A DNA stretch of 64,000 bases from the NCBI GenBank assembly GCA_947167515.1, contig CAMVIM010000012.1, positions 1-64,000 of the forward strand. The letters run 5' to 3'. Of the stretch, positions 1 to 64,000 are shown in pieces. A model generated the notes under the pieces. It worked only from the letters and a program-made list of their open reading frames with translations, was not told the origin of the DNA and searched no databases. Position numbers and translations under genes: made by a program. The first letter of the stretch is position 1, and each line of letters opens with the position of its first letter. This DNA comes from an uncultured Prevotellaceae bacterium (GTDB taxonomy: Bacteria > Bacteroidota > Bacteroidia > Bacteroidales > Bacteroidaceae).

Positions 1-47
1 GCATCTTCATAACTCTTGAACAGAGCCAGTATTTCTTCTTTCTTCAT
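1..47 (-). CDS. 5' end of a gene cut by the window edge, possibly DinD-like
   Basis: Sixteen codons can be read from an ATG at 47 leftward (MKKEEILALFKSYEDA). An AGGAG ribosome-binding site lies four bases upstream and a perfect TAACTTTGC promoter box lies at 62-70, so this is a real start. The N-terminus resembles DNA-damage-inducible protein D (DinD) homologues of Bacteroidota, which begin with a similar 'K-x-x-I-x-x-L-F-x-x-[FY]-E' pattern. Sixteen residues are too few to be sure of the family; only the existence of a gene is well supported. Confidence 0.45.
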   Translation of the reverse strand, partial: MKKEEILALFKSYED

Positions 48-61
48 TCTCCTATTTTTGT

Positions 62-70
62 GCAAAGTTA
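62..70 (-). promoter_or_regulatory. Bacteroidota -7 box for the edge gene
   Basis: The minus strand reads TAACTTTGC, a full match to TAnnTTTG. It sits 15 bases before the ATG at 47. No clear -33 TTTG is seen; that position overlaps the end of the neighbouring gene and its G-tract. Confidence 0.55.
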
Positions 71-75
71 ATCAT

Positions 76-1101
76 TTAATTCGGAATGCCCCCCCCCCTT
101 GATTTCTGCTCTTTTTGCTGAAATGGATAGGGAACAGATCTCTGGCCATTAGGACTCTTGATATAAAAATCCTCCAAATCCCACTTCGGTTCTTTGTCTA
201 TATGAATGATTTTCCCAACAGTCTCACGCCATAGATCATTTCTATATCCATACTGAGCAATTAGAATGATAGCATACGCCATAATAGCATTAATCGCATT
301 GAACAATTTTGCTTGTACAAAATGTTTCTCACGATTGTGTTTTATATGATTGTATGCTTGATACCAACGTAATTCTTTTTCGCTCTCCCATGTCAAGAAA
401 GGCGAAAAGGTTCCTAAATCACCATATCTATAGAATGACAATTCATACTCATCTAACTTTAATGTCTCTTTCAATTTGAAATAATCTTTCATTTCAAAGT
501 GTTTCCCAATGGGCATGACACCATTATTTGCTAATATACTCTGCATCCTTGCATCCAATTCTGTACATGCTAAAATAATGATATTCCTGACAGCATGTCC
601 GTAAACGCTAAATTGATTATGGTGAGGTGCAACGACTTTGAACACATCTACCATATCATCCAAGATTATCTCTAATTGTCGTAATTGATTTGAATAGTCC
701 TGATAGCTAACAATGGGAAGATCTTCATACAGTCCTGTTGAAGGAATATCATTTGGAATTGACTCACGAGCATCAAAGTGTGTAGTATATAAAAAAACAG
801 GTCTATAAATAGAATGGTAGCACTTCCCATAATCTAATTTGAGACACTTCAAACGATAATTACCCCAGTATGTCTCTTTTTCTACAGAGTACTCAGGAGA
901 TGTTTTTGCTATTTCTTCAGCAATTTCTTCTTCATCTAATAACCCAAAATTTGATATTGGATGGCCGAAGGGTGCACAATAATCATCAGCAAATCCCAAA
1001 AGATATGCTTCTCCATCATAATAGGATAATGGGAAACACAAAACTCTTTGTCCATTAAAGACATCAACCATCAACATGTATGTTCCTTCTTCTCTTGCCA
1101 T
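76..1101 (-). CDS. HEPN-like hypothetical protein
   Basis: The family is not recognised with certainty. The gene is visibly more AT-rich than the core genes and encodes a largely soluble protein of 341 residues from the ATG at 1101; a TTG at 1128 would add nine residues. The C-terminal third is helical and contains 'RWYQAYNHIKHNREKHF', an R-x6-H arrangement like the catalytic R-x4-6-H of HEPN ribonucleases, followed by a helix rich in Ala and Asn. Uncharacterised HEPN-type proteins often carry such a 'YN-x-x-KHxR' segment. The last codons run through ten consecutive G (plus strand C 89-98), giving a C-terminal RGGGIPN. The neighbourhood of restriction genes suggests a defence or toxin role, but this is inference from context. 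Confidence 0.5.
   Translation of the reverse strand: MAREEGTYMLMVDVFNGQRVLCFPLSYYDGEAYLLGFADDYCAPFGHPISNFGLLDEEEIAEEIAKTSPEYSVEKETYWGNYRLKCLKLDYGKCYHSIYRPVFLYTTHFDARESIPNDIPSTGLYEDLPIVSYQDYSNQLRQLEIILDDMVDVFKVVAPHHNQFSVYGHAVRNIIILACTELDARMQSILANNGVMPIGKHFEMKDYFKLKETLKLDEYELSFYRYGDLGTFSPFLTWESEKELRWYQAYNHIKHNREKHFVQAKLFNAINAIMAYAIILIAQYGYRNDLWRETVGKIIHIDKEPKWDLEDFYIKSPNGQRSVPYPFQQKEQKSRGGGIPN
89..98. repeat. Homopolymer C10/G10 tract inside a coding 3' end
   Basis: Ten identical bases lie in the last codons of the HEPN-like gene. A change of one base would replace the last few residues (GGIPN) and move the stop codon towards the promoter of the edge gene. Homopolymers of this length are typical slippage sites. 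Confidence 0.8.
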
Positions 1102-1155
1102 TATTTCAATGCTAATTAGTCTTGCCAAATAAACATAAGAACTTTCTTTGTCTTA

Positions 1156-1872
1156 TTATAGTTTCAATACTTGCTCTACAATACTATTGTTTTTATCAAT
1201 CAACTCAGATAATTTTGCAGTTGGGTATTCTTCGATAGGAGTATCAAGCATATATCTGTACATAAATACAAGCTTGTCGTATGATTCTTTTAGCGTATCC
1301 ATGCTCACTTCCGTAAAAACAGACATTGCATTCAACATATTAGTTCTATGGTCACAATTAATTCTTGTACCTTTTTCTATAGCCTTCTTGCTCATTGCCA
1401 TTACGAGCATTACATATGATTTCATTAAAAGTTCTGCACTAAATGAAAGTAGCGGCATTACACTTGTTAGATATTCATCAAATTTGCGAATATCTTCATC
1501 TAATTTGCAAATATGATTCCATAAATGGACTATGCAATTTTTGTCACATTTATGACTACACTTTTCTTTATTGCTAAATTCAATATTATCTTTACATTCG
1601 TATTTACTATATGACTGAAGCAGATTTACTTCTTGATTTAATTTCGCAATAAATCGAAGCACTTCTTTCATTACACTTATACGTTCTTCTAATGTCGTGT
1701 TGTTTCTTGAGATGTCTTTTGCCAAATTTGCTTTATGTGACTCCAAATCCCTATTGAACTTATTAATTATAGACTGACGCTTATAGAAAAACAGAGCCGT
1801 GCAAGTTGCGGTGACTAATGAAGCCACAATACTTGCGATTGCAATCCAATCTTTTATTTCTAATTCTATCAT
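1156..1872 (-). CDS. Membrane-anchored coiled-coil protein of unknown function
   Basis: A 238-residue protein with one N-terminal transmembrane segment (about residues 10-30, WIAIASIVASLVTATCTALFF) and a long, charged, mostly helical cytoplasmic part. Residues 85-120 hold several Cys and His residues (ECK, KCSHKCDKNC, H..H.CK) that could bind a metal, although the spacing fits no zinc-finger family that can be named. It has its own promoter (TATCTTTGT at 1891-1899). It lies between the HEPN-like gene and the restriction operon and shares their low-GC look. A membrane effector in a defence island is possible, but no function is assigned. Confidence 0.5.
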   Translation of the reverse strand: MIELEIKDWIAIASIVASLVTATCTALFFYKRQSIINKFNRDLESHKANLAKDISRNNTTLEERISVMKEVLRFIAKLNQEVNLLQSYSKYECKDNIEFSNKEKCSHKCDKNCIVHLWNHICKLDEDIRKFDEYLTSVMPLLSFSAELLMKSYVMLVMAMSKKAIEKGTRINCDHRTNMLNAMSVFTEVSMDTLKESYDKLVFMYRYMLDTPIEEYPTAKLSELIDKNNSIVEQVLKL

Positions 1873-1890
1873 AATTTGCTATTTGTCGTT

Positions 1891-1899
1891 ACAAAGATA
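1891..1899 (-). promoter_or_regulatory. -7 box of the coiled-coil gene
   Basis: The minus strand reads TATCTTTGT, matching TAnnTTTG, 18 bases before the ATG at 1872. No strong ribosome-binding site lies between. Confidence 0.5.
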
Positions 1900-1949
1900 A
1901 GTTCCTGGCTCTCATCTATATTTAGATTACCGATTTTTAAGTTACCCAC

Positions 1950-1977
1950 TAACTCGCGAGAGTTAACCATTAACTCG
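1950..1977. repeat. Palindrome with half-site repeat
   Basis: TAACTC-GCGA-GAGTTA is a perfect inverted repeat at 1950-1965, and a third half-site TAACTCG follows at 1971-1977. It lies between the 3' end of the restriction operon and the promoter of the coiled-coil gene. No T-run follows, so an operator fits better than a terminator. Confidence 0.4.
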
Positions 1978-2005
1978 AAAGCAATGCGGGATATTGTTAG
2001 ACACA

Positions 2006-2881
2006 TTAGAACGGTAAATCGTCAAACGGTTCATCCTCACAAACGCAGCAGGAAGGTTCCTGAATCTCAGATTTTGCGATGTCCTTTATCTTCGAGCGGT
2101 AGTCGCCGTAGATGCGGAAGTTCTCGATTTCCTCGCGGCGCTTGCGGCTAATGTCGACGAAGCCTCGTTCTTTCTCAATGCCAAGGAATCGGCGACTGAT
2201 GAGGTTGGCGGCGATGCCCGTGGTGCTGCTTCCGGCGAAGGGGTCGAGCACCCAGGCGTTTTTGTCGGTGCTGGCGAGGATGATGCGGGTAAGCAAGGCC
2301 AGGGGCTTCTGTGTCGGGTGCTTGCCGCAGGTCTTTTCCCACGGAGCAATGGCGGGCAGTCGCCAGACGTCGGTCATCTGCTTGTCATCGTTCAGGTGCT
2401 TCATCAGTTCGTAATTGAAGTAGTGAGGTTTCTTCGCAGACTTTCTCGCCCAGATGATGAACTCGGTGCTATATGTGAAGTATCGGCACGAGATGTTGGG
2501 CGGCGGGTTGGTCTTCGCCCATGTCACGACGTTGAGGATTTTGAATCCCAACTCCGTGAGGCTGTTGGCGACGGAGAAGATGTTGTGGTAGGTGCCGGAA
2601 ATCCATATCGTGCCGTCGTCCTTGAGTTTGTCCCTGCACAAGCCTATCCAACGCTTGTTGAAGTCGTTGATTTGCTCCGGCGTACCGCCCCTGTCCCATT
2701 CGCCCTTGTTGACCGACACGATTTTTCCGGCCTGCACGCTGATGCCGTCGTTCGACAGGAAGTAGGGCGGGTCGGCGAATATCATGTCAAAGTGGAAATC
2801 GAACTGTGGCAGCAGATCAAAGCAGTCGCCGTTTAGGAGCGTGAAGTCGCGGGACGTGGAGCGGTAGTAGGGGGTAATCAT
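2006..2881 (-). CDS. dpnA: DpnA-type DNA adenine methyltransferase (beta class)
   Basis: A site-specific N6-adenine methyltransferase of the N6_N4_Mtase family, probably the second methylase of a DpnII-type GATC system. The catalytic motif DPPY comes first (DMIFADPPYFLSNDG), and the S-adenosylmethionine motif DPFAGSSTTG comes near the end after HPTQKP, the order expected for the beta class. The start is placed at ATG 2881 because its first four bases overlap the upstream stop codon (ATGA), giving translational coupling; a reading frame open to 2971 would overlap the upstream gene by over 90 bases. In DpnII systems the DpnA enzyme can also methylate single-stranded DNA, which protects incoming plasmids. 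It is the last gene of a four-gene operon. Confidence 0.88.
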   Translation of the reverse strand: MITPYYRSTSRDFTLLNGDCFDLLPQFDFHFDMIFADPPYFLSNDGISVQAGKIVSVNKGEWDRGGTPEQINDFNKRWIGLCRDKLKDDGTIWISGTYHNIFSVANSLTELGFKILNVVTWAKTNPPPNISCRYFTYSTEFIIWARKSAKKPHYFNYELMKHLNDDKQMTDVWRLPAIAPWEKTCGKHPTQKPLALLTRIILASTDKNAWVLDPFAGSSTTGIAANLISRRFLGIEKERGFVDISRKRREEIENFRIYGDYRSKIKDIAKSEIQEPSCCVCEDEPFDDLPF

Positions 2882-3408
2882 AAGCTTGCAATCATTTCTT
2901 GGAAACTCTTCCATGAAAGGGCGCGGCCTTCCTTTGTGGGATAATTGACATCCTCTTGCCCCCATATCCACTTATATGCTTTGATTAGAGCCTCTGGCAT
3001 CTCCCCTGACTGGAAAGACAGGCTTCTGATGTCATCAATGAACTCTTCGGGCTCCTCACCGTTGTATGTCCGCTCAAATAACGCGAGTAATTGCTTGCCT
3101 TGCACTTTGTCCTCGGCTACTTTGGCTCTGACATCCTCAATGATTTGGTCGTGCGAAATCTGCCACAAAGAATTGTCCGAGGGGTCGAAGATGAATACCA
3201 TAATATCTTCCTTGTAGGGTAGCCCGTAAGCTTTCTTTCCACCTGGCTTGGTGATAGCAATCTTCCTGCCATCCCCTAATTGCTCTACCTCGTAGCCTCT
3301 ATACTCAATGTCGATGATGGCTTGTGCGAAAGCCTTGCGCTCCATGTTGCGGATATGGATCTTCTTCAAGTCGATGGAGTGATTGTATTTGTTCTTTATC
3401 GTGACCAT
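2878..3408 (-). CDS. Unknown gene inside the DpnII-type restriction operon
   Basis: A 176-residue soluble protein whose family I do not recognise. It lies 24 bases after the endonuclease gene and overlaps the next methylase by four bases (ATGA), so it is co-transcribed and probably translationally coupled with a restriction enzyme and a methylase. It is basic at the N-terminus (MVTIKNKYNHSIDLKKIHIRNMERK), has a beta-rich middle (residues 40-75, with RKIAITKPGGKKAYGLPYKEDIMVFIF), and a helical, acidic C-terminal half with 'W-x-W-G' near residue 148. No helix-turn-helix or nuclease motif is obvious. Described DpnII and MboI operons have three genes, so this is an extra component. It could be a specificity, control or protective factor; none of these is shown. 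Confidence 0.7.
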   Translation of the reverse strand: MVTIKNKYNHSIDLKKIHIRNMERKAFAQAIIDIEYRGYEVEQLGDGRKIAITKPGGKKAYGLPYKEDIMVFIFDPSDNSLWQISHDQIIEDVRAKVAEDKVQGKQLLALFERTYNGEEPEEFIDDIRSLSFQSGEMPEALIKAYKWIWGQEDVNYPTKEGRALSWKSFQEMIASL

Positions 3409-3432
3409 GGCCCAGTCTATGCTGTTTATTCG

Positions 3433-4266
3433 CTATTTTAGTTCGTCCAAGAAGTCTTTGAGGGTTGTGAGGTTGTAAACGCTCGGTATCGTATAGTAGG
3501 CTTCCTGCAATTTGTTCTTTGCGCTCTCCCAACCCTTGCCGTCGGTCACCCATAGGAACTCGAAGCCCTCAACACCGTTCACTTTCGGAGCAAGTTCGGT
3601 GAAGGAGCGAGCCGTCTCGTTGAGCTTGGAACCGCCGCCGCTATAGAAATTCACCTCGGCGAGATAGGTCTTGCTCTTGGCCTCGATTACAAAGTCGAAA
3701 CGCTTCTTGTCGGTGCCGAGGGCTTCCGTGATGGCTGGCCACTCGCTGGAATAGACCTCCTTGCGGTACTTCAATCCGCTACCCTTGATAATAAGTTCAA
3801 CGGTGTCCTCCATGGCATCGCCGCTGCGGTTCTTGCGGGCGTTGGAGTCGAGGCCGACTTCCACGCCAAAGACATAATCAATGAGGTTCTTGACGTTCTT
3901 ATCCTTGAAAATCTTGGAGAGACCTGTGCCCTCGATAAATTCCATCACGCCGTCGAGCGTCGTGAGGTAACTTTCGAGCAGGACGAACTCGGCGTTGGCG
4001 TTGATGACCTTTTTCTTGTCACGCTTGCGGCAGGCGATGAGGATTTGCAGCACGTCGAACACGTGCTTGTCGTTGTTCCAAAGTTCCGTGACGGCAGCCC
4101 GCAGGTCTTGCTTGCCAAGCAGGTAGTTAAGGGTGTTCAACTTGATTTCGATGCTTGCCACGTTGTCTTTGACTTTCGCAAAGTCCGTCCAATAACTCAG
4201 CGTGGCGTTGGTTTCGGAGAGTTGGGACATGAAGGTCTTGAACTCCGCTTCTGTATGTGCGCTCAT
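3433..4266 (-). CDS. DpnII-family type II restriction endonuclease (GATC)
   Basis: A 277-residue endonuclease of the DpnII/MboI family, cutting unmethylated GATC. The family signature is clear in the C-terminal half: 'KKRFDFVIEAKSKTYLAEVNFYSGGGSKLNETARSF', where the Asp of RFDFVI and the E-V-N of LAEVNFY form the PD-(D/E)xK-like active site, followed by the conserved SGGGSKLNE loop. Length matches the family (about 270-290). It starts three bases after the stop of the dam-type methylase, so the methylase is translated first in the operon. Assignment to GATC rests on family membership and on the paired alpha- and beta-class adenine methylases. Confidence 0.9.
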   Translation of the reverse strand: MSAHTEAEFKTFMSQLSETNATLSYWTDFAKVKDNVASIEIKLNTLNYLLGKQDLRAAVTELWNNDKHVFDVLQILIACRKRDKKKVINANAEFVLLESYLTTLDGVMEFIEGTGLSKIFKDKNVKNLIDYVFGVEVGLDSNARKNRSGDAMEDTVELIIKGSGLKYRKEVYSSEWPAITEALGTDKKRFDFVIEAKSKTYLAEVNFYSGGGSKLNETARSFTELAPKVNGVEGFEFLWVTDGKGWESAKNKLQEAYYTIPSVYNLTTLKDFLDELK

Positions 4267-4269
4267 AAT

Positions 4270-5241
4270 TTACAATGCGAGTTTATATTTGTTGTCAATG
4301 ATTTCTTTCTGGGGCTTCGTCGTGTAGTTTCTGACAAGGAGCTCGGTCAGTTTGCCCCGCTTGCTTGCGTTGGCGTTCACCATGCGAGAGGCATAGACGC
4401 GCTGAATGTCGAAGCCGCTGTAGATATCTTCGAAAAAGGTGTCGGCCGGGTTCTTGGAAGAGCAGTCGGAGTTGCTGAGCATCCAGCGCACGTTGGCCTT
4501 CTTGTTGAGGGTACGGCAGAAGTTAGCGAGGTCTCGCTGTTCGTTGTCGCTGAACTCTTCTTTGACGTAAGTGTTAAAGCTGGAGGTCGCACTGAGGGGT
4601 CTGTAGGGAGGGTCGAAGTAGAAGAAGTTCAGCCCGTAAGCGTCCATGTAGTTGACTGACTTTTTGAAATCCCCATTGAGAATTTCCACGTTGTAGCGGT
4701 TCAACAATTCGCTGTCGGCGTAGATGACTTCCTCGTTGCAAATCATCGGGTTGGCGTAGCGACCGAAGGGGACGTTGAAAAATCCTTTCGCGTTCTCGCG
4801 GTAGAGGCCGTTGAAGCATGTGCGATTGAGGAAGATGAGGATAGCGGTTTTGTCAATGGGCTTTAGAGGCTCCTCGTTGAAGCTGCGGCGCATTTTCAAA
4901 TAGAATGTACGCTGTTCCTCGTAGTCTTTTATGTTTCCGTACTGCTGCTCGATGTGCTTCAGACGATAGATCAATCCTTCAGGCTCGTCTTTTATCACCT
5001 TGTAAGCATTAGTGAGATTTTTGTTGATGTCGTTGATGACCACGCGCTTGATGTTCACGAAGTTTCGCAGCATGAAGAACAGCATCGCCCCGCCGCCCAC
5101 AAAAGGCTCGATGTAAGTAAATTCCTCGTCGTGCAGTTCGGCAGGAAAGTTCGCCTCCAGTTGCGAAAGCAATTGCCCTTTGCCTCCGACCCACTTGATG
5201 AATGGCTTTGCAATATTTGTTTCTATTCTTTTTGCTATCAT
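4270..5241 (-). CDS. dam: Dam-type DNA adenine methyltransferase (alpha class, GATC)
   Basis: A 323-residue N6-adenine methyltransferase of the D12 class (DpnM/Dam type). The N-terminal AdoMet motif is 'KPFIKWVGGKGQLL...YIEPFVGGGAMLFF', and the catalytic motif is 'FYFDPPYRPLS' near residue 210, the alpha-class order. It is the first gene of the restriction operon, so protective methylation precedes endonuclease synthesis. The ATG at 5241 has no good ribosome-binding site. Upstream lie three perfect 19-bp repeats, each containing GATC, and a fourth GATC, all within 82 bases of the start (5249-5322). The sequence that this operon recognises therefore sits over its own probable promoter. Confidence 0.9.
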   Translation of the reverse strand: MIAKRIETNIAKPFIKWVGGKGQLLSQLEANFPAELHDEEFTYIEPFVGGGAMLFFMLRNFVNIKRVVINDINKNLTNAYKVIKDEPEGLIYRLKHIEQQYGNIKDYEEQRTFYLKMRRSFNEEPLKPIDKTAILIFLNRTCFNGLYRENAKGFFNVPFGRYANPMICNEEVIYADSELLNRYNVEILNGDFKKSVNYMDAYGLNFFYFDPPYRPLSATSSFNTYVKEEFSDNEQRDLANFCRTLNKKANVRWMLSNSDCSSKNPADTFFEDIYSGFDIQRVYASRMVNANASKRGKLTELLVRNYTTKPQKEIIDNKYKLAL

Positions 5242-5248
5242 ATTTAAT

Positions 5249-5322
5249 GATCTAATGTATCTAAACTTAATCTATCTTGATCTACTTAATCTATCTTGAT
5301 CTACTTAATCTATCTTGATCTA
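5249..5322 (-). promoter_or_regulatory. Tandem GATC-bearing repeats at the restriction operon promoter
   Basis: Three perfect copies of the 19-mer CTTAATCTATCTTGATCTA lie end to end at 5266-5284, 5285-5303 and 5304-5322. Each has one GATC (5279, 5298, 5317); a further GATC lies at 5249 between the repeats and the dam ATG. On the minus strand TAAGTTTA (5261-5268 region) resembles the -7 box with one mismatch, which would place the repeats over the -33 region and upstream. The array is AT-rich and non-coding. Methylation-dependent control of the operon is inferred. Confidence 0.65.
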
Positions 5323-5510
5323 AATAATTACTTCGTCTCGAATATACTAACAGCATTTGTGATGTCGTATGGTAATGTGGTATTTTTATTGTTATTTTTC
5401 ATATTATCTGTTTGTTTTCAGTCTGTTCTTTTTCTTTCCTTATCTCATCTAATACTTTCCCATTACACGAGAAATACTTGGCACCTTGATAAGCACCAGA
5501 GGTGTTACGC

Positions 5511-5815
5511 TTAATTCTTCTTTTTACTACTCTCCTCGAATACCTTTTGCAGTTCTTCTTTGGGGGCAAGGCCTTCAATAATTCTGGATCCATTTCGTCT
5601 GCAGTCTTATAGGTGGCTACGCCCATTGGCTGACGGAAGTCCTGCATGATGTATCCAGCATAGTCCTTGTCGGCATTCTTGCAGAGTATGATACCGATTG
5701 GAGCTTCTTGGAGAGCATCATCACCAATTGTTGACCGAGATGAGCCTATTTCGTCAGTTGCAACTGACGAATTGGATTCTATACTATTCCATGCTTCTTT
5801 GATGTTTTGCTCCAT
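5511..5815 (-). pseudogene. Remnant of a YhcG/DUF1016-type nuclease gene with frameshift
   Basis: Reading leftward from about 5715, 'EAPIGIILCKNADKDYAGYIMQDFRQPMGVATYKTADEMDPELLKALP' resembles the extreme C-terminus of YhcG (DUF1016) PDDEXK proteins. At 5562-5566 the frame is lost in the run CCCCC: one missing base turns the expected end 'PPKEELQKVFEESSKKKN-stop' (stop at 5511) into an unrelated basic tail that stays open to 5399. The first 30 residues of the open frame (from 5815) do not match the family. Everything N-terminal of the last 60 residues is gone, so this is a truncated and frameshifted relic. Confidence 0.6.
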
Positions 5816-5834
5816 ATTCTATTCATTCATTTAT

Positions 5835-5948
5835 TTATTCCTTGCTCCTCACACCCACAGGACACGAACTCTTACCTATCTTCACCCAATCTTCACGAAA
5901 GCTGGGATTGGTCAGTATGTAAACGTATCCAGGTTCTTTGGTAGCCAT
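5835..5948 (-). pseudogene. Truncated 5' end of a GIY-YIG (T5orf172-type) gene
   Basis: A 37-codon frame from ATG 5948 to a TAA at 5835 encodes MATKEPGYVYILTNPSF...DWVKIGKSS.PV.VRSKE. 'GYVYILTN' and 'KIGKS' are the start of the GIY-YIG nuclease fold as seen in T5orf172/Mug113-type proteins of Bacteroidota, which normally run to 200 residues or more. The gene stops just after the first strands and is followed 20 bases later by the YhcG remnant, so a deletion probably joined two damaged nuclease genes. Its promoter (5976-6007) is intact. Confidence 0.6.
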
Positions 5949-5968
5949 CTTATTCTTAGGTTTTGGAT

Positions 5969-6029
5969 TTCAATCGCAAAGGTACGAATAACTCATCACA
6001 ATACAAAATAAAAGAAGGAAACTTTTCTT
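5969..6029 (-). repeat. Promoter-containing direct repeat, copy 1 (copy 2 at 7098-7157)
   Basis: About 60 bases are repeated with few differences at 7098-7157 in the same orientation: TTCAATCGCAAAG, TACGAATAACTCATCA and ACAAAATAAAAGAAG occur in order in both. The copies flank the fic gene, so recombination between them would remove fic and leave one promoter. Confidence 0.75.
5976..6007 (-). promoter_or_regulatory. Promoter of the GIY-YIG remnant
   Basis: The minus strand has TTTTG, 19 bases, then TACCTTTGC, a full Bacteroidota promoter 28 bases before the ATG at 5948. Sequence and spacing are nearly the same as at the fic promoter (7105-7137). Confidence 0.65.
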
Positions 6030-6056
6030 GGCATCTTCTGCGAAACTTGTGCCTCC

Positions 6057-7085
6057 TTATCCTTTCTCCCCAATCACCTCCCAATGTCCCGTCTTCTTGC
6101 TACCCACACGTTTGATGAAGCCTTCTTCTTTCAACTCACCGAGACGACGTTTTACTGTTGCTTCAGAAGCGTCGATGAGGGCTGCATATTCGGCATAGTT
6201 GAGAGTTGCATCTTGCTGAATAGCTTGATATAGTCGCTCTTTTATCGGGTCAGCAAATGATTTTATCGGGTCAGAAGAAGCTTTTATCAGGTCACCCTCT
6301 TGTGTCTTCTTGTATTCCTCTATCTCCTTGCTGATGTTGCGGATGTGCTCCTCTATCATAAATGCACGGAAGGGGGCAAGCGATTCCTGTTCTCTTGAGT
6401 CTATCAAGGCTTGGATATATTCTGCTTTGTCTTCTTTGATAATTTTCACGGGCACAAGCCCAAACTCATATTGCAATTGATTCATTACGAGGCGAGACAT
6501 GCGCCCATTGCCATCCACCCACGGATGAATGGTCACCAACTGGTAGTGTGCATCGAAACTCAGCTGGTATTTGGCTATCATGTCTTCCGATTCCATCAGT
6601 TGATGGCGATTCCGATTGAGTTGTTCGCAAAACTCTGCTAACTTGCCAGGAACTTTCTGATAGTTCATATAAGAACGCCCACCTGTGCCTGCTGTCACCC
6701 CGACCAACCGGAGGTCACCCTTCGAAGCGTCAAAGGAACCTTGTGCAGTATTGTACATGGCACCTGTATTCTTCATCACCAGAGCAGACAGGCTTTTCAA
6801 CATCTCTACGGAGAATTCTGCATGCAAACGAGCCAGCTGCATGGACTGTTCATAGGCTGCTTTCAAGTCGAGATTCATCATCTGTTCTTGCAGGGTGCGT
6901 CCCTTGGCTGTGATGCCCTCATCAAACAGGAGTTGATTCTCTATCTCCGTCACGGTACTGCCTTCAATGGCTGTGGAATGGGTAATCAGCGAATAGAGAT
7001 AGAATTTCTGGTAGTCTATCTGCTCGGCGATGCCCAAAGAATGATGCTCTTCAAGTAGCCTCAACAATTTTTCTTCCTGCTTCAT
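6057..7085 (-). CDS. Fic-domain protein (probable AMP transferase)
   Basis: A 342-residue Fic protein. The active-site motif is HPWVDGNGRMSR (about residues 187-198), fitting HPFx(D/N)GNGR with Trp for Phe. An N-terminal inhibitory motif (S/T)xxxE(G/N) is present as STAIEG near residue 38, so it is a self-inhibited class II Fic enzyme. The C-terminal 70 residues form a winged helix (LNYAEYAALIDASEATVKRRLGELKEEGFIKRVGS), usual in this Fic subgroup and suggesting DNA binding or autoregulation. It probably transfers AMP or another nucleotide to a protein target that cannot be named. The gene stands alone, with its own promoter duplicated from, or into, the GIY-YIG remnant. Confidence 0.88.
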   Translation of the reverse strand: MKQEEKLLRLLEEHHSLGIAEQIDYQKFYLYSLITHSTAIEGSTVTEIENQLLFDEGITAKGRTLQEQMMNLDLKAAYEQSMQLARLHAEFSVEMLKSLSALVMKNTGAMYNTAQGSFDASKGDLRLVGVTAGTGGRSYMNYQKVPGKLAEFCEQLNRNRHQLMESEDMIAKYQLSFDAHYQLVTIHPWVDGNGRMSRLVMNQLQYEFGLVPVKIIKEDKAEYIQALIDSREQESLAPFRAFMIEEHIRNISKEIEEYKKTQEGDLIKASSDPIKSFADPIKERLYQAIQQDATLNYAEYAALIDASEATVKRRLGELKEEGFIKRVGSKKTGHWEVIGEKG

Positions 7086-7097
7086 GACTTTTGGGTT

Positions 7098-7157
7098 TTC
7101 AATCGCAAAGTTACGAATAACTCATCATAACACAAAATAAAAGAAGAATCTTTTCTT
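7098..7157 (-). repeat. Promoter-containing direct repeat, copy 2
   Basis: Second copy of the repeat at 5969-6029, upstream of fic and containing its promoter. The two copies are about 1.13 kb apart. Confidence 0.75.
7105..7137 (-). promoter_or_regulatory. Promoter of fic
   Basis: TTTTG, 19 bases, then TAACTTTGC on the minus strand, ending 20 bases before the ATG at 7085. Confidence 0.7.
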
Positions 7158-7171
7158 ATAAGTTCACCTCT

Positions 7172-7606
7172 TTATAAGTCCACCTCGTAGGCATCGCACT
7201 CGAGGGGGACGGACACGCCGTTGGCCTTGAGGTGATAATCAATGGTTGCCTTCATCTCGGGCGAGATGCGGAACCGTCCTGTGCGGTAACGCGACAGTTG
7301 GGCGCTGTTGCGGAAATAAGCACGCAGGACGACACGGGCGGCCTGTGCCTCCGTGTAGCTCAACATGTCCAAATAATGGCGGAAGCCCACGCCATAGACG
7401 GTCAGCTCCGTGCTTCTGAACAGCTGGCACTTGTCGCCTTCCATCACTATGGCATCAGGATTCACCATCTGCACCATCTCTAATGTCTTGTCACACCCTC
7501 GGCGCACAATCTGCCGAAGACACACCTTTGCCGACGGACAATCGGCCCGCATGCACTGCGCCACCTTCGTCTGCAATTTCTCGATGTTCAAATTTGAAGT
7601 ATCCAT
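7172..7606 (-). CDS. DUF6078-like hypothetical protein
   Basis: A 144-residue protein. The start is set at ATG 7606, where AAGGAG stands three bases upstream and a full promoter (7631-7662) lies just before; an open frame extends to 7678 but would begin upstream of that promoter. Residues 18-45 carry a Cys pattern, 'CMRADCPSAKVCLRQIVRRGC', reminiscent of a group of short Bacteroidales proteins (DUF6078) seen mostly in Prevotella and Bacteroides. The C-terminal part (LSRYRTGRFRISPEMKATIDYHLKANG) looks helical and basic. No role is known. The family assignment is from memory of the Cys pattern and is tentative. Confidence 0.6.
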   Translation of the reverse strand: MDTSNLNIEKLQTKVAQCMRADCPSAKVCLRQIVRRGCDKTLEMVQMVNPDAIVMEGDKCQLFRSTELTVYGVGFRHYLDMLSYTEAQAARVVLRAYFRNSAQLSRYRTGRFRISPEMKATIDYHLKANGVSVPLECDAYEVDL

Positions 7607-7630
7607 ATTCTCCTTGGTTATCTTTTTACT

Positions 7631-7662
7631 GCAAAGGTACAGAAATCTTTCCAATTCACCAA
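7631..7662 (-). promoter_or_regulatory. Promoter of the DUF6078-like gene
   Basis: TTG, 20 bases, then TACCTTTGC on the minus strand, followed by AAGGAG and the ATG at 7606. It decides the start codon of the gene. Confidence 0.7.
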
Positions 7663-7741
7663 GCAATTCGTCCATCATTTACACAAACGTCCTTGCTTTC
7701 CCGACACGGACATCCATCACACGCCGGCAGGAGCATCCACA

Positions 7742-7847
7742 TCGCTACACACCCTTGTGTAGCAGTTGCTACAACGCCTGTGTAGCAGTTGCTACAACGT
7801 CGGTGTAGTAACTGCTACACTGTAGGTGTACAGAGTGCTACAACTCC
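7742..7847. repeat. Palindromic 23-bp tandem array (array A)
   Basis: Four units with an exact 23-base period begin at 7756, 7779, 7802 and 7825, preceded by a partial unit. Each contains a dyad of the type GTAGCAGTTGCTAC, with variants in units 3 and 4. Because 23 is not a multiple of three, the frame changes in every unit, so the array is non-coding. It lies in a gene-free stretch of over 500 bases between the DUF6078-like gene and glyA. Confidence 0.8.
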
Positions 7848-7861
7848 GCTCTTCGCTCGGA

Positions 7862-7953
7862 GGATATTCGTGTGTGGAATCGGAGGATATTCGTGCTCGA
7901 TGGCGGTGGATATTCGTGCTCGATGGCGGTAGATATTCATGCTCATCATTTGA
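7862..7953. repeat. Second 23-bp tandem array (array B)
   Basis: Four units begin at 7862, 7885, 7908 and 7931; units 2 and 3 are identical, and the shared core is GGATATTCGTGCTCGATGG. On the complementary strand the unit matches the array at 36585-36722 in 18 of 23 positions (core CAC...TATCCACC.CCATCG). It follows array A after 14 bases. Confidence 0.8.
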
Positions 7954-8054
7954 GCTGGTGGACACCCATCCCATGTGATGATGTTTTCACCTTGAGAAGT
8001 GAGGGAAGAAAATCCATAATTCCAAGCCCGTATCACGTTAATCTTTCCAAATCT

Positions 8055-8086
8055 TTTGCCAATTCTGAAATTATTCGTACCTTTGC
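8055..8086 (+). promoter_or_regulatory. Promoter of glyA
   Basis: TTTG at 8055-8058, 19 bases, then TACCTTTGC at 8078-8086, about 50 bases before the glyA ATG. Both elements match the Bacteroidota consensus fully. Confidence 0.8.
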
Positions 8087-8138
8087 ATCAATTTTTTAAG
8101 GTAGAAACAAAAATCATCAACACATATTAAATTAGAAA

Positions 8139-9419
8139 ATGGAAAGAGACAACGTTATCTTCTCTTTGATTGAGAAAGAGCATCAGCGTCAGCTGAAGGG
8201 CATCGAATTGATTGCATCGGAAAACTTCGTGAGCGACCAGGTGATGGAGGCCATGGGCAGCTACTGCACCAACAAGTATGCAGAGGGTTATCCTGGTCAT
8301 CGCTACTATGGCGGTTGCCAGGTGGTGGACGAAATTGAGCAGTTGGCCATCGACCGCGCTTGTGAGCTGTTCGGCGCTGAATTTGCCAATGTGCAGCCCC
8401 ACTCTGGTGCACAGGCCAATGCTGCCGTGCTGCTGGCTGTGCTGAAGCCTGGCGACGTGTTCATGGGTCTGAACCTCGACCACGGTGGCCACCTTTCTCA
8501 TGGTTCGCTGGTGAACACTTCTGGTATTCTCTATAAGCCTGTGGGTTACAATCTGAACAAGGAGACGGGTCGTGTGGATTACGACGAGATGGAAGCCCTC
8601 GCCAAGGAGCACAAGCCTAAGCTCATCATCGGCGGCGGTTCTGCTTACAGCCGCGAGTGGGATTATGCCCGCATGCGCAAGATTGCAGACGAGGTGGGTG
8701 CCCTCCTGATGATTGATATGGCTCACCCTGCTGGCCTCATCGCTGCAGGTCTGCTGGAGAACCCTGTGAAGTATGCCCACATCGTGACAACTACGACTCA
8801 TAAGACCCTGCGTGGTCCTCGCGGCGGTCTCATCCTGCTGGGCAAGGACTTCGACAATCCATGGGGTTACACGACTCCGAAGGGTGTGGTGAAGAAGATG
8901 TCTCAGCTCATCAACTCGGCTGTGTTCCCAGGTCAGCAAGGTGGTCCTCTGGAGCACGTGATTGCTGCCAAGGCTGTGGCTTTCGGCGAGGCTCTGAAAC
9001 CAGAGTTCAAGGAGTATCAGAAGCAGGTGAAGAAGAACGCTGCCGTGCTGGCCGACGAACTGACGAAGCGTGGTTTCGCCATCGTGAGCGGCGGTACCGA
9101 CAATCACTCGATGCTGGTTGACCTCCGCACGAAATATCCTGAATTGACAGGTAAGGTGGCTGAGAATGCACTCGTGGCTGCCGACATCACCATCAACAAG
9201 AACATGGTGCCATTCGACACTCGCTCTGCCTTCCAGACTTCCGGTTTCCGTCTTGGCACTCCTGCCATCACCACTCGTGGTGCAAAGGAAGACCTCATGG
9301 TGAAGATTGCCGCATGGATTGAGGAAGTGCTCAACGACCCCGAGAATGAGGCAGTCATCGCCAAGGTACGCGGCGAGGTGAACGAGACCATGAAGAGCTA
9401 TCCACTCTTCGCTTGGTAA
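8139..9419 (+). CDS. glyA: Serine hydroxymethyltransferase
   Basis: Converts serine and tetrahydrofolate to glycine and 5,10-methylene-tetrahydrofolate, the main source of one-carbon units; a cytosolic PLP enzyme. It has 426 residues, the usual length. The PLP lysine is K222 in '[15 protein letters not shown]'. Other family landmarks are [14 protein letters not shown] (residues 47-60), QPHSGAQAN (86-94) and [12 protein letters not shown] (193-204). A strong consensus promoter lies 50 bases upstream. The gene stands alone, with a long hairpin behind it (9429-9540). The antisense strand is open over most of its length, a codon-usage shadow. Confidence 0.98.
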
Positions 9420-9428
9420 CAAGCATAG

Positions 9429-9540
9429 TTGCGGCAAGCCGCCGAAGAAAAAATATAAAAAAATAGGAAAAAATAGAGAAAAATATTTTTATTTATTTTT
9501 ACTTGTTTTTACCTATTTTTTCTTCGGCGGCTTGTCGCAA
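9429..9540. repeat. 112-base near-perfect palindrome after glyA
   Basis: The left arm TTGCGGCAAGCCGCCGAAGA continues into an A-rich run, and the right arm ends in the matching TCTTCGGCGGCTTGTCGCAA. The outer 27 bases pair with one mismatch, and the A-rich/T-rich interior also largely pairs. It can act as a terminator of glyA in either direction. It is far longer than an ordinary intrinsic terminator and ends 20 bases before rlmN. Confidence 0.75.
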
Positions 9541-9561
9541 TAAAAAGACAAATATCTTCAA

Positions 9562-10596
9562 ATGAATAAAGCCCCACTCATAGGTATGACATTGGAAGAG
9601 TTGCAGGACGTGTGCCTGCAACTCTCCATGCCTAAATTCACCGCCAAGCAGATGGCGCAGTGGATTTACGGCAAGCATGTGCATACCATCGACGAAATGA
9701 CCAACCTCTCGAAGGGCAACCGCGAGAAGTTGGGTTTGTTGTTTTCTGTGGGGTGCATGCCTCCTGTAGAGACACAGAAGAGCAAGGACAGAACGGTGAA
9801 GTACCTCTTCCCTACCGAGAGCGGACAGTTTGTGGAAACCGTCTATATTCCTGAGGGTGACCGCGCCACGCTGTGTGTGAGCTGTCAAGTGGGATGCAAG
9901 ATGAACTGCCTCTTCTGCCAGACAGGCAAGCAAGGATGGCAGGGAAATCTGACGGTGACGGACATCCTCAACCAGATTTATACGGTTGACCAGCTTGTGG
10001 CAGAAGAGGGCAAGACTCCGCTGAGCAACATCGTCTATATGGGACAAGGAGAGCCGCTCGACAATCTCGACAATGTGCTGAAATCGACACAGATTCTCAC
10101 GGCTGATTATGGTTGGGCATGGAGTCCTCGACGCATCACCATCTCGACTGTCGGCTTGCAGAAAAACATGCGCCGCCTGCTCGACGAGAGCGAGTGCCAC
10201 GTGGCGGTGTCGCTCCACACGCCCATCCACGAGCAACGGCTCCAGCTGATGCCTGCCGAGAAGCAATTCCCCATTGCCGACATCGTGGCGCTGCTGCGAG
10301 AATACGACTGGACACACCAGCGACGCATCACCTTTGAATACACCATGTTTGGCGGCACGAACGACTCGCCGCTGCATGCGAAGGAACTGACCAAACTGCT
10401 GAGGGAACTCCCCTGCCGCGTCAACCTCATCCGTTGGCATCGAGTGCCCGACGTGCCACTCAAAGAGGTGGAGATGGACACGATGGAACACTTCCGCGAC
10501 TACCTGAACAATCACGGCATCCCCACCACCATCCGCGCATCGAGAGGACAAGACATTGAGGCTGCCTGCGGATTACTAAAATCACAAACAAGATGA
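9562..10596 (+). CDS. rlmN: Dual-specificity rRNA/tRNA (adenine-C2) methyltransferase
   Basis: Radical-SAM enzyme that methylates C2 of A2503 in 23S rRNA and A37 in some tRNAs. The iron-sulfur motif CxxxCxxC is C112-KMN-C116-LF-C119, and the second catalytic cysteine is C336 in 'GQDIEAACGLL' close to the C-terminus, as expected for the mechanism. It has 344 residues, the normal length. The stop codon overlaps the start of the next gene by four bases (ATGA), so the two are translationally coupled, although the next gene has no known link to rRNA modification. Confidence 0.97.
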   Translation: MNKAPLIGMTLEELQDVCLQLSMPKFTAKQMAQWIYGKHVHTIDEMTNLSKGNREKLGLLFSVGCMPPVETQKSKDRTVKYLFPTESGQFVETVYIPEGDRATLCVSCQVGCKMNCLFCQTGKQGWQGNLTVTDILNQIYTVDQLVAEEGKTPLSNIVYMGQGEPLDNLDNVLKSTQILTADYGWAWSPRRITISTVGLQKNMRRLLDESECHVAVSLHTPIHEQRLQLMPAEKQFPIADIVALLREYDWTHQRRITFEYTMFGGTNDSPLHAKELTKLLRELPCRVNLIRWHRVPDVPLKEVEMDTMEHFRDYLNNHGIPTTIRASRGQDIEAACGLLKSQTR

Positions 10597-11666
10597 AAAC
10601 TTTCAAATTCATAGTCCTATTTTTAGCCGCCATGTGCCTGCTGAGTGCCTGTGGCGACCAGACAAGAAACGGTCGGCGTCGCCGTAGTGCAAGCCTGCTC
10701 ACCCCTGTCTCGTCGGGCAACCCCTACGAGGTGATGACGGTGGCAGACGACAGCGTGTGGACGGGGTATGCAGGAAGGGCACTCCAAGCCATTCTCGACA
10801 AGCCGCTGAGAGGCCTTCCGCAGGATGAACCGCAGTTCCACAAGAGCCACATCGAGGAGAAGCATTTCGACAACATCACCCACCTGTTCCGCAACATCTT
10901 CCGCATCAGAATCTCGGACGAATACACGAAGGCGAAGCTGACGGTGGAGCGGGATGTCTATTCCACCCCTCAGCTCATCATGACCCTCAATGCACCCAAT
11001 CAGGTGGAAGCCTCCATCTACATCACGGAGCACACCAAAGGCATCGAGAGCCTCATCACGAGCGAAGAAATCAACCGCGAAGCCAACGACCTCTACTTCG
11101 AACACAACGTGAAGTTTGCCAAAGCGGTGAAGGAGATGTTCGACTGCGAATTCTACATCCCCGTCGATATCAAAAAGCTGAAGATGGGCGAAGACTTCAT
11201 CTGGGCAAGCGACGACGGCCTCTCTTCCATCCAGAACATCTGCATCTACTCCCTCCCCTACGTGAGCGAAAAGATGTTCACGAAGAAACCCTACATCGCC
11301 TTGCGCGACACCATCATGAAGCGCAACATTCCAGGCGGACACCCAGGTCAATGGATGCAGACGAACCCTGAGTTTGTGTGGACAAAGAACATCAGCGTGA
11401 GCGGTCAGTATGCGATGGAAGCACGAGGGTTGTGGGAGATGCGCGGCGATGCGATGGGCGGTCCCTTCGTCAGCCATTCGAGAATAGACAAGAAGAACGG
11501 TCGCGTCATCGTGGTGGAAGGCTTTGTCTATGCACCCGACAAGATGAAGCGCACCATGCTCCGCCGACTCGAAGCAGCACTCTACACCTTAGAGACTCCT
11601 GAAGACGAGAACGAGGCACCCCAAGAAAAAGACAAAGCCTCTGAAAAAAATGAAGCTTCTGAATAA
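10593..11666 (+). CDS. DUF4837 family lipoprotein
   Basis: A 357-residue predicted lipoprotein. The signal peptide ends in a lipobox 'LLSAC' (Cys about residue 20), followed by an Arg/Ser-rich linker and 'NPYEVMTVADDSVWTGYAGRAL', the typical start of DUF4837 proteins found across Bacteroidota. The function is unknown. The last 20 residues are a low-complexity Glu/Lys/Ala/Ser tail (EDENEAPQEKDKASEKNEASE), and the end of the gene is partly repeated in the following intergenic bases (AATGAAGC.TCTGAATAA). It overlaps rlmN by four bases and is probably the second gene of that operon. Confidence 0.85.
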   Translation: MKTFKFIVLFLAAMCLLSACGDQTRNGRRRRSASLLTPVSSGNPYEVMTVADDSVWTGYAGRALQAILDKPLRGLPQDEPQFHKSHIEEKHFDNITHLFRNIFRIRISDEYTKAKLTVERDVYSTPQLIMTLNAPNQVEASIYITEHTKGIESLITSEEINREANDLYFEHNVKFAKAVKEMFDCEFYIPVDIKKLKMGEDFIWASDDGLSSIQNICIYSLPYVSEKMFTKKPYIALRDTIMKRNIPGGHPGQWMQTNPEFVWTKNISVSGQYAMEARGLWEMRGDAMGGPFVSHSRIDKKNGRVIVVEGFVYAPDKMKRTMLRRLEAALYTLETPEDENEAPQEKDKASEKNEASE

Positions 11667-11726
11667 AAAATGAAGCCTCTGAATAACAAGAAAAAGATTG
11701 AGACCCTATAAACCTATAACAGAAAA

Positions 11727-12812
11727 ATGGAGAAGATTAAAATAGGCATCACACAAGGTGACATCAACGGTATCGGCTATGAGCTGATATTCAACACGTT
11801 TGAAATAGAAGAGACCCTTTCTTTGTGTACACCCATCATTTACGGTTCGCCCAAAGTGGCCACCTTCCACCGCAAGACGTTAGGCTGTTCAACCAGCTTC
11901 CAGGTGGTGGAATCGGCTGAGATGGCCAAAGAGGGACAGCTCAACATGGTGAACTGCTTTGGCGAAGAGGAGCAGAAGATTGAGTTTGGACAAGCCACCG
12001 AAGAAGCAGGCAAGGCTGCACTCATCTCGCTGAAGAGCGCACTCAACGACCTGAAAGCAGGGATAATTGACGCGCTGGTCACTTCACCTCTCAACAACGC
12101 CACCATCAAACTGGCCGACGGAGAGTCTTTCAAGGGACAAACCCACTACATCGAGGACACGCTTGGCGAAGGTAAGAAGGCACTCAAAATCTTCATCAGC
12201 AACAACCTCCGCATCGCGCTGGCAACCGACAACATCCCTGTGGCTGAAATCGCCTCTCACATCAACCGCGAGGAACTCGCCGAGCGGCTGGTGACTCTCC
12301 ACAACACGCTAAAGCGCGACTTCTTCATCGACAATCCCCGCATCGCCGTGTTGGCACTCAATCCTCATGCCGACGGCAAAGAGGAGCAGGACATCATCGC
12401 TCCCGTCATCGACGAACTCTTCAAGCGTGGTGTGCGCTGTGTGGGTCCCTACGCCGCCGAATCCTTCTTCAGCGCTGGCAATCAGAACCACTTCGATGCC
12501 ATTCTGGCGATGTTCTACGACCAAGGGGTGTCGGCCTTCAAGGCTCTCTCGCTCAACGAGGGCGTGAATTACACCGCAGGAATGCCTGTCATTCGCACCG
12601 CACCAGCCATCGGCGTTTGCTATAACATAGCTGGCAAGAGCATGGTTGAAGACGAGCAGCCTTTCCGACAGGCCATCTACACCGCCATCGACGCGGCGCG
12701 CAACCGTGCACGCTTCGACAAGGAACGCACCAATCCCCTTCAGAAACAATATGTCGCCAAACGCGATGACTCCGACAAGCTGAAACTTGATCAGGAGACC
12801 GATGAAAATTGA
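11727..12812 (+). CDS. pdxA: 4-hydroxythreonine-4-phosphate dehydrogenase
   Basis: Oxidises 4-phosphohydroxy-threonine with NAD(P) in the de novo pyridoxal-phosphate pathway. It has 361 residues. Family motifs visible are 'GDINGIGYELI' at the N-terminus, 'HINREELAERL' with a metal-binding His, 'LNPHADGKEEQDIIAPVI' and 'FYDQGVSAFKAL...NYTAGMPVIRTAPAIG', the latter two holding the other metal and substrate residues. The tail after about residue 340 (KRDDSDKLKLDQETDEN) is acidic and probably not structured. The stop codon overlaps the TTG start of the following gene, so the lipid-type genes downstream may be in the same transcript. Confidence 0.96.
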   Translation: MEKIKIGITQGDINGIGYELIFNTFEIEETLSLCTPIIYGSPKVATFHRKTLGCSTSFQVVESAEMAKEGQLNMVNCFGEEEQKIEFGQATEEAGKAALISLKSALNDLKAGIIDALVTSPLNNATIKLADGESFKGQTHYIEDTLGEGKKALKIFISNNLRIALATDNIPVAEIASHINREELAERLVTLHNTLKRDFFIDNPRIAVLALNPHADGKEEQDIIAPVIDELFKRGVRCVGPYAAESFFSAGNQNHFDAILAMFYDQGVSAFKALSLNEGVNYTAGMPVIRTAPAIGVCYNIAGKSMVEDEQPFRQAIYTAIDAARNRARFDKERTNPLQKQYVAKRDDSDKLKLDQETDEN

Positions 12813-13849
12813 AAAATAAGACCCGCAACATCTTCTTTGCCTTCGGACTCATCGCGGTCATCGTGATGCTGTTCACGTTCAAGGTGTCATTTGCCCAACT
12901 CTGGGCCGACATCTGTCATGCAGGCTATTGGCTCATCGCCATCTTCGGCTTGTGGGTGGTGCTCTACATCATGAACGCATGGACATGGCGCATCATCATT
13001 CAGGGTTCGGGCGACTGCCCCATCCCCTTCTGGAAAATCCTGAAACTCACCATCACGGGCTTTGCGCTCAACTACGCCACGCCAGCAGGACTGATGGGCG
13101 GTGAACCTTACAAAATCATGGAGCTGAAGCCCTACATCGGTGCTCAGCGAGCCACCTCCAGCGTGTTGCTCTTCGCCATGATGCACATCTTCGCCCACTT
13201 CTGGTTCTGGACAAGCAGCATCGCGGTCTATGGAGTGTTGGCGGCATTCGGCATCCTTCCCTTCGATGCGGGAATGGGCATCGTGCTCGCCTTCATGCTC
13301 TGCTTTTGCAGCGCAGGCATCTACCTCTTCATCCGAGGCTACAAGAACGGCATGGTGGTGAAAGTCATCCAGTTTCTGAGCCACATACCAGGATTGAAGA
13401 ATTGGTCAAGAACCTTTGCAGAGAATCATCGGGAAGACCTACAAAAGATTGACCGCCAAATATCCGAACTGCAATCGCAAAACCAACGCAGTTTCTACGG
13501 CAGTTTCTTCCTCGAATTTGTGGGCCGCATCTTTCAGAGCTTCGAAATCTACTTCATGCTGTTGCTCTTCGATGCAGGCACTGGAGGTGGGCTTACGTTC
13601 GTCTATGCCTTTCTCATCCTCTCCTTCACAAGCCTCTTCGCCAATCTCCTCTTCTTCATGCCGCTCCAGTTGGGCGGACGCGAAGGAGGATTCGCCATGT
13701 CTGTTGCCCAAATGGGAATGACTGCCGACATCGGCCTATTCGTCAGCATCATCTGCCGTGTGCGCGAACTCGTCTGGACTGCCATCGGTCTTCTGCTCAT
13801 GAAGGTGGGAAATGGAGAAGAAAAGTTGAGTGTTAAGAATAAGGAATGA
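12809..13849 (+). CDS. LPG-synthase-like multi-pass membrane protein
   Basis: A 346-residue inner-membrane protein with about eight hydrophobic segments, of the 'lysylphosphatidylglycerol synthase transmembrane region' (UPF0104) family. The segment 'NYATPAGLMGGEPYKIMEL' near residue 90 and 'LQLGGREGGFAMSV' near residue 295 are typical. The family includes flippase-type domains and proteins near lipid or glycan genes; this protein has no catalytic aminoacyl-transferase domain. It begins at TTG 12809, overlapping the pdxA stop; no ATG in frame gives a full first helix, and AGGAG lies 11 bases upstream. It is the first of four tightly packed genes that look lipid-related. Confidence 0.82.
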   Translation: MKNKTRNIFFAFGLIAVIVMLFTFKVSFAQLWADICHAGYWLIAIFGLWVVLYIMNAWTWRIIIQGSGDCPIPFWKILKLTITGFALNYATPAGLMGGEPYKIMELKPYIGAQRATSSVLLFAMMHIFAHFWFWTSSIAVYGVLAAFGILPFDAGMGIVLAFMLCFCSAGIYLFIRGYKNGMVVKVIQFLSHIPGLKNWSRTFAENHREDLQKIDRQISELQSQNQRSFYGSFFLEFVGRIFQSFEIYFMLLLFDAGTGGGLTFVYAFLILSFTSLFANLLFFMPLQLGGREGGFAMSVAQMGMTADIGLFVSIICRVRELVWTAIGLLLMKVGNGEEKLSVKNKE

Positions 13850-13853
13850 GAAG

Positions 13854-14708
13854 ATGAAAATACTTGGAATTAGTAGAGGAATCGTTTATTCCCCCAACAT
13901 GGCTGGCAACGATGCAGCCATCTTCACAGCAGTGGCTGACGAGCTGAAGGCGATGGGGCATGAAGTCGACACCATTCGTGAGAGCGAAATGGTCGGATTC
14001 GACTATGCCCCCTACGACCGCGTGTTCACCATGGCGCGCGACATCTACTCGCTCGTCATGCTGGAGAAGGACACCGATGTGGCAACTCAACAGAAGTTCA
14101 TCAACAGCATCGACGGCATCCTGACCTGCACCAACAAGGCAGCGGTAGCCACCCAAATGCTCGAATCAGGCATCCCCCAACCCGACTTTTTGGTGGGAGA
14201 GAAGCGGGACCTGCTCTATTGTTCGACCGAAAGCAAGGACAGCATCACCCCACCCCTTTGGCTGAAAAACTGCGACGGAAGTGCAACCACTGCTGACGAC
14301 ACCGTCTTCTGCACCTCAAAGGAAGAGTTCGACCAAGCCTTCCAGCAGATGGAGAAGCGCGAGGTGAACCTCTGGATGGCACAAGAACACCAGGCTGGCG
14401 ACTTGGTGAAGTTCTACGGAGTGGAAGGCACGGATTTCTTCCATTGGAACTATGCCAGCCGAGGCCACTCCAAGTTTGGGCTTGAAAAGGTGAACGGCAA
14501 GGAACAAGGTTACCCCTTCGATGCACAACGCATCAAACGCTATGCCGACCTGACTGCCAAGAAACTCAACACCCCCATCTACGGAGGCGATGTCATCATC
14601 GACGAGAAGAGCCAGTTCTGGTTCATCGACTTCAACGACTTCCCCAGCTTTTCGACCTGCCGCGACGAGGCAGCAAAGGCCATTGCTAAAAGAATAATAC
14701 AAGCATGA
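13854..14708 (+). CDS. ATP-grasp domain protein
   Basis: A 284-residue protein with an ATP-grasp fold: the N-terminal pre-ATP domain begins 'MKILGISRGIVYSPNMAGNDAAI', and the C-terminal metal-binding segment reads 'GGDVIIDEKSQFWFIDFNDFPSFS', with the D-x-N of ATP-grasp enzymes. ATP-grasp enzymes join a carboxylate to an amine, thiol or hydroxyl; the substrate here is unknown. The start is taken at ATG 13854 with GAG/AAGGA just upstream; an open frame from 13830 overlaps the preceding gene. It starts five bases after the membrane protein and overlaps the CDP-alcohol transferase by four, so it may modify a lipid or head group made by its neighbours. Confidence 0.75.
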   Translation: MKILGISRGIVYSPNMAGNDAAIFTAVADELKAMGHEVDTIRESEMVGFDYAPYDRVFTMARDIYSLVMLEKDTDVATQQKFINSIDGILTCTNKAAVATQMLESGIPQPDFLVGEKRDLLYCSTESKDSITPPLWLKNCDGSATTADDTVFCTSKEEFDQAFQQMEKREVNLWMAQEHQAGDLVKFYGVEGTDFFHWNYASRGHSKFGLEKVNGKEQGYPFDAQRIKRYADLTAKKLNTPIYGGDVIIDEKSQFWFIDFNDFPSFSTCRDEAAKAIAKRIIQA

Positions 14709-15685
14709 ACGAACAACTACAACAGACTTTCAAATCGGGCGACACAGAAGAATGGCTCGATGTGGTGTGGACACGCCCCATCGGCTACCAGTGGGCACGC
14801 CTGTTCAACTACTTCAACGTACACCCCAACACGGTGACCGTGTGGTCGATGGTGATCGGTGTGGCGGCTGCCTACTTCTTCACTTTCGGCAGTTACCGTA
14901 TGGCCGGTACGGAGGGCCTCATCTACAATATCATCGGTGTGTTGCTGCTGGCATGGGCCAACTTCTACGACAGCGCAGACGGACAACTGGCCCGCATGAC
15001 CGGCAAGAAGACACAACTGGGACGCATTCTCGATGGAGCCGCTGGTGATGTGTGGTTCTCTTTTCTCTACCATTCACTCTTCTTCCGCTTCTATCAGTAC
15101 CACGATGCCGAGTTCGAGTGGTTAGGCATTGAAAACAACGAACAGAACACACTCATTGCCGACTGCATCTTCTATGCCGCCATCTGGATATCGGGGGTCG
15201 GTTTTCATGCACGTCAGTGTGGCCTTTCCGACTACTACCGACAGATTCACCTCTTCTTCCTGAAGGGCAAGGCTGGGAGCGAACTGGATTCGTCCATCCA
15301 ACAGAAACTGCTCTACAAGGAGACACCATGGAAGGGCAACATCATCTACAAGCTCTTCTTGCTCACCTATATCAACTATACACGCGGACAAGAGAAACAG
15401 ACGCCTCAATTCCAACGGCTGAAACAAGCGCTCAAGGAAAAATATGGCGCAACGGAAAACATTCCACAGGCGTTTCGTGACAAATTCAGAAGCTTGAGCC
15501 TGCCCATGATGAAATGGGCCAACATCCTCACCTTCAACACACGCGCCATCACGTTTTACGTGTCGTGCCTGCTCGACCTCCCATGGCTATACCTGGTAGT
15601 GGAACTGACACTGTTCACGTGGCTCTATCTCTACATGCGCTTCACACACGAAAGATTCTGCAAACGCCTATATCAGCAGCTATAA
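14705..15685 (+). CDS. CDP-alcohol phosphatidyltransferase family protein
   Basis: A 326-residue membrane enzyme that should exchange CMP of a CDP-alcohol for an alcohol acceptor to make a phospholipid or a phosphodiester. The signature is 'DSADGQLARMTGKKTQLGRILDGAAGD' near residues 85-112, corresponding to D-x2-DG-x2-AR-x8-G-x3-D, but the final Asp follows after four residues instead of the usual three. Five or six further hydrophobic segments are visible. It overlaps the ATP-grasp gene (ATGA) and is followed after one base by a HAD phosphatase. Phosphatidylinositol-phosphate-like or other unusual head groups are possible; inositol-phosphate synthase is not in the window. Confidence 0.85.
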   Translation: MNEQLQQTFKSGDTEEWLDVVWTRPIGYQWARLFNYFNVHPNTVTVWSMVIGVAAAYFFTFGSYRMAGTEGLIYNIIGVLLLAWANFYDSADGQLARMTGKKTQLGRILDGAAGDVWFSFLYHSLFFRFYQYHDAEFEWLGIENNEQNTLIADCIFYAAIWISGVGFHARQCGLSDYYRQIHLFFLKGKAGSELDSSIQQKLLYKETPWKGNIIYKLFLLTYINYTRGQEKQTPQFQRLKQALKEKYGATENIPQAFRDKFRSLSLPMMKWANILTFNTRAITFYVSCLLDLPWLYLVVELTLFTWLYLYMRFTHERFCKRLYQQL

Positions 15686-15686
15686 T

Positions 15687-16427
15687 ATGATTCAAGCCAT
15701 CATCTTCGACTATGGAGGCACCATCGACACCAACGCCGTGCATTGGAGCGAGGTGCTTTGGGAAGGCTACAGACATGTGGGCATCCCTGTATCCAAAGAG
15801 GAGTTTCGCCAAAGTTATGTCTTCGCTGAACGCGCATTGGCACAACATCCCTATATCCAACCTCACCACAACTTTCTTGACCTCCTCCGCATCAAGTGCG
15901 ACCTCGAAACAAAGGATTTGGCCAACAGAGGGGCGTGGCATGTGGAAGAACAGGAACGAAAAGAGAAAAGTGATGAGGTGGCGATGAACTGCTACCAACA
16001 TGTGTTGAAGGTGCTTGAAATGAGCCGCCCTGTCATCGCACAACTGGCAGAGAGATTTCCGCTCGTGCTCGTCAGCAACTTTTACGGCAACATAGAGACC
16101 ATCTTGAAAGATTTCCATCTGGAATATTTCCAACACATCGTGGAGAGCGCTGTAGTGGGCGTCCGCAAACCCGACCCACTGATTTTTCAACTGGGTGTTG
16201 ATGCCCTCCGCCAGATAACAGGAAAGACAGCAACGGAACTTCCTGCCAAGGACATCCTCGTGGTGGGCGATAGCTACTCGAAAGACATTGTACCTGCCAC
16301 AAAGATTGGGTGTCAGACGGTGTGGTTGAAAGGCATCGGATGGAGCGATGAGGACGTGGACAAGACGGTGCCAACCCATATTATATACAACATCACGGAA
16401 CTGCTTGAAGTGTTCCAGACAAAATGA
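15687..16427 (+). CDS. HAD-superfamily hydrolase (subfamily IA)
   Basis: A 246-residue haloacid-dehalogenase-like phosphatase. Motif I is 'FDYGGTID', motif II 'LVLVSNFYG', motif III 'RKPDPLIF' and motif IV 'VVGDSYSKDI'. In motif I the Asp two residues after the nucleophile (the general acid in most HAD phosphatases) is Gly, a variant also seen in other 'DFGGT' HADs whose substrates are mostly unknown. The gene begins one base after the CDP-alcohol transferase and overlaps the next gene by four bases. Removal of a phosphate from the phospholipid product of its neighbour, as in phosphatidylglycerol-type pathways, is a reasonable guess. Confidence 0.85.
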   Translation: MIQAIIFDYGGTIDTNAVHWSEVLWEGYRHVGIPVSKEEFRQSYVFAERALAQHPYIQPHHNFLDLLRIKCDLETKDLANRGAWHVEEQERKEKSDEVAMNCYQHVLKVLEMSRPVIAQLAERFPLVLVSNFYGNIETILKDFHLEYFQHIVESAVVGVRKPDPLIFQLGVDALRQITGKTATELPAKDILVVGDSYSKDIVPATKIGCQTVWLKGIGWSDEDVDKTVPTHIIYNITELLEVFQTK

Positions 16428-19030
16428 AGAAAGCATTCACTGGCATATTATTTCTCATGCTCGGCCTCATGGTGCAGGCACAGGTGACTGGCCGCGTCAT
16501 CGACAGCAAGACACGCGAGGCCATTGACTATGTGAATGTGTACTATCAGGGCAAGAACGTGGGTGAACAGACGGACGAAGACGGACGCTTCGTCATCCAA
16601 GAAGACAGCACGTGGAAGAAATTGACCATCTCCACCATGGGCTATCAGACACAGGTGGTGAAGCTAAAAGAGTTCGGAAAGAACAAAGACCTGACCATCA
16701 AGCTGGTGCCAGAGCCACAGACACTATCGGGGGTGACGGTATCGGCCAAACGACAACGCTACAGCCGCAAGAACAACCCCGCCGTCGAGCTTATGAAGAA
16801 AGTCATTGCTAACAAGAAACAGAGCGATTTGCACAGCAAGGACTATTTCATGTACACGAAATATGAAAAAATGACCTTCTCCCTCAACGAAGTCAGCGAC
16901 CGCGTCTTCGACGAAGGAGAATACAAACGCTTCGCCTTCCTCAAAGACCACGTCGAACTCAACCCCCAGACAGGCAAGCTCACCCTCCCCCTCACCGTCG
17001 ATGAAACCCTCTCCGAAATCTACTACAGAAAAGACCCGCACTCCGAAAAGCAAGTCATCAAGGGTGAAAGCAACAAAGGCGTCACCGAACTCGTCAACAC
17101 TGGAGAAATCCTCACCACCACCCTCAAGGACATCTTCACCGACGTCAACATCTACGAAGAAGAGTGCCGCTTGCTCCAATACCCCTTCAAATCCCCCATC
17201 GCCAACAGCGCCATCTCCTTCTACCGCTACTACCTCCAAGACACCCTCCTCATCGACCAAGACCCCGTGGTCGATGTAGGCTTCCTGCCCAACAACCAGC
17301 AAGACTTCGGATTCTCAGGCCACCTCTACATTCTCCTCACCCCCGACTCCACCTACCAGGTGCGCCGCGTCGAACTCACCATCCCCCAGCGCAGCGACGT
17401 CAACTTCGTCGAAAACATGCTCATCGCCCAAGACTTCACCCAACTCGAATCAGGTGACCGCATCGCCGCCACCAACGACATGCTCGTCGAACTCCAGCTC
17501 TCCAAGTGGCTCGGCAAATTCCAGGTGCAGCGCGTCACACGCATGAGCAACATCAGCTTCGAGCCCATCCCACGCTTCCTCTTCAAACACATCAAGGGCA
17601 ACACCCTCCGCGAACCCGACGCATCCATGCAGGACGAAGCCTTCTGGAACGAATACCGCCAAGTGAAGCTCACCACCTCCGAAAGCAAGATGAACAGCTT
17701 CCTCGACCGCCTCACCCACATCAAAGGCTTCAAGTACGTGCTCTTCGGGTTCAAGGCACTCGTCGAAAACTTCGTCGAGACAGGCGACTCCCTCCACCCC
17801 AACTATGTGGACATAGGACCCGTCAACACCATCATCTCCGCCAACCACTACGACGGCATGCGCCTCCGCGCCTCCGCACACACCACCGCCAACCTCTCCC
17901 CCCACCTCTTCGCCGACGCCTACGTCGCCTACGGCACCAAGACACGACAAGTCTATTGGAAAGGCATGCTCACTTACGCCTTCAACAAAAAAGCCTACCT
18001 CCCACGAGAGTTTCCGCAACACAATCTCTCCGTCTATTGGTGGGACGACATTATATCGCCGTTCGACAAGTTCGTGCCAACTGACAAAGACAACATGTTC
18101 ACCGCCTTCCACGCCTCCAAAGTGGACCAGTACCACCACACACGCGAACTCCACATCGACTACACACGCGAACTCGAACAAGGCATCCGACTCAACGCAC
18201 AATTCACACGCACCCGAAACCACCCCGTCGATGCCCTCTTCTACCAGCGGCTCGACGGCACCCCCACACCCACCAACGACCCCACACGCTGGCAGTCAGG
18301 CATCACCACCACCCAATTCAAAATCGGCATCACCTACGAACCCAACGTCACCTACGTCAACACCAAACAGCGGCGCGTCAAAGTCAACCACGACGCACCC
18401 ATCCTCTCCCTCACCTACACACGAGGCATCAACGGATTCCTCGGAGGAGAATACAACTACAACATCACCGAAGCAGGCATCTACAAACGCTTCTGGCTCG
18501 GCAAGTTCGGCAAGTTCGACGCCAACATCAAGGCAGGCGCACAATGGAACAAAGTACCCTTCCCCCTCCTCATCCACCCAGCCGCCAACGCCTCCTACAT
18601 CATCGAAGACAACACCTTCCACCTCATCTCCAACCTCGAATTCCTCAACGACCGCTACGCCTCCCTCATCTCCGAGTGGGACCTCAACGGCTGGCTCTTC
18701 AACCGCATCCCCCTCCTCAAGCGACTCAAGTGGCGCGAATGCCTCGGCGTCAACATCCTTTGGGGACAACTCACCGACCGCAACAACCCCGCCACCCTCA
18801 ACTACTCCGACCCAGCCCTCTTCTACTTCCCAGGCCACTTCCGCGCCGACGGCACCTACGAACAGAACACCGTCTGCATGGACCCCAACAAACCCTACAT
18901 CGAGTGGCGCGTCGGCATCCACAACATCTTCAAACTCATCGAAATCGACTACGTCCGCCGCCTCACCTACCTCAACAACCCCAACACCAACCGCTGGGGC
19001 ATCCGATTCAAAGTCCGCATGACATTCTGA
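16424..19030 (+). CDS. DUF5686 outer-membrane protein with carboxypeptidase-like domain
   Basis: An 868-residue exported protein. A signal peptide (residues 1-19, cut after AQA) is followed by a carboxypeptidase-regulatory-like beta-sandwich (20-100, 'VTGRVIDSKTREAIDYVNVYYQGKNVGEQTDEDGRF') and then the DUF5686 region ('SGVTVSAKRQRYSRKNNPAVELMKKVIANK'), whose C-terminal half looks like a beta-barrel ending in an aromatic residue (VRMTF). The family is common in Bacteroidota and of unknown role, perhaps in outer-membrane transport or signalling. It overlaps the HAD gene by four bases. From about 16860 to the end the third codon position is almost always C, unlike the neighbours, and this opens long spurious frames on both strands. 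Confidence 0.85.
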   Translation: MKKAFTGILFLMLGLMVQAQVTGRVIDSKTREAIDYVNVYYQGKNVGEQTDEDGRFVIQEDSTWKKLTISTMGYQTQVVKLKEFGKNKDLTIKLVPEPQTLSGVTVSAKRQRYSRKNNPAVELMKKVIANKKQSDLHSKDYFMYTKYEKMTFSLNEVSDRVFDEGEYKRFAFLKDHVELNPQTGKLTLPLTVDETLSEIYYRKDPHSEKQVIKGESNKGVTELVNTGEILTTTLKDIFTDVNIYEEECRLLQYPFKSPIANSAISFYRYYLQDTLLIDQDPVVDVGFLPNNQQDFGFSGHLYILLTPDSTYQVRRVELTIPQRSDVNFVENMLIAQDFTQLESGDRIAATNDMLVELQLSKWLGKFQVQRVTRMSNISFEPIPRFLFKHIKGNTLREPDASMQDEAFWNEYRQVKLTTSESKMNSFLDRLTHIKGFKYVLFGFKALVENFVETGDSLHPNYVDIGPVNTIISANHYDGMRLRASAHTTANLSPHLFADAYVAYGTKTRQVYWKGMLTYAFNKKAYLPREFPQHNLSVYWWDDIISPFDKFVPTDKDNMFTAFHASKVDQYHHTRELHIDYTRELEQGIRLNAQFTRTRNHPVDALFYQRLDGTPTPTNDPTRWQSGITTTQFKIGITYEPNVTYVNTKQRRVKVNHDAPILSLTYTRGINGFLGGEYNYNITEAGIYKRFWLGKFGKFDANIKAGAQWNKVPFPLLIHPAANASYIIEDNTFHLISNLEFLNDRYASLISEWDLNGWLFNRIPLLKRLKWRECLGVNILWGQLTDRNNPATLNYSDPALFYFPGHFRADGTYEQNTVCMDPNKPYIEWRVGIHNIFKLIEIDYVRRLTYLNNPNTNRWGIRFKVRMTF

Positions 19031-19111
19031 TGATTCCCCATTCCACATCTCATCGCAAAAATGACAATTTGAAAGGCTATGTAATGGTAAACTCGATCGA
19101 TCCTCCCAAAC

Positions 19112-19146
19112 AAAAAAAGGATCCAATGATATGACTCATTGAACCC
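19112..19146 (-). terminator. Terminator after tRNA-Ser
   Basis: On the minus strand GGGTTCAATGA and TCATTGGATCC can pair with two G-T wobbles and are followed by seven T. It starts six bases after the tRNA 3' end. Confidence 0.7.
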
Positions 19147-19152
19147 TTTCTG

Positions 19153-19239
19153 CGGAAAGTGAGGGATTCGAACCCCCGGAACAGTTACCCGTTCACCGCA
19201 TTTCGAGTGCGGCCCGTTCGACCACTCCGGCAACTTTCC
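19153..19239 (-). tRNA. tRNA-Ser (anticodon CGA)
   Basis: Acceptor arms GGAAAGT/ACTTTCC pair fully, with G as the discriminator base. The anticodon stem-loop is CCGCA-CTCGAAA-TGCGG, giving anticodon CGA (reads UCG). A long variable arm and the T arm (GGTTCGAATCC) complete an 87-base class II tRNA. CCA is not encoded. The 5' end comes five bases after a strong hairpin that ends an unexplained leader RNA. Confidence 0.95.
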
Positions 19240-19244
19240 TTGCA

Positions 19245-19590
19245 AAGGGTGAGCCTGACACGAAAATAGATCGGTCAGGTTCACCCTTGATGAAGAAAAG
19301 CCGGGAGGAGATGTGATGAAACTCCGACGTAATAAGATTTGAGTATTTACCGCCCTTTGTAATCCACTGACTCAAAAGGTTTCCAGAGGCCGAAATCCCA
19401 TACTCGATGATATGGCGACTTCTGGGTTGTGGCCCGCCATTGGACGGCAAAATCATCTCGGTTTCAGTGTATAATTTGATGAGTATCCCGATCGATCCTG
19501 TACCCCGGCTTTATGTTGAAGTCCAGCGATGCCTCCCCTTTCTGGATGGGGCTCTTCTCACTCGAAGTTGACCGCTTTCGTTGTTTTCTG
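19245..19590 (-). ncRNA. Putative structured leader RNA upstream of tRNA-Ser
   Basis: About 345 bases lie between a consensus promoter (19594-19625) and the tRNA. They end in a 15-base-pair stem, AAGGGTGAACCTGAC pairing with GTCAGGCTCACCCTT (19245-19259 with 19274-19288), which directly precedes the tRNA 5' end and has no T-run. No convincing gene is present: the longest frame (87 codons from 19456) runs into the tRNA itself. Several internal complementarities are visible. I do not recognise tmRNA, RNase P RNA or SRP RNA consensus elements. It could be a free small RNA released by tRNA processing. Confidence 0.4.
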
Positions 19591-19593
19591 ATA

Positions 19594-19625
19594 GCAAAGG
19601 TATGACTTTCTTTTTATAAAAACAA
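19594..19625 (-). promoter_or_regulatory. Promoter of the leader RNA and tRNA-Ser
   Basis: TTG, 20 bases, then TACCTTTGC on the minus strand. The -33 element lies within the 5' arm of the degP terminator. The next gene-like element downstream is the tRNA, 355 bases away. Confidence 0.65.
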
Positions 19626-19664
19626 GGGATTTGAAGATTTTTTTCTTCAAATCCCTTGTTTTTT
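19617..19664 (-). terminator. Terminator of degP
   Basis: AACAAGGGATTTGAAGA and its exact complement are separated by six A and followed by TTTTTAT on the minus strand, 15 bases after the degP stop codon. A textbook intrinsic terminator with a 17-base-pair or longer stem. Confidence 0.85.
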
Positions 19665-19678
19665 AACATTCTGGCAAA

Positions 19679-21220
19679 TTATTCACCCAGATAGACTGCA
19701 AAAGACATAGGTCTTCCTGCTGGAGTCTTACCCCAAATCCAGAGGGTCTGTTCGTCGCTTGACTGGGCTGAACGGAAGACGTTTTCCATGTCAGCGGCAG
19801 ACTTGATGTTCTGGTTGTTGGCCTTGAGGATGATGAAGCCTTCGGGCACTCCTGCGTCTTTGAGGTAGCCGCTCTTGAGGTTGGTCACCTGTACTCCGTA
19901 GGAGAGGTTGAGGGTCTTTTTCTGGCTTTCGGTCAGTTCCTTGAAGTCGGCACCCAGCGCATCGACTTTCTGGGTCTTGATGACGGCGGTGCTGCCCTTT
20001 GCGTTGCGGAAGGTGATGGTGGCGGTTTTTTCCTTCTTGTCGCGGATGAAGCCTATTACGGCTTTATCGCCTGGACGGTATTTGGTGGTGGCTTCTTGCA
20101 GTTCGGACATCTTGGTGACTTTCTTGCCATCGACGGAAACAATCACGTCGCCGCTCTTGATGCCTGCTTCTGCTGCTGCTCCGTCTTCGACCACTTCTGC
20201 CACATAGACACCATCGACGGTGCCGAAGTCGGCTGTGAATTTCTCGTCTTTTGACTTCTGGGCTTCGATGTAGTCATGCAGGGTCATGCCGCTGATGCCG
20301 ACCATGGCGCGCTGCACGGTGCCGTAGGCTTGCAGGTCGGTGACCACTTTCTTCATGATGGTGGTGGGGATGGCAAATCCGTAACCAGTGAAGGAGCCTG
20401 TCTGGGAGTAGAGCATGGCGTTGATGCCGACGAGTTCGCCGCGTGTGTTGACCAATGCGCCTCCTGAGTTGCCGGCATTGATGGCTGCATCGGTCTGGAT
20501 AAAGGATTCGATGCCGTTCTTGTGTGCGCCCAAGTTACGTGCCTTGGCAGACACGATGCCTGCGGTGACGGTGGAGGTGAGGTTGAAGGGGTTACCGACT
20601 GCGAGCACCCATTCGCCCACTTTCAGTTGGTCAGAGTCGCCGATGACGATGGTGGGCAGGTTTTGTGCGTCTATCTTCAGGAGTGCGAGGTCGGTGTCGG
20701 CATCGAGTCCTATGACACGTGCTGAGAACTCGCGGTTGTCGTTAAGGGTGATGGTGATTTCGTCGGCATTTTCCACCACATGGTTGTTGGTGACGATGTA
20801 GCCATCTGCCGAGATGATGACACCAGACCCTGCTGCCTCACGCTTCGGGGTCTCCACTTGTCTGCGCTGCGAGCCGCCTCCCCTACCGAAGAAATCGCCA
20901 AAGAAATCTTCGAACGGGTCGCGGTATTCTATCGTCTGGGTCTTGCCTTTCTGCACCACTTTGATATAGACCACTGCGTTGCAGGCTTTTTCTGCTGCCT
21001 CGGTCAAATCGACGGGCTGTGCCGCTGGTGCGCTGGCGTTGGAGAGCTGCATGAACCCTTCCTGATTTGGGGTCTTCTGTTCGAGCGAGGTGGGTGAAGA
21101 GGGGGTGAAGACGTTGGCAACGGACTTCTGCGAGAGTGAATAGGCGAAGGCGCCTGTCAATCCTGAAAAGAAGGCTACACATGCCAGTGTGCCATAGAAT
21201 CGTTTTGTTGTCTGTTTCAT
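19679..21220 (-). CDS. degP: Periplasmic serine protease/chaperone of the Do (DegP/HtrA) family
   Basis: A 513-residue periplasmic protease that degrades or refolds damaged envelope proteins. An N-terminal hydrophobic segment (residues 9-28) serves as signal or anchor. The catalytic triad is H147 (TNNHVVENA), D177 (DADTDLALLK) and S252 (INAGNSGGAL). Two PDZ domains follow at about 310-400 (VDGVYVAEVVEDGAAAEAGIKSGDVIVSVDGKKV) and 420-510. A Gly/Arg/Phe-rich LA-type loop lies at 101-125 (DPFEDFFGDFFGRGGG). It is a single gene with its own promoter (21291-21322) and terminator. Confidence 0.97.
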   Translation of the reverse strand: MKQTTKRFYGTLACVAFFSGLTGAFAYSLSQKSVANVFTPSSPTSLEQKTPNQEGFMQLSNASAPAAQPVDLTEAAEKACNAVVYIKVVQKGKTQTIEYRDPFEDFFGDFFGRGGGSQRRQVETPKREAAGSGVIISADGYIVTNNHVVENADEITITLNDNREFSARVIGLDADTDLALLKIDAQNLPTIVIGDSDQLKVGEWVLAVGNPFNLTSTVTAGIVSAKARNLGAHKNGIESFIQTDAAINAGNSGGALVNTRGELVGINAMLYSQTGSFTGYGFAIPTTIMKKVVTDLQAYGTVQRAMVGISGMTLHDYIEAQKSKDEKFTADFGTVDGVYVAEVVEDGAAAEAGIKSGDVIVSVDGKKVTKMSELQEATTKYRPGDKAVIGFIRDKKEKTATITFRNAKGSTAVIKTQKVDALGADFKELTESQKKTLNLSYGVQVTNLKSGYLKDAGVPEGFIILKANNQNIKSAADMENVFRSAQSSDEQTLWIWGKTPAGRPMSFAVYLGE

Positions 21221-21290
21221 AGTTGCTTGTTATTACTTTTTATTTGTTCTACTTCACGTTTTGTTTTGATTTCGTTTGAAAAATCGAGCG

Positions 21291-21322
21291 CAAAATAACG
21301 ACAATTTGCTGGAATCGCAAAA
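21291..21322 (-). promoter_or_regulatory. Probable promoter of degP
   Basis: TTTTG, 19 bases, then TTATTTTG on the minus strand (one mismatch in the -7 box), 70 bases before the ATG. The stretch from here to the terminator at 21559 shows no gene or repeat. Confidence 0.5.
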
Positions 21323-21558
21323 CATTTATGCGCCATTTTCACGCTCTGTTGATTTTGTTTAACAAATTGCCTTCAAGCGTTAACATCGATTAAACTTCAA
21401 CTTGATTTTTTCGTAACTAATTGGCACCAAGAAGGGGTTCCCTCTCTTTCGTGCAGACTTTCTCTTCTGCTTTTGAATTGGCTCTAAAAATGCTCTTGTC
21501 GATGGGAAGAGTGGCTTGGTCGGTTTTAGAACAACGTTGTCAGTTTTATGTTAACACA

Positions 21559-21599
21559 AACAGGAGGGAACTCGTTGGGTGGACGAGTTCCCTCCTGTT
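21559..21599 (-). terminator. Terminator of the alpha-glucan operon
   Basis: AACAGGAGGGAACTCGT and its exact complement pair over 17 bases with a seven-base loop, 19 bases after the GH57 stop codon; TTTGTGTT follows on the minus strand. Confidence 0.75.
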
Positions 21600-21618
21600 A
21601 GGAAAGATGAAAGGGTGT

Positions 21619-23055
21619 TTACTTTTCGGGTTCTTTTTCAGGAGCCTTCTTGACTGCCACTTTCTTGACCACTACCTTCTTGGCAGGTTCTTTGCTCTCT
21701 TTGGGAGCTGAAGCCGCTGCCACCATCTTGATAGCCACTTGCTTGAGGGGAGCCTTCTTGGCGGGCTTCTTCTCTTGTAGTTCGGTGGGGTTGTACTTCT
21801 CCAGCTTCTTGCGCAGACGCTCGATTTCCTTATCCTTGGCTTCGATTTCGTCGCCTTGATTCTTGATCATGGTGATGAGTCCGTCAATCTCTTCGTTGTC
21901 GGCACCGCCGTAAAGATTGTTGACGCGAGAGATGAAGTCGCCGAGGATGTTCATATAGTTGGTGAAGGCATCGTAGGGGCTGTCGTAGATGCCACGATAC
22001 TGATAGCCTGGCTTGGTGGTCATGAAGCGGAAGTTGTTGGAGGCTTGCAGGGAATCCCAGTCTTTCTGGATGCGACGGTCGCCACACACGCGCACACGGT
22101 CAGCGATGCTGTAGAGTTTGTTGAAGGCCTCGCGCTGCATGACGTTGCCAAGCCAGCAAGAGGTGTCGCGCTCTTCGTCCACCCAAGAAATGTTGTAGGG
22201 CACTTCGATGGCTCCCACGCTCTTCTCGGCGCAGAGTTCGGATGGCAGTGCAAAGCCGATGCCGCGCTCCTTTGCCAACACAGGGATGGCTTTGAGGAAT
22301 TCGAGGATGCCACTGGAGAGCGGATGGAAGATGCCGAAGGTGACAAGCTCGCCAAAGATGTTGATGACATCTTCGCCTTCGGGTGTGGAGGCAATCCAAT
22401 CGAGCCACTGGTCGGCCATGAGGGGATGGGAGCTGAAGCGTTCGGTGATGTCCTCGGAGAGGCTGATGTCGCGCATGAGGAGTTTGAGTCGCGGATCGGT
22501 GGCACAATGGTAGATGTAGTGTGGTGATTTCCAACCGAGCACCTGCTTGGCACCTTCCGTGAGGATGCCCTTAAAGCCCATAGCTGCCACTTGTGCGCCA
22601 ATTTCATCGTTGTAGATGAGCGAAGAGTTGCGGAACACCTTGGGGCGTTTTCCGAAGAGTTCCTTGATAGTGTCGCTCATGCGCTTCACCTCGGCAGCAA
22701 AGCTTTCCTCATTGGCGAGCGAGGCAAGTCCGTGGCTGTAAGGCTCGCAGAGGAACTCTACCTGACCCGTAGAGTTGATTTCGCGCAGGAGGTCAACGAC
22801 TTGGGGTGCATGGAACTCCAACTGTTCAAGACCGCAACCTGAGAGGGAGAAAGCCACCTTGAATTCGGGGTGGTCCTTACACATCTGGATGAGTGTCTGC
22901 AAGGCAGGCACATAGCTGCGCTCGGCGATGTCGGTGATGGAACGCTCGTTCTCGTAGTCATCGTAGTAGTAATGGTCGCGACCGATGTCGAAGAAACGGT
23001 AGCGCTTGAGATGGATTATCTGGTGAATCTCAAAATAAAGACAAATCTTTTTCAT
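21619..23055 (-). CDS. GH57 alpha-amylase-type glycoside hydrolase with Lys-Pro-Ala tail
   Basis: A 478-residue protein without a signal peptide. Residues 1-395 are a GH57 domain: 'MKKICLYFEIHQ' is the first strand with the conserved 'HQ', and 'SLSGCGLEQLE' and 'EFLCEPYSHGLASL' follow. GH57 enzymes hydrolyse or transfer alpha-glucans. Residues 400-425 form a short coiled coil (EIEAKDKEIERLRKKLEKYN), and the last 50 residues are a low-complexity basic tail rich in KKAP and KKV repeats, unusual for a glycosidase. It is the last gene of an operon with a GT4 synthase and a debranching enzyme, so it probably works on cytoplasmic glycogen. Confidence 0.9.
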   Translation of the reverse strand: MKKICLYFEIHQIIHLKRYRFFDIGRDHYYYDDYENERSITDIAERSYVPALQTLIQMCKDHPEFKVAFSLSGCGLEQLEFHAPQVVDLLREINSTGQVEFLCEPYSHGLASLANEESFAAEVKRMSDTIKELFGKRPKVFRNSSLIYNDEIGAQVAAMGFKGILTEGAKQVLGWKSPHYIYHCATDPRLKLLMRDISLSEDITERFSSHPLMADQWLDWIASTPEGEDVINIFGELVTFGIFHPLSSGILEFLKAIPVLAKERGIGFALPSELCAEKSVGAIEVPYNISWVDEERDTSCWLGNVMQREAFNKLYSIADRVRVCGDRRIQKDWDSLQASNNFRFMTTKPGYQYRGIYDSPYDAFTNYMNILGDFISRVNNLYGGADNEEIDGLITMIKNQGDEIEAKDKEIERLRKKLEKYNPTELQEKKPAKKAPLKQVAIKMVAAASAPKESKEPAKKVVVKKVAVKKAPEKEPEK

Positions 23056-23131
23056 GATTCTGTGTGTTGTTTTAGCTTTGTTGATTGTTTATGATAGAGG
23101 CTGTGGAGACTGTTAAATTATATATTACATA

Positions 23132-24409
23132 TTAATGTATAAAGCCTCCGTTGTAGATGCACTCGTCGTAGAGCTTGCGGATGCGGTGTCCTACTTTCAC
23201 CCAGGTGATTTCGGCCACTTCTTTCAGACCTTCTTCCTGCAGGTACTTGTGCAGCCCCTCGTTGGTGCAGAGCGAGTAGATGGCATCGGCCATAGCGTTG
23301 ATGTCCCAATAGTCCACCTTGATGACTTTGTCGAGTATCTCACCGCAACCTGACTGCTTGGAGATGATGGAGGGGGTACCACACTGCATGGCTTCGAGAG
23401 GTGCGATGCCGAAGGGCTCTGACACTGAAGGCATGACGAACACATCGCTGGCCTTGTAGCACTCATAGACTTGCTTACCCCGCTGGAAACCAGGGAAGTG
23501 AACACGGTCGGCTATGCCTTTGGCCGCTGCGAGGTCCACCATCTCCCAATACTTGTCGCCCGAGCCTGCAAAGCAGAAGCGGATGTTCTTGGAACGCTTG
23601 CACACCAGGTCGGCTGCTTCCATGAAGTATTCCGGGCCTTTCTGCATGGTGATACGTCCGAGGAAGGTGACGACCTTCTCCTTGCCGTGGTCAACACGCG
23701 GGATGTCGAGATATTCCTGCGGAAGTGGATAGACAGCGTTGTGTATGGCAAAGCACTTGCGCGGGTCTTGGTGGTATTCGCGGATGACGGTCTGACGGGT
23801 GAGTTCCGACACACACATGATGCAATCGGCATGATCCATTCCGTTCTTCTCGATAGAATACACCGTGGGATTGACCTTGCCACGAGAGCGGTCGAAGTCG
23901 GTGGCATGAACGTGGATGCAGAGTGGTTTTCCGCTGACGAGTTTAGCGTGTACTCCTGCGGGATAGGTGAGCCAGTCGTGAGCGTGGATGATGTCGAACT
24001 GCTCGGAACGTGCCACCACTCCGGCAATGATGGAGAAGTTGTTAATCTCGTCATGCAGATTACCGGGATAGCCGCCAGCAAACTCCATACAGCCCATGTC
24101 GTTGACATTCATGTAGGAGAAGTCGGCGTAGATGTGATTGCGGAAATTATAGTAGTCTTCAGGTGTCATGTAGTCGGGCACACGGCTCTTCACATAGTCG
24201 TAGTCGTGGTCGCGATAGACGATGGGCACCTGGTTCATGCCAATGATGCGGAGGAAGCGTTCCTCTTCACCGCATGGCTTAGGAAGACAGAAGGTGACTT
24301 CGGCATCGGGCTGACCTTCAACCATTCCCTTGGTGATGCCGTATGAGGCGACAGCGAGTCCACCATAAATCTTAGGAGGGAATTCCCAACCAAACATTAA
24401 AACTTTCAT
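23132..24409 (-). CDS. GT4 glycosyltransferase (glycogen/alpha-glucan synthase type)
   Basis: A 425-residue GT-B fold enzyme. The N-terminal part has the synthase-like 'MFGWEFPPKIYGGLAVASYGITKGM' with a glycine-rich loop, 'DIIHAHDWLTYPAGV' and 'HVHATDFDRSRG'. The C-terminal GT4 domain has 'VTFLGRITMQKGPEYFMEAA' and the E-x7-E motif 'EPFGIAPLE' near residue 355. This type in Bacteroidota sits next to a GH57 amylase and a debranching enzyme and is taken to make glycogen-like polymer from a nucleotide sugar. It is 18 bases from the debranching enzyme gene upstream. The exact donor (UDP- or ADP-glucose) cannot be read from the sequence. Confidence 0.9.
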   Translation of the reverse strand: MKVLMFGWEFPPKIYGGLAVASYGITKGMVEGQPDAEVTFCLPKPCGEEERFLRIIGMNQVPIVYRDHDYDYVKSRVPDYMTPEDYYNFRNHIYADFSYMNVNDMGCMEFAGGYPGNLHDEINNFSIIAGVVARSEQFDIIHAHDWLTYPAGVHAKLVSGKPLCIHVHATDFDRSRGKVNPTVYSIEKNGMDHADCIMCVSELTRQTVIREYHQDPRKCFAIHNAVYPLPQEYLDIPRVDHGKEKVVTFLGRITMQKGPEYFMEAADLVCKRSKNIRFCFAGSGDKYWEMVDLAAAKGIADRVHFPGFQRGKQVYECYKASDVFVMPSVSEPFGIAPLEAMQCGTPSIISKQSGCGEILDKVIKVDYWDINAMADAIYSLCTNEGLHKYLQEEGLKEVAEITWVKVGHRIRKLYDECIYNGGFIH

Positions 24410-24426
24410 ATCCTTTGTCCTCCTTA

Positions 24427-26370
24427 TTAATAGTTATAGAATTTAGAAAGCACCTTCTGTACACGCAACACGGCTGCCACATTCATGGCGAAGGACAAGG
24501 CTCCGCGTCCGCTGAATGGGGGGTTGCCATCGAAGAGTTCGGGCAGAGTGCCGATGCAGTGATAGAACATTTCTTCTTCGAGTCCGATGAAGCAACGGTC
24601 CACCCACGAAAGGGCGCTGCGCTTATAGACCTTGAGACAGGTTTCGAGATAGAAACCTGAGAGCCAAGGCCACACGGTGCCCTGGTGATAGGCTGCATCA
24701 CGCTGCATCTGTCCACCTGCATAGATGGGGTTGTAGCCTCCCGACTTGGGCGAGAGAGAACGCATGCCTTTGGGAGTGAGCAGTTCTTTGGTACAGATGT
24801 CGAATATCTTCTTGCACTCGGGTGTGGTGAGCGGGCTGTATTCGAGCGACGAAGCGATGAGCATGTTAGGACGCACAGACCACGAGATGTAGCCTTCATC
24901 TACATAGTCAAGCAGATAACCGTGCTCATTGAGGAAGGTGTCCTTGAAGGACTTGCCGGCCTTTTCTGCCAACTGGGTATATACACCAGCCTCCGCATGA
25001 CGGTCTTTGGCCATCAGCAGTTCAGCGTTGAAGAGCAAGGCGTTGTACCAGAGAGCGTTGATTTCAACTACATAGCCAGAACGGGGCACGACGGGATGTC
25101 CACCGATTTCAGAGTTCATCCAGGTCATTGCGCGCTCGCGACCATCGATGAAGAGCAAACCGTTGTCATGCAACTCGATATTGGGGTGCTTGCCTCCCTT
25201 GATGAAGTCCAATATCTGACCCACCAGCTTGCCGTACTTTTCGAATGCTACGTCGGCACTCACCAGACGGGCATACTGCTGGATACACCAGACGGCCCAC
25301 AGGAGCACGTCGGGCTTGTCCATCTCGTACATCTCAATGTTTGACTTTTTGCCAGACATAAAGTCGAGGATGGCTTTCTCTGCGGTCTTCATGACCTTCT
25401 CGTAATACTCCACCTCGTCGATAGCCAACGTGAGGCCTGGGAGAGAGACGAACATGTCGCGGGCACGGCATTTGAACCAGGGATAACCTGCGATGATGTA
25501 GGTTTCGCCGTCCTTCTCGTAGTGGAACTGATGGGCTGCGTTGACCAGACAAGACTGGAAGTTGGTGCGAGGCACGTGAACTTCATACTCGTGGTCGAAA
25601 ATCTTTTTCAGCTGGCTAGTCTTCAGTTCGCTCAAACCTGCTGCAAAGACGACGCTTTCGCCCTTCTTGATGTTGAACTCGAAATAGCCTGGCACATACA
25701 AGTCTTCCCTATACTCGTAGCCCATCTCCTGCTCCTTTGGGTATTCGATGCCACGATACCAGTTGGGGTCAAACACGAACTCGTTCTTCTTGTTGAGCTG
25801 CATCATGAGTTCGGGATAGCCTGGATACATGGAGGTCTTGATGCCATTGTCGATGACATCGTAGTGCCGGCTGGCACGAGCGTTTTCGTGTGTGCACTCC
25901 CCTACACTACGGAAGGCAAGGAAGGGGCGCAAGCGAAGGGTTGTCACTGAGTGGGCATCGAGAAGCGTGTAACGAATCAGGATGCGGTTCTCAAAATGCT
26001 GAAATACCTTCTCCTTCTTCAGGATGACACCACCGACACGGTAGATTGTTGTTGGAAGTTTCTCCCACTCGCACGAGCGGATGTACTTGTGTCCGTTGGG
26101 ACTATAGACATTGCCCGAATACTTGTGGAGACCAAGATTGAACTGTGCACCGTGCTGGATGACGGTCTCGTCGAGCGACGAAAGGAGAACATGATTCTCA
26201 CCATCCAGCTCAGGAACAGGAACTACCAACAAACCGTGATACTTACGCGTATTGCAGTCCACGATGGATGAACATGAATACGCACCAGACCTGTTTGTCC
26301 GCAAGATCTCCTTCGGCAAGGATTCCTGCAGATTGGTCATGAGAGCTTTATCAAAACGTAAATAACTCAT
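24427..26370 (-). CDS. Glycogen debranching enzyme (amylo-alpha-1,6-glucosidase type)
   Basis: A 647-residue protein with an N-terminal GDE_N-like domain ('EILRTNRSGAYSCSSIVDCNTRKYHGLLVVPVP', residues 20-52) and a C-terminal (alpha/alpha)6 barrel of the GDE_C type: 'AGYPWFKCRARDMFVSLPGLTLAI' (near 300), 'WMNSEIGGHPVVPRSGYVVEINALWYNAL' (near 425) and 'AYHQGTVWPWLSGFYLETCLK' (near 580) hold the acidic catalytic and substrate residues of the family. It removes alpha-1,6 branches from glycogen. It is first in the operon with the GT4 synthase and GH57 enzyme, under a consensus promoter that diverges from the Crp-type regulator. Confidence 0.93.
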   Translation of the reverse strand: MSYLRFDKALMTNLQESLPKEILRTNRSGAYSCSSIVDCNTRKYHGLLVVPVPELDGENHVLLSSLDETVIQHGAQFNLGLHKYSGNVYSPNGHKYIRSCEWEKLPTTIYRVGGVILKKEKVFQHFENRILIRYTLLDAHSVTTLRLRPFLAFRSVGECTHENARASRHYDVIDNGIKTSMYPGYPELMMQLNKKNEFVFDPNWYRGIEYPKEQEMGYEYREDLYVPGYFEFNIKKGESVVFAAGLSELKTSQLKKIFDHEYEVHVPRTNFQSCLVNAAHQFHYEKDGETYIIAGYPWFKCRARDMFVSLPGLTLAIDEVEYYEKVMKTAEKAILDFMSGKKSNIEMYEMDKPDVLLWAVWCIQQYARLVSADVAFEKYGKLVGQILDFIKGGKHPNIELHDNGLLFIDGRERAMTWMNSEIGGHPVVPRSGYVVEINALWYNALLFNAELLMAKDRHAEAGVYTQLAEKAGKSFKDTFLNEHGYLLDYVDEGYISWSVRPNMLIASSLEYSPLTTPECKKIFDICTKELLTPKGMRSLSPKSGGYNPIYAGGQMQRDAAYHQGTVWPWLSGFYLETCLKVYKRSALSWVDRCFIGLEEEMFYHCIGTLPELFDGNPPFSGRGALSFAMNVAAVLRVQKVLSKFYNY

Positions 26371-26426
26371 AGTTGTATTTTAAGGTATTGTTGTTTTCTT
26401 TTGTTTTGGCGTTAGGTTTTATTTTT

Positions 26427-26457
26427 CAAATTTAGAGATTATTTTTTTTGTGGACAA
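26427..26457 (-). promoter_or_regulatory. Promoter of the alpha-glucan operon
   Basis: TTG, 20 bases, then TAAATTTG on the minus strand, 57 bases before the debranching enzyme ATG. It shares the intergenic space with the divergent Crp-type regulator promoter (26546-26578). Confidence 0.65.
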
Positions 26458-26545
26458 CCCTTTCTTCATTTTTTTTCAAAAAAAAATCACTTTGACACAA
26501 AAAACGGGCAAAAACATGCTAAAAAGCAGAAAATCCTTCAAAAGG

Positions 26546-26578
26546 TTTGTATATTTTGTAACTTGTATGTATCTTTGC
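26546..26578 (+). promoter_or_regulatory. Promoter of the Crp/Fnr-type regulator
   Basis: TTTG at 26546-26549, 20 bases, then TATCTTTGC at 26570-26578, 18 bases before the ATG. Confidence 0.75.
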
Positions 26579-26596
26579 AGTAGATTTTTTTAGGCA

Positions 26597-27301
26597 ATGA
26601 AAAGAAAAGATTTGGCAGTCTTTACGGATGCCATCACCAGTCTTCAGGATATCATCGAAATGCTTTCTCCCGAGCAGCAAAAGGAACTGAAAGCCAACAT
26701 ATCCATCCAGCATTTCAAGAAGAACGAGGAACTTTATCAGGAAGGAGAAGTTCCCCAGATGCTGCATTGCCTCATCAGCGGAAAGGTGAAAATTTACAAA
26801 GACGGCATCGGCGGACGCACTCAGATTGTCCGCGTGATTAAGCCTGTCGAGTATTTTGGTTACCGCGCTTATTTTGCCAATCAGAATTATGTCACCTCTG
26901 CAGCAGCATTCGAAGCGAGCACTGTATGCCTGATTCCAATCGAGCTGATTGAAAAATGGATGAAGGAGAATTATCGGTTGGCCATGTTCTTCATCCGGCT
27001 ACTGGCTGTGGAGGTAGCCAATGCCGACCAGCGCACCGTTAACCTCACGCAGAAGCACATTCGTGGTCGTTTGGCCGAATCGCTCATTTTCCTGCGCGAC
27101 AATTACGGGTTGGAAGAGGACGGTGCAACCCTGTCTATCTATCTCTCGCGCGAAGATTTAGCCAATATGTCGAACATGACCACCTCTAATGCCATCCGCA
27201 CACTCTCGGCTTTTGCGCAGGAGAAAATCATCGCCATCGACGGAAAGAAAATCAAAATCATCGATGCCGAAAGTCTGGAGAGAATCAACAAGATTGGATA
27301 G
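26597..27301 (+). CDS. Crp/Fnr-family transcriptional regulator
   Basis: A 234-residue regulator. Residues 25-135 form a cyclic-nucleotide-binding-like jelly roll ('LYQEGEVPQMLHCLISGKVKIYKDG', 'EYFGYRAYFANQNYVTSAAAFEASTVCLIP'), and residues 165-230 a winged helix ('LSREDLANMSNMTTSNAIRTLSAFAQEKIIAIDGKKIKII'). No Cys cluster is present, so it is not an FNR-type iron-sulfur sensor, and the Arg-Ser pair that binds cAMP in Crp is not seen; the ligand is unknown. It is transcribed away from the alpha-glucan operon from a shared 226-base region and may control it; that link is positional only. Confidence 0.9.
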   Translation: MKRKDLAVFTDAITSLQDIIEMLSPEQQKELKANISIQHFKKNEELYQEGEVPQMLHCLISGKVKIYKDGIGGRTQIVRVIKPVEYFGYRAYFANQNYVTSAAAFEASTVCLIPIELIEKWMKENYRLAMFFIRLLAVEVANADQRTVNLTQKHIRGRLAESLIFLRDNYGLEEDGATLSIYLSREDLANMSNMTTSNAIRTLSAFAQEKIIAIDGKKIKIIDAESLERINKIG

Positions 27302-27312
27302 TTTCCCTGTTT

Positions 27313-28257
27313 TTAGTTTTCTGGAATGACAGGCACGATAAAGTCGAGTGCATCGGGCTTGATGGTGATGCGCATCGGGGTGGGCAGTTTGGCCTGCAAA
27401 ACGATGCCATCAAGCGACACCAGTGCCTTATCAATATTGTTGACCCAGATCTGGCGAGCACGATAAGGATGCACATTTTTGTAATTGAGAAAACGTCCTT
27501 TTCCCAACAGCCAGAATCCCTCGAAGAGTTGCCACCATTTAGGACGAGTAATCATCGAGATATCAAGCATACCGTTGTAAGGCACGGAGTTGGGAGTCTG
27601 TCCATATCCGTGACAGTTTCCGATGCAGACTGACATAAACTTACCATCCACCTCTTCGGTCTCAATCTTTATGTTCATGTGGAACTGCTTGCGCTCAAAG
27701 ATGCGGCTGACGAAAGCAGGAATGATGGAGAGTTTTTTCGAGCCGATGATTTGAGCTGCATCGTTGGTAGTCTTGATGAGCCGGGCACCCAGGCCGATGT
27801 TGATGCAGTTCAGGAAATAGCGGCGTTGCGGAATGCTGTCATCCAGATAGGTGCAGCAACCCACATCAATCTTTCGCACATGGCGCACCACAAGTCCGTC
27901 TATCGCCCATTTGTAGTCATCAACCGACACCCCCCAGAAACGCGAGAAGTCATTCCCGATGCCATTGGGAATGATGGAGAAAGCGAAGTCGTCGGGCAAC
28001 GTGTCACGCGACTCCATAATAGCATTCACCGCACCGTTGAGCGAACCATCGCCACCCACCACCACAATGGTATGATAACCATTGTCACACATCATCTTCA
28101 CCAACCTCTCCACCGAGCCAAACGACTCCGATTGCACAAAATCATACTGCAAGCCCTTCTGCTCCATATATTTACGGATGAGCCCCCAGCGTTTCTGCGA
28201 ATGGTCCAAGCCCAAATGCGGATTGTATATGACGCCTATACGATTTGCTTCTGCCAT
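27313..28257 (-). CDS. Diacylglycerol kinase-family lipid kinase
   Basis: A 314-residue protein with the DAGK catalytic fold: 'IGVIYNPHLG' at the N-terminus, the nucleotide loop 'VVVGGDGSLNGAVNAIM' near residue 65 and 'FSIIPNGIGNDFSRFWGV' near residue 95. Such enzymes phosphorylate diacylglycerol, sphingoid bases or related lipids at the inner face of the membrane; the substrate is uncertain, and Bacteroidota make sphingolipids. It overlaps the end of miaA by 22 bases and is the last gene of the pfkA-miaA run. No terminator separates its end from the convergent Crp-type gene only 11 bases away. Confidence 0.9.
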   Translation of the reverse strand: MAEANRIGVIYNPHLGLDHSQKRWGLIRKYMEQKGLQYDFVQSESFGSVERLVKMMCDNGYHTIVVVGGDGSLNGAVNAIMESRDTLPDDFAFSIIPNGIGNDFSRFWGVSVDDYKWAIDGLVVRHVRKIDVGCCTYLDDSIPQRRYFLNCINIGLGARLIKTTNDAAQIIGSKKLSIIPAFVSRIFERKQFHMNIKIETEEVDGKFMSVCIGNCHGYGQTPNSVPYNGMLDISMITRPKWWQLFEGFWLLGKGRFLNYKNVHPYRARQIWVNNIDKALVSLDGIVLQAKLPTPMRITIKPDALDFIVPVIPEN

Positions 28258-28985
28258 AATTCTTTTACTTTTTCAATACGTTCCTCCATCGGCATTTCCA
28301 CACTCAGCCAATGGATTTTGATGCCACGCCGTTCTTCCATTCCACGAAACCACGTCATCTGGCGTTTGGCAAACTGATGGATGGCGATTTCCAAAAGCGA
28401 CACCATCTCATCGTAACTCAACTGTCCCAACAGATAGAGGGTGACGTACTTGTATTCCAACCCGTAACGAATCAGCCGCTCGGTAGAAACTCCCCTATCT
28501 ATCAGACCTTTTATCTCATCAATCATCCCTTCTTCCAATCGAGCGCGCAGCCGTCTGCTAATTTTCTCACGGCGCATATCGCGACTTATGTCAAGCCCAA
28601 CAATCAAGGAATCGAATTCAGGAAAAGTTCCCCCATCAAATTCATAGCCCTTGATGACACTCTCTATATACATACCTGTTCCTCCACACAGGATGGGGAT
28701 CTTCCCCCTCTCCACAATGTCAGCATAAGCATCCAGAAAGCCGCGTCGCCACTCATACACGTTGTAGCGCACACCCGCATCCACGATATCTATCAGATGA
28801 TAAGGGATATCCTTGTCTTTCACATGATAGTCATCCAAATCCTTGCCCGTTCCGATGTCCATACCCCGATACACCTGCCGGCTGTCGGCACTGATTATTT
28901 CCCCGTCCATCTCATAGGCCAAGTGTGCCGCAAAAGTGGTCTTGCCGCAGGCCGTTGGTCCTAATATGGTGAGAAGATGATTCAA
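28236..28985 (-). CDS. miaA: tRNA dimethylallyltransferase
   Basis: Adds the dimethylallyl group to N6 of A37 in tRNAs reading UNN codons. 'TILGPTACGKTTFAAHLA' is the P-loop and 'EIISADSRQVYRGMDIGTGK' the substrate-binding DSRQVYR motif. No ATG is available near the P-loop; the TTG at 28985 gives MNHLLTILGPT, matching the usual distance of the start from the P-loop, while another TTG at 29039 would overlap pfkA by 20 bases. With 249-267 residues it is shorter than the usual 300, with a reduced middle region, as in the second MiaA paralogue of many Bacteroidota. It follows pfkA closely and overlaps the lipid kinase gene. Confidence 0.9.
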   Translation of the reverse strand: MNHLLTILGPTACGKTTFAAHLAYEMDGEIISADSRQVYRGMDIGTGKDLDDYHVKDKDIPYHLIDIVDAGVRYNVYEWRRGFLDAYADIVERGKIPILCGGTGMYIESVIKGYEFDGGTFPEFDSLIVGLDISRDMRREKISRRLRARLEEGMIDEIKGLIDRGVSTERLIRYGLEYKYVTLYLLGQLSYDEMVSLLEIAIHQFAKRQMTWFRGMEERRGIKIHWLSVEMPMEERIEKVKELWQKQIV

Positions 28986-29019
28986 AATGAAGGGGCTATT
29001 CCAAACACAATATTCTTTC

Positions 29020-29997
29020 TCAAATGGAAAGTTCGTCAAGCACTTTTATCAGCGTCTTGTTCATCGCCTTATCCGAACGGATGGCATCGCTGAAAGGCAC
29101 ATAGACCACTTGGTCGTTCCTAATGCCAATCATCACATTGCGCTGGCCGTCAAGAATGGCGTCAATGACACCAGCCCCCAGACGGCTGGCAAGAATGCGG
29201 TCATGGGCAGAAGGAGAGCCACCTCGCTGCAAATGCCCCAAGATGGACACGCGCACATCATATTGAGGGTATTCCTTCTTCACCCTGTCGGCATAGAACA
29301 TTGCACCGCATTTCGGACTTTCACTCACGATGACGATGCTGGAGTTTTTGCTTTTGCGAATGCCTCGACCGATGAAATGCTCCAACTGGTCGGCATCGGT
29401 GCTGTCTTCGGGAATGATGGCAGCCTCCGCACCACTGGCTATCGCGCTGTTCTGTGCCAAGAAACCCGCATCACGTCCCATCACCTCCACAAAGAAGATG
29501 CGCTCATGCGAGTTTGCCGTATCGCGAATCTTATCCACACACTCCACAATTGTGTTGAGCGTCGTATCATAGCCAATGGTCGAGTCGGTGCCGTACAGGT
29601 CGTTATCGATGGTGCCAGGCAGTCCGATGCAAGGCACATCAAACTCCTGAGCGAAGTCACGAGCTCCCGTCAATGAGCCATTTCCACCAATGACCACCAG
29701 TGCATCAATTCCTTCTTTCTGCAAGGTTTCATAGGCTTTCTTCCGACCTTCAAAGGTCATGAAATCCTTGCTGCGCGCACTCTTCAAGATGGTGCCGCCA
29801 CGAGACACAATGTTACTCACGCTCTCTGTGGTGAACGTCTTGATTTCGTCATTCATCAACCCCTCATATCCACGATAAATTCCCTTCACCGTAAAACCTT
29901 TGCAGATGGCAGAACGGGTAACCGCACGAATCGCCGCATTCATGCCAGGAGAGTCACCACCCGACGTGAGGATGCCTATACAATTAATCTTTCCCAT
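29020..29997 (-). CDS. pfkA: 6-phosphofructokinase
   Basis: A 325-residue phosphofructokinase of group A: '[18 protein letters not shown]' (ATP loop), '[26 protein letters not shown]' with the catalytic TIDND Asp, '[12 protein letters not shown]' and '[15 protein letters not shown]'. It commits fructose-6-phosphate to glycolysis. One key residue differs: the metal/phosphate loop reads '[11 protein letters not shown]' where the family has GGDGS or GGDD, so the Asp at that place is Asn (codon AAT). Bacteroidota often have several pfkA paralogues; this may be a specialised one. It is the first gene of a run with miaA and the lipid kinase. Confidence 0.93.
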
Positions 29998-30038
29998 ATT
30001 ACATTATAATATTAAGTAGTGAACAAAAAAAGGTTCTC

Positions 30039-31421
30039 TCAATGAGTGAGCCAGAAAACAGCCAGTCCCACTATCCACGCCACAAAAGCGCGCCACAGAT
30101 GGTGACGGATGTACCACTTGAAACGGATGTTTTCCACCTCCAGCACAGCCTGTCCTGCCATCGAACCGACAAACAGCAGACTGCTGCCGCAAGCGCAGCA
30201 GAAGGAGAGCAACTGCCAATAGATGCCGTTCTGTACAAACTCCGAGGTGGAGCCTGCCGCCGTATCCACCTGAAAGAGATTCATACCCGTCATCATCATC
30301 GGCACATTATCAGCGATGGATGAAAGCAGACCGACTGCTGCACCATAGATATATACATTGTCTATATTGTTTTCGAGCCAATGGCCCACAAAGTCCAGAG
30401 CGCTACTTTCGACCAATGCACCCAAAGCCAACGAGATGCCAATAAAATAGAGGATGAGACGCATACCTATGAACTCCGTATTGCGCAGATAATGACGCTG
30501 CACAAACAGCACATTGCCATTTCTCTCCAAGTTGAACAATCCTTCCACCGCCCATATCAGCGCCAGCACCGACAGTGAGCCGAGAAAAGGAGGCAACTTG
30601 GTGATGTAGTGGAACGAAGGGATGAACCACAAACCTGCAATGCCCAGAACGAGCAGCGTGATTTTCTGCCAAGCGGACAGGTAGGAATCATCGCCGTCAA
30701 AACGGGAGAGCGCAGAGAAAATCTCCACACGTCCATACAGTTTCATTCCAATCAGCAGGTTAAACGCACAAAGGCTGGCAAAGGCTGGCAGGAACAGTCC
30801 TGCCGCATATGCCGAAGGAGTGATGGCACCACGCACCCAAAGCATCACCGAAGTCATGTCACCAATAGCCGTGAAACAGCCGCCCAAGCAGGCCGAAACC
30901 ATAATAGTGCAGGCATAGATGACACGCTGATGGTGGTTGCGCACGATCTGTGAGATGATGCTCATCATCAGCACCACCGTCGTCAGGTTGTCAACATTCG
31001 CAGAAATGGCAAACGTCAGCAGCGAGATAGCCCAGAGGAACAGGCGGCTATTGCGCATACGCAACCAGTCGATGAGCGCATCAAACACGCCATTGTTGTG
31101 CATTACCTCCACAATCGTGTTGGTGGCTATCAGGAAGAGAATGACCGAACAGGCTTCTCCTATATATTTCATCACCACGCTCTCCGCCACAAAATGCTTC
31201 AAACTATCGGACGTTGAACCCGCACCAGACAGGAAATCCTGATAATCGGCAGCATGCATCAACGGAACAAAGTCGTTCGCATTCAGCATATAAATCACCC
31301 ATGCTATCACACCACACACCATCGCCACCGTCGCGCGATTGATATGGTGCATCTGTTCCGTACTCATCAGGATAAGACCTATCACAAGAACAGCCACAAT
31401 GATTAGCGTCATTAACAACAT
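30039..31421 (-). CDS. nhaD: NhaD-type sodium:proton antiporter
   Basis: A 460-residue inner-membrane protein with about 12-13 hydrophobic segments, of the ArsB/NhaD ion-transporter superfamily. Typical segments are 'FLIATNTIVEVMHNNGVFDALIDWL', 'FAISANVDNLTTVVLMMSII' (with the conserved Asn-Asp pair), 'LGGCFTAIGDMTSVMLWVRG' and 'LLSSIADNVPMMMTGMNLF'. It exports Na+ (or Li+) in exchange for protons. The start is at ATG 31421; a GTG at 31427 would add two residues. An inverted-repeat region (31439-31545) separates it from tRNA-Gly. Confidence 0.9.
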   Translation of the reverse strand: MLLMTLIIVAVLVIGLILMSTEQMHHINRATVAMVCGVIAWVIYMLNANDFVPLMHAADYQDFLSGAGSTSDSLKHFVAESVVMKYIGEACSVILFLIATNTIVEVMHNNGVFDALIDWLRMRNSRLFLWAISLLTFAISANVDNLTTVVLMMSIISQIVRNHHQRVIYACTIMVSACLGGCFTAIGDMTSVMLWVRGAITPSAYAAGLFLPAFASLCAFNLLIGMKLYGRVEIFSALSRFDGDDSYLSAWQKITLLVLGIAGLWFIPSFHYITKLPPFLGSLSVLALIWAVEGLFNLERNGNVLFVQRHYLRNTEFIGMRLILYFIGISLALGALVESSALDFVGHWLENNIDNVYIYGAAVGLLSSIADNVPMMMTGMNLFQVDTAAGSTSEFVQNGIYWQLLSFCCACGSSLLFVGSMAGQAVLEVENIRFKWYIRHHLWRAFVAWIVGLAVFWLTH

Positions 31422-31438
31422 AGCCACGTACTCTTTTT

Positions 31439-31545
31439 TAGAAACTAAAAACTAAAAACCAAAAGTTAAAAGCATCAGTTACGTGTCCTCTTTCGAATCA
31501 GGTAGCTTTGACTTTTAGTTTCTAACTTTTAGTTTTTAGTTTACA
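31439..31545. repeat. Inverted repeats between nhaD and tRNA-Gly
   Basis: AGAAACTAAAAACTAAAAAC near 31440 and the complementary GTTTCTAAC/AGTTTTTAGTTT near 31517-31542 can fold into a long A/T-rich stem with imperfections. It lies after the tRNA (minus strand) and before nhaD, so it may end the tRNA transcript, but there is no GC-rich stem. Confidence 0.45.
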
Positions 31546-31555
31546 CTGTTCTTTG

Positions 31556-31628
31556 AGCGGCAGACGGGACTCGAACCCGCGACCCTCGGCTTGGGAAGCC
31601 AATGCTCTACCAACTGAGCCACTGCCGC
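31556..31628 (-). tRNA. tRNA-Gly (anticodon CCC)
   Basis: The acceptor stem GCGGCAG/CTGCCGC pairs fully. The anticodon stem-loop is TTGGC-TTCCCAA-GCCGA, giving anticodon CCC (reads GGG). The D arm GCTC...GAGC and T arm GCGGGTTCGAGTCCCGT are regular. It is 73 bases long with no encoded CCA. A consensus promoter precedes it. Confidence 0.96.
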
Positions 31629-31640
31629 ATCAATTCGACT

Positions 31641-31671
31641 GCAAAAGTAATAAATTATTCTGACATGACAA
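31641..31671 (-). promoter_or_regulatory. Promoter of tRNA-Gly
   Basis: TTG, 19 bases, then TACTTTTGC on the minus strand, 12 bases before the tRNA 5' end. Confidence 0.75.
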
Positions 31672-31710
31672 CTTTTTTCGAGAAAAAATCGCAAAACAAC
31701 AAAAAATTCC

Positions 31711-31718
31711 TAACTTTG
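31711..31718 (+). promoter_or_regulatory. -7 box of recF, probably giving a leaderless mRNA
   Basis: TAACTTTG ends four bases before the recF ATG (31723). With the usual distance from this box to the start point, transcription would begin at or next to the ATG. No -33 TTTG is evident in the A-rich stretch upstream. Confidence 0.55.
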
Positions 31719-31722
31719 CCAC

Positions 31723-32814
31723 ATGATTCTGAAAAGACTGACCATTCTTAATTATCGAAATATCGCAACGGCAGAACTGGACTTCTCGCCCAAGGTGAAT
31801 TGCTTCGTGGGACAGAACGGCGAGGGCAAGACTAATGTGCTGGATGCCATCTATTTTCTTTCGCTGACCAAAAGCACCATCAACGCTGTCGATTCAGCCA
31901 ATGTGCGGCACGGCGAGGAGATGATGATGGTGCAAGGCATCTACGACCTGAACGGCACGGAGGAGGAAATTTCCATCGGCATGAAACTGCACCAGAAGAA
32001 GCACGTGAAGCGGAACAAGAAGGAATACAAGCGGCTGGCTGAGCACATCGGGCTTTTGCCACTCATCATCGCTTCGCCCAACGACTCCACCATCATCTCC
32101 GGAGGGAGCGACGAACGCCGCCGACTGATGGATATGGTCATCTCGCAGTACGACTCTGAATACATGAACGCCCTGATGACCTACAACAAGGCGCTGCAAC
32201 AGCGTAACGCCATGTTGAAGGCGGAAGAGGAACCGAACGACGATATCATCAGCATCTACGAGGAGATGATGGCTGAGAACGGTGAATGCATCTATGCTAA
32301 GCGGCAAGCGTTCATCGAAGAGTTCATTCCAGTCTTTCAGCAGTTCTACACCGCCATTTCGGGCGACAACGAGCAGGTGTCGCTCCGCTATACGAGCCAT
32401 TGTCAACGAGGACCATTGCTTGACATCATTCAGCGCGACCGTCCCAAAGACCGTATCATGGGCTACTCGCTGCACGGCATTCACAAGGACGAGTTGGAAA
32501 TGACACTCGACGGCTATCCCATCAAGCGAGAAGGTTCACAGGGACAGAACAAGACCTACATGATTTCGCTCAAGTTGGCGCAGTTCGATTTTCTGAAACG
32601 CACAGGAAGCCAGACAACTCCCCTACTCTTGCTCGACGACATCTTCGACAAACTTGACGCACAGCGTGTGGAGCAGATTGTCAACCTCGTGTCGGGCGAC
32701 GCCTTCGGACAAATCTTCATCACCGACACCAACCGCGAGAACCTGGACAAGATTCTGGAACGCTCGCAGGGCAACTACAAGATATTCCACGTCGAGAGCG
32801 GCAACATCAACTGA
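31723..32814 (+). CDS. recF: DNA replication and repair protein RecF
   Basis: A 363-residue SMC-like ATPase that loads RecA on gapped DNA with RecO and RecR. The N-terminus 'MILKRLTILNYRNIATAELDFSPKVNCFVGQNGEGKTNVLDAIYFLS' contains the Walker A loop GQNGEGKT, a signature-like region 'REGSQGQNKTYMISLKLAQF' lies near residue 268, and Walker B is 'PLLLLDDIFDKLD' near residue 303. Length is normal. It is followed after 11 bases by a DUF721/DciA gene, a frequent pair at replication loci. The -7 box four bases upstream suggests a leaderless message. Confidence 0.97.
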   Translation: MILKRLTILNYRNIATAELDFSPKVNCFVGQNGEGKTNVLDAIYFLSLTKSTINAVDSANVRHGEEMMMVQGIYDLNGTEEEISIGMKLHQKKHVKRNKKEYKRLAEHIGLLPLIIASPNDSTIISGGSDERRRLMDMVISQYDSEYMNALMTYNKALQQRNAMLKAEEEPNDDIISIYEEMMAENGECIYAKRQAFIEEFIPVFQQFYTAISGDNEQVSLRYTSHCQRGPLLDIIQRDRPKDRIMGYSLHGIHKDELEMTLDGYPIKREGSQGQNKTYMISLKLAQFDFLKRTGSQTTPLLLLDDIFDKLDAQRVEQIVNLVSGDAFGQIFITDTNRENLDKILERSQGNYKIFHVESGNIN

Positions 32815-32825
32815 CACAACCCTCT

Positions 32826-33116
32826 ATGAGAAAAAGCAACACCGAACGGATTGACGCCGTCATCCAGCAGTTCATGCGCATCAACGGCATTGAGACCCCC
32901 TACAACCAGTGGAGGGTTGTCCAAGCATGGCCACAAGTGATGGGCAAGCAAATCGAGCGTTATACAGGCGATGTCTTCATCAAGAACCAGACGCTCCACG
33001 TGCAAATCACCTCGCCAGCCGTCCGTCAGAACCTGCTGATGGAACACCGTTCTTTAGCCCGCAAACTGAACGAGTTCGTGGGCGCTCAGGTCATCGAAGA
33101 CATTCACTTCTACTGA
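32826..33116 (+). CDS. DUF721 (DciA-type) protein
   Basis: A 96-residue protein of the DUF721 family; members outside Enterobacteria (DciA) help load the replicative helicase DnaB. The KH-like core is 'QWRVVQAWPQVMGKQIERYTGDVFIKNQTLHVQITSPAVRQNLLMEHRSLARKLNEFVG', with the typical W-x2-VVG-like and L-x-V-x3-S-x2-W-like pattern (here VQITSPAVRQNL). This short version lacks the N- and C-terminal extensions of proteobacterial DciA, as is usual in Bacteroidota. It is co-transcribed with recF. Its end faces the epimerase gene with 30 bases between and no clear terminator. Confidence 0.88.
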   Translation: MRKSNTERIDAVIQQFMRINGIETPYNQWRVVQAWPQVMGKQIERYTGDVFIKNQTLHVQITSPAVRQNLLMEHRSLARKLNEFVGAQVIEDIHFY

Positions 33117-33146
33117 CTTTCCGTTCTCTGTCAATCCAAAAGTTTC

Positions 33147-34205
33147 CTACTGATAGAACCCAGCATACCACTCGGCAAAGGCACGTAAGCCATCACGCAG
33201 CGAGGTGGAAGGCTTGAAGCCATAGTCACGCTCCAGAGCAGAAGTGTCAGCGTATGTGGTGGGCACATCGCCTGGCTGCATGGGCACGAGTTGCTTGTGG
33301 GCGTCGAAGTCATAATCTTCGGGCAATACTTTAGCGCGGATAAGTTCCTGCTGCAGAATATCCACAAAGTTCAGCAAGTTTTCGGGACTGTTGTTGCCGA
33401 TGTTATAGACAGCGTATGGTGGCAACGGCAGCCCATCTTCCCCTTGTTTCTTTTCAGGCGCACCCTGCATGATGCGCACCACACCCTCCACGATGTCATC
33501 CACAAAGGTGAAGTCGCGCATGCAGTTTCCGTAGTTGAAAATCTGGATGGTATCGCCCTTCACCAGCTTGTTCGTAAAACCAAAGTATGCCATATCGGGA
33601 CGACCTGCAGGGCCATACACAGTGAAGAAGCGGAGTCCTGTCGAAGGGATATTGTAGAGTTTGCTGTAGGCATGAGCCATCAGTTCGTTGCTTTTTTTCG
33701 TGGCTGCATAGAGACTCACGGGGTTATCCACCTTGTCGTCAGTCGAATAAGGCACTTTCTTGTTAGAGCCATACACGCTCGACGAACTGGCATACACCAG
33801 ATGCTCCACGGGATAATGGCGGCAAGCCTCCAGGATGTTGTAGAAGCCAATCAGGTTGGATTGGATGTAAGCATCGGGATTGGTGATGCTGTAGCGCACA
33901 CCTGCCTGAGCAGCAAGATTCACCACCACGGCAGGCTTGTACTGCTCAAAGATGCCGTCAATCGTAGCTTTGTCAGCAATATCTCCCTTAATGAACACAT
34001 ACTCGACATCGGCAGGTTTGGCCTTGTCCAACTCCCGCAGACGATACTCTTTCAGACTCACATCGTAGTAGTCGTTCACATTGTCAATGCACACGATGGT
34101 GGCACCCTTCACATCCTTGAAAAGACGCTTCACGAGATTGGAACCGATGAAGCCAGCAGAACCTGTCACGAATAGCGTCTTATTATTTATGTCTATCTTT
34201 TGCAT
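33147..34205 (-). CDS. NAD-dependent epimerase, UDP-glucuronate 4-epimerase type
   Basis: A 352-residue extended short-chain dehydrogenase. The NAD loop is 'LFVTGSAGFIGSNLVKRLF', the catalytic Tyr/Lys are in 'PVSLYAATKKSNELMAHAY', and 'STGLRFFTVYGPAGRPDMAYFGFTNKLVKGDTI' is the segment typical of UDP-glucuronate 4-epimerases (CapI/GAE type), distinct from GalE. It interconverts UDP-glucuronate and UDP-galacturonate. It is the third gene of an operon after a GHMP kinase that looks like galacturonokinase and a nucleotidyltransferase, so together they could turn free galacturonate into UDP-sugars. Confidence 0.88.
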   Translation of the reverse strand: MQKIDINNKTLFVTGSAGFIGSNLVKRLFKDVKGATIVCIDNVNDYYDVSLKEYRLRELDKAKPADVEYVFIKGDIADKATIDGIFEQYKPAVVVNLAAQAGVRYSITNPDAYIQSNLIGFYNILEACRHYPVEHLVYASSSSVYGSNKKVPYSTDDKVDNPVSLYAATKKSNELMAHAYSKLYNIPSTGLRFFTVYGPAGRPDMAYFGFTNKLVKGDTIQIFNYGNCMRDFTFVDDIVEGVVRIMQGAPEKKQGEDGLPLPPYAVYNIGNNSPENLLNFVDILQQELIRAKVLPEDYDFDAHKQLVPMQPGDVPTTYADTSALERDYGFKPSTSLRDGLRAFAEWYAGFYQ

Positions 34206-34257
34206 ATTTTTATTTCTTATTGATTCGTAATTATTTATAAACGCCTTTTAAGTTTAC

Positions 34258-34992
34258 TTACTTCCCAAACTTCTCCACCGCTTCATAATACGTGTCGAGG
34301 CTGCCGATGTCGAATCTTCCAGCCGACATCTTCCACGCATGCACCTCCGTGTTCTCCACCATGAAGTGCGCCAGATTGCCAGGAGCATCCTTACCGCAAC
34401 CGTTCTCCACCGAGTGGCGGATGAGGTCGAGGTCTTTCTTCACATATATATAAAAAGGAGGCACTGCCCAATGCGACTTAGGCACCTGCGGCTTCTCTTC
34501 CATTCCCAGCACCTTCATGTCTGCGTCGAGTTCCACCACACCCGTCCGTTGCAGTTTCTCCACTTCTGGCTGCTCATGACACATGATGCACGACGTGCCC
34601 TTCTGCTTGGCAAAATCGACAAACTCCTGAAACGAGAAGAACAGCAGGTTGTCGGCAGCCACCACCAGCATGTCATCGTTCACGTTCAACTTCTCCATTG
34701 CAAACAGCAGGTCGCACACAGCCCCCAGACGCGTATCGTTCGTTTCCGTCCCGTCATCCACGATGGTGATGGGTTTCGTGTAGTGCAGTCCCTCCTTCCA
34801 CTCCTCAAAGATGGGAGCAAACTTATGGTTCGTGATGACGATATGCTCGTCAATATCTGGAATCTTATCTATATCATCCAGCATCCTGCCGAGGATGGTA
34901 CTCTGCCCTATCTTCAGCAAGGGCTTCGGAAAGTTCTTGGTCAACTCTCCCAGTCGGGTGGCGTAACCCGCTGCAATCACTATATTCTTCAT
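34258..34992 (-). CDS. Sugar-1-phosphate nucleotidyltransferase
   Basis: A 244-residue GT-A-type nucleotidyltransferase: 'NIVIAAGYATRLGELTKNFPKPLLKIGQSTILGRMLDDI' holds the signature G-x-x-T/A-R-L and the Lys of PKPLL, and 'MLVVAADNLLFF' is the metal-binding Asp segment. It should transfer a nucleoside monophosphate to a sugar 1-phosphate. Its position between a GHMP sugar kinase and a UDP-uronate epimerase suggests uridylyl transfer to galacturonate-1-phosphate or a similar sugar; the base is not determined by visible motifs. It lies 52 bases from the epimerase and 34 from the kinase. Confidence 0.85.
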   Translation of the reverse strand: MKNIVIAAGYATRLGELTKNFPKPLLKIGQSTILGRMLDDIDKIPDIDEHIVITNHKFAPIFEEWKEGLHYTKPITIVDDGTETNDTRLGAVCDLLFAMEKLNVNDDMLVVAADNLLFFSFQEFVDFAKQKGTSCIMCHEQPEVEKLQRTGVVELDADMKVLGMEEKPQVPKSHWAVPPFYIYVKKDLDLIRHSVENGCGKDAPGNLAHFMVENTEVHAWKMSAGRFDIGSLDTYYEAVEKFGK

Positions 34993-35026
34993 ATCACACT
35001 GAAATAATGTTTATACCGCACAGACC

Positions 35027-36166
35027 TCACACAAACCTCGCCCCATCATCAGGCTTCACCCAGAACACCTTGAAGGTCTTCTCATATTCTGGAAACTGTT
35101 CCAGATACCTTGCGGTCAGTTCCTTCTCAATCTGCTCCTTGTAGGCAGGATCGACGATGGCGATGCAGGCTCCCTTGAAGCCGGCACCACTGAAACGTCC
35201 GCCCCACACGCCAGGCAGGGAGCGCATAATCTCATAGATGGCAATCAGTTCGGGACTTCCGCACTCATAATTGTGGATGCTCGATTCGCACGAGTCGAAG
35301 CTCAACTTTCCGAACAGCTTCAAGTTACCCGTCTCCCAAGCCGTCACACCCTGACGCACCCTTCGGTACTCCGAGTAGAAATGCTCGGCGCGACGTGCAA
35401 AACGGGCAGGCATCGCTATGCGGGTCTTGTCAAACGTGGCTTTCGGAATATCGCGCAGGAAAGTCTTGTCAAACGTCTTCAGAGGCTGCTCCGTGTAGGC
35501 CAGCATGTTCCACGCAGCCGTCTTGCACTCATACACACGCAGGTTGTAGTCGCTGTTCACCAACGAGCGCGTCAAGCCCGAAAAGAAGATGCCCAGTTCA
35601 AACTCAGGCATTTCGGGATTCTTCTTGATGATGCGGTAATCGTTCGTGTCGCAATCCAAAAACAGCAGACCATCCTTCTTGCCCAGAGCGATACAGGCCT
35701 GGTCGAGCAAACCATTGTTCAGCCCGATATATTCACGTTCTGCCTCCGACGCGATCTGCACAATCTCAAAAGGTTGCAACGTGAATCCGTTCGCCTTTGC
35801 AAACGCCATCACGTAGGCAATCAGCACAGCAGCCGACGAACTCAAGCCGCCCACAGGCAGGGAACCTTGAATCACGCCTTCAATGCCCCTCTTCAATTCA
35901 AACCTCTTCTTCAGCGCATACTTCGCACCACGGGCATAATCACCCCAATGATGCTCCCTCACCTGCGATGGTGCCGTCACGTCGAAATCGACCAGTCCCT
36001 CGAACGAGCGCGACTCCAGATGCACCTTTCCATCATCACTCACATTAAACCAAAGGTCCACTCCCTTGTCAATCGCAAAGCCTGTCACCAAGCCATGCTG
36101 GTGGTCAACGTGCGCACCCAACGGGCACACACGGTAAGGCGAAAAGATATGATACTGATATTCCAT
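35027..36166 (-). CDS. GHMP sugar kinase, galacturonokinase-like
   Basis: A 379-residue GHMP-superfamily kinase acting on a sugar anomeric hydroxyl. The ATP loop is 'LPVGGLSSSAAVLIAY' (near residue 105). In galactokinase the N-terminal substrate motif is GRxNLIGEHTDY; here it is 'PYRVCPLGAHVDHQHG' (residues 11-26), a form I associate with plant galacturonokinase, as are 'WGDYARGAKYAL', 'EYIGLNNGLLDQACIAL' and 'FSGLTRSLVNSDYNLRVYEC'. The resemblance is from memory. The ATG at 36166 is used; a GTG just before adds one residue. It is first in an operon with a nucleotidyltransferase and UDP-glucuronate 4-epimerase, behind a consensus promoter. Confidence 0.8.
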   Translation of the reverse strand: MEYQYHIFSPYRVCPLGAHVDHQHGLVTGFAIDKGVDLWFNVSDDGKVHLESRSFEGLVDFDVTAPSQVREHHWGDYARGAKYALKKRFELKRGIEGVIQGSLPVGGLSSSAAVLIAYVMAFAKANGFTLQPFEIVQIASEAEREYIGLNNGLLDQACIALGKKDGLLFLDCDTNDYRIIKKNPEMPEFELGIFFSGLTRSLVNSDYNLRVYECKTAAWNMLAYTEQPLKTFDKTFLRDIPKATFDKTRIAMPARFARRAEHFYSEYRRVRQGVTAWETGNLKLFGKLSFDSCESSIHNYECGSPELIAIYEIMRSLPGVWGGRFSGAGFKGACIAIVDPAYKEQIEKELTARYLEQFPEYEKTFKVFWVKPDDGARFV

Positions 36167-36220
36167 CACTAATAATCTATTATCTTTTAATTCTCAATTC
36201 TCAACTTTCTAAAATCGCCA

Positions 36221-36251
36221 CAAAGATAACACATTTCATCTTCTCCCACAA
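36221..36251 (-). promoter_or_regulatory. Promoter of the sugar-kinase operon
   Basis: TTG, 20 bases, then TATCTTTG on the minus strand, 54 bases before the kinase ATG. Confidence 0.7.
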
Positions 36252-36411
36252 GAAAAGGATGGAAAAACCACAAAAACAGCCAAAAGTTCCGAATCTTGCC
36301 ATCGCCTCACTCCTCAAAATGAAGCGGAGCCTTTTCATTCCCCCTCCCCATCATGCGGGCAACGGTTCCCCCCATCGCCAATCGTACAAAATGACCAACC
36401 CCAACCACCCC

Positions 36412-36485
36412 AAAATCGGTGTGACTCACACCCCTACCATAGGTCTGAGTCACACCCCATCCACAGGTGTGACTCAGACCGATTT
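36412..36485. repeat. Palindromic tandem array (array C)
   Basis: Three units with a 24-base period start at 36418, 36442 and 36466. The first holds the perfect dyad GGTGTGACTCACACC. The whole array is also an inverted repeat: it begins AAAATCGGTGTGACTCA and ends TGACTCAGACCGATTTT. It lies in the gene-free interval of nearly 600 bases between the sugar-kinase operon and the DUF3800 remnant. It parallels array A near glyA in form, not in exact sequence. Confidence 0.75.
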
Positions 36486-36584
36486 TGAAGCTACGGGCAA
36501 GTACCATTTGAACAATCTGAACCGCCCCCTCAAGACCACAAAAACCACCGTTTTCACACCCCTTCCCCCTCTACACGCAACGCA

Positions 36585-36722
36585 CACCCGTATCCACCAC
36601 CATCGCGCACCCGTATCCACCACGTTCTTGCACTCGTGTCTTCCTCGCCCTGTCACCCGCATCAACCTCTCACTCTCACCCGTATCAACCTCGGGCTTTC
36701 ACTCGTCATCTCCCTCGAAGTA
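36585..36722. repeat. 23-bp tandem array related to array B (array D)
   Basis: Six units with an exact 23-base period start at 36585, 36608, 36631, 36654, 36677 and 36700. The conserved half is CAC/T-CCG-TATC-ACC, and the other half varies. The first unit matches the complement of the array B unit (7885-7907) in 18 of 23 positions. The period is not a multiple of three, so the open frame across it (36259-36723) is not a gene. Confidence 0.8.
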
Positions 36723-36764
36723 ACGACTGACAGAACCGTGAGATGATGCCTGCGAGAAGCGTGA

Positions 36765-37403
36765 AGACATGGCTACCCGAAAAGGGAGGATGCGGAAGGG
36801 CATCTGAAGCAAGAGTTCTGGGGTGACCAGCAGATAATTCTTCATTCCCGCGATATCCGAAAATGTCAGAATGGATTTGAGGTCTTGTTTGACCTTGATG
36901 TGAAGCATCGCTTTTATGAGACAGTAAATGCTCTGCTCGGGCAAAATGATGTGTACACAATTGTCTGTTGTTCCATCATGAAAGAACCTTACATCCGTCA
37001 GTTCGGAAAATTCAATGACGTTTATGGACAATCGCTTTCGTTTCTTCTTGAGCGTGCCATTTTCTATATAGACAACCAATGTCCACAGGGAGATGGGCGA
37101 ATTGCTGCAATCGTAGAAAGAAGAGGCAAGCGCGAGGACAAAAGTTTGCAAGATTATTACCATCTGTTACTGGCTAAGGGTACTTACTGGGTGACCCCCG
37201 AGCGGATGAAAGAAAGAATGATGTGCTTAGACTTCAAATGGAAAACGGAAGATGTTGCAGGTCTTCAAGTTGCCGACTTAATAGCATACCCTTTGACACG
37301 TCATGTACTGAATCCCGCCGCAGTCAACATGGCTTATGATGTGTTAAGGCCCAACATTTTCACAGTGGATGGAAAGCAGCTGGGACTCAAAATATTTCCA
37401 TAG
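36765..37403 (+). pseudogene. DUF3800 protein gene lacking its 5' end
   Basis: The open frame from 36765 (after a TGA) to 37403 encodes 'EGHLKQEFWGDQQIILHSRDIRK...VLFDLDVKHRFYETVN' and 'GKREDKSLQDYYHLL...AGLQVADLIAYPLTRHVLNP', the middle and end of a DUF3800 protein. The N-terminal part with the conserved 'DESG' Asp-Glu motif is absent, replaced by the edge of repeat array D. The only possible starts are internal (for example TTG 36885). DUF3800 genes are common in mobile and defence regions; this one is a remnant. Confidence 0.65.
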
Positions 37404-37414
37404 AGACAATAAAA

Positions 37415-37440
37415 AGAGTTGCCACGAACCTGACAACTCT
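37415..37440 (+). terminator. Weak hairpin after the DUF3800 remnant
   Basis: AGAGTTG and CAACTCT pair over seven bases with a 12-base loop, 11 bases after the stop codon. No T-run follows. Confidence 0.3.
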
Positions 37441-37473
37441 TCCGATCGGGGACACCCCAATCCCATTTTGTAA

Positions 37474-38019
37474 ATGTTCAACGAAGTACAGGAGGAAATA
37501 CAGGAGAAAGATGCCGAACAGGACATTGTTGACCGGGTTCCTCAACTCAAGCAGTTGAGTGCCGACATTGAGAAGGCAACGACTGCCGTCATCAATGCCA
37601 AGCTATCCTTGGAATCTTCAATCCGCCAAAGCCAGCGTGAAGAAGGAGTGCTCGGTGCTTCCGTGAATACCATCAGTGGCAAGGTTGACACCATCAATAA
37701 GCACATCGACCATGTTATAGAAGATGCACCCACAAAGTTGAAGGTGTCGGTGAGTGTGTCTGATGATGACTGGCAAAAGATGCAAGGACACCATACACAA
37801 TGGCTGGGAGAGGAGAAACAGATGCTTGTAGACCAACACAAACAGCAGGAAGTACTATGGCTAAAACAGAGCCAACGGCTTACTGACATTGTGAAGAATA
37901 ACGAGGGCGTATGGATTTCCACAAAACTGTTCTACATTGTCGGCTCACTATCCCTTCTATCAATCATAACGATTGCAATAGAGATAGCATTCTATGTGTA
38001 TTTCCACTGGATCCAATGA
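37474..38019 (+). CDS. Coiled-coil protein with a C-terminal membrane anchor, unknown function
   Basis: A 181-residue protein. Residues 1-60 and 110-145 look like long amphipathic helices or coiled coils (Glu, Gln, Lys, Asp rich), and the last 30 residues form one transmembrane helix (TKLFYIVGSLSLLSIITIAIEIAFYVYFHW), making it a tail-anchored type of protein. No enzymatic motif is seen. Similar small coiled-coil membrane proteins occur near mobilisation genes in Bacteroidota, but there is no relaxase here. It starts 70 bases after the DUF3800 remnant in the same direction and may belong to the same vanished element. Confidence 0.55.
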   Translation: MFNEVQEEIQEKDAEQDIVDRVPQLKQLSADIEKATTAVINAKLSLESSIRQSQREEGVLGASVNTISGKVDTINKHIDHVIEDAPTKLKVSVSVSDDDWQKMQGHHTQWLGEEKQMLVDQHKQQEVLWLKQSQRLTDIVKNNEGVWISTKLFYIVGSLSLLSIITIAIEIAFYVYFHWIQ

Positions 38020-38054
38020 CATAAACGCCAAGCACACCCTCCTATAACTGAGCA

Positions 38055-38087
38055 GCCCCACCACATCGTCACGACGCAGTGGGGCTT
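38055..38087 (+). terminator. Probable terminator of the coiled-coil gene
   Basis: AGCCCCAC and GTGGGGCT pair over eight bases with a 17-base loop, 35 bases after the stop codon; only TTTG follows. Confidence 0.45.
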
Positions 38088-38155
38088 TGATGCCAATAAG
38101 ACTTGAACAAAAAAAATACTTTGTTAATCTCGCTCGTTATGGGCTAATTATTAGA

Positions 38156-39526
38156 CTACTCAAACCACTTCTGCTTGTAGTGAGGGATGCAGATGCTGCC
38201 AGGCTCCTCACCATCAGCCCGTTCAATGATGAGATGGTGAGTGGCTATCATATAGTAGATGATATAGGCATGCAGCTGCCCGTGGCCGTCAGTCCAAAGG
38301 AGGATAATCCGTCTGTCTTCGTCGGTGTCATCGTCTGTCCATGCTTGATAGTTCACAATATTATCGATGGACTTGCGAATGCGTTGGTGAAGTGAGGCAA
38401 AATCTTTCTCTGATGATGGCGCGCGAACAAGACTGGCTCGGGTGGGACAGCGACTGTCTATGCCCGTCCACCAAATATGCCCTTCGTGGTCGTTGCTAAG
38501 GAAGAGTGTGTCGATAACCTCCGCACCAGCCTGTGACTGTAAGTTCGAAATTTCTTTCTCCATCAGTTGGACGAGTTTGGTGGGATGGCCTGTTGCGTTA
38601 TGAATGGTTCTTTCTGCCCCTGTCAGATGGTCAATAAGTCTTGTGAAACCAGGCACAACCTCACCAGGCTGGTCGGAGCGTGCTATCACGCGGACAAGGC
38701 AAAAATGCCCGTGATAAAGACCTGCCAAGTATAGGTGGAAAGCTCCGCCTACGATGAACGTGCAGGTGCTGCTCGCCAGATAGACATCACCACGAATCAC
38801 GCGGTTACTCTGGAACAGGGTCACATCGGGATGCTTGCCGTATCGGTTCACTATGTTCAACCATTCTTGCATGTCCTTTTCTGTCGGCGACGGCAGCAAG
38901 ATAATTTGGGCTTTGGTGCGGCTGCGCTCACCAGTAGCCCCCAGCCACCACTCATAGTCTTTTTCGCCATCATACACGAAAACGGTATCAACTACGCGAG
39001 CATCTTTGCGATGAGTGAACTTTTCGTAAATCTGTGTGACAGGAGCAGCCTCTTCTGCTGACAGTCCCTTTGGGCTAAAGCCTACGCCCAGCCCTTTTGC
39101 AGAACTCTTGGTCAGGCTGATGCTGCCAGGACTATTCACGCCGTACTTGAATGTCAGTTTAGAGCGGTTATAGGTCATTAGGAAGTAGGCCGATGTGTCG
39201 CCAGGTTCTGGCTGTAACCGCATGGCAATGCGACCTTCGAACACCTCACCTGCCCTTTCATCGGTCATTTTCCGCAGGTGGGGCAGCTGATCTATATAGG
39301 GTCGGATGCCATTGATGAGCTTTCTCGTAGCCGCCATTGGTCCGTTGTCGATAGCGATTTCGCCACGTGTTGCATGGTTGCGCCCATTGCACTCAATAAC
39401 AAAAGAACCGTCAAGGCAATTCAAGGCCAGATAGTTCATAATGCTGTCAATGGCCTGCTCGGTGGCAGATTGTGCACACAAGCCCATTGGGCAGAGCAGT
39501 AATAGATATAAAACAAAGTGCTTCAT
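38156..39526 (-). CDS. Secreted protein of unknown function in an ECF sigma operon
   Basis: A 456-residue exported protein with a signal peptide (residues 1-18, MKHFVLYLLLLCPMGLCAQ). The rest is a soluble mixed sequence of two similar halves: 'ARVVDTVFVYDGEKDYEWWLGATGERSRTKAQIILLPSPTEKDMQEW' around residue 190 and 'AEVIDTLFLSNDHEGHIWWTGIDSRCPTRASLVRAPSSEKDFASL' around residue 345 align, so there is an internal duplication with 'IDT-x-F...W(W/L)G/TG...SPxEKD'. The family is not recognised. It is the last gene of an operon after an ECF sigma factor and an anti-sigma-like protein (gap of eight bases), so it is probably part of that regulon. Confidence 0.6.
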   Translation of the reverse strand: MKHFVLYLLLLCPMGLCAQSATEQAIDSIMNYLALNCLDGSFVIECNGRNHATRGEIAIDNGPMAATRKLINGIRPYIDQLPHLRKMTDERAGEVFEGRIAMRLQPEPGDTSAYFLMTYNRSKLTFKYGVNSPGSISLTKSSAKGLGVGFSPKGLSAEEAAPVTQIYEKFTHRKDARVVDTVFVYDGEKDYEWWLGATGERSRTKAQIILLPSPTEKDMQEWLNIVNRYGKHPDVTLFQSNRVIRGDVYLASSTCTFIVGGAFHLYLAGLYHGHFCLVRVIARSDQPGEVVPGFTRLIDHLTGAERTIHNATGHPTKLVQLMEKEISNLQSQAGAEVIDTLFLSNDHEGHIWWTGIDSRCPTRASLVRAPSSEKDFASLHQRIRKSIDNIVNYQAWTDDDTDEDRRIILLWTDGHGQLHAYIIYYMIATHHLIIERADGEEPGSICIPHYKQKWFE

Positions 39527-39534
39527 ATAGCGTC

Positions 39535-40059
39535 TTATTGATTTTCAAATTCGTTAATCATGGCTGTCAATTCACAATCCATAGCGGCCATTTCGCAGTC
39601 AATACACACATCGGCTTCGGCCTCTGCAAGGGGAACATCCTCTACGCTTGCAACGACATTTGTCTTAGTCTTGGGCGTTGGTTTCTTTCTTTGAGTGGGA
39701 CGCAGATTCACCTCTGCTATTTTAGGCTGTTCTTTTTCTGGTTCTGCTTCTGGCTCCACAGGCTTGGGGACTTCTACTTTTGCTACAACATTCGATGGTT
39801 CTTCCTTCTCTTCTGGAATCATCGTTTCCACAAGAAAGAAGATGCATGCAATAGCGGCGGCTGCACTCATAGCACGAAGAATCCATAACTGCACTGCTTT
39901 GACCCTTGGGGCAGAGACCTTCTCCATTGTAGAAATCCGCTCCATCACCCGGTCCTCTATCTCCTTGGGGAGTTCAATCATAGGGCGTCGTTCCTTCCTT
40001 CGGTGCATGAGCTGACGGAGTGCATCGTCTTTGGGTTTTATGTAATTTGATGTTTTCAT
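39535..40059 (-). CDS. Anti-sigma-like single-pass membrane protein
   Basis: A 174-residue protein with a cytoplasmic N-terminal part (1-55, with helical 'ELPKEIEDRVMERI'), one transmembrane helix (about 58-79, LWILRAMSAAAAIACIFFLVETM) and a periplasmic Pro/Glu/Lys-rich stretch (85-140), ending in 'VCIDCEMAAMDCELTAM' with three Cys. It overlaps the sigma factor gene by four bases (ATGA). Size, topology and gene order fit an anti-sigma factor that holds the ECF sigma at the membrane, but no zinc-binding anti-sigma motif is visible, so the role is inferred from context. Confidence 0.65.
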   Translation of the reverse strand: MKTSNYIKPKDDALRQLMHRRKERRPMIELPKEIEDRVMERISTMEKVSAPRVKAVQLWILRAMSAAAAIACIFFLVETMIPEEKEEPSNVVAKVEVPKPVEPEAEPEKEQPKIAEVNLRPTQRKKPTPKTKTNVVASVEDVPLAEAEADVCIDCEMAAMDCELTAMINEFENQ

Positions 40060-40610
40060 CTGTTCTTTTGTAATTCTTTTCTCAGTCTGTTTCTGATTCG
40101 TCGCAGTCGGCTTGCCAGTATGCTGGCCTCGCTGTCGAGTATGTAGGCTATCTCTTTCAGAGGCATATCGTCTTCGTAGTAGAGCCGTAGGAGCATCTGG
40201 TCGTACTCTGGCAACAGGTCGATGGCTTTGTCAAGTCTCTGCATCTGCTCTTCTGTAATGTCAGCCAGCCAATCGTCTGTATCAGCCTCTTCGTCATATT
40301 TCAACAGCCTTTCGTCTTCGTCCCATGAAAGCGTGGGAAGCCGTCGTCGCTTCATTCGTCGAATAGCCTCATGGTATGCTATGCGGTGGAGCCAGGTAGC
40401 AAACGATGCCTTGCTATCATCATACTGACGGAGTGAACGGAATGCATTGATAAAAGTTTCTTGCACAATGTCCTCTGCTTCTTCACGACTGCCTATGACA
40501 CTCTCAATGAAGGCAAGCAATGTGCCTCCATGACGGCGCATCAGGTGGCGGAACTCTTTAGTCTCGCCAGCCAGTATTTGCGCTATGATTGTTGCGTCGT
40601 CGGTCTTCAT
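40056..40610 (-). CDS. ECF-type sigma-70 family RNA polymerase sigma factor
   Basis: A 184-residue ECF sigma factor. Region 2 is 'EAEDIVQETFINAFRSLRQYDDSKASFATWLHRIAYHEAIRRMKRRR' (residues 44-90), and region 4 is 'LPEYDQMLLRLYYEDDMPLKEIAYILDSEASILASRLRRIRNRLRKEL' (130-180); an acidic linker joins them. It recruits RNA polymerase to special promoters. The motif at 40621-40660, just upstream, is shared at identical spacing with the promoter region of the outer-membrane barrel gene (42844-42883), which suggests that this sigma factor drives both. The next gene is anti-sigma-like. Confidence 0.93.
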   Translation of the reverse strand: MKTDDATIIAQILAGETKEFRHLMRRHGGTLLAFIESVIGSREEAEDIVQETFINAFRSLRQYDDSKASFATWLHRIAYHEAIRRMKRRRLPTLSWDEDERLLKYDEEADTDDWLADITEEQMQRLDKAIDLLPEYDQMLLRLYYEDDMPLKEIAYILDSEASILASRLRRIRNRLRKELQKNR

Positions 40611-40620
40611 TGTCAGGGCG

Positions 40621-40660
40621 TTCTACCTACATATAGTCACAAAAGTAAGAAATATGTCGC
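40621..40660 (-). promoter_or_regulatory. Shared ECF-type promoter/operator motif, sigma gene copy
   Basis: The minus strand reads GCGACATATT, 13 bases, ACTATATGT, two bases, GTAGAA, ending ten bases before the sigma ATG. The halves ACATAT and ATATGT form a dyad. The same elements with the same spacing occur at 42844-42883. A regular TACTTTTG -7 box (40640-40647) lies between the halves here but not in the other copy. Confidence 0.65.
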
Positions 40661-40675
40661 ACCGAGCATACTTTT

Positions 40676-42823
40676 TTATCTTTCGTCCGACATTTCCCTT
40701 TTATATTCTCTCACCGACTTGCCGCCCATGAAGCGATAAACGAGGGTGAATTGAAGGGCACCACGGTTGTTGCTCTCCCACGAATTGAAATAGTTGGTGC
40801 TCTGGATGGCCGGCGACACGACGGTAGTCTTGCTGATGCCATCGCCCCACTTGAGAGGAGAAATCGCCAAGAAACTGAGACTGAGACGGTCGTGGAAAAA
40901 AGTCTTGTCGATGGAGATATAGAGCAAATCATCTTTGTCGTTGATTGAATAAGTCTGTGGAGTAACCATCTTATTGTGGTTCATCTCGTAGGCCATAAAG
41001 GCTGTCAGGTGATACTTGCGGTTGTAGTATTGCAGCGAGGTCTTAAAGCGTAACTCATGGCCATGCTGGCTGAAATCCCCATACTTGGCACTGGGCATGG
41101 CAGCCAGCGCGTCAGCTTTATAGACGAAGTCCTTGGCGAAACGCTTGGTGAACGACACACTGACCCACGGCGAGAGGTAACGCGAGTTGACGTATGTGCT
41201 GGCAACGTAGTCACCATCCACACCACTGGGCAGACTTCCGTGCCGCAGTTCGCTGATGGCAGTAATGGTGTTGGGCGCGTAGGTCACACCTGCCTGAGCA
41301 TTGAAGCACCACCAGGCATCGAACCATACCTTCCACTGATGGCTGACGCTGGGGCGCAAAAACGGATTGCCACCGCTCCATGTAAGCGAGTCGGTGAAGT
41401 AACCGTAGGCCGATGTCTGGTTTTGGTTGGGATGACCGATGCCGTAGTCGTAGTTAAAGCGTATCCAGTTTTTCTCTGTCAGTTTGTGCCAATACATTGC
41501 GCTGATTGACCACACCAACTGGTTATCTCCGATGCCGTTACTCCATACATGTACCTGTTCTATCCTGCCGCCAACAGATGCCATGTTGTGTCCAATGCTG
41601 TCGAGCCGCCCCCAGAGGTTAAACCATCCATTGTTGCGAAGAAATCCGTTATTGTTAAGTTGTTGCTGACTATCGAAGTCCTTGCGTTCGTAATCTTTCC
41701 ATGTGTTGTGATAGCCAAATTGTAGTTGCAGACGGTTGTCATACCAACTGCGCCTTGCTCCAGATCGGAAGCGGGTATAGTGCATGTGGTCGTTATAGTG
41801 GTTGAGCAGAGTAAAGGTCGAGCCACGCTGAAAGGTATTATCGGGCGTGTTTCGATTATACACATAGTTGATGTCTGCTTCATAACTCCATGCTCCTGAC
41901 CGTCCCCGATAGAACAGGGCAGTGCTATGGTTGTGGTTATAGGTATTGTTGATGCTATGCACGTCCAATGTATCAATAGTACCAATATTCATGTGTCGCT
42001 GCTCCAACAGATAGTTTAGCTGGTTCTCGTCCCGGTTGTAGTCATATACGTAAGCCCACGACAAGGAGTGGTTCTTATTGAGCTGATAGTCCACTGAAAG
42101 ATTCACTTGATAGTCCACATTGTCTAACAGTTTCTCGTTCGTCTCGTCATTGTGCAGTACTCGCTCCGTCAGCTCTTGCATGGGGTAAGTGCGTTCATAC
42201 CACTCCTGAAGTACATTCTTGTTATCAGACATTCTCGTCACGTTGGCAACAAAATTCCATTTGTTTCTCGTGTAAGTGAAAGCACCACTATTGACAAACC
42301 AAAGGAACTTGCCTGCATTCGGTCCGGCAGGCATTAGTCTTGTACTGGCACGCAGATAGCCCTCATAGCCTTCATAGTTTTTCTTTGTCACCAGATTGAT
42401 GAGTGCATCATATCCCTCGTATTTCCCTTTCGGTTGATCAATGATTTCAACTTTCTCAAACCTTACATGATGTAGGTTCATCACGTAGCTGTAACCTTTC
42501 TCCAGACTATCCACCAGCACAATGATGTTTCGCTTTCCGTTATACTCCACGCTGTTATCCACCGCATTCCAAGTCAGGCCTCGAATGTTCCCCAGCATCT
42601 GTGCCGTGTTCCGTGCCCCACGTCGCATTTCCTTCGTAATAAATGCCGTGGTCCTGTCACCCTCCGTGCGAATGCTCGAAGCCACCACGCTCACCTCTTT
42701 TAGCGACTCGTTCCATACCACAGAATCACTTTGTACCTTCAACGTATCCATCTCCTGCGCCCGAGTTGTCAATGACATTGTTGTCAACAGGGCCACAAGT
42801 TTAAATCTAATAATCTTTCTCAT
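40676..42823 (-). CDS. Outer-membrane beta-barrel receptor-like protein
   Basis: A 715-residue outer-membrane protein. A signal peptide (1-22, cut after TRA) is followed by a plug-like domain (about 40-150: 'LKEVSVVASSIRTEGDRTTAFITKEMRRGARNTAQMLGNIRGLTWN...NIIVLVDSLEKGYSYVMNLHHVRFEKVEIIDQPKGKYEGYDALINLVTKKNYEGYEG') and a barrel with many aromatic-ended strands. It resembles TonB-dependent receptors of the OMP_b-brl_3 type but lacks the usual carboxypeptidase-like N-terminal domain. The substrate is unknown. The ECF sigma gene follows directly (65 bases), and both have the same promoter motif upstream. Confidence 0.85.
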   Translation of the reverse strand: MRKIIRFKLVALLTTMSLTTRAQEMDTLKVQSDSVVWNESLKEVSVVASSIRTEGDRTTAFITKEMRRGARNTAQMLGNIRGLTWNAVDNSVEYNGKRNIIVLVDSLEKGYSYVMNLHHVRFEKVEIIDQPKGKYEGYDALINLVTKKNYEGYEGYLRASTRLMPAGPNAGKFLWFVNSGAFTYTRNKWNFVANVTRMSDNKNVLQEWYERTYPMQELTERVLHNDETNEKLLDNVDYQVNLSVDYQLNKNHSLSWAYVYDYNRDENQLNYLLEQRHMNIGTIDTLDVHSINNTYNHNHSTALFYRGRSGAWSYEADINYVYNRNTPDNTFQRGSTFTLLNHYNDHMHYTRFRSGARRSWYDNRLQLQFGYHNTWKDYERKDFDSQQQLNNNGFLRNNGWFNLWGRLDSIGHNMASVGGRIEQVHVWSNGIGDNQLVWSISAMYWHKLTEKNWIRFNYDYGIGHPNQNQTSAYGYFTDSLTWSGGNPFLRPSVSHQWKVWFDAWWCFNAQAGVTYAPNTITAISELRHGSLPSGVDGDYVASTYVNSRYLSPWVSVSFTKRFAKDFVYKADALAAMPSAKYGDFSQHGHELRFKTSLQYYNRKYHLTAFMAYEMNHNKMVTPQTYSINDKDDLLYISIDKTFFHDRLSLSFLAISPLKWGDGISKTTVVSPAIQSTNYFNSWESNNRGALQFTLVYRFMGGKSVREYKREMSDER

Positions 42824-42843
42824 GTCAGTAAAATGTTTGATGT

Positions 42844-42883
42844 TTCTACTGACATATAGTTCATGTTCTCAAAAATATGTCGC
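42844..42883 (-). promoter_or_regulatory. Shared ECF-type promoter/operator motif, barrel gene copy
   Basis: GCGACATATT, 13 bases, ACTATATGT, two bases, GTAGAA on the minus strand, ending 21 bases before the barrel ATG. The 13-base spacer differs fully from the copy at 40621-40660 while the flanking elements are identical, so the match is not a simple duplication. Confidence 0.65.
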
Positions 42884-42959
42884 CGAAAAAGAAATAATGC
42901 TCCTTTAAGAATGTTCCCAGCAGGCTCATCCACTTTTCCCAACGAAGAACCTCTCCAAA

Positions 42960-44405
42960 TCAAATAAAAAGTTCATCTAATGTCACTTCATTGTTTACAA
43001 TGCTCTTGTGCATTCCGTCTGCCACACCGAATGTTGTAACAAACGTATTCACCAGTGCTTTTGTACATTTCGTGGCCTCACGGAAGATTGTCATCCGTTG
43101 GCGCAGTTTCTTTTCGTATATATCCTTTAGCTCATAAGGACCGACGCTGAACTTCATCTCGCAAAGATGCACCATGCGGTCTGCACGGTCGATGATAAGG
43201 TCAATCTGTGCGCCTTCCCTCTTGGCCGGGTCTTGATTGGCCTTGTCAGCCAATTGCCGCCAGGAGGAAACACTGGTTGCCATTCCGGAGATACCAAGCG
43301 CCCTCTTTATCTGCCCTACGTGGCAGAGGCAAAGCAGTTCGAACGCCCTGCCCATCCAGGCTTCTACGCTGTGCGACTGAAAATTATGGCTCCACCACTG
43401 TTCATCCCCCGACATATCTTCGGCAAGGAACTTATAATAAAATAAGGTGTAAAAGTCAACCAGCCTGTAAATGGCATCAGTTGACTTGTTGGGGAAACGA
43501 GCCATTTTGGCGATGAAGTCGCAGCGTTCCAGATTACGCAGTACAGCAGTGAGATTGCGCCCCTCTATTTTCAGAGCTTTCATCAAATCGTTTCGGGTCA
43601 TACCTTCTTTCTGTTGACTGAGAGTTTTTACCACAGAGATATACTGGTCGGCATGTTTGAAAAGTGCTGTATATAGTTCCTCAAACTCTATGCGGAGTGG
43701 GGCATTCGGGACAAAGCACAGCCTGTCAACATTTTGGACAAGACTCTGATTCGTCTTCAGCAGACTAAGGTAGAAAGGAACCCCGCCAAAGAGCATGTAA
43801 CACTGTGCTATCTGGTATCGATCCCATTTGCAGTGATGAGAGCGCAGGTATTCTTCCGTCTCTTTAAGGTTGAAGGGCCGTAGATAGATGTTTGCAGTGA
43901 TGCGAGCATGAAGCCCACCTTGGTTTTCAATCAGTTTGTCAACCATCCATGATGTTGCCGAACCAGACCCCACAAAGACAATATCGTTCCGACGGTTTGC
44001 CCACCCGTTCCAGAAATTCTCCAAGGCTTCAACAAAGTCTGACTTTTGTGTATCTATCCAAGGCATTTCGTCGAAAAACACTACTTTCTTCCTGTTGGCT
44101 GGAAGATTGCCAAGATGTTCCTCCAGCGCATCAAAGGCATCAAACCAGTCGGCATACTTTGGTACAGTCTTTAAACCTGCATACTGTTTCATGGCTTTCC
44201 CAAAGTTACGTAGTTGAACTCTTTGCGTGGAACGATGCGAGCCCACGAAACTGAAATCATAATTCATCTTGAAGTACTGATCTATGAGGAAGGTCTTTCC
44301 CACGCGCCTTCTTCCATAAACGATAACAAATTCCGAACGGTCTGACTCCATGCAGTCCCGTAGCATAGAGCACTCTCGGTCTCTCGCAATAAGCTTCTGT
44401 TCCAT
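42960..44405 (-). CDS. Archaeal-type AAA ATPase with DUF234 nuclease-like domain
   Basis: A 481-residue protein. The ATPase part (1-230) has Walker A 'VIVYGRRRVGKTFLID' (residues 28-43), Walker B 'KVVFFDEMPWID' (106-117) and sensor 'DIVFVGSGSATSW'. A winged helix follows ('LSQQKEGMTRNDLMKALKIEGRNLTAVLRNLERCDFI', about 265-302), and the C-terminal DUF234 part has 'GAQIDLIIDRADRMVHLCEMKF', a PD-(D/E)xK-like arrangement (D..., E-x-K). This family is widespread and variably present; its role is not established. It has its own promoter (44428-44436). Confidence 0.88.
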   Translation of the reverse strand: MEQKLIARDRECSMLRDCMESDRSEFVIVYGRRRVGKTFLIDQYFKMNYDFSFVGSHRSTQRVQLRNFGKAMKQYAGLKTVPKYADWFDAFDALEEHLGNLPANRKKVVFFDEMPWIDTQKSDFVEALENFWNGWANRRNDIVFVGSGSATSWMVDKLIENQGGLHARITANIYLRPFNLKETEEYLRSHHCKWDRYQIAQCYMLFGGVPFYLSLLKTNQSLVQNVDRLCFVPNAPLRIEFEELYTALFKHADQYISVVKTLSQQKEGMTRNDLMKALKIEGRNLTAVLRNLERCDFIAKMARFPNKSTDAIYRLVDFYTLFYYKFLAEDMSGDEQWWSHNFQSHSVEAWMGRAFELLCLCHVGQIKRALGISGMATSVSSWRQLADKANQDPAKREGAQIDLIIDRADRMVHLCEMKFSVGPYELKDIYEKKLRQRMTIFREATKCTKALVNTFVTTFGVADGMHKSIVNNEVTLDELFI

Positions 44406-44427
44406 ATTAATGATCTTTTATTTGCCG

Positions 44428-44436
44428 GCAAAGGTA
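44428..44436 (-). promoter_or_regulatory. -7 box of the AAA ATPase gene
   Basis: TACCTTTGC on the minus strand, 22 bases before the ATG at 44405. Confidence 0.6.
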
Positions 44437-44473
44437 CAAACAATTATTGAGAAAGAATTATTATTTGGCATAT

Positions 44474-44516
44474 TTTTGCCCCAAAACACGGAAATTATCT
44501 TGCTTATGGGGCAAAA
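44474..44516. repeat. Inverted repeat upstream of the ATPase promoter
   Basis: TTTTGCCCCA and TGGGGCAAAA pair over ten bases with a 23-base spacer, about 40 bases upstream of the -7 box. There is no T-run, so an operator is as likely as a terminator. Confidence 0.45.
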
Positions 44517-44569
44517 TAGAGCTAAAAAGTGAAGTCTGGGGGTAATATATCGATGAAGGCAGATGCTGA

Positions 44570-45046
44570 TATGGTTATGACTGCAAGCAGCCGGGAGAGG
44601 CTAATGTATATAAGGTGCTCATGTACTCCACCGAGGTGGAGAGCATCACGGGCAACGAGGGTGCAGTCATCAACGTGACTCTGGAGGCAGCGGAGAACAT
44701 GGAGGCTGGTGAGTACGAGGTGAGCCTCTCCAGCATCAACCTGACGACCACGGCGGAGAAGAAAATCTCGCCAGCCGATGTGACCTGTGTGCTGACCGTG
44801 CGCAACAGCATCCCGGGTGATGCCAACGGTGACGGTGTCATCGACGTGACGGACATTGTGGGCATCGCCAACGGCATTCTGGGCCATGCGAGCGAGTCGT
44901 TCGACGCGGTGGCAGCCGACGTGAACGGTGACGGCAGCGTGGACGTGACGGACATCGTGGTGGTGGCGAACATCATCCTGCACGACGGGGGCGCGAATGC
45001 CGCCAATGTGCGTGGGACGATGATGCAGGTGCTGGATCCGCAATGA
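44570..45046 (+). pseudogene. Fragment of a secreted cohesin-like/dockerin protein gene
   Basis: The frame (in-frame stop at 44567, first start GTG 44615) gives the end of a cohesin-like module ('GNEGAVINVTLEAAENMEAGEYEVSLSSINLTTTAEKKISPADVTCVLTV') and a type I dockerin with two calcium loops ('GDANGDGVIDVTDIVGIANGIL' and 'ADVNGDGSVDVTDIVVVANIIL'). No signal peptide or N-terminal domain is present. Just upstream, another frame reads 'MKADADMVMTAS', which could be the preceding coding sequence shifted by one base. The module matches residues 118-175 of the next gene, so this is the 3' end of a paralogue left after deletion. Confidence 0.65.
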
Positions 45047-45080
45047 AATCGTTTGGGAACGGAAAAGACAAGAAAAATAA

Positions 45081-45132
45081 AAAAAACATGTGCCTGCGGC
45101 AAACAGAGATAAAAAAACATGTGCCTGCGGCA
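45081..45132. repeat. Direct repeat between the dockerin fragment and the next gene
   Basis: AAAAAACATGTGCCTGCGGC occurs at 45081 and again at 45112; a degenerate third piece (CCTGCGGCTCGATT) follows at 45161. The stretch 45047-45248 holds no gene. A short GC hairpin CGCCCCGAAGGGGC lies at about 45217-45230. Confidence 0.6.
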
Positions 45133-45248
45133 CGATTTAACGAATTCAACGGATTTGGATCCTGCGGCTCGATTAGACAAGATTCAATCAGAAAAATCTG
45201 AAAAATCCGTTTAATCGCCCCGAAGGGGCATGTTGGAAAAAGAAGACA

Positions 45249-46472
45249 TTGATAAAACCAAGTAATATGAAGAAGATTATCATTTTATTGGCAGTGCTGA
45301 CCGCATGGTGCGGCCGTGCTGCGGCAGAAGGCCTCTCGGTGCAGAGCATCACCATCCCCAAGGGAGGGGAGGCCACGCTGGAGATTGCGCTGGAGAACCC
45401 CACGACGGAGTTCGCCGCATTCCAGTTCAATGTGGAGCTGGCAAGCGGCATCACGGTCGCCCTCAACGGGAAGGGCAAGCTGGACTACACGAAGGGTGAG
45501 CGTCTGAACGAGGACTTCACGCTGAGCATGTCACAGCCCGACACGGAGGTGAACACCTTCCGTGTGCTGGGCTACTACACGGAAACGCAGGCGATACCCG
45601 GAACGGGCGGGGCGGTCATTCAGATCACCCTCAAGGCCGATGCCGCGCTGGAGGAAGGTGAGGAGCTTGACTGCAAGCTCTCTGCCATCAACCTGACGGA
45701 GCCTGACGAGACGAAGCACACGCCGGCGGACATCCCCTTCACCGTCACCATCGGCGCACCTGCCGACACACGCGTGGTGCTGGACGAGACTTCCACCACA
45801 GCGCCCGCTGCTGCCACAGGTGTGGATGTGCGCGTGAAGCGCACCATCAAGGCAAACGAGTGGGGAACGCTCTGCCTGCCGTTCGCCATGACAGCGGCGC
45901 AGGTGAAGGCGGCGTTTGGCGAGGATGTGCAGTTGTTGGACTTCGCGGGCTATGACGTGACGGAAGATGGAGATGACATCGTGGGCATTGAGGTGAGTTT
46001 TGCCCCTCTCAGTGCGATAGAGGCCAATCATCCCTGCCTGATCAAGGTGAGCAGTCCCGTCAGCGAGTTCACGGTGGACGGCGTGGATATAGACCCTGAG
46101 GACGAGCCGGTGGTGGCGACGGTGAAGCGCACGAGAAAGGCGTGGAGCGAACTGATCGGCACGTATGTGGCCCAGACGGAGGTGCCGGAGAAGACGCTGT
46201 TTCTGAGTGGCGGCGATTTCTGGTATTCGACTGGGAACACGAAGATGAAGGCGTTCCGTGCCTACTTCGACTTTTTTGACGTGCTGACGGAGGTGGACGA
46301 GAGCTACGCCAACATCCGTTTCTGCATCGGGGGTGAAACCACGGGGATAAAAGCCACGAATTTCACGAAAGAGGATGGCTGTTGGTACACGCTGGACGGG
46401 CGCAGGCTCAGCGGCAAGCCTGCGGAGAAGGGTGTGTACATCTTCAACAGCAAGAAGGTTTCAATACGCTAA
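45249..46472 (+). CDS. Secreted cohesin-like protein with Prevotella-type C-terminal tail
   Basis: A 407-residue exported protein with a signal peptide (1-20, cut after AAA). Residues 22-175 form a cohesin-like beta-sandwich ('LSVQSITIPKGGEATLEIALENPTTEFAAFQFNVELASGI', 'GGAVIQITLKADAALEEGEELDCKLSAINL'). Residues 195-370 form a second beta-rich domain beginning 'RTIKANEWGTLCLPFAMT', frequent in secreted Prevotella proteins. The end, 'WYTLDGRRLSGKPAEKGVYIFNSKKVSIR', resembles a C-terminal tail common in exported Prevotella proteins and is perhaps a sorting signal. A surface adhesive or scaffold role is plausible. The upstream dockerin fragment and downstream small peptide gene are probably part of the same locus. 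Confidence 0.75.
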   Translation: MIKPSNMKKIIILLAVLTAWCGRAAAEGLSVQSITIPKGGEATLEIALENPTTEFAAFQFNVELASGITVALNGKGKLDYTKGERLNEDFTLSMSQPDTEVNTFRVLGYYTETQAIPGTGGAVIQITLKADAALEEGEELDCKLSAINLTEPDETKHTPADIPFTVTIGAPADTRVVLDETSTTAPAAATGVDVRVKRTIKANEWGTLCLPFAMTAAQVKAAFGEDVQLLDFAGYDVTEDGDDIVGIEVSFAPLSAIEANHPCLIKVSSPVSEFTVDGVDIDPEDEPVVATVKRTRKAWSELIGTYVAQTEVPEKTLFLSGGDFWYSTGNTKMKAFRAYFDFFDVLTEVDESYANIRFCIGGETTGIKATNFTKEDGCWYTLDGRRLSGKPAEKGVYIFNSKKVSIR

Positions 46473-46510
46473 GGAGAGAACTGAGAAAAATAGAAAAAAC
46501 AGACAAGACA

Positions 46511-46708
46511 ATGAAAAAGAAAAGATATGTGGCTCCCCTGGTGGAGCGCTTTGAGATGGAAAGTGAATTGCCAGTGTGTGTCAGTCCAGGTGTGACGGGA
46601 GCTGGCATGGGTTATGGCGGTGTGGATAAGGAGGGAGAGAAAGACCCTGGTGCCCAGCAGCGTATCATTGAGGATATGGAGGCTGGCGGCAGCGAAGACT
46701 TGTGGTGA
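46511..46708 (+). CDS. Small acidic, glycine-rich peptide gene
   Basis: A 65-residue frame from ATG 46511, 39 bases after the cohesin-like gene and followed by a strong terminator. The N-terminus MKKKRYVAPLVERFEMESEL has the 'MKK-x-Y-x-(A/S)P-x-(I/V)E' pattern of many short, uncharacterised Bacteroidota peptides. The middle holds 'VSPGVTGAGMGYGGV', and the rest is acidic, ending in DLW. It has no hydrophobic signal sequence. The combination of conserved leader-like N-terminus and Gly-rich core recalls peptide precursors, but no maturation enzyme is nearby. Function unknown. Confidence 0.6.
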   Translation: MKKKRYVAPLVERFEMESELPVCVSPGVTGAGMGYGGVDKEGEKDPGAQQRIIEDMEAGGSEDLW

Positions 46709-46740
46709 GGACGAGTACAATTAGATGTTTATTTGATAAG

Positions 46741-46780
46741 GCCCGGCGATGCGCATAAGCGTAGCACCGGGCTTTTTTTT
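46741..46780 (+). terminator. Terminator of the cohesin-like locus
   Basis: GCCCGG..TGC/GCA..CCGGGC forms a stem and is followed by eight T at 46773-46780, 33 bases after the small peptide stop. Confidence 0.85.
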
Positions 46781-46854
46781 GTCCTTCCTATCTGAGAAGG
46801 TCGAAGAAAAAACAAAGAATTGGGCTTTTTTTGAAGTTTTTGGCGCATGAGGCG

Positions 46855-46883
46855 TTGTAAATCGGGATTTTTATGTATTTTTG
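46855..46883 (+). promoter_or_regulatory. Promoter of malQ
   Basis: TTG at 46855-46857, 18 bases, then TATTTTTG at 46876-46883. It ends 25 bases before the ATG at 46909 and rules out a start at the upstream ATG 46873. Confidence 0.6.
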
Positions 46884-46908
46884 CACCCACAATAAATCTA
46901 AGAGAAAA

Positions 46909-49611
46909 ATGAAACTACGCTTTGAAATAGAATATCGCACCCTCTGGGGCGAGGAGTTGCGTCTGCAACTGTGGATGGTCGGAAAGAACAATCGGAAGAC
47001 GGCTGTGGATGAATATCGGTTGCAGACGGAGGACGGTGTGATGTGGAAGGGAGAGATGGAACTGGACGTGCTGCAGCCTCCTAAGGGCGATGTGGTGGCT
47101 TTGGAATATCAATATGCCATGTGGCGCGATGGGGTACTGGTGTGGACTGAATGGGAAGTGGCACCTCACCGGGTGGTACTGGACGGCATCACGAACCAAT
47201 ATGTGCTGAGCGACAAGTGGCGTCCCATCCCGGAGGATCTGCCGCTGTTCTCGTCGGCTTATACGGAGTGTGTGGGTGCGCAAGCCGATGACAATGCAGC
47301 CATCGACACGCTCTATTCATCGACGCTGCAGCTGCGCGTGGTGGAACCCCGACTGAAGAAAGGCGAATGGCTGGCTGTGTGTGGCAGCACCCCGCAGTTG
47401 GGCGACTGGAACCGTGCCAAACGAATGGCGCTCATCAACCTGCAGGAGTGGGCATTGAACATCGATGCGGACATGCTCTTTGACGAGGCTGAATATAAAT
47501 ATGTGGTGGTGGATAGTGAGAACCGCATCCTGCGATGGGAAAACGGACAGAACCGACGCATACGCTGCCCGAAACTGAACCCAAGGGAGATATGGATTAA
47601 GACGGACAATCAGGTGATGCTGAGCGGTGACAGCTGGAAAGTGGCGGGTGTGGTCATTCCGGTGTTCTCCCTGCGCTCGACAAGAAGTTACGGCGTGGGC
47701 GACTTTGGCGACCTGAAGCTGCTCATTCAGTGGGCAGTGCAAACGAAGATGCATGCCATTCAGATACTGCCCATCAACGACACGACGACGATGGGTTCCT
47801 GGCAAGACTCCTACCCCTACAACGCCATCTCGGTGTTCGCGCTGCATCCGCTCTACTGCGACCTGAACGCGTTGCCACAGTTGGAAGACCGCATGGCGAT
47901 GGAGAAGTTCATGATGAAGCAGCAGAAGATGAATTCGATGAAGGAGATGGACTACGAGAAGGTCATCTCCGTGAAGATGGACTATCTGCGAAGGGTGTAT
48001 GCACAGGAGGGAAAGGAAATACTGGAAAGCGAAGGTTTCAAGGCGTTCTTTGAGGGAAACAAGGACTGGCTGATACCCTATGCAGCCTTCTCTTATCTGA
48101 GAGATTTGTACCAGACGGCAGAGTTTGCCCGATGGCCCAAATACAGCACCTACAACAAAAAGGACATTGAGCAGCTGGTGGCAAAAGGCGGTGAGGCCTA
48201 CGAGGGTGTCGCCTTCTTCTATTATGTACAGTACCAGCTGCATCTGCAACTGAAAGACGTGAGGGATGCGGCTCGCAAGGAGGGCATCATCATCAAGGGA
48301 GACATTCCGATTGGCATTTCACGGACGAGTGTGGAAGCGTGGTCGGAACCGCATTTGTTCAACCTCGACGGACAGGCTGGCGCACCACCCGATGACTTCT
48401 CGAAGAACGGTCAGAACTGGGGATTCCCCACCTACAACTGGGAGGCTATGGCGCAAGACGGCTATCGCTGGTGGATTCGCCGATTCCAGAATATGGCGGA
48501 ATACTTTGACGCTTACCGCATCGACCACGTGCTGGGTTTCTTCCGCATTTGGGACATCCCACTACATTCGGTTCACGGTCTCTTGGGACAGTTCTCACCT
48601 TCGCTGCCGATGACGGTGGAGGAAATCGAGAGTTACGGAATGCGCTTCAACCCTGAACTCATGACTCGCCCTTACATTGCCGACTGGACGCTGGAACGCA
48701 TCTTCGGCTATCGTGCCGACTTGGTGAAGAGCATCTATCTGCAACCGCGCACCGACGGACGCTATGACCTGAAGGATGAGTATGCCAGCCAACGCAAGAT
48801 TGAGGCTGCTTTTGCCGGCAAGACTGACGAGGACAGTATTCAACTGAGGGATGGGCTGTACGATTTGGCTTCGTGTGTGCTCTTCGTCCCTGACAGAAGG
48901 CGTCCCGACATGTACCACCCACGCATCGCGGCTCAGAAGGACTTCATCTACCAGTCGCTGCTGCAACACGAGCGGGAGGCTTTTGACCGCTTGTACAATG
49001 ACTACTACTACAAACGCCACAACAAGTTCTGGTATGACGAAGCCATGCGAAAACTTCCTGCGCTGACTCAATGCACACGCATGCTGGTGTGTGCCGAAGA
49101 CCTCGGCATGGTGCCAGAAAGTGTGGGATGGGTGATGAACGACCTGAGGATTCTGTCGCTGGAAATTCAGACCATGCCCAAGTCACCCTACCTGCAGTTT
49201 GGCCACTTATGGGAGAACCCATACCGCTCTGTCGCCACGATTTCCACCCACGACATGCCACCACTCCGAATGTGGTGGGACGAGAACTCGGAACGTGCTC
49301 AGCAGTTTTACAACAATGCGCTCTACAAGGACGGAACGGCTCCCCACCCCGCTCCTGGATGGTTGTGCGAAGAGATTGTGTCGGCTCATCTGTTCTGTCC
49401 GTCGGCTCTGACCTTGCTGTCTTTGCAGGACTGGCTGTCGATGGATGAAACCTTGCGTCTGCCTGACCCCAATGGGGAGAGGATCAACATTCCAGCCAGA
49501 CCGAGACACTATTGGCGATGGAGAATGCACCTAACCATCGAACAACTGATTTATGCAACGCAGTATAACACCAGAGTGAGAGAGATGATTGAAAATTCGG
49601 GCAGAGGATGA
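46909..49611 (+). CDS. malQ: 4-alpha-glucanotransferase with N-terminal starch-binding domains
   Basis: A 900-residue GH77 enzyme (amylomaltase/DPE2 type) that transfers glucan chains between maltodextrins. Two CBM20-like domains come first: 'LRFEIEYRTLWGEELRLQLWMVG...' (1-105) and 'LQLRVVEPRLKKGEWLAVCGSTPQLGDWNRAKRMALI' (145-240). The GH77 barrel starts near 255 ('GVVIPVFSLRSTRSYGVGDFGDLKLLI'). The nucleophile Asp is in 'FDAYRIDHVLGFFRIW', and the acid/base Glu in 'LVCAEDLGMVPESV'. The start at ATG 46909 follows a promoter. It has no signal peptide, so it acts in the cytoplasm, presumably on products linked to the alpha-glucan operon at 21.6-26.4 kb. Confidence 0.95.
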   Translation: MKLRFEIEYRTLWGEELRLQLWMVGKNNRKTAVDEYRLQTEDGVMWKGEMELDVLQPPKGDVVALEYQYAMWRDGVLVWTEWEVAPHRVVLDGITNQYVLSDKWRPIPEDLPLFSSAYTECVGAQADDNAAIDTLYSSTLQLRVVEPRLKKGEWLAVCGSTPQLGDWNRAKRMALINLQEWALNIDADMLFDEAEYKYVVVDSENRILRWENGQNRRIRCPKLNPREIWIKTDNQVMLSGDSWKVAGVVIPVFSLRSTRSYGVGDFGDLKLLIQWAVQTKMHAIQILPINDTTTMGSWQDSYPYNAISVFALHPLYCDLNALPQLEDRMAMEKFMMKQQKMNSMKEMDYEKVISVKMDYLRRVYAQEGKEILESEGFKAFFEGNKDWLIPYAAFSYLRDLYQTAEFARWPKYSTYNKKDIEQLVAKGGEAYEGVAFFYYVQYQLHLQLKDVRDAARKEGIIIKGDIPIGISRTSVEAWSEPHLFNLDGQAGAPPDDFSKNGQNWGFPTYNWEAMAQDGYRWWIRRFQNMAEYFDAYRIDHVLGFFRIWDIPLHSVHGLLGQFSPSLPMTVEEIESYGMRFNPELMTRPYIADWTLERIFGYRADLVKSIYLQPRTDGRYDLKDEYASQRKIEAAFAGKTDEDSIQLRDGLYDLASCVLFVPDRRRPDMYHPRIAAQKDFIYQSLLQHEREAFDRLYNDYYYKRHNKFWYDEAMRKLPALTQCTRMLVCAEDLGMVPESVGWVMNDLRILSLEIQTMPKSPYLQFGHLWENPYRSVATISTHDMPPLRMWWDENSERAQQFYNNALYKDGTAPHPAPGWLCEEIVSAHLFCPSALTLLSLQDWLSMDETLRLPDPNGERINIPARPRHYWRWRMHLTIEQLIYATQYNTRVREMIENSGRG

Positions 49612-49622
49612 GGAACGGAACC

Positions 49623-50585
49623 ATGGCAAAGAAGAAGAAAAAATATAGTCAGTGGAAATTCCTCATTGCCTTCACGGTGACGATGGGACTGTTTGCTGGG
49701 GTGCGCCACGTGTTTGGCATCGAGGTGCCGCTACACGTGGAGAAGTCTGCAACGACAGAGCTGATGGCTCATGCGGAGAATAGCGGCAAGGAGGATGAAA
49801 CGGCCGATATGGAAGAGGTGCTGGCAATGGAGCAGCCTTTCAGTGCCAATCTGGTCACAGAAGAAGGCCTCGATGAGGAGGATGAAGAAATTGAAGAAGA
49901 GGAGATGGAGGAGACGAAAGATGAAGTGGATGAAGAGGGAACTATGAACAAGGAGGGTAATGACAGTCTGTCTGACAGCGAGATGACAGACTCGATGCCA
50001 CGGGGCAAGCATCGCATTCGGGGCGTGTGGAGTTACTCTGACTGTTTTCCTGACATTCAGGATGTGCAGATTGTGGCAGCACAGAAGCATGGTATCAGTC
50101 CTGTAAGAAACCGAGCTGAGGCCGAAGTGCTGGTGCGGCAGCATCAGCTGGTGAACATCAGCCACTCCCCGTTCTATTCCATCGACAAACTAACCCACTC
50201 CATCCCTTATCTGGTGCCAAGAGCACAGCACTTGCTGAACACCATCTGCTTGAACTTCATCGATTCGTGTCAGGTGAAAGGTCTGCCTCTTCACATGCCG
50301 ATTGTAACTTCCGTGTTGCGCACGACTGACGATGTGTCGAACCTGCAACGCGGTAACAAGAATGCCACCACAAACTCATGCCACTGCTATGGAACGACGG
50401 TGGATATTGCCTACAACAAGTTTATGCCCATCACTGGCACCTATGAGTCGAATGCCGCTCTACTCCGATGGAACGAGCCCATGAAGCAGGTGCTGTCTGA
50501 AGTGCTGAACGACCTGAGGAGACAAGGGAAATGCTATGTGAAGTATGAACGGAAACAGGGCTGTTTCCATCTCACTTGCAGGTAA
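49623..50585 (+). CDS. DUF5715 family protein (VanY-like fold)
   Basis: A 320-residue protein with an N-terminal signal anchor (MAKKKKKYSQWKFLIAFTVTMGLFAGVRHVFG), a long acidic linker (about 55-125, runs of Glu/Asp: 'EEDEEIEEEEMEETKDEVDEE') and a C-terminal DUF5715 domain: 'LPLHMPIVTSVLRTTDDVSNLQRGNKNATTNSCHCYGTTVDIAYNKF' and 'KCYVKYERKQGCFHLT'. The His and Asp residues (C-H-C-Y-G-T-T-V-D; F-H-L-T) mirror the zinc ligands of VanY-type D-Ala-D-Ala carboxypeptidases, so peptidoglycan trimming is likely. ATG 49608, overlapping the malQ stop, is an alternative start. Its end overlaps the convergent methyltransferase gene by 14 bases. Confidence 0.8.
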   Translation: MAKKKKKYSQWKFLIAFTVTMGLFAGVRHVFGIEVPLHVEKSATTELMAHAENSGKEDETADMEEVLAMEQPFSANLVTEEGLDEEDEEIEEEEMEETKDEVDEEGTMNKEGNDSLSDSEMTDSMPRGKHRIRGVWSYSDCFPDIQDVQIVAAQKHGISPVRNRAEAEVLVRQHQLVNISHSPFYSIDKLTHSIPYLVPRAQHLLNTICLNFIDSCQVKGLPLHMPIVTSVLRTTDDVSNLQRGNKNATTNSCHCYGTTVDIAYNKFMPITGTYESNAALLRWNEPMKQVLSEVLNDLRRQGKCYVKYERKQGCFHLTCR

Positions 50586-51933
50586 GAAGTCTGCGGGCAA
50601 TCTTCTCTACCACATCGGCGTTGACGGCATTGCCTAATGCCTTGAACTTCTGCACACGCGAAAGGGTGCTAAAGTTTAGTTCCTGCATAGACTGGATGCG
50701 GGCTGCTTCGCTGTGGGAGATGTAGCGTCCCCAGCGGAAGTCTTCGGGCGTGTAAGGCTTTCCGTGCTTGTCCAGCGCACCCTGAGGCGGATAAGGTATA
50801 AAAGGAAGAATGGGTGTGGCAGTGGTGCAGAGCGTGATGGTGGGGATGTAGTTCATCGAGCGGATGCGTATGCCCGACGGACGCAACTGGATGACATGAT
50901 GCTTGAAGTCCCAATCTTGGTTCGTGCTCCACTCAAGCATACGCTGGGTGCGAGGATATCGCCGAATCTTTTTCAGCCAAGGGTCTATCCAGTCCTTGTG
51001 CCGCTGGTACATCTCGCGGTTCTGACGAATAAGTATCTTCTTGAATTCGGGATAAGTGTCCTCGTACTTCGTCTTCCGCATATAGAAAGGAAGACCAGCT
51101 ATCAGCTCCTCGCGCGTTTCACCTTCGAGCACCTGACCATAAGAGCCGTGACGCCCACGCAACTGCTCCAGCGGCTGGAAAGCGGGAGGGGTTTCCTCAA
51201 AGTCATAGTCGGCTCCAAACTCCATCGTGAAGATACAATGGGAAGGCATATAGCCATCCCGCTTGGTCACATTATAGACAAACTCCTGCCAAGCGTCGAA
51301 AACGGGATGAAGTCCACGCCGCACGGCCTGCACATGGTCATTGTCGGCAAAATCCACAATGCTGCGGACATCGCTGGGAGCATGATGGTCGGTGCGATAG
51401 AAATGGAACTTGTGCAGCCCACTGACTCCTTGCTCGTTGCGCAACATCCCGACGATGTAGAATCGGGGGCGATGCTGAGGAACGCCAAATTCGTGAGGAG
51501 AATAGATATGTGCGCGAATGTCATAGCCGAGTGCATCAAGTTTTTGCCGAATGGTTTTCCAGGTGCGCCCTCCGTCATGTCCTGGCAAGGCGGATACATT
51601 CTCCAGAAAGATGTACTTCGGGTGATGCTCATTCAGAACACGGCAGATTTCATCGAAAAGGTTGCCACGCCCCAGTTCATCGTCAAATCCCTGTTTCTTT
51701 CCCGAAAATGAAAAGGGTTGACAAGGGAAACCAGCACAAAGCACCTCGTGAGGTGGAATGTCGGCAGACGAGATTTTGGTGATGTCACCGTGAATAGGAA
51801 CATTGGGAAAGTTGATTTGATACAGTTCCTGCAACTTCGGCTGTATCTCGGATGCGAAGACACATTCATGTCCCAAACGAGAAAGGGCGAGATGGAATCC
51901 CCCAAGACCTGCAAATAAATCGATGAATTTCAT
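50572..51933 (-). CDS. Solitary DNA (cytosine-5) methyltransferase
   Basis: A 453-residue C5 methyltransferase: motif I 'MKFIDLFAGLGGFHLAL', motif IV 'LCAGFPCQPFSFSGKKQGF' with the catalytic Cys, motif VI 'YIFLENVSAL', motif VIII 'HRPRFYIVG' and motif X 'FKALGNAVNADVVEKIARRLL'. The target-recognition region lies at about 200-390 and does not reveal the sequence specificity. No restriction endonuclease, Vsr or specificity gene is next to it, so it is an orphan. It overlaps the start of its own frame with the stop of the symporter gene (ATGA at 51930-51933), so it is coupled to a transporter and a sensor kinase. Confidence 0.93.
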   Translation of the reverse strand: MKFIDLFAGLGGFHLALSRLGHECVFASEIQPKLQELYQINFPNVPIHGDITKISSADIPPHEVLCAGFPCQPFSFSGKKQGFDDELGRGNLFDEICRVLNEHHPKYIFLENVSALPGHDGGRTWKTIRQKLDALGYDIRAHIYSPHEFGVPQHRPRFYIVGMLRNEQGVSGLHKFHFYRTDHHAPSDVRSIVDFADNDHVQAVRRGLHPVFDAWQEFVYNVTKRDGYMPSHCIFTMEFGADYDFEETPPAFQPLEQLRGRHGSYGQVLEGETREELIAGLPFYMRKTKYEDTYPEFKKILIRQNREMYQRHKDWIDPWLKKIRRYPRTQRMLEWSTNQDWDFKHHVIQLRPSGIRIRSMNYIPTITLCTTATPILPFIPYPPQGALDKHGKPYTPEDFRWGRYISHSEAARIQSMQELNFSTLSRVQKFKALGNAVNADVVEKIARRLLTCK

Positions 51934-53345
51934 TTTCTTGATACAATCATTAGTCCGACGAAGGTTAATAAACCGTTGAACATTAACATCTCGTAGCCAA
52001 ACTGATAACCGGTGAGCTGGCCGACGCTGTAACTGATGGCATAACAGATGAGAGGCGATGCAATAGCGATATAGGGCACACAGGACTCCCGGGGCTTACG
52101 CTTGGTGAACATACCAAAGGAGAACAGACCGAGGAGCGGACCATAGGTGTAAGACACCAAGGTATAAATCAAGTCCATCACGCTACCCGAACCTATCGCA
52201 TTGAAAGCCAATGTGACCACAACAAAAGCGAGGAGCATGCCGAGGTGAACGCGCTTGCGCACCTTCTCGTCCTTTTCTTTTTCCAGAATATCGATGCAAA
52301 AACTGGTGGTCATGGCAGTCATGGCTGAGTCGGCAGAAGAGAAAGCGCTGGCAATGACACCCACAGTGAAGAAGATGAGACATGCGGTGCCTAACGTGCC
52401 ATCAAGAACAATGCCTGCCAAAAGGTCATCGCCCTTATCGGGAAGTGGAAGTCCCTGCTGCTGATAGAGAAGGAGCAAGAGAACACCAAGAGCCAAGAAG
52501 AGGAAGTTGACAGGCACGAAAAGAAGTCCATAGGAGCACATGTCTTTCTGCGCCGAGCGGAGGTTCTTGCAGGTGAGGTTCTTCTGCATCATGTCCTGAT
52601 CGAGTCCGGTCATGACAATCACAATAAAGACACCCGACAGGAATTGTTTCCAGAAGTTCTGCTTCGATGCAAAATCGTCAAACTCAAACATACGCGAATG
52701 GGGGTCGTTCCAGACGGCAGACATGGCTTGGAGGAAGTTCATGTCGAGCATACAGGCTACTCTCAAAAGAATAAGCACCAATGCCAACAAGAGGCACACT
52801 GTCTGGACGACATCTGTCCACACCAAAGTGCGGATGCCTCCCTTGCGAGTGTAGAGCCAAATCAGAATCAATGCTGCAAGAACTACTATGGGATAAGGAA
52901 GGGCGAAGGTGTCAGCAAGACACATCTGCAATATCCGGCAAACCACATAAAACTTTGCAGCTGCCCCCAATAGTTTACTGCCCACAAAGAAAGAGGAGCC
53001 AGTCTTGTAGCTGGTTCTTCCGAAACGATAATCAAGGTATGTGTAAATGGAGGTGAGGTTGTAGCGGTAGTAAAGAGGCAGAAGCACAAAAGAAACGACG
53101 ACATATCCCAGCACGAATCCGAAACACATCTGCATGTAGGTCATGTCTATGCCCATCACCCACCCAGGCACTCCGATGAATGTCAATCCAGAGATACTGG
53201 CACCCACCATGCCGAACGCCACGAGTGGCCAAGGGGACTGACGGTTGCCTGTAAAAAAAACAGCGTTGCCACCTCTCTTGCCAACGAGGTTGGAGAGAAG
53301 CAGCAACGCACAAAAGTATAATATAACGGTAATGAGAACCAGCAT
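51930..53345 (-). CDS. Sodium:solute symporter (SSS family)
   Basis: A 471-residue inner-membrane transporter with about 13 hydrophobic segments. The SSS signature regions are 'FGMVGASISGLTFIGVPGWV' (near 45-65), 'ILIWLYTRKGGIRTLVWTDVVQTVCLL' (near 165-190) and 'VIASAFSSADSAMTAMTTSFCIDILEK' (near 330-355, sodium site 2 region). The substrate is unknown. The start is at ATG 53345. It lies eight bases after the double sensor kinase gene and overlaps the methyltransferase gene by four, so three unrelated functions share one operon; the kinase may sense the transported solute. Confidence 0.9.
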   Translation of the reverse strand: MLVLITVILYFCALLLLSNLVGKRGGNAVFFTGNRQSPWPLVAFGMVGASISGLTFIGVPGWVMGIDMTYMQMCFGFVLGYVVVSFVLLPLYYRYNLTSIYTYLDYRFGRTSYKTGSSFFVGSKLLGAAAKFYVVCRILQMCLADTFALPYPIVVLAALILIWLYTRKGGIRTLVWTDVVQTVCLLLALVLILLRVACMLDMNFLQAMSAVWNDPHSRMFEFDDFASKQNFWKQFLSGVFIVIVMTGLDQDMMQKNLTCKNLRSAQKDMCSYGLLFVPVNFLFLALGVLLLLLYQQQGLPLPDKGDDLLAGIVLDGTLGTACLIFFTVGVIASAFSSADSAMTAMTTSFCIDILEKEKDEKVRKRVHLGMLLAFVVVTLAFNAIGSGSVMDLIYTLVSYTYGPLLGLFSFGMFTKRKPRESCVPYIAIASPLICYAISYSVGQLTGYQFGYEMLMFNGLLTFVGLMIVSRK

Positions 53346-53353
53346 CAACTCAC

Positions 53354-56300
53354 CTATGCTTGTACACTCATTCTTCTGATGTCGGCATCTGCTATCACAG
53401 AGAACTTGGAGCCAAACCCTACCTTACTCTCCAATCCAAGCTCAAGGCCCATGCCTTCTGCCAATTTCGAGGCCACATTCAAACCCAATCCTAAGCCAGG
53501 GATAAAGCCATTGTCTTTCCAGAAGAGTCCGAAGGCCACTCCTTGCTTTTCTTTAGGAATACCACAACCAGTATCTTCCACAAAGAACTCGGCTTTATCA
53601 CTGTTCAGATGATAGGCCACACCGATGGCGATGACACCTTGCTCGGTAAACTTGATAGCATTGCTGACCATCTGGTTGAGAATATACTTCACACGTTCAC
53701 GGTCATTATGAACGACGATGCCAGGCAACACGGCGAGTACATGCATCGTCACATTCTTAGGAACCAAATCTTGCCACTCATTCGCAACCTCTTTCACCAA
53801 ATCTACTGCATCGAAGTCATTCTTCACATACTGAATGCGTCCACTCTCTATGCGCGAGAACATCAAAATGTTCTCTATCATGGCAGAGAGACTGGTGTTG
53901 TTGGCCTTGATAATCTTGGCATACTCGTCCATCTCTTCCTGAGTGAAAGAATCGGCAGGCATGCTCACCATCACATCGCTGAATCCAACCACCGCATTCA
54001 GTGGAGTGCGAATCTCATGGCTGATGGTGGTGAGGAAATCCTCCTTCTGTCTTGCTTCTTCAGCCAAATTCATGGCCTTGCGGAGGTCTTCCTCATATTT
54101 TTTCGTTTCATCAATGTTGATGAGGATACCCTCCACATTCTTACGTCCTGTCTTATTGTCATAAATCACGACGAAACGCAATTGCCACCATCTGTAATTG
54201 CCATCACGCTCCACATCGCAATAGATTTCATAACTGTGAGAACCAGCGATGTCGATAGCTTGTCTGATGAGCGGAACCTCTGATGCATAGTCTGGATGCA
54301 CATAACTAATGATTTCCTTCACCTTCGCCACACTACGTACATTGTGGCTATCGGCACCATGCAATGCCATGTTGCGGAGTTCGGCACGGCGTTTCACACC
54401 TTCCATCAGTTCTTGTGCCGTGCGTGTCTTCCATGCCACCAGCACGAGCAGGATAGCAAAGGCCGCCGCAAGAAACACCAAAGTGATGACCGTCCATGTA
54501 CCATAAGTCAGCAAAGGCATCGTCACTTCTTGAGGTGCGCCCACGATGATGAAGCGATCCTTATAATCATCATAGTCCATGCCCAGTGCCTCCATCGCTT
54601 GGTAGTCCATGTAAAAATTCTTCTCATGGGTCATGCCGACAAATGTGGCCAAATCCGCCCCTTTCAAGATGTCAGATGCCACCTTTGCCAAGTCGTTAGC
54701 CACCGTCTTGTAACCAGCAAAATAGCCGCATAAGTATCTTCCGTCACCATCCGCGAAACCAGCCTTTACAGCAGTGAACTGCGGACGCCCAGTCTTGTTA
54801 GCGATGGAAGAACTGAAGATGTCCCTCTTCACCGCCACCGACGGATAGAGCCACGAATGAATGTAGATACGACGCAGATTGTCGTATCCATCCTCCATGT
54901 TGTAAAAATCTGAAGTGTTGCGCTCTGGAGACTCCGTCGAGTAAACCAACACCATCACACTGTCACGCCACTCATTATAAAATTGTTCATCACCCTTTAC
55001 CTGAATGTGAAAATCGGAGTTGTCTATGTAAGGCGGACGTGCAATGGCAGCTTTCAGTTCCTTCCGAATGAGCGAATCTTGCTTGAAATAGTCCAGTTCT
55101 ATCTCCACACAGTTTTTACCACTCAATTCAACAGCCAAATTGATATTGGTGCAATAGTCTATCGGGTCACTAATAACCACAATGTTGTTATGGCGACGAA
55201 TATTCTCCCATTCAGGATGATGCACACCACCAAACACGACTGGCACACCGCTCAGTTCCTTGCTCATGCCCTTTTCCTGCCACTGCAGGTAATCGGCCGA
55301 TGCACGGTCTCCTTCTATCAGAATCACATCGGGTGCCCACCCAGCGTTCTTCAGGGAATCCTGAATTTTAAGATGCTTCTCGTCAGTATTTTCAGTCGGA
55401 TTCCCCAAGTCAAGATACACATGCTGCATATCCACATTGATGCCATTCAACGTGAAAGTTTCCATCAGGTGGTCATTAAAACTTCTATAAGATGAGAATT
55501 CTTTCTCATAACTATGAAACACCAGTACCTTAGCATGCTTTTGTTCGCCCTCCGAACGCGACAAGCACGAAGACGGAAGAATCAATCCTGCACACACCAT
55601 CAGTCCCAAAACGAAACACTGCACATAGCGCGAGAGCCGGAAGAAGAACTTGCTGCCCTTCCCCAATTCACTCTCAACACCAATCGTTCCACCCTGCTTC
55701 TCCATGATGGTCTTGCTGATGTTCAATCCAAGACCCGTACCTCTATCCGTCTCGTTCACCTTCACGTACCGCTCAAACAACTTACTTTGCTTTTCGGGGG
55801 CTACACCTATACCCGTATCCCTCACATACACTTCAATCAGTTCTGGATTATCCTCCATATATTTCCAGCCTAGCGTCACGCTACCCTCAGCCGTAAACTT
55901 GAAGGCGTTGCTTAAGAAGTTGTTAACCACCTGCTTGGTACGCGTGATGTCAATGTTCAACTCTGAGTCAGGGTCGGACATTTCGAGGTTGAACTGCAAG
56001 TGAGTAGGCGCGATGATGTGGTTGGTGTTATAACACTCCTGCACCAGTTTCTTCACCGAGACAGGCTTCTGGATAATTTCCAAATCACCCGTCTCAATCT
56101 GTGCCTTCTGCATCACACTATCAATCATGTTTAGAATCATGTCCGTGTTCTGGTGGATGATTTCGCCATATTGCTCTCTCTCGCCCTCTTCAAATGTCAT
56201 ACCCGGAGTGGTCAACAAAGAAGAGAATCCTGTAACCGCACCCAGAGGGGTACGCAAATCGTGGCTGATGTTAGCCAAGAAATTCTCTTTCAGAGCCACC

Positions 56301-57949
56301 TCACTCGCCAGCAACTGTGCCTGCTCCAAGCGCTCCTCCGTTTCCTTCTTTTGGTCAATGTTCATCAAGAGACCATACAACTTACCCGTACGAGCAGTTT
56401 CTTCGTTTGCCGTATAAGTCACTTCAGCCCAGAACCAAGTCGTTCCACCATCAGGGCTTAAATGTAAGCGTATCACCTTCTTGCCTCGTTGTTCGCGGAA
56501 GTTCTTCAGGAACTCATACGAAGGCTTACTGTCCGGATGCACCATACCATCCAATTCTTCCTCCGTCACTCGGTTTGAAGGCAGTCCGAAATAATCTGAG
56601 AACTGCGAAGTCAACGTAAACACACCATCATAGTATTCCCAAAGCGTGTCCTTTGCATTTGAGAACATCAGGTCATGCACCTTCTCCTCGTATTGCAGTT
56701 CCTCCATCAGCTGGTTTTGCCCTCTCTGCTTCCAACGAATCATAAAGAACACTATCAGATAGATTACAAACGAGATGACCAAAACTATCACCGTAATCTC
56801 CACCACAAACATGACTGGATTCTCCAGATAGTAAGGTGCATTCACGATGTGAAATTTCGAACTGTAAGCATTGTAAGGCACATGTGGGAATGTCATCTTC
56901 ACGGCTTTCCAGTCCAAGAAATAATCACTGGCATGCATGCCTAAAGTCAACGACTGGGGAGACTCACCGTTCATGATGCGCACGGCATAACGCACTTGAT
57001 CCTCCACCTGCGTTTCCGTGCCCGTGAAGTAGCCACACATGAATTTCGGATCCTGCGGGTCACCAAACTGTTCTCGGATACAAGTAAATTGCGGCTTTCC
57101 GGCATGATCCATGAGGCTATTGCTGAAGATGTCACACTTCACCTGCAAGTGCCACAAGGTGGAAGCCTTCTGGTAGTAGCGTCCCGTCCTCTCCTTTCCG
57201 TCCTCATCCGTTTCTCCCTCGCTAATGTTCCTGTAGGGTTCAGCACACGAAACCATATTCACCACAGCCTGTCCAGGATACCTTTTCTCCAGATAGTTCG
57301 CATCCATATTCTTGACACGGAAGTCACTGTTGTTCACGAAACGTGCAGAGTCCTGCAATTCGTCCTCAAACTGTGCGCGCAAACGGTCATCCATTCCTCC
57401 ATAGTCCAGTTCTATCACCACGCTCTGACTCCTTCCCATTCTCATCACTTCCTCTATGTTTCTGCCCAGGTCGATGCGCGCTTCAAACCCAGTCATCTTC
57501 GGGAACTTCTTCAGTGAATCCGTCAGCAGGGTGTTCACACCTGCAAAGACTATCGGCGTATTCAAGAGGATGGAGTCGGGATGTTCCTGCGTCAACAACC
57601 ATTCAACGATGGGGTCATCGTTCAGGAGAATCACTTCCGGTTTCCACTTTTTGATTTGCTCTGCATACTTTGGCCAATCGAAGGCAGAAAACACTTCAGC
57701 TGGACGACGCACCATCGCAGCGTAGATATGATGAATCTCCACGTTGTTCATGCCGTTCTCGCGGAACGCCTTTTCCATACATGTCGAAAAGAGTTCCTTT
57801 TCTTCTCCGATGCTATCCCACGAGTGAATAACGACCACCGAATGAGAGGGTCCAGAGGACTTGAAACTTTTCACCTTACTGCACGAAACCAGTATTGCAA
57901 ATAACAAACCCAGTAAAAGTATGATTTTAGGTAACTGATGTCTTTTCAT
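53354..57949 (-). CDS. Two complete sensor histidine kinases fused in one polypeptide
   Basis: A single uninterrupted frame of 1531 residues. Half 1: lipobox-type signal (LVSC, C23), periplasmic ABC-substrate-binding-like sensor (35-370), transmembrane helix (380-403), PAS-like domain (430-535), HisKA with H563 (NISHDLRTPLG), HATPase with N-box 'NNFLSNAFKFT' and G-boxes 'DTGIGV', 'GTGLGLNIS' (to 771). Half 2 repeats the order: hydrophobic helix (776-795, FVLGLMVCAGLILPSSC), sensor (806-1145), transmembrane helix (1152-1173), PAS-like (1190-1285), HisKA with H1311 (TISHEIRTPLN), HATPase (to 1520). The halves are clearly related but diverged. Four membrane passes keep both kinases cytoplasmic. 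There is no receiver or DNA-binding domain and no response regulator gene nearby. Transport and methyltransferase genes follow. Confidence 0.88.
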   Translation of the reverse strand: MKRHQLPKIILLLGLLFAILVSCSKVKSFKSSGPSHSVVVIHSWDSIGEEKELFSTCMEKAFRENGMNNVEIHHIYAAMVRRPAEVFSAFDWPKYAEQIKKWKPEVILLNDDPIVEWLLTQEHPDSILLNTPIVFAGVNTLLTDSLKKFPKMTGFEARIDLGRNIEEVMRMGRSQSVVIELDYGGMDDRLRAQFEDELQDSARFVNNSDFRVKNMDANYLEKRYPGQAVVNMVSCAEPYRNISEGETDEDGKERTGRYYQKASTLWHLQVKCDIFSNSLMDHAGKPQFTCIREQFGDPQDPKFMCGYFTGTETQVEDQVRYAVRIMNGESPQSLTLGMHASDYFLDWKAVKMTFPHVPYNAYSSKFHIVNAPYYLENPVMFVVEITVIVLVISFVIYLIVFFMIRWKQRGQNQLMEELQYEEKVHDLMFSNAKDTLWEYYDGVFTLTSQFSDYFGLPSNRVTEEELDGMVHPDSKPSYEFLKNFREQRGKKVIRLHLSPDGGTTWFWAEVTYTANEETARTGKLYGLLMNIDQKKETEERLEQAQLLASEVALKENFLANISHDLRTPLGAVTGFSSLLTTPGMTFEEGEREQYGEIIHQNTDMILNMIDSVMQKAQIETGDLEIIQKPVSVKKLVQECYNTNHIIAPTHLQFNLEMSDPDSELNIDITRTKQVVNNFLSNAFKFTAEGSVTLGWKYMEDNPELIEVYVRDTGIGVAPEKQSKLFERYVKVNETDRGTGLGLNISKTIMEKQGGTIGVESELGKGSKFFFRLSRYVQCFVLGLMVCAGLILPSSCLSRSEGEQKHAKVLVFHSYEKEFSSYRSFNDHLMETFTLNGINVDMQHVYLDLGNPTENTDEKHLKIQDSLKNAGWAPDVILIEGDRASADYLQWQEKGMSKELSGVPVVFGGVHHPEWENIRRHNNIVVISDPIDYCTNINLAVELSGKNCVEIELDYFKQDSLIRKELKAAIARPPYIDNSDFHIQVKGDEQFYNEWRDSVMVLVYSTESPERNTSDFYNMEDGYDNLRRIYIHSWLYPSVAVKRDIFSSSIANKTGRPQFTAVKAGFADGDGRYLCGYFAGYKTVANDLAKVASDILKGADLATFVGMTHEKNFYMDYQAMEALGMDYDDYKDRFIIVGAPQEVTMPLLTYGTWTVITLVFLAAAFAILLVLVAWKTRTAQELMEGVKRRAELRNMALHGADSHNVRSVAKVKEIISYVHPDYASEVPLIRQAIDIAGSHSYEIYCDVERDGNYRWWQLRFVVIYDNKTGRKNVEGILINIDETKKYEEDLRKAMNLAEEARQKEDFLTTISHEIRTPLNAVVGFSDVMVSMPADSFTQEEMDEYAKIIKANNTSLSAMIENILMFSRIESGRIQYVKNDFDAVDLVKEVANEWQDLVPKNVTMHVLAVLPGIVVHNDRERVKYILNQMVSNAIKFTEQGVIAIGVAYHLNSDKAEFFVEDTGCGIPKEKQGVAFGLFWKDNGFIPGLGLGLNVASKLAEGMGLELGLESKVGFGSKFSVIADADIRRMSVQA

Positions 57950-57971
57950 GATGTTTTGATAGATTACCGTT

Positions 57972-57980
57972 GCAAATGTA
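57972..57980 (-). promoter_or_regulatory. -7 box of the double sensor kinase operon
   Basis: TACATTTGC on the minus strand, 22 bases before the ATG. No -33 TTG at the right distance is seen. Confidence 0.5.
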
Positions 57981-58032
57981 CAAAAAAGTTATATATCCAT
58001 GCACTATTTTTACAAAAAAAACTAAAAAATAC

Positions 58033-59850
58033 TCAATTCTTACCATCTTGAGGGGGTATCTGCAAGGGAAGATTATCACGATGCGCCTCAATATGCGGTG
58101 ACATAATCTCCACACCTGCCCCGTGAAAATGGTCAAGAATGTTGGAGTGGAGAGCCGAATAGACTGTCGGCAGGGTTTTGGCCCTATCTGTATATCCATT
58201 GATTTCATACTCCACATAAAAGTCATCCAACGAGGTGACTCTCACGTATGGCTTGGGGTGCTTCTTAATGCCTTCAGTCGCCTCTGCCGCATCCAATAAG
58301 AGGCGTTCAATCTTCTTCCAGGGTTCGTCATAGCCAATCGTGATTTTCGTGTGAACAATCACTCCATATCGTTGAGCAGATGAAGAAAAGTTGGAGGTCT
58401 GCGAACTCATCATGTTTGAGTTCGGAATGGTGACTATCTCGTTCTTGCGGGTACGCACACGAGTGACCAGCATCGATTTCTCCACCACTTCACCCTCTGT
58501 GTCACCAAAGCGGATGTAGTCGCCAATACGGAACGGACGCATGTATGTCATCACCAGTCCTGACATCACATTTCCCACTATTGAAGTGGATCCCAGCGAA
58601 ACGATGACACCAATGAAGACGGATACCCCTTGGAAAATCTCCGAATTAGAACTGGGCAGCAAGGGCCATATCATCACCAGCATGAAGGAATAGAAGAGCA
58701 CCCTCAGAATGGAATAGGTCGGCATAGCCAAATCTGCATAAAATCCATTAATCTTCAGTTTACCAGAAGCAATCTCATTGGCAAAGAAGCGAATAACTTT
58801 GAGCAAATAACGAAAACAGATGATGATGACGATGATTTTGAAAAGGTCTGGCAGATAATTCACCACCGCAAAGAAGATATCTTTCATCGGACTCAACACA
58901 TACCCCAAGATGGTGTAGGTAACAGTCTTGGTCTCTGGAAAGATTGAGAAGATCAGCGGAATGGAAACAAGCAATTGCAGCAACACCAGAACAAATCGGA
59001 ACACATTCATCAGCACGATGATAGCCACGCCCACCCTATGAGTGTCGAACAGTGTGTAGTCTTTAATGCGGATGGGTTTGATATTGCGCAACAAGATGCG
59101 TGTCAGCCTCATTTTCCAACGATTGAAGAACAAGTGTGTCCCCATAATCAAGAGAATCTGCACCACAAGGATGAGCATCGCAAGTCCAAAAGAATTCATC
59201 TTCTGCTGGATGCCATAAGAGTCATGCAGTTCTTGCACCTTCTTGCGGATAATCTCGCTATAACGATTTGCCAGCTCCACACGATCTGTGTTGTTCCAAA
59301 GGGCATCGAGGTGAGTCACACTGAGAATGACCGTTTCGCCAGCCATCACATCAGTCGATTCCTCACTGTCAAACACATAGATGGAATCAGGAACAAACTT
59401 GAGGCTCTTCCCCACCTCCAAAATCTTCTTTTGAGCCGATTTCGTTCGGGCTTCGGGTTGTAGACCACCCTTACGAGCATAAATGACCAGCAATGTATCG
59501 CCCTCCACAATCAGCGGCGAGCCCTGCGTAACCTGACGCAAAGAGTCTATGCGCTGGCGTTTCTTCACTTCTCTCAGCGAGTCCTCACGGGTATTCTCAC
59601 CTGTCTTCTCCAGCTGCTCCTGCATGACGATACTTTGTAGTTTCAGTTCCTGTATCTGGTGGCGCAATTCGCGGGTGATGGAATCATTAACCGCCATAAC
59701 AGAGTCCATCTCCGACATACGAGACACACTAGACACATCTATTCCGCCTGACGCTTCAACCTCTTCATACTCTCTCTCCTGCGCGAATCCTGCCGAAACA
59801 AGTATCATGGCCACCCACAACATCAGGCAACGCAAATATATTTTTCTCAT
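58033..59850 (-). CDS. MscS-family mechanosensitive channel with periplasmic coiled coil
   Basis: A 605-residue protein. A signal peptide (1-23, cut after FAQ) precedes a periplasmic region with a coiled coil (about 45-95, 'ITRELRHQIQELKLQSIVMQEQLEK'), then five hydrophobic segments (205-400), the pore-lining helix 'FIGVIVSLGSTSIVGNVMSGLVMTYMRPFRIGDYIRF' and the beta domain ('GEVVEKSMLVTRVRTRKNEIVTIPNSNMMSSQTSNFS'). It is a large MscS-like (MscK/YbdG type) channel that vents solutes on osmotic downshock. It has its own consensus promoter (59881-59911). Confidence 0.92.
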   Translation of the reverse strand: MRKIYLRCLMLWVAMILVSAGFAQEREYEEVEASGGIDVSSVSRMSEMDSVMAVNDSITRELRHQIQELKLQSIVMQEQLEKTGENTREDSLREVKKRQRIDSLRQVTQGSPLIVEGDTLLVIYARKGGLQPEARTKSAQKKILEVGKSLKFVPDSIYVFDSEESTDVMAGETVILSVTHLDALWNNTDRVELANRYSEIIRKKVQELHDSYGIQQKMNSFGLAMLILVVQILLIMGTHLFFNRWKMRLTRILLRNIKPIRIKDYTLFDTHRVGVAIIVLMNVFRFVLVLLQLLVSIPLIFSIFPETKTVTYTILGYVLSPMKDIFFAVVNYLPDLFKIIVIIICFRYLLKVIRFFANEIASGKLKINGFYADLAMPTYSILRVLFYSFMLVMIWPLLPSSNSEIFQGVSVFIGVIVSLGSTSIVGNVMSGLVMTYMRPFRIGDYIRFGDTEGEVVEKSMLVTRVRTRKNEIVTIPNSNMMSSQTSNFSSSAQRYGVIVHTKITIGYDEPWKKIERLLLDAAEATEGIKKHPKPYVRVTSLDDFYVEYEINGYTDRAKTLPTVYSALHSNILDHFHGAGVEIMSPHIEAHRDNLPLQIPPQDGKN

Positions 59851-59880
59851 ATAGGTTTGTGCTTTGAAAAGATTGTTTGT

Positions 59881-59911
59881 GCAAAGATAAAGAAGTTTTA
59901 TAGAACAACAA
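59881..59911 (-). promoter_or_regulatory. Promoter of the MscS-type gene
   Basis: TTG, 19 bases, then TATCTTTGC on the minus strand, 30 bases before the ATG at 59850. Confidence 0.75.
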
Positions 59912-59953
59912 AGAAAAAAGAAAAAGAAAAATGACCTGCAAGACAGAAAAACG

Positions 59954-61252
59954 TCACTTTTTCCATATCTTCTGCCGCATCAGCGTCTGAGCGATGCCTC
60001 TTGTCGCCAAATAAACCACAAACGCAACCCACAAACCGTGATTGCCCCACAATGGCACCAAAAGCACATAAAGCGCGAAGAACACCACCATGCCCGAAGC
60101 CATCGAAATGAGCATTCCTTTCGTTGCCGTCGCACCAATGTAGATGCCGTCCCAGATGAAGGCTGCCATACCACAGAGCGGAAAGAGGAGCGTCCAAGGC
60201 TGATAAACCTGCGAGGCTTCAATCACAGCGGCATCGTCTGTCAGCATCGACAGGAAAGGCCTTCCACCCAGCAGATAGGCCACGGTGAAGAGTGCCGCCA
60301 CACCCCATCCCCACCGGAAGAGCCGACGGACTGTTTCATCATAGATGCCACGCATCCGTCCTCCAATCGCCTTTCCCACAAGTGCTTCTCCCGCAAAAGC
60401 AAAACCATCCATGATATAGCTATAGAGCGTGAACAGCTGCATCAGCATCGTGTTCACAGCCAACTCGACATCGCCTTGTTTAGCACCAGCCGCAATGAAG
60501 AAAAAGTGTACCAGAATCAAGCAGCAAGTGCGCAGAAAGATGTCCTTGTTCAGCATGAAAAACTTCTGCAACGATGCTTTCGTCAGCACCATTTTGAGCA
60601 CTAAAAACTTTTTCAGTCTCAAATAATTATGTGTTATCAACCATAGAGTCACAGCAAGCCCCACATATTGGGCAATCACGGTACCCATCGCCACGCCCTC
60701 TATTCGCATCTCACACACAAACACCAGCACCAGACTCACCAAGATGTTAGCCACATTCTGCAAAATAGCCACAGCCATAGGTATCTTGGTGTTCTGCATG
60801 CCCACACACCAGCCCGTCAGCACAAACAACGACAACGCTGCCGGTGCGCCCCATATACATATATTAAAATAAGTACGCGTGTAAGTCGCCACCTCTTCCG
60901 AAGGGGTGATGATGGCGAGAGCCAATTCCCTCAAAGGCACCTGCACACACAGCATCGCTGCCGAAATGACACAAGCCACAAACAAGGCTCGCAGCAGGAC
61001 ACTGACCGTTTCAGTCAAGTTTCTTGCTCCATAGGCCTGCGCCGTCATGCCGCTCGTACCCATGCGCAGAAAGGCGAACATCCAGTAGATGATGTTGAAC
61101 AGCATGCCGCCCACCGCAATGGCACCGATGTAGGCAGCCGAGCCTAAATGACCCGTGATGGCAACATCTACTAATCCCAGCAGAGGCACCGTGATGTTCG
61201 ACACGATGCTTGGCAAGGCGAGAATAAGGATTTGTCTGTCGCGAATATTCAT
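59954..61252 (-). CDS. MATE-family efflux transporter (DinF-like)
   Basis: A 432-residue inner-membrane protein with 12 hydrophobic segments in two similar halves. The N-terminus 'RQILILALPSIVSNITVPLLGLVDVAITGHLGSAAYIGAIAVGGMLFNIIYWMFAFLRMGTSGMTAQAYGARN' is typical of the DinF subgroup of MATE transporters, which export drugs or metabolites in exchange for Na+ or H+. The substrate is unknown. A nested palindrome (61267-61329) lies immediately upstream of its start, and the FAD oxidoreductase gene precedes it in the same direction. Confidence 0.93.
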   Translation of the reverse strand: MNIRDRQILILALPSIVSNITVPLLGLVDVAITGHLGSAAYIGAIAVGGMLFNIIYWMFAFLRMGTSGMTAQAYGARNLTETVSVLLRALFVACVISAAMLCVQVPLRELALAIITPSEEVATYTRTYFNICIWGAPAALSLFVLTGWCVGMQNTKIPMAVAILQNVANILVSLVLVFVCEMRIEGVAMGTVIAQYVGLAVTLWLITHNYLRLKKFLVLKMVLTKASLQKFFMLNKDIFLRTCCLILVHFFFIAAGAKQGDVELAVNTMLMQLFTLYSYIMDGFAFAGEALVGKAIGGRMRGIYDETVRRLFRWGWGVAALFTVAYLLGGRPFLSMLTDDAAVIEASQVYQPWTLLFPLCGMAAFIWDGIYIGATATKGMLISMASGMVVFFALYVLLVPLWGNHGLWVAFVVYLATRGIAQTLMRQKIWKK

Positions 61253-61266
61253 AAACTCTCAAGAAG

Positions 61267-61329
61267 CGTAGTCGAGGGGTACGAAGTGGCGTAGTCCTCG
61301 ACTACGGCTGAACGTACCCCTCGACTACG
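61267..61329. repeat. Nested palindrome before the MATE gene
   Basis: CGTAGTCGAGGGGTACG (61267-61283) and its exact complement (61313-61329) enclose a second palindrome, CGTAGTC-CTC-GACTACG (61290-61306). A further related piece (TCCTCGGGTACGC) follows at 61341. There is no T-run. It would form a branched hairpin in the leader of the MATE message, 15 bases from the start codon. Confidence 0.75.
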
Positions 61330-61362
61330 GCATGACGGAGTCCTCGGGTACGCTTTTTCACA

Positions 61363-62958
61363 CTATTCATGTTGGAGGTATTCAGCCAACATTTCGGCAC
61401 ACCGTTCTCCATCCACTCCGGCACTCACGATGCCTCCGGCATAGCCTGCACCCTCGCCACAGGGGAACAGCCCCTGCAGACGGATGTGCTGCAAGGTCTC
61501 ACGGTCGCGGAGGATGCGCACAGGAGCCGAGGTGCGTGTCTCCACACCTATCATCACCGCTTCGTTGGTCAGGAAACCGTGGCATGCCTTGCCAAAGTTC
61601 CTGAAGCCCTGCTGCAGACGTTTCGAGACGAAGTCGGGCATCCAGAAGTGCATGGGGGTACTGATAAGTCCAGGAGTGTAAGACGATTGGGGCAGGTCAT
61701 AACTACCCTTGCCGTTCACAAAATGCGCCATCCGCTGGGCGGGAGCCGTCTGCTTGCGGTTGCCCTGCATCCATGCGGTGTATTCGAACCGCTCCTGAAA
61801 CTCCATCATGGCCAAGGCACCTCCCTTCACGTCCACATTTGGCACAGGGGGCAACTCCAGCAGCGAACGTTCATTCAAGTCCTCCACATGCAGTTCCACC
61901 ACCATGCCCGAATTGCTCCACGGGCTATTGCGCTGCGAGTTGCTCATGCCATTCACCACGATTTGGTTCGGCCCACTCGCCGCTGGCACCACTGTTCCGC
62001 CCGGACACATGCAGAAGGAATACACCCCACGGCCATCCACCTGAGTGACAAACGAATACTCGGCTGCGGGCAGGTATTCGCCTCTGCCCTCACGGCGATG
62101 ATACTGAATCTGGTCGATGAGTTCTGAGGGGTGTTCCAGACGCACTCCGACGGCAATGTCTTTGGCTTCTATCTCGATGCCCTGTGCATGGAGATAGCGA
62201 TAGACATCCCTTGCACTGTGACCTGTGGCCAAAATGACGGGGCCGCTGAAAGTCTGCTCGCCACAACGGATGCCCACCACCTTGTCATCCTTGAGCAGAA
62301 GGGCTTCCATCTTGGTCTCGAAGTGTACCTCGCCTCCACAGCGGAGGATGGTGTTGCGCATGGCCTCGATGATGCCCGGCAACTTGTCTGTGCCAAGGTG
62401 GGGATGGGCATCGGCCAAGATGTTGGTGCTGGCTCCATGCTGGCAAAAAACGTTGAGGATTTTCTCCACATTGCCGCGTTTCTTGCTGCGCGTGTATAGT
62501 TTTCCGTCAGAGAAGGCTCCTGCACCACCCTCGCCGAAGGAGAAGTTTGATTCAGGATTGACCTGCTGGGTGCGAGAAATCTGTGCAATGTCTTTCCGAC
62601 GTTCGTGCACGTTCTTTCCCCGTTCCACCACAACGGGCCGCACACCTAACTCGATGAGCCTCAACGCCGCAAACAAACCGCCGGGGCCGGCTCCCACCAC
62701 AACGGCTCGTGGCTGACCTTCCACATTCGGATAATCAACACGCTCATAAGCATCATCTTCTGGCTGTTCGTTCACATACACCCGCACTTTCAAATTCACA
62801 AAGATGGTTCTTTGCCGTGCATCAACGCTCCTCTTCAGCACCCTCACCGCTGTCACCTCATGGGCTGACAAGCCTTTTTCTTCCTGCAAGTACTGCCTGA
62901 TGCCCTGTTCGCTGGCTGCCTGTTGGGGCAGAACCCTTATCTGAAACTCTTGTGTCAT
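61363..62958 (-). CDS. FAD-dependent oxidoreductase of the uncharacterised NAD(P)/FAD dehydrogenase type
   Basis: A 531-residue flavoprotein. An N-terminal domain of about 80 residues is followed by the dinucleotide loop 'AVVVGAGPGGLFAALRLIELGVRPVVVERG' (near 84-113), 'SNFSFGEGGAGAFSDGKLYTR' with the GAGAFSDGKL signature of this family (near 135-155), 'PVILATGHSARDVYRYLHAQGIEIEAKDIAVGVRLEHP' and a C-terminal FAD segment 'GLFPCGEGAGYAGGIVSAGVDGERCAEMLAEY'. Members are widespread and usually annotated only as FAD-dependent dehydrogenases; the substrate is unknown. It follows the secreted protein gene after ten bases and precedes the MATE gene, likely one operon. Confidence 0.88.
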   Translation of the reverse strand: MTQEFQIRVLPQQAASEQGIRQYLQEEKGLSAHEVTAVRVLKRSVDARQRTIFVNLKVRVYVNEQPEDDAYERVDYPNVEGQPRAVVVGAGPGGLFAALRLIELGVRPVVVERGKNVHERRKDIAQISRTQQVNPESNFSFGEGGAGAFSDGKLYTRSKKRGNVEKILNVFCQHGASTNILADAHPHLGTDKLPGIIEAMRNTILRCGGEVHFETKMEALLLKDDKVVGIRCGEQTFSGPVILATGHSARDVYRYLHAQGIEIEAKDIAVGVRLEHPSELIDQIQYHRREGRGEYLPAAEYSFVTQVDGRGVYSFCMCPGGTVVPAASGPNQIVVNGMSNSQRNSPWSNSGMVVELHVEDLNERSLLELPPVPNVDVKGGALAMMEFQERFEYTAWMQGNRKQTAPAQRMAHFVNGKGSYDLPQSSYTPGLISTPMHFWMPDFVSKRLQQGFRNFGKACHGFLTNEAVMIGVETRTSAPVRILRDRETLQHIRLQGLFPCGEGAGYAGGIVSAGVDGERCAEMLAEYLQHE

Positions 62959-62968
62959 AACGACTCTA

Positions 62969-63874
62969 TCAGTATTTCAAGTAATAAACATTTCTCTCTC
63001 CATTTCCCCCGGGGATGAGGCAATCACACCTCACCCGCTGGGCTTTTTTCTGCTGACCCAACGTCTGCAACATCTGCTCTATCTGCGCATCAGTCAGTTT
63101 GGCTGGGTCGAACCAACGGCCCATGCCATCTTCGTTCTCCATCAGCATCGAGGTGGGATAGTTCATCACCACCTCGCTGGTCTTCTTCTTGAACACGCAC
63201 TTCATCTCTTTCACATCCGTCATGTCGTAGTCGTGTACCAAGACGACCTTGTACGACTCGGGCGACACGACCATGCCATCGGCCAACACGCCCACGTCGA
63301 GCCACTCTTCGCCCCACTCTTCGTCTGAACCGACGTCTATCACCAATCCCTTATATCGTCCTTCGGTCTTCACGATGGTCGGGCTTAACTTTTTCTCATT
63401 GGGTGCCTTAACCATGTCTGCCGTGAGAGGTTGAAAAGACACAACCTCTGCATCCGACTTCCGAAGGTAGCCTTCCTCCAGTTCTGAACTGTATGGCTGA
63501 TGGATAAACACTTTCCAGAAGTTGCCCTCTTCGCCCAGCAAGGGCAGGACATTCCCTTCATACTCCATCGACCTTTCTGCCGAATACTTCTTGGGGACTT
63601 TCTTGTCTGACCAAGTCTCATCGACCTGTACTGTGCCGTATTCCTCTTCCTCGCCCATCCAATCGACACGCCACGGGCTGTCTTCGCGAGCATACTTGAA
63701 CACGTCTGCCCCTTCTTCATTCGTCACACGAACGAACTGCTCTATCTTGGGTACGTTCACGCCCAACACATTGTTGGCGCTGCTTGTCTGCTCGCCACTT
63801 TGGGCATAACTCTCGCTATTGCACAACATCAGGAATGCCAACACTCCCAACACCAATCCAACTTTTTTCTTCAT
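62969..63874 (-). CDS. Secreted protein of unknown function
   Basis: A 301-residue exported protein with a clear signal peptide (1-24, MKKKVGLVLGVLAFLMLCNSESYA, cut before QSG). The mature part is acidic, with a possible SH3-like beta segment early on ('EQFVRVTNEEGADVFKYAREDSPWRVDW', 'GNVLPLLGEEGNFWKVFIHQPYSSELEEGYLRKSDAEVV'), a pattern seen in proteins that bind cell-wall material. The C-terminus has 'CDCLIPGGNGERNVYYLKY'. No family can be named. It is the first gene of a probable operon with the FAD oxidoreductase and the MATE transporter, behind a promoter at 63900-63932. Confidence 0.65.
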   Translation of the reverse strand: MKKKVGLVLGVLAFLMLCNSESYAQSGEQTSSANNVLGVNVPKIEQFVRVTNEEGADVFKYAREDSPWRVDWMGEEEEYGTVQVDETWSDKKVPKKYSAERSMEYEGNVLPLLGEEGNFWKVFIHQPYSSELEEGYLRKSDAEVVSFQPLTADMVKAPNEKKLSPTIVKTEGRYKGLVIDVGSDEEWGEEWLDVGVLADGMVVSPESYKVVLVHDYDMTDVKEMKCVFKKKTSEVVMNYPTSMLMENEDGMGRWFDPAKLTDAQIEQMLQTLGQQKKAQRVRCDCLIPGGNGERNVYYLKY

Positions 63875-63899
63875 ACATTCTTATTTTTAAGTTTTTTTG

Positions 63900-63932
63900 C
63901 AAAGTAACAACATTTTCCCGACTTTGTCAAAA
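63900..63932 (-). promoter_or_regulatory. Promoter of the secreted protein-FAD-MATE operon
   Basis: TTTTG, 20 bases, then TTACTTTG on the minus strand (one mismatch in the -7 box), 25 bases before the ATG at 63874. Confidence 0.6.
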
Positions 63933-63981
63933 GTTTTTGTTTTTCTTTCTCCACAAATTTCGTGCATTGGGAAAAAATATG

Positions 63982-63989
63982 TACTTTTG
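63982..63989 (+). promoter_or_regulatory. -7 box pointing out of the window
   Basis: TACTTTTG followed by C on the plus strand, 11 bases from the right edge, divergent from the promoter at 63900-63932. It indicates a plus-strand gene starting beyond 64000. Confidence 0.55.
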
Positions 63990-64000
63990 CATTCAAGAAG

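Follow-up and report, generated by a model that had tools for sequence, protein, structure and literature searches.

A conserved lipoprotein-type signal inside a two-kinase protein of a Bacteroidaceae genus

One open reading frame (ORF), P0001, in the window (the whole stretch of 64,000 nucleotides that was analysed) encodes two sensor kinases, A and B, joined by a segment that resembles a lipoprotein signal and ends in an invariant lipobox-like cysteine, Cys795. At the level of sequence, this cysteine speaks against a second signal that serves as a membrane helix and nothing more, and for a possible cut in the chain at this point. We regard it as narrowly probable that internal lipoprotein processing yields equimolar kinases A and B, which would work as a pair. 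Use of the internal signal would mean that a protein of bacterial signalling is matured like a viral polyprotein and that two different sensor kinases are delivered at a fixed ratio to one place in the membrane.

The two-kinase reading frame and its conservation

The earlier note on this DNA had described a single uninterrupted frame; indeed, the ORF runs from an ATG through 1531 codons with no internal stop (Table 1). Inspection of the junction DNA likewise revealed neither a stop nor a frame break, in agreement with that note, and the carriers in the window genus (the genus of the genome from which the window comes) are all open there. From its N-terminus, P0001 reads signal, sensor, helix, kinase, internal signal, sensor, helix, kinase, with hydrophobic segments at residues 6-22, 388-404, 775-791 and 1146/1154-1170 by hydropathy. 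The two halves can be aligned over their full length (213 of 740 positions identical, 29%; E 3e-92), which bears out their description as diverged paralogues. HisKA and HATPase_c each match two stretches of the protein (Pfam; E 5.3e-31 and 7.6e-39, respectively). A PAS domain had been claimed for each half: that of the second half was found (PAS_3, the only one above the curated Pfam cut-off), and that of the first half, where no Pfam match exceeded the cut-off, is suggested by collinearity with the second. Response_reg had no Pfam match in P0001, which does not combine a receiver and a DNA-binding domain in the same chain as a hybrid two-component (HTCS) protein does.

Table 1. Parts of the two-kinase ORF and neighbouring genes, in window positions
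Feature	Position	Strand	Basis or remark
Whole two-kinase ORF, P0001	53354..57949	-	ATG start, 1531 aa, no internal stop
N-terminal lipoprotein-type signal, residues 1-23, ending in Cys23	57881..57949	-	Cys23 invariant (36/36); hydrophobic residues 6-22
Sensor A, residues 36-385, presumably periplasmic	56795..57844	-	Sensor profile A1
Membrane helix of half A, about residues 388-405	56735..56788	-	Hydropathy
Kinase A, about residues 553-774 (HisKA with His563; HATPase_c 667-773)	55628..56293	-	Pfam, residue alignment
Internal signal segment, residues 776-795, ending in Ser794-Cys795 (lipobox-like LPSSC)	55565..55624	-	Invariance (36/36), hydropathy, shuffle control
Sensor B, residues 803-1150	54500..55543	-	Profile A1; genome-search match 54500-55534
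Membrane helix of half B, about residues 1146-1170	54440..54514	-	Hydropathy
PAS_3 of half B, residues 1208-1275	54125..54328	-	Pfam
Kinase B, residues 1301-1531 (HisKA 1301-1370 with His1311, then HATPase_c)	53357..54049	-	Pfam, residues
Sodium/solute symporter (Pfam SSF)	51930-53348	-	Next gene downstream, a few bases after the kinase ORF; listed TTG start
C-5 cytosine DNA methylase	50572-51933	-	Adjoins the symporter
MscS-type channel gene	58033-59850	-	Directly upstream of the kinase ORF

Neither sensor has a significant Pfam or PDB match by sequence search. Two of the 30 sensors matched ABC_sub_bind (PF04392), the best at E 0.16 and below the curated cut-off, and a related protein (L113) reached E 1.1e-4, with 22.0 bits against a cut-off of 25.9; sensor A is perhaps distantly ABC_sub_bind-like.

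When the whole protein was searched in 61 genomes, matches at E <= 1e-60 were obtained in 29 of the 37 genomes of the window genus, its own included, and in none of the 24 other genomes of the order. In each of these 29 genomes, the match is a single frame of 1530 aa or more that no stop interrupts, and the relatives are 46-84% identical. The remaining eight genus genomes, some of which are incomplete and may have a gap there, gave no match to sensor profile A1 at E <= 1e-8, and thus no split pair. A family search added four carriers in the genus (G435, G650, G673 and G681), all fused, so that the fusion which the earlier note had proposed to look for in relatives was found in one open frame in 33 of the 33 window-genus carriers. 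Among 49 loci on named contigs, which overlap the genome set in that some are the same genomes, 36 carry a full-length fusion, one a shorter one (L155) and 12 separate genes. The named contigs with the sensor come from Bacteroidaceae or Bacteroidales metagenome assemblies, many of them from ruminants or horses according to their titles, and fusion carriers include Candidatus Minthosoma equi and caballi, Minthosoma being placed in Bacteroidaceae.

The set used for conservation was reduced from 65 loci to 37 distinct proteins, then to 36 after one was dropped at >=97% identity; four further carriers (L093-L096), whose loci hold only part of the ORF, were left out. Pairwise identity among the 36 proteins ranged from 41 to 96%, with a median of 58%. 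Because all 33 genus carriers are fused and the fused proteins have diverged to this extent, we consider the fusion in the window genus to be real and old.

The junction between the kinases

Within residues 773-802, Ser794 and Cys795 are the sole invariant columns (36 of the 36 fused proteins), and among the 15 cysteine positions of P0001 only Cys23 and Cys795 are invariant in this set. Residue 774 is Arg or Lys in 33 of the 36 proteins. A loose lipobox motif was present in residues 775-803 in 35 of the 36 proteins (mean 9.6 and maximum 19 in 2000 shuffles), and a strict lipobox pattern of the PROSITE kind in 16 (shuffled mean 2.1, maximum 8), where the shuffles keep the composition but not the clustering of hydrophobic residues, and the related proteins are not independent. 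At the N-termini, the strict pattern was matched in 33 of the 36. The internal sites that fail it have a Pro at -3 in 19 of 20 cases; a separate A gene (L116) has LPSSC at its N-terminus as well, so that Pro at -3 does occur at a presumed true N-terminal signal.

Mean hydrophobicity was 2.22 for the internal segment, 2.48 for the N-terminal signal, and 2.93 and 3.18 for the true helices, which places the internal segment nearer the N-terminal signal than the true helices; it was below the A helix in 35 and below the B helix in all of the 36 proteins. The median uncharged run of the internal segment, 20 residues, equals that of helix A (20; 17 in the N-terminal signal), so that the segment could span the membrane. 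The earlier note had read the second signal as one kept inside the chain as a membrane helix: the hydrophobic stretch lies where it was claimed, but the invariant Cys795 argues against a mere helix.

Independent translation of B from an internal start was considered and rejected. An ATG occurs somewhere in the codons for residues 765-794 in 29 of the 36 fused proteins, at differing places; no in-frame start for B alone is conserved among the 36, and one of them (L034) has no ATG, GTG or TTG in this interval.

Separate pairs in sister genera and a second family

At E <= 1e-20, the sensor was found in 56 of 399 genomes of the family, 29 of them from the window genus and 27 from six other genera. 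In the sister genera g185, g202 and g205, the kinases are mostly separate neighbours, in runs of two to four genes with frames of 608-826 aa, and two neighbouring separate genes were also seen farther out in the order (G162, G241 and G325). When the ATG nearest the signal is taken as the start of B, the stop of A and the start of B overlap as ATGA in seven of the nine g205 pairs examined, the exceptions being L104 and L116. Most of the separate B genes seen start with a lipoprotein-type signal, at a place matching the internal segment of the fusion; L111, without a lipobox, and L112, with Asp before the Cys, are exceptions. The separate tandem kinases of the sister genera (for example L098, L099 and L101) resemble P0001 in sensors, order and kinase type, but form two to four genes instead of one, and several copies are degenerate.

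In a tree of 79 units, drawn from 17 of the 37 fused proteins and 21 other loci and built by a quick method with SH-aLRT support only, the A halves of the window genus formed one clade (support 97) and the B halves another (100). At all 15 sister-genus loci of the tree, a unit's position corresponded to the type, A or B, with which it grouped, the A unit coming first, and four-gene arrays read A-B-A-B. From these clades and the grouping by position, we conclude that the duplication which gave A and B preceded the fusion and that the pair is the inherited unit. Two further fusions, both in g185 (L102 and L100), fall apart from the window genus; by the tree, fusion arose in three lineages. A hydrophobic stretch has been retained at either junction, as has a Cys preceded by Ser or Gly. 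The A half of L100 (1372 aa) is without the phospho-acceptor His and the ATPase domain, and the B half of L102 (1411-5922, + strand; 1503 aa) is without the phospho-acceptor His, the N-box Asn and the G2 Gly. L102 can be described as an intact kinase fused to a pseudokinase.

The genome of the window also holds a DUF5112/DUF5113 ORF of 1500 aa with two HATPase_c stretches (G000:C42; L005:3222-7724, - strand). A response regulator match lies just past it (C42:18843-19160). DUF5113 was found in 97 of the 121 family genomes sampled and in 25 of 30 genera, with frames of 1000-1544 aa among the matches listed, a single one, close to a contig end, being shorter (652 aa). Among 198 genomes of the order, eight matched: three strongly, all Bacteroidaceae, and five weakly, one of which, with neighbours, passes the cut-off. 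Six further ORFs, drawn from 20 DUF5113 loci that hold the whole ORF, all contained DUF5112 and DUF5113, with two HATPase_c stretches in four and one in two (L184 and L192); with the ORF of the window's own genome, a second HATPase_c stretch was present in five of the seven scanned proteins. None of the seven, own copy included, matched HisKA. As the second kinase is often diverged, "two-kinase-like" is a fair name for these proteins.

A junction of basic residues and a short hydrophobic run was seen in 58 of the 61 DUF5113 loci, the pattern giving none in L222-L224. In the shuffle-controlled site test, which is rough and filed L216 and L228 under both types, 23 of the 58 junctions carry a lipobox-like Cys and 13 an A-x-A followed by Gln or Glu; at least one site type was present in 34, against a mean of 2.8 and a maximum of 9 in 1000 shuffles. 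Gln after the cut is usual at type I sites of Bacteroidetes, with a mean Q-value of 71% over species (PMC5837995). In L216 and L234, the type II match falls within the hydrophobic stretch and is probably due to chance, and simpler motif rules misfiled some junctions, for example L193, L218 and L231 (type I) and L216 (type II). Neither site was found in 24 of the 58 junctions, including the own copy and five of the seven of the window genus; several of these end in other small-residue motifs. Both types occur within the single genus g27, with four type II-like copies and one type I-like copy. The internal segment was less hydrophobic than both helices in 20 of 20 loci, a twenty-first (L198) having given no junction.

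DUF5112/DUF5113 proteins resemble P0001 in having two halves in one ORF, each with a sensor and an ATPase-like part, and a signal-like junction after the first ATPase domain. They differ in their unrelated sensors (TPR/DUF5112 and DUF5113), in being without HisKA, and in the response regulator match that adjoins the ORF in the window's own genome; neither DUF5112 nor DUF5113 was found in P0001 (Pfam). A search of open-licence PMC by these names returned no paper, and the proteins are an annotated, apparently unstudied near case of two kinases in one chain. Since DUF5113 is so widespread in the family and many copies have a similar junction, the question reaches beyond one genus.

Proposed processing and alternative readings

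We propose that the genes of sensor kinases A and B, once a tandem pair in this order and probably co-translated, lost the stop of A and the start of B in the ancestor of the genus, and that the lipoprotein signal of B was thereby kept inside the chain. Sensor A would be exported by the N-terminal signal, the helix near residues 388-404 would stop transfer, kinase A would fold in the cytoplasm, and the internal signal (about residues 775-794) would restart export. Cys795 would be diacylglycerol-modified by Lgt, and signal peptidase II (LspA) would cut between Ser794 and Cys795, giving equimolar products: kinase A, whose C-terminus would be a short membrane tail, and a lipid-anchored kinase B. 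This pair may read two periplasmic ligands and act on a response regulator encoded elsewhere. We infer these steps, from export, lipidation and cleavage to the pairing, ligands and target of A and B, from sequence comparison.

The polyprotein model is favoured because Ser794-Cys795 is invariant, the segment has signal-like hydrophobicity and the lipobox motif exceeds shuffles; because separate B genes mostly start with a lipoprotein-type signal and the further fusions keep a lipobox-like Cys; because the DUF5112/DUF5113 junctions carry site motifs above shuffles and are less hydrophobic than helices; and because A and B form separate clades, arrays read A-B-A-B and no start of B is conserved. 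Counting against it are the modest share of strict lipoboxes (16 of 36), the uncharged run of membrane length, the 24 of 58 DUF5113 junctions without a site, and the separate B genes L111 and L112 without a good lipobox. Moreover, no Lgt/LspA substrate that has been tested is known to carry a large cytoplasmic domain ahead of its lipobox, and none was found among the open-licence PMC papers listed. The wider claim, that two unrelated families of Bacteroidaceae sensor kinases are made as polyproteins with a cleavable internal signal (type II or type I) and form strict 1:1 obligate pairs, is put forward tentatively, as just short of an even prospect. If true, this would be an unrecognised route to obligate kinase pairs. 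P0001, if its internal signal is used, would offer a natural system for studying histidine kinase hetero-pairing and how far lipoprotein processing can go.

Chains with two HisKA-HATPase units occur elsewhere, for example in fungi, and such an arrangement is not new in itself. To our knowledge, none of the other two-kinase chains has a kept internal lipoprotein signal, and no paper on a conserved signal of this kind between two sensor kinases was found among the open-licence PMC papers listed. FbcH, the cytochrome b/c1 polyprotein of Bradyrhizobium, is reportedly cut by signal peptidase at an internal signal; like P0001, FbcH is the product of a gene fusion in a bacterium and carries an internal signal sequence where its parts are joined, but it contains no kinase and undergoes type I rather than lipoprotein processing. 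Viral polyproteins are similar to the model in being processed at internal signal peptides, but this is done by the eukaryotic signal peptidase complex.

The chain may instead stay whole, as a permanently covalent A-B double kinase whose internal helix reinserts it into the membrane, with Cys795 lipidated or not. The earlier note had suggested such a covalent heterodimer, which could respond to two ligands and whose kinases could phosphorylate each other. We consider an uncut chain a substantial possibility, though short of probable: the fusion is conserved, the internal segment is long enough for the membrane, with an uncharged run equal to that of helix A, and fusion in three lineages is consistent with a selective advantage of a fixed A:B ratio or of contact. 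A plain helix nevertheless leaves unexplained why Ser794 and Cys795 alone are invariant (36 of 36) in variable surroundings, as well as the signal-like hydrophobicity and the site motifs of the DUF5112/DUF5113 proteins. Even if uncut, P0001 would be of use as a conserved pair of kinases in one covalent chain, in which one could ask which half is phosphorylated by which.

Cys795 could also be kept for a disulfide, or for metal or ligand binding in the periplasm, the junction being an ordinary membrane anchor. An invariant cysteine is indeed no proof of lipidation in itself; this reading is unlikely, however, as the only other invariant cysteine is that of the N-terminal lipobox, Cys23, and as Cys795 directly follows a signal-like segment, as the cysteine does in most separate B genes.

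That one half is a dead pseudokinase in the window genus, kept only as a sensor or scaffold, appears very improbable and was rejected on the residues. The earlier note had found the H-, N- and G-boxes intact in both halves, and this held throughout: in each of the 37 distinct fused proteins of the genus, that of the window included, both halves carry the phospho-acceptor His, the N-box Asn, the G1 Asp and the G2 Gly. Both halves of P0001 have the residues of a HisKA-type sensor histidine kinase (His of HisKA; N, G1 and G2 of HATPase_c). This retention of two intact kinases argues that both activities are used in the window genus. What lends the pseudokinase reading some substance is that related copies in the sister genera do lose catalytic residues. 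Many array copies there are degenerate, with Q, R, K, N, S, Y or F in place of His, or no ATPase domain. The first A of the g202 arrays is without an ATPase domain; among the sister arrays, other A copies have Gln or Arg replacing His, and some B copies have Arg, Lys, Asn or Phe at this position. Both partners of the second pair are without His in four of the five distinct g202 arrays (L099, L110, L156 and L161), and only B is in the fifth (L109). In the second pairs of L099, L110, L156 and L161, the other catalytic residues remain in both partners.

The joining of two genes by an assembly or annotation artefact, for which the earlier note had made separate genes in relatives the test, is barely credible and was rejected: sister genera do have two genes, but the frame is open in 33 of 33 genus carriers, and the 36 fused loci among the 49 named ones bear titles from many separate metagenome projects.

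Gene neighbourhood and response regulators

The symporter gene lies directly downstream of the fusion in 25 of the 36 fused named loci (about 2 kb off in L138), followed by the C-5 cytosine DNA methylase gene in the same 25. This neighbour hints, no more, at a small-solute signal. A MatE-type gene is often found upstream of the fusion in the named loci, and an MscS-type gene in the flanks of only two of the 49 (L118 and L137), so that the presence of the latter between the MatE gene and the kinase appears to be variable.

Response_reg gave 11 matches in the genome of the window, none of them on its contig, C12. Two adjacent kinase-like ORFs of 906 and 286 aa, as separate genes, were also observed in this genome (L006:270-2990 and 3045-3905, + strand).
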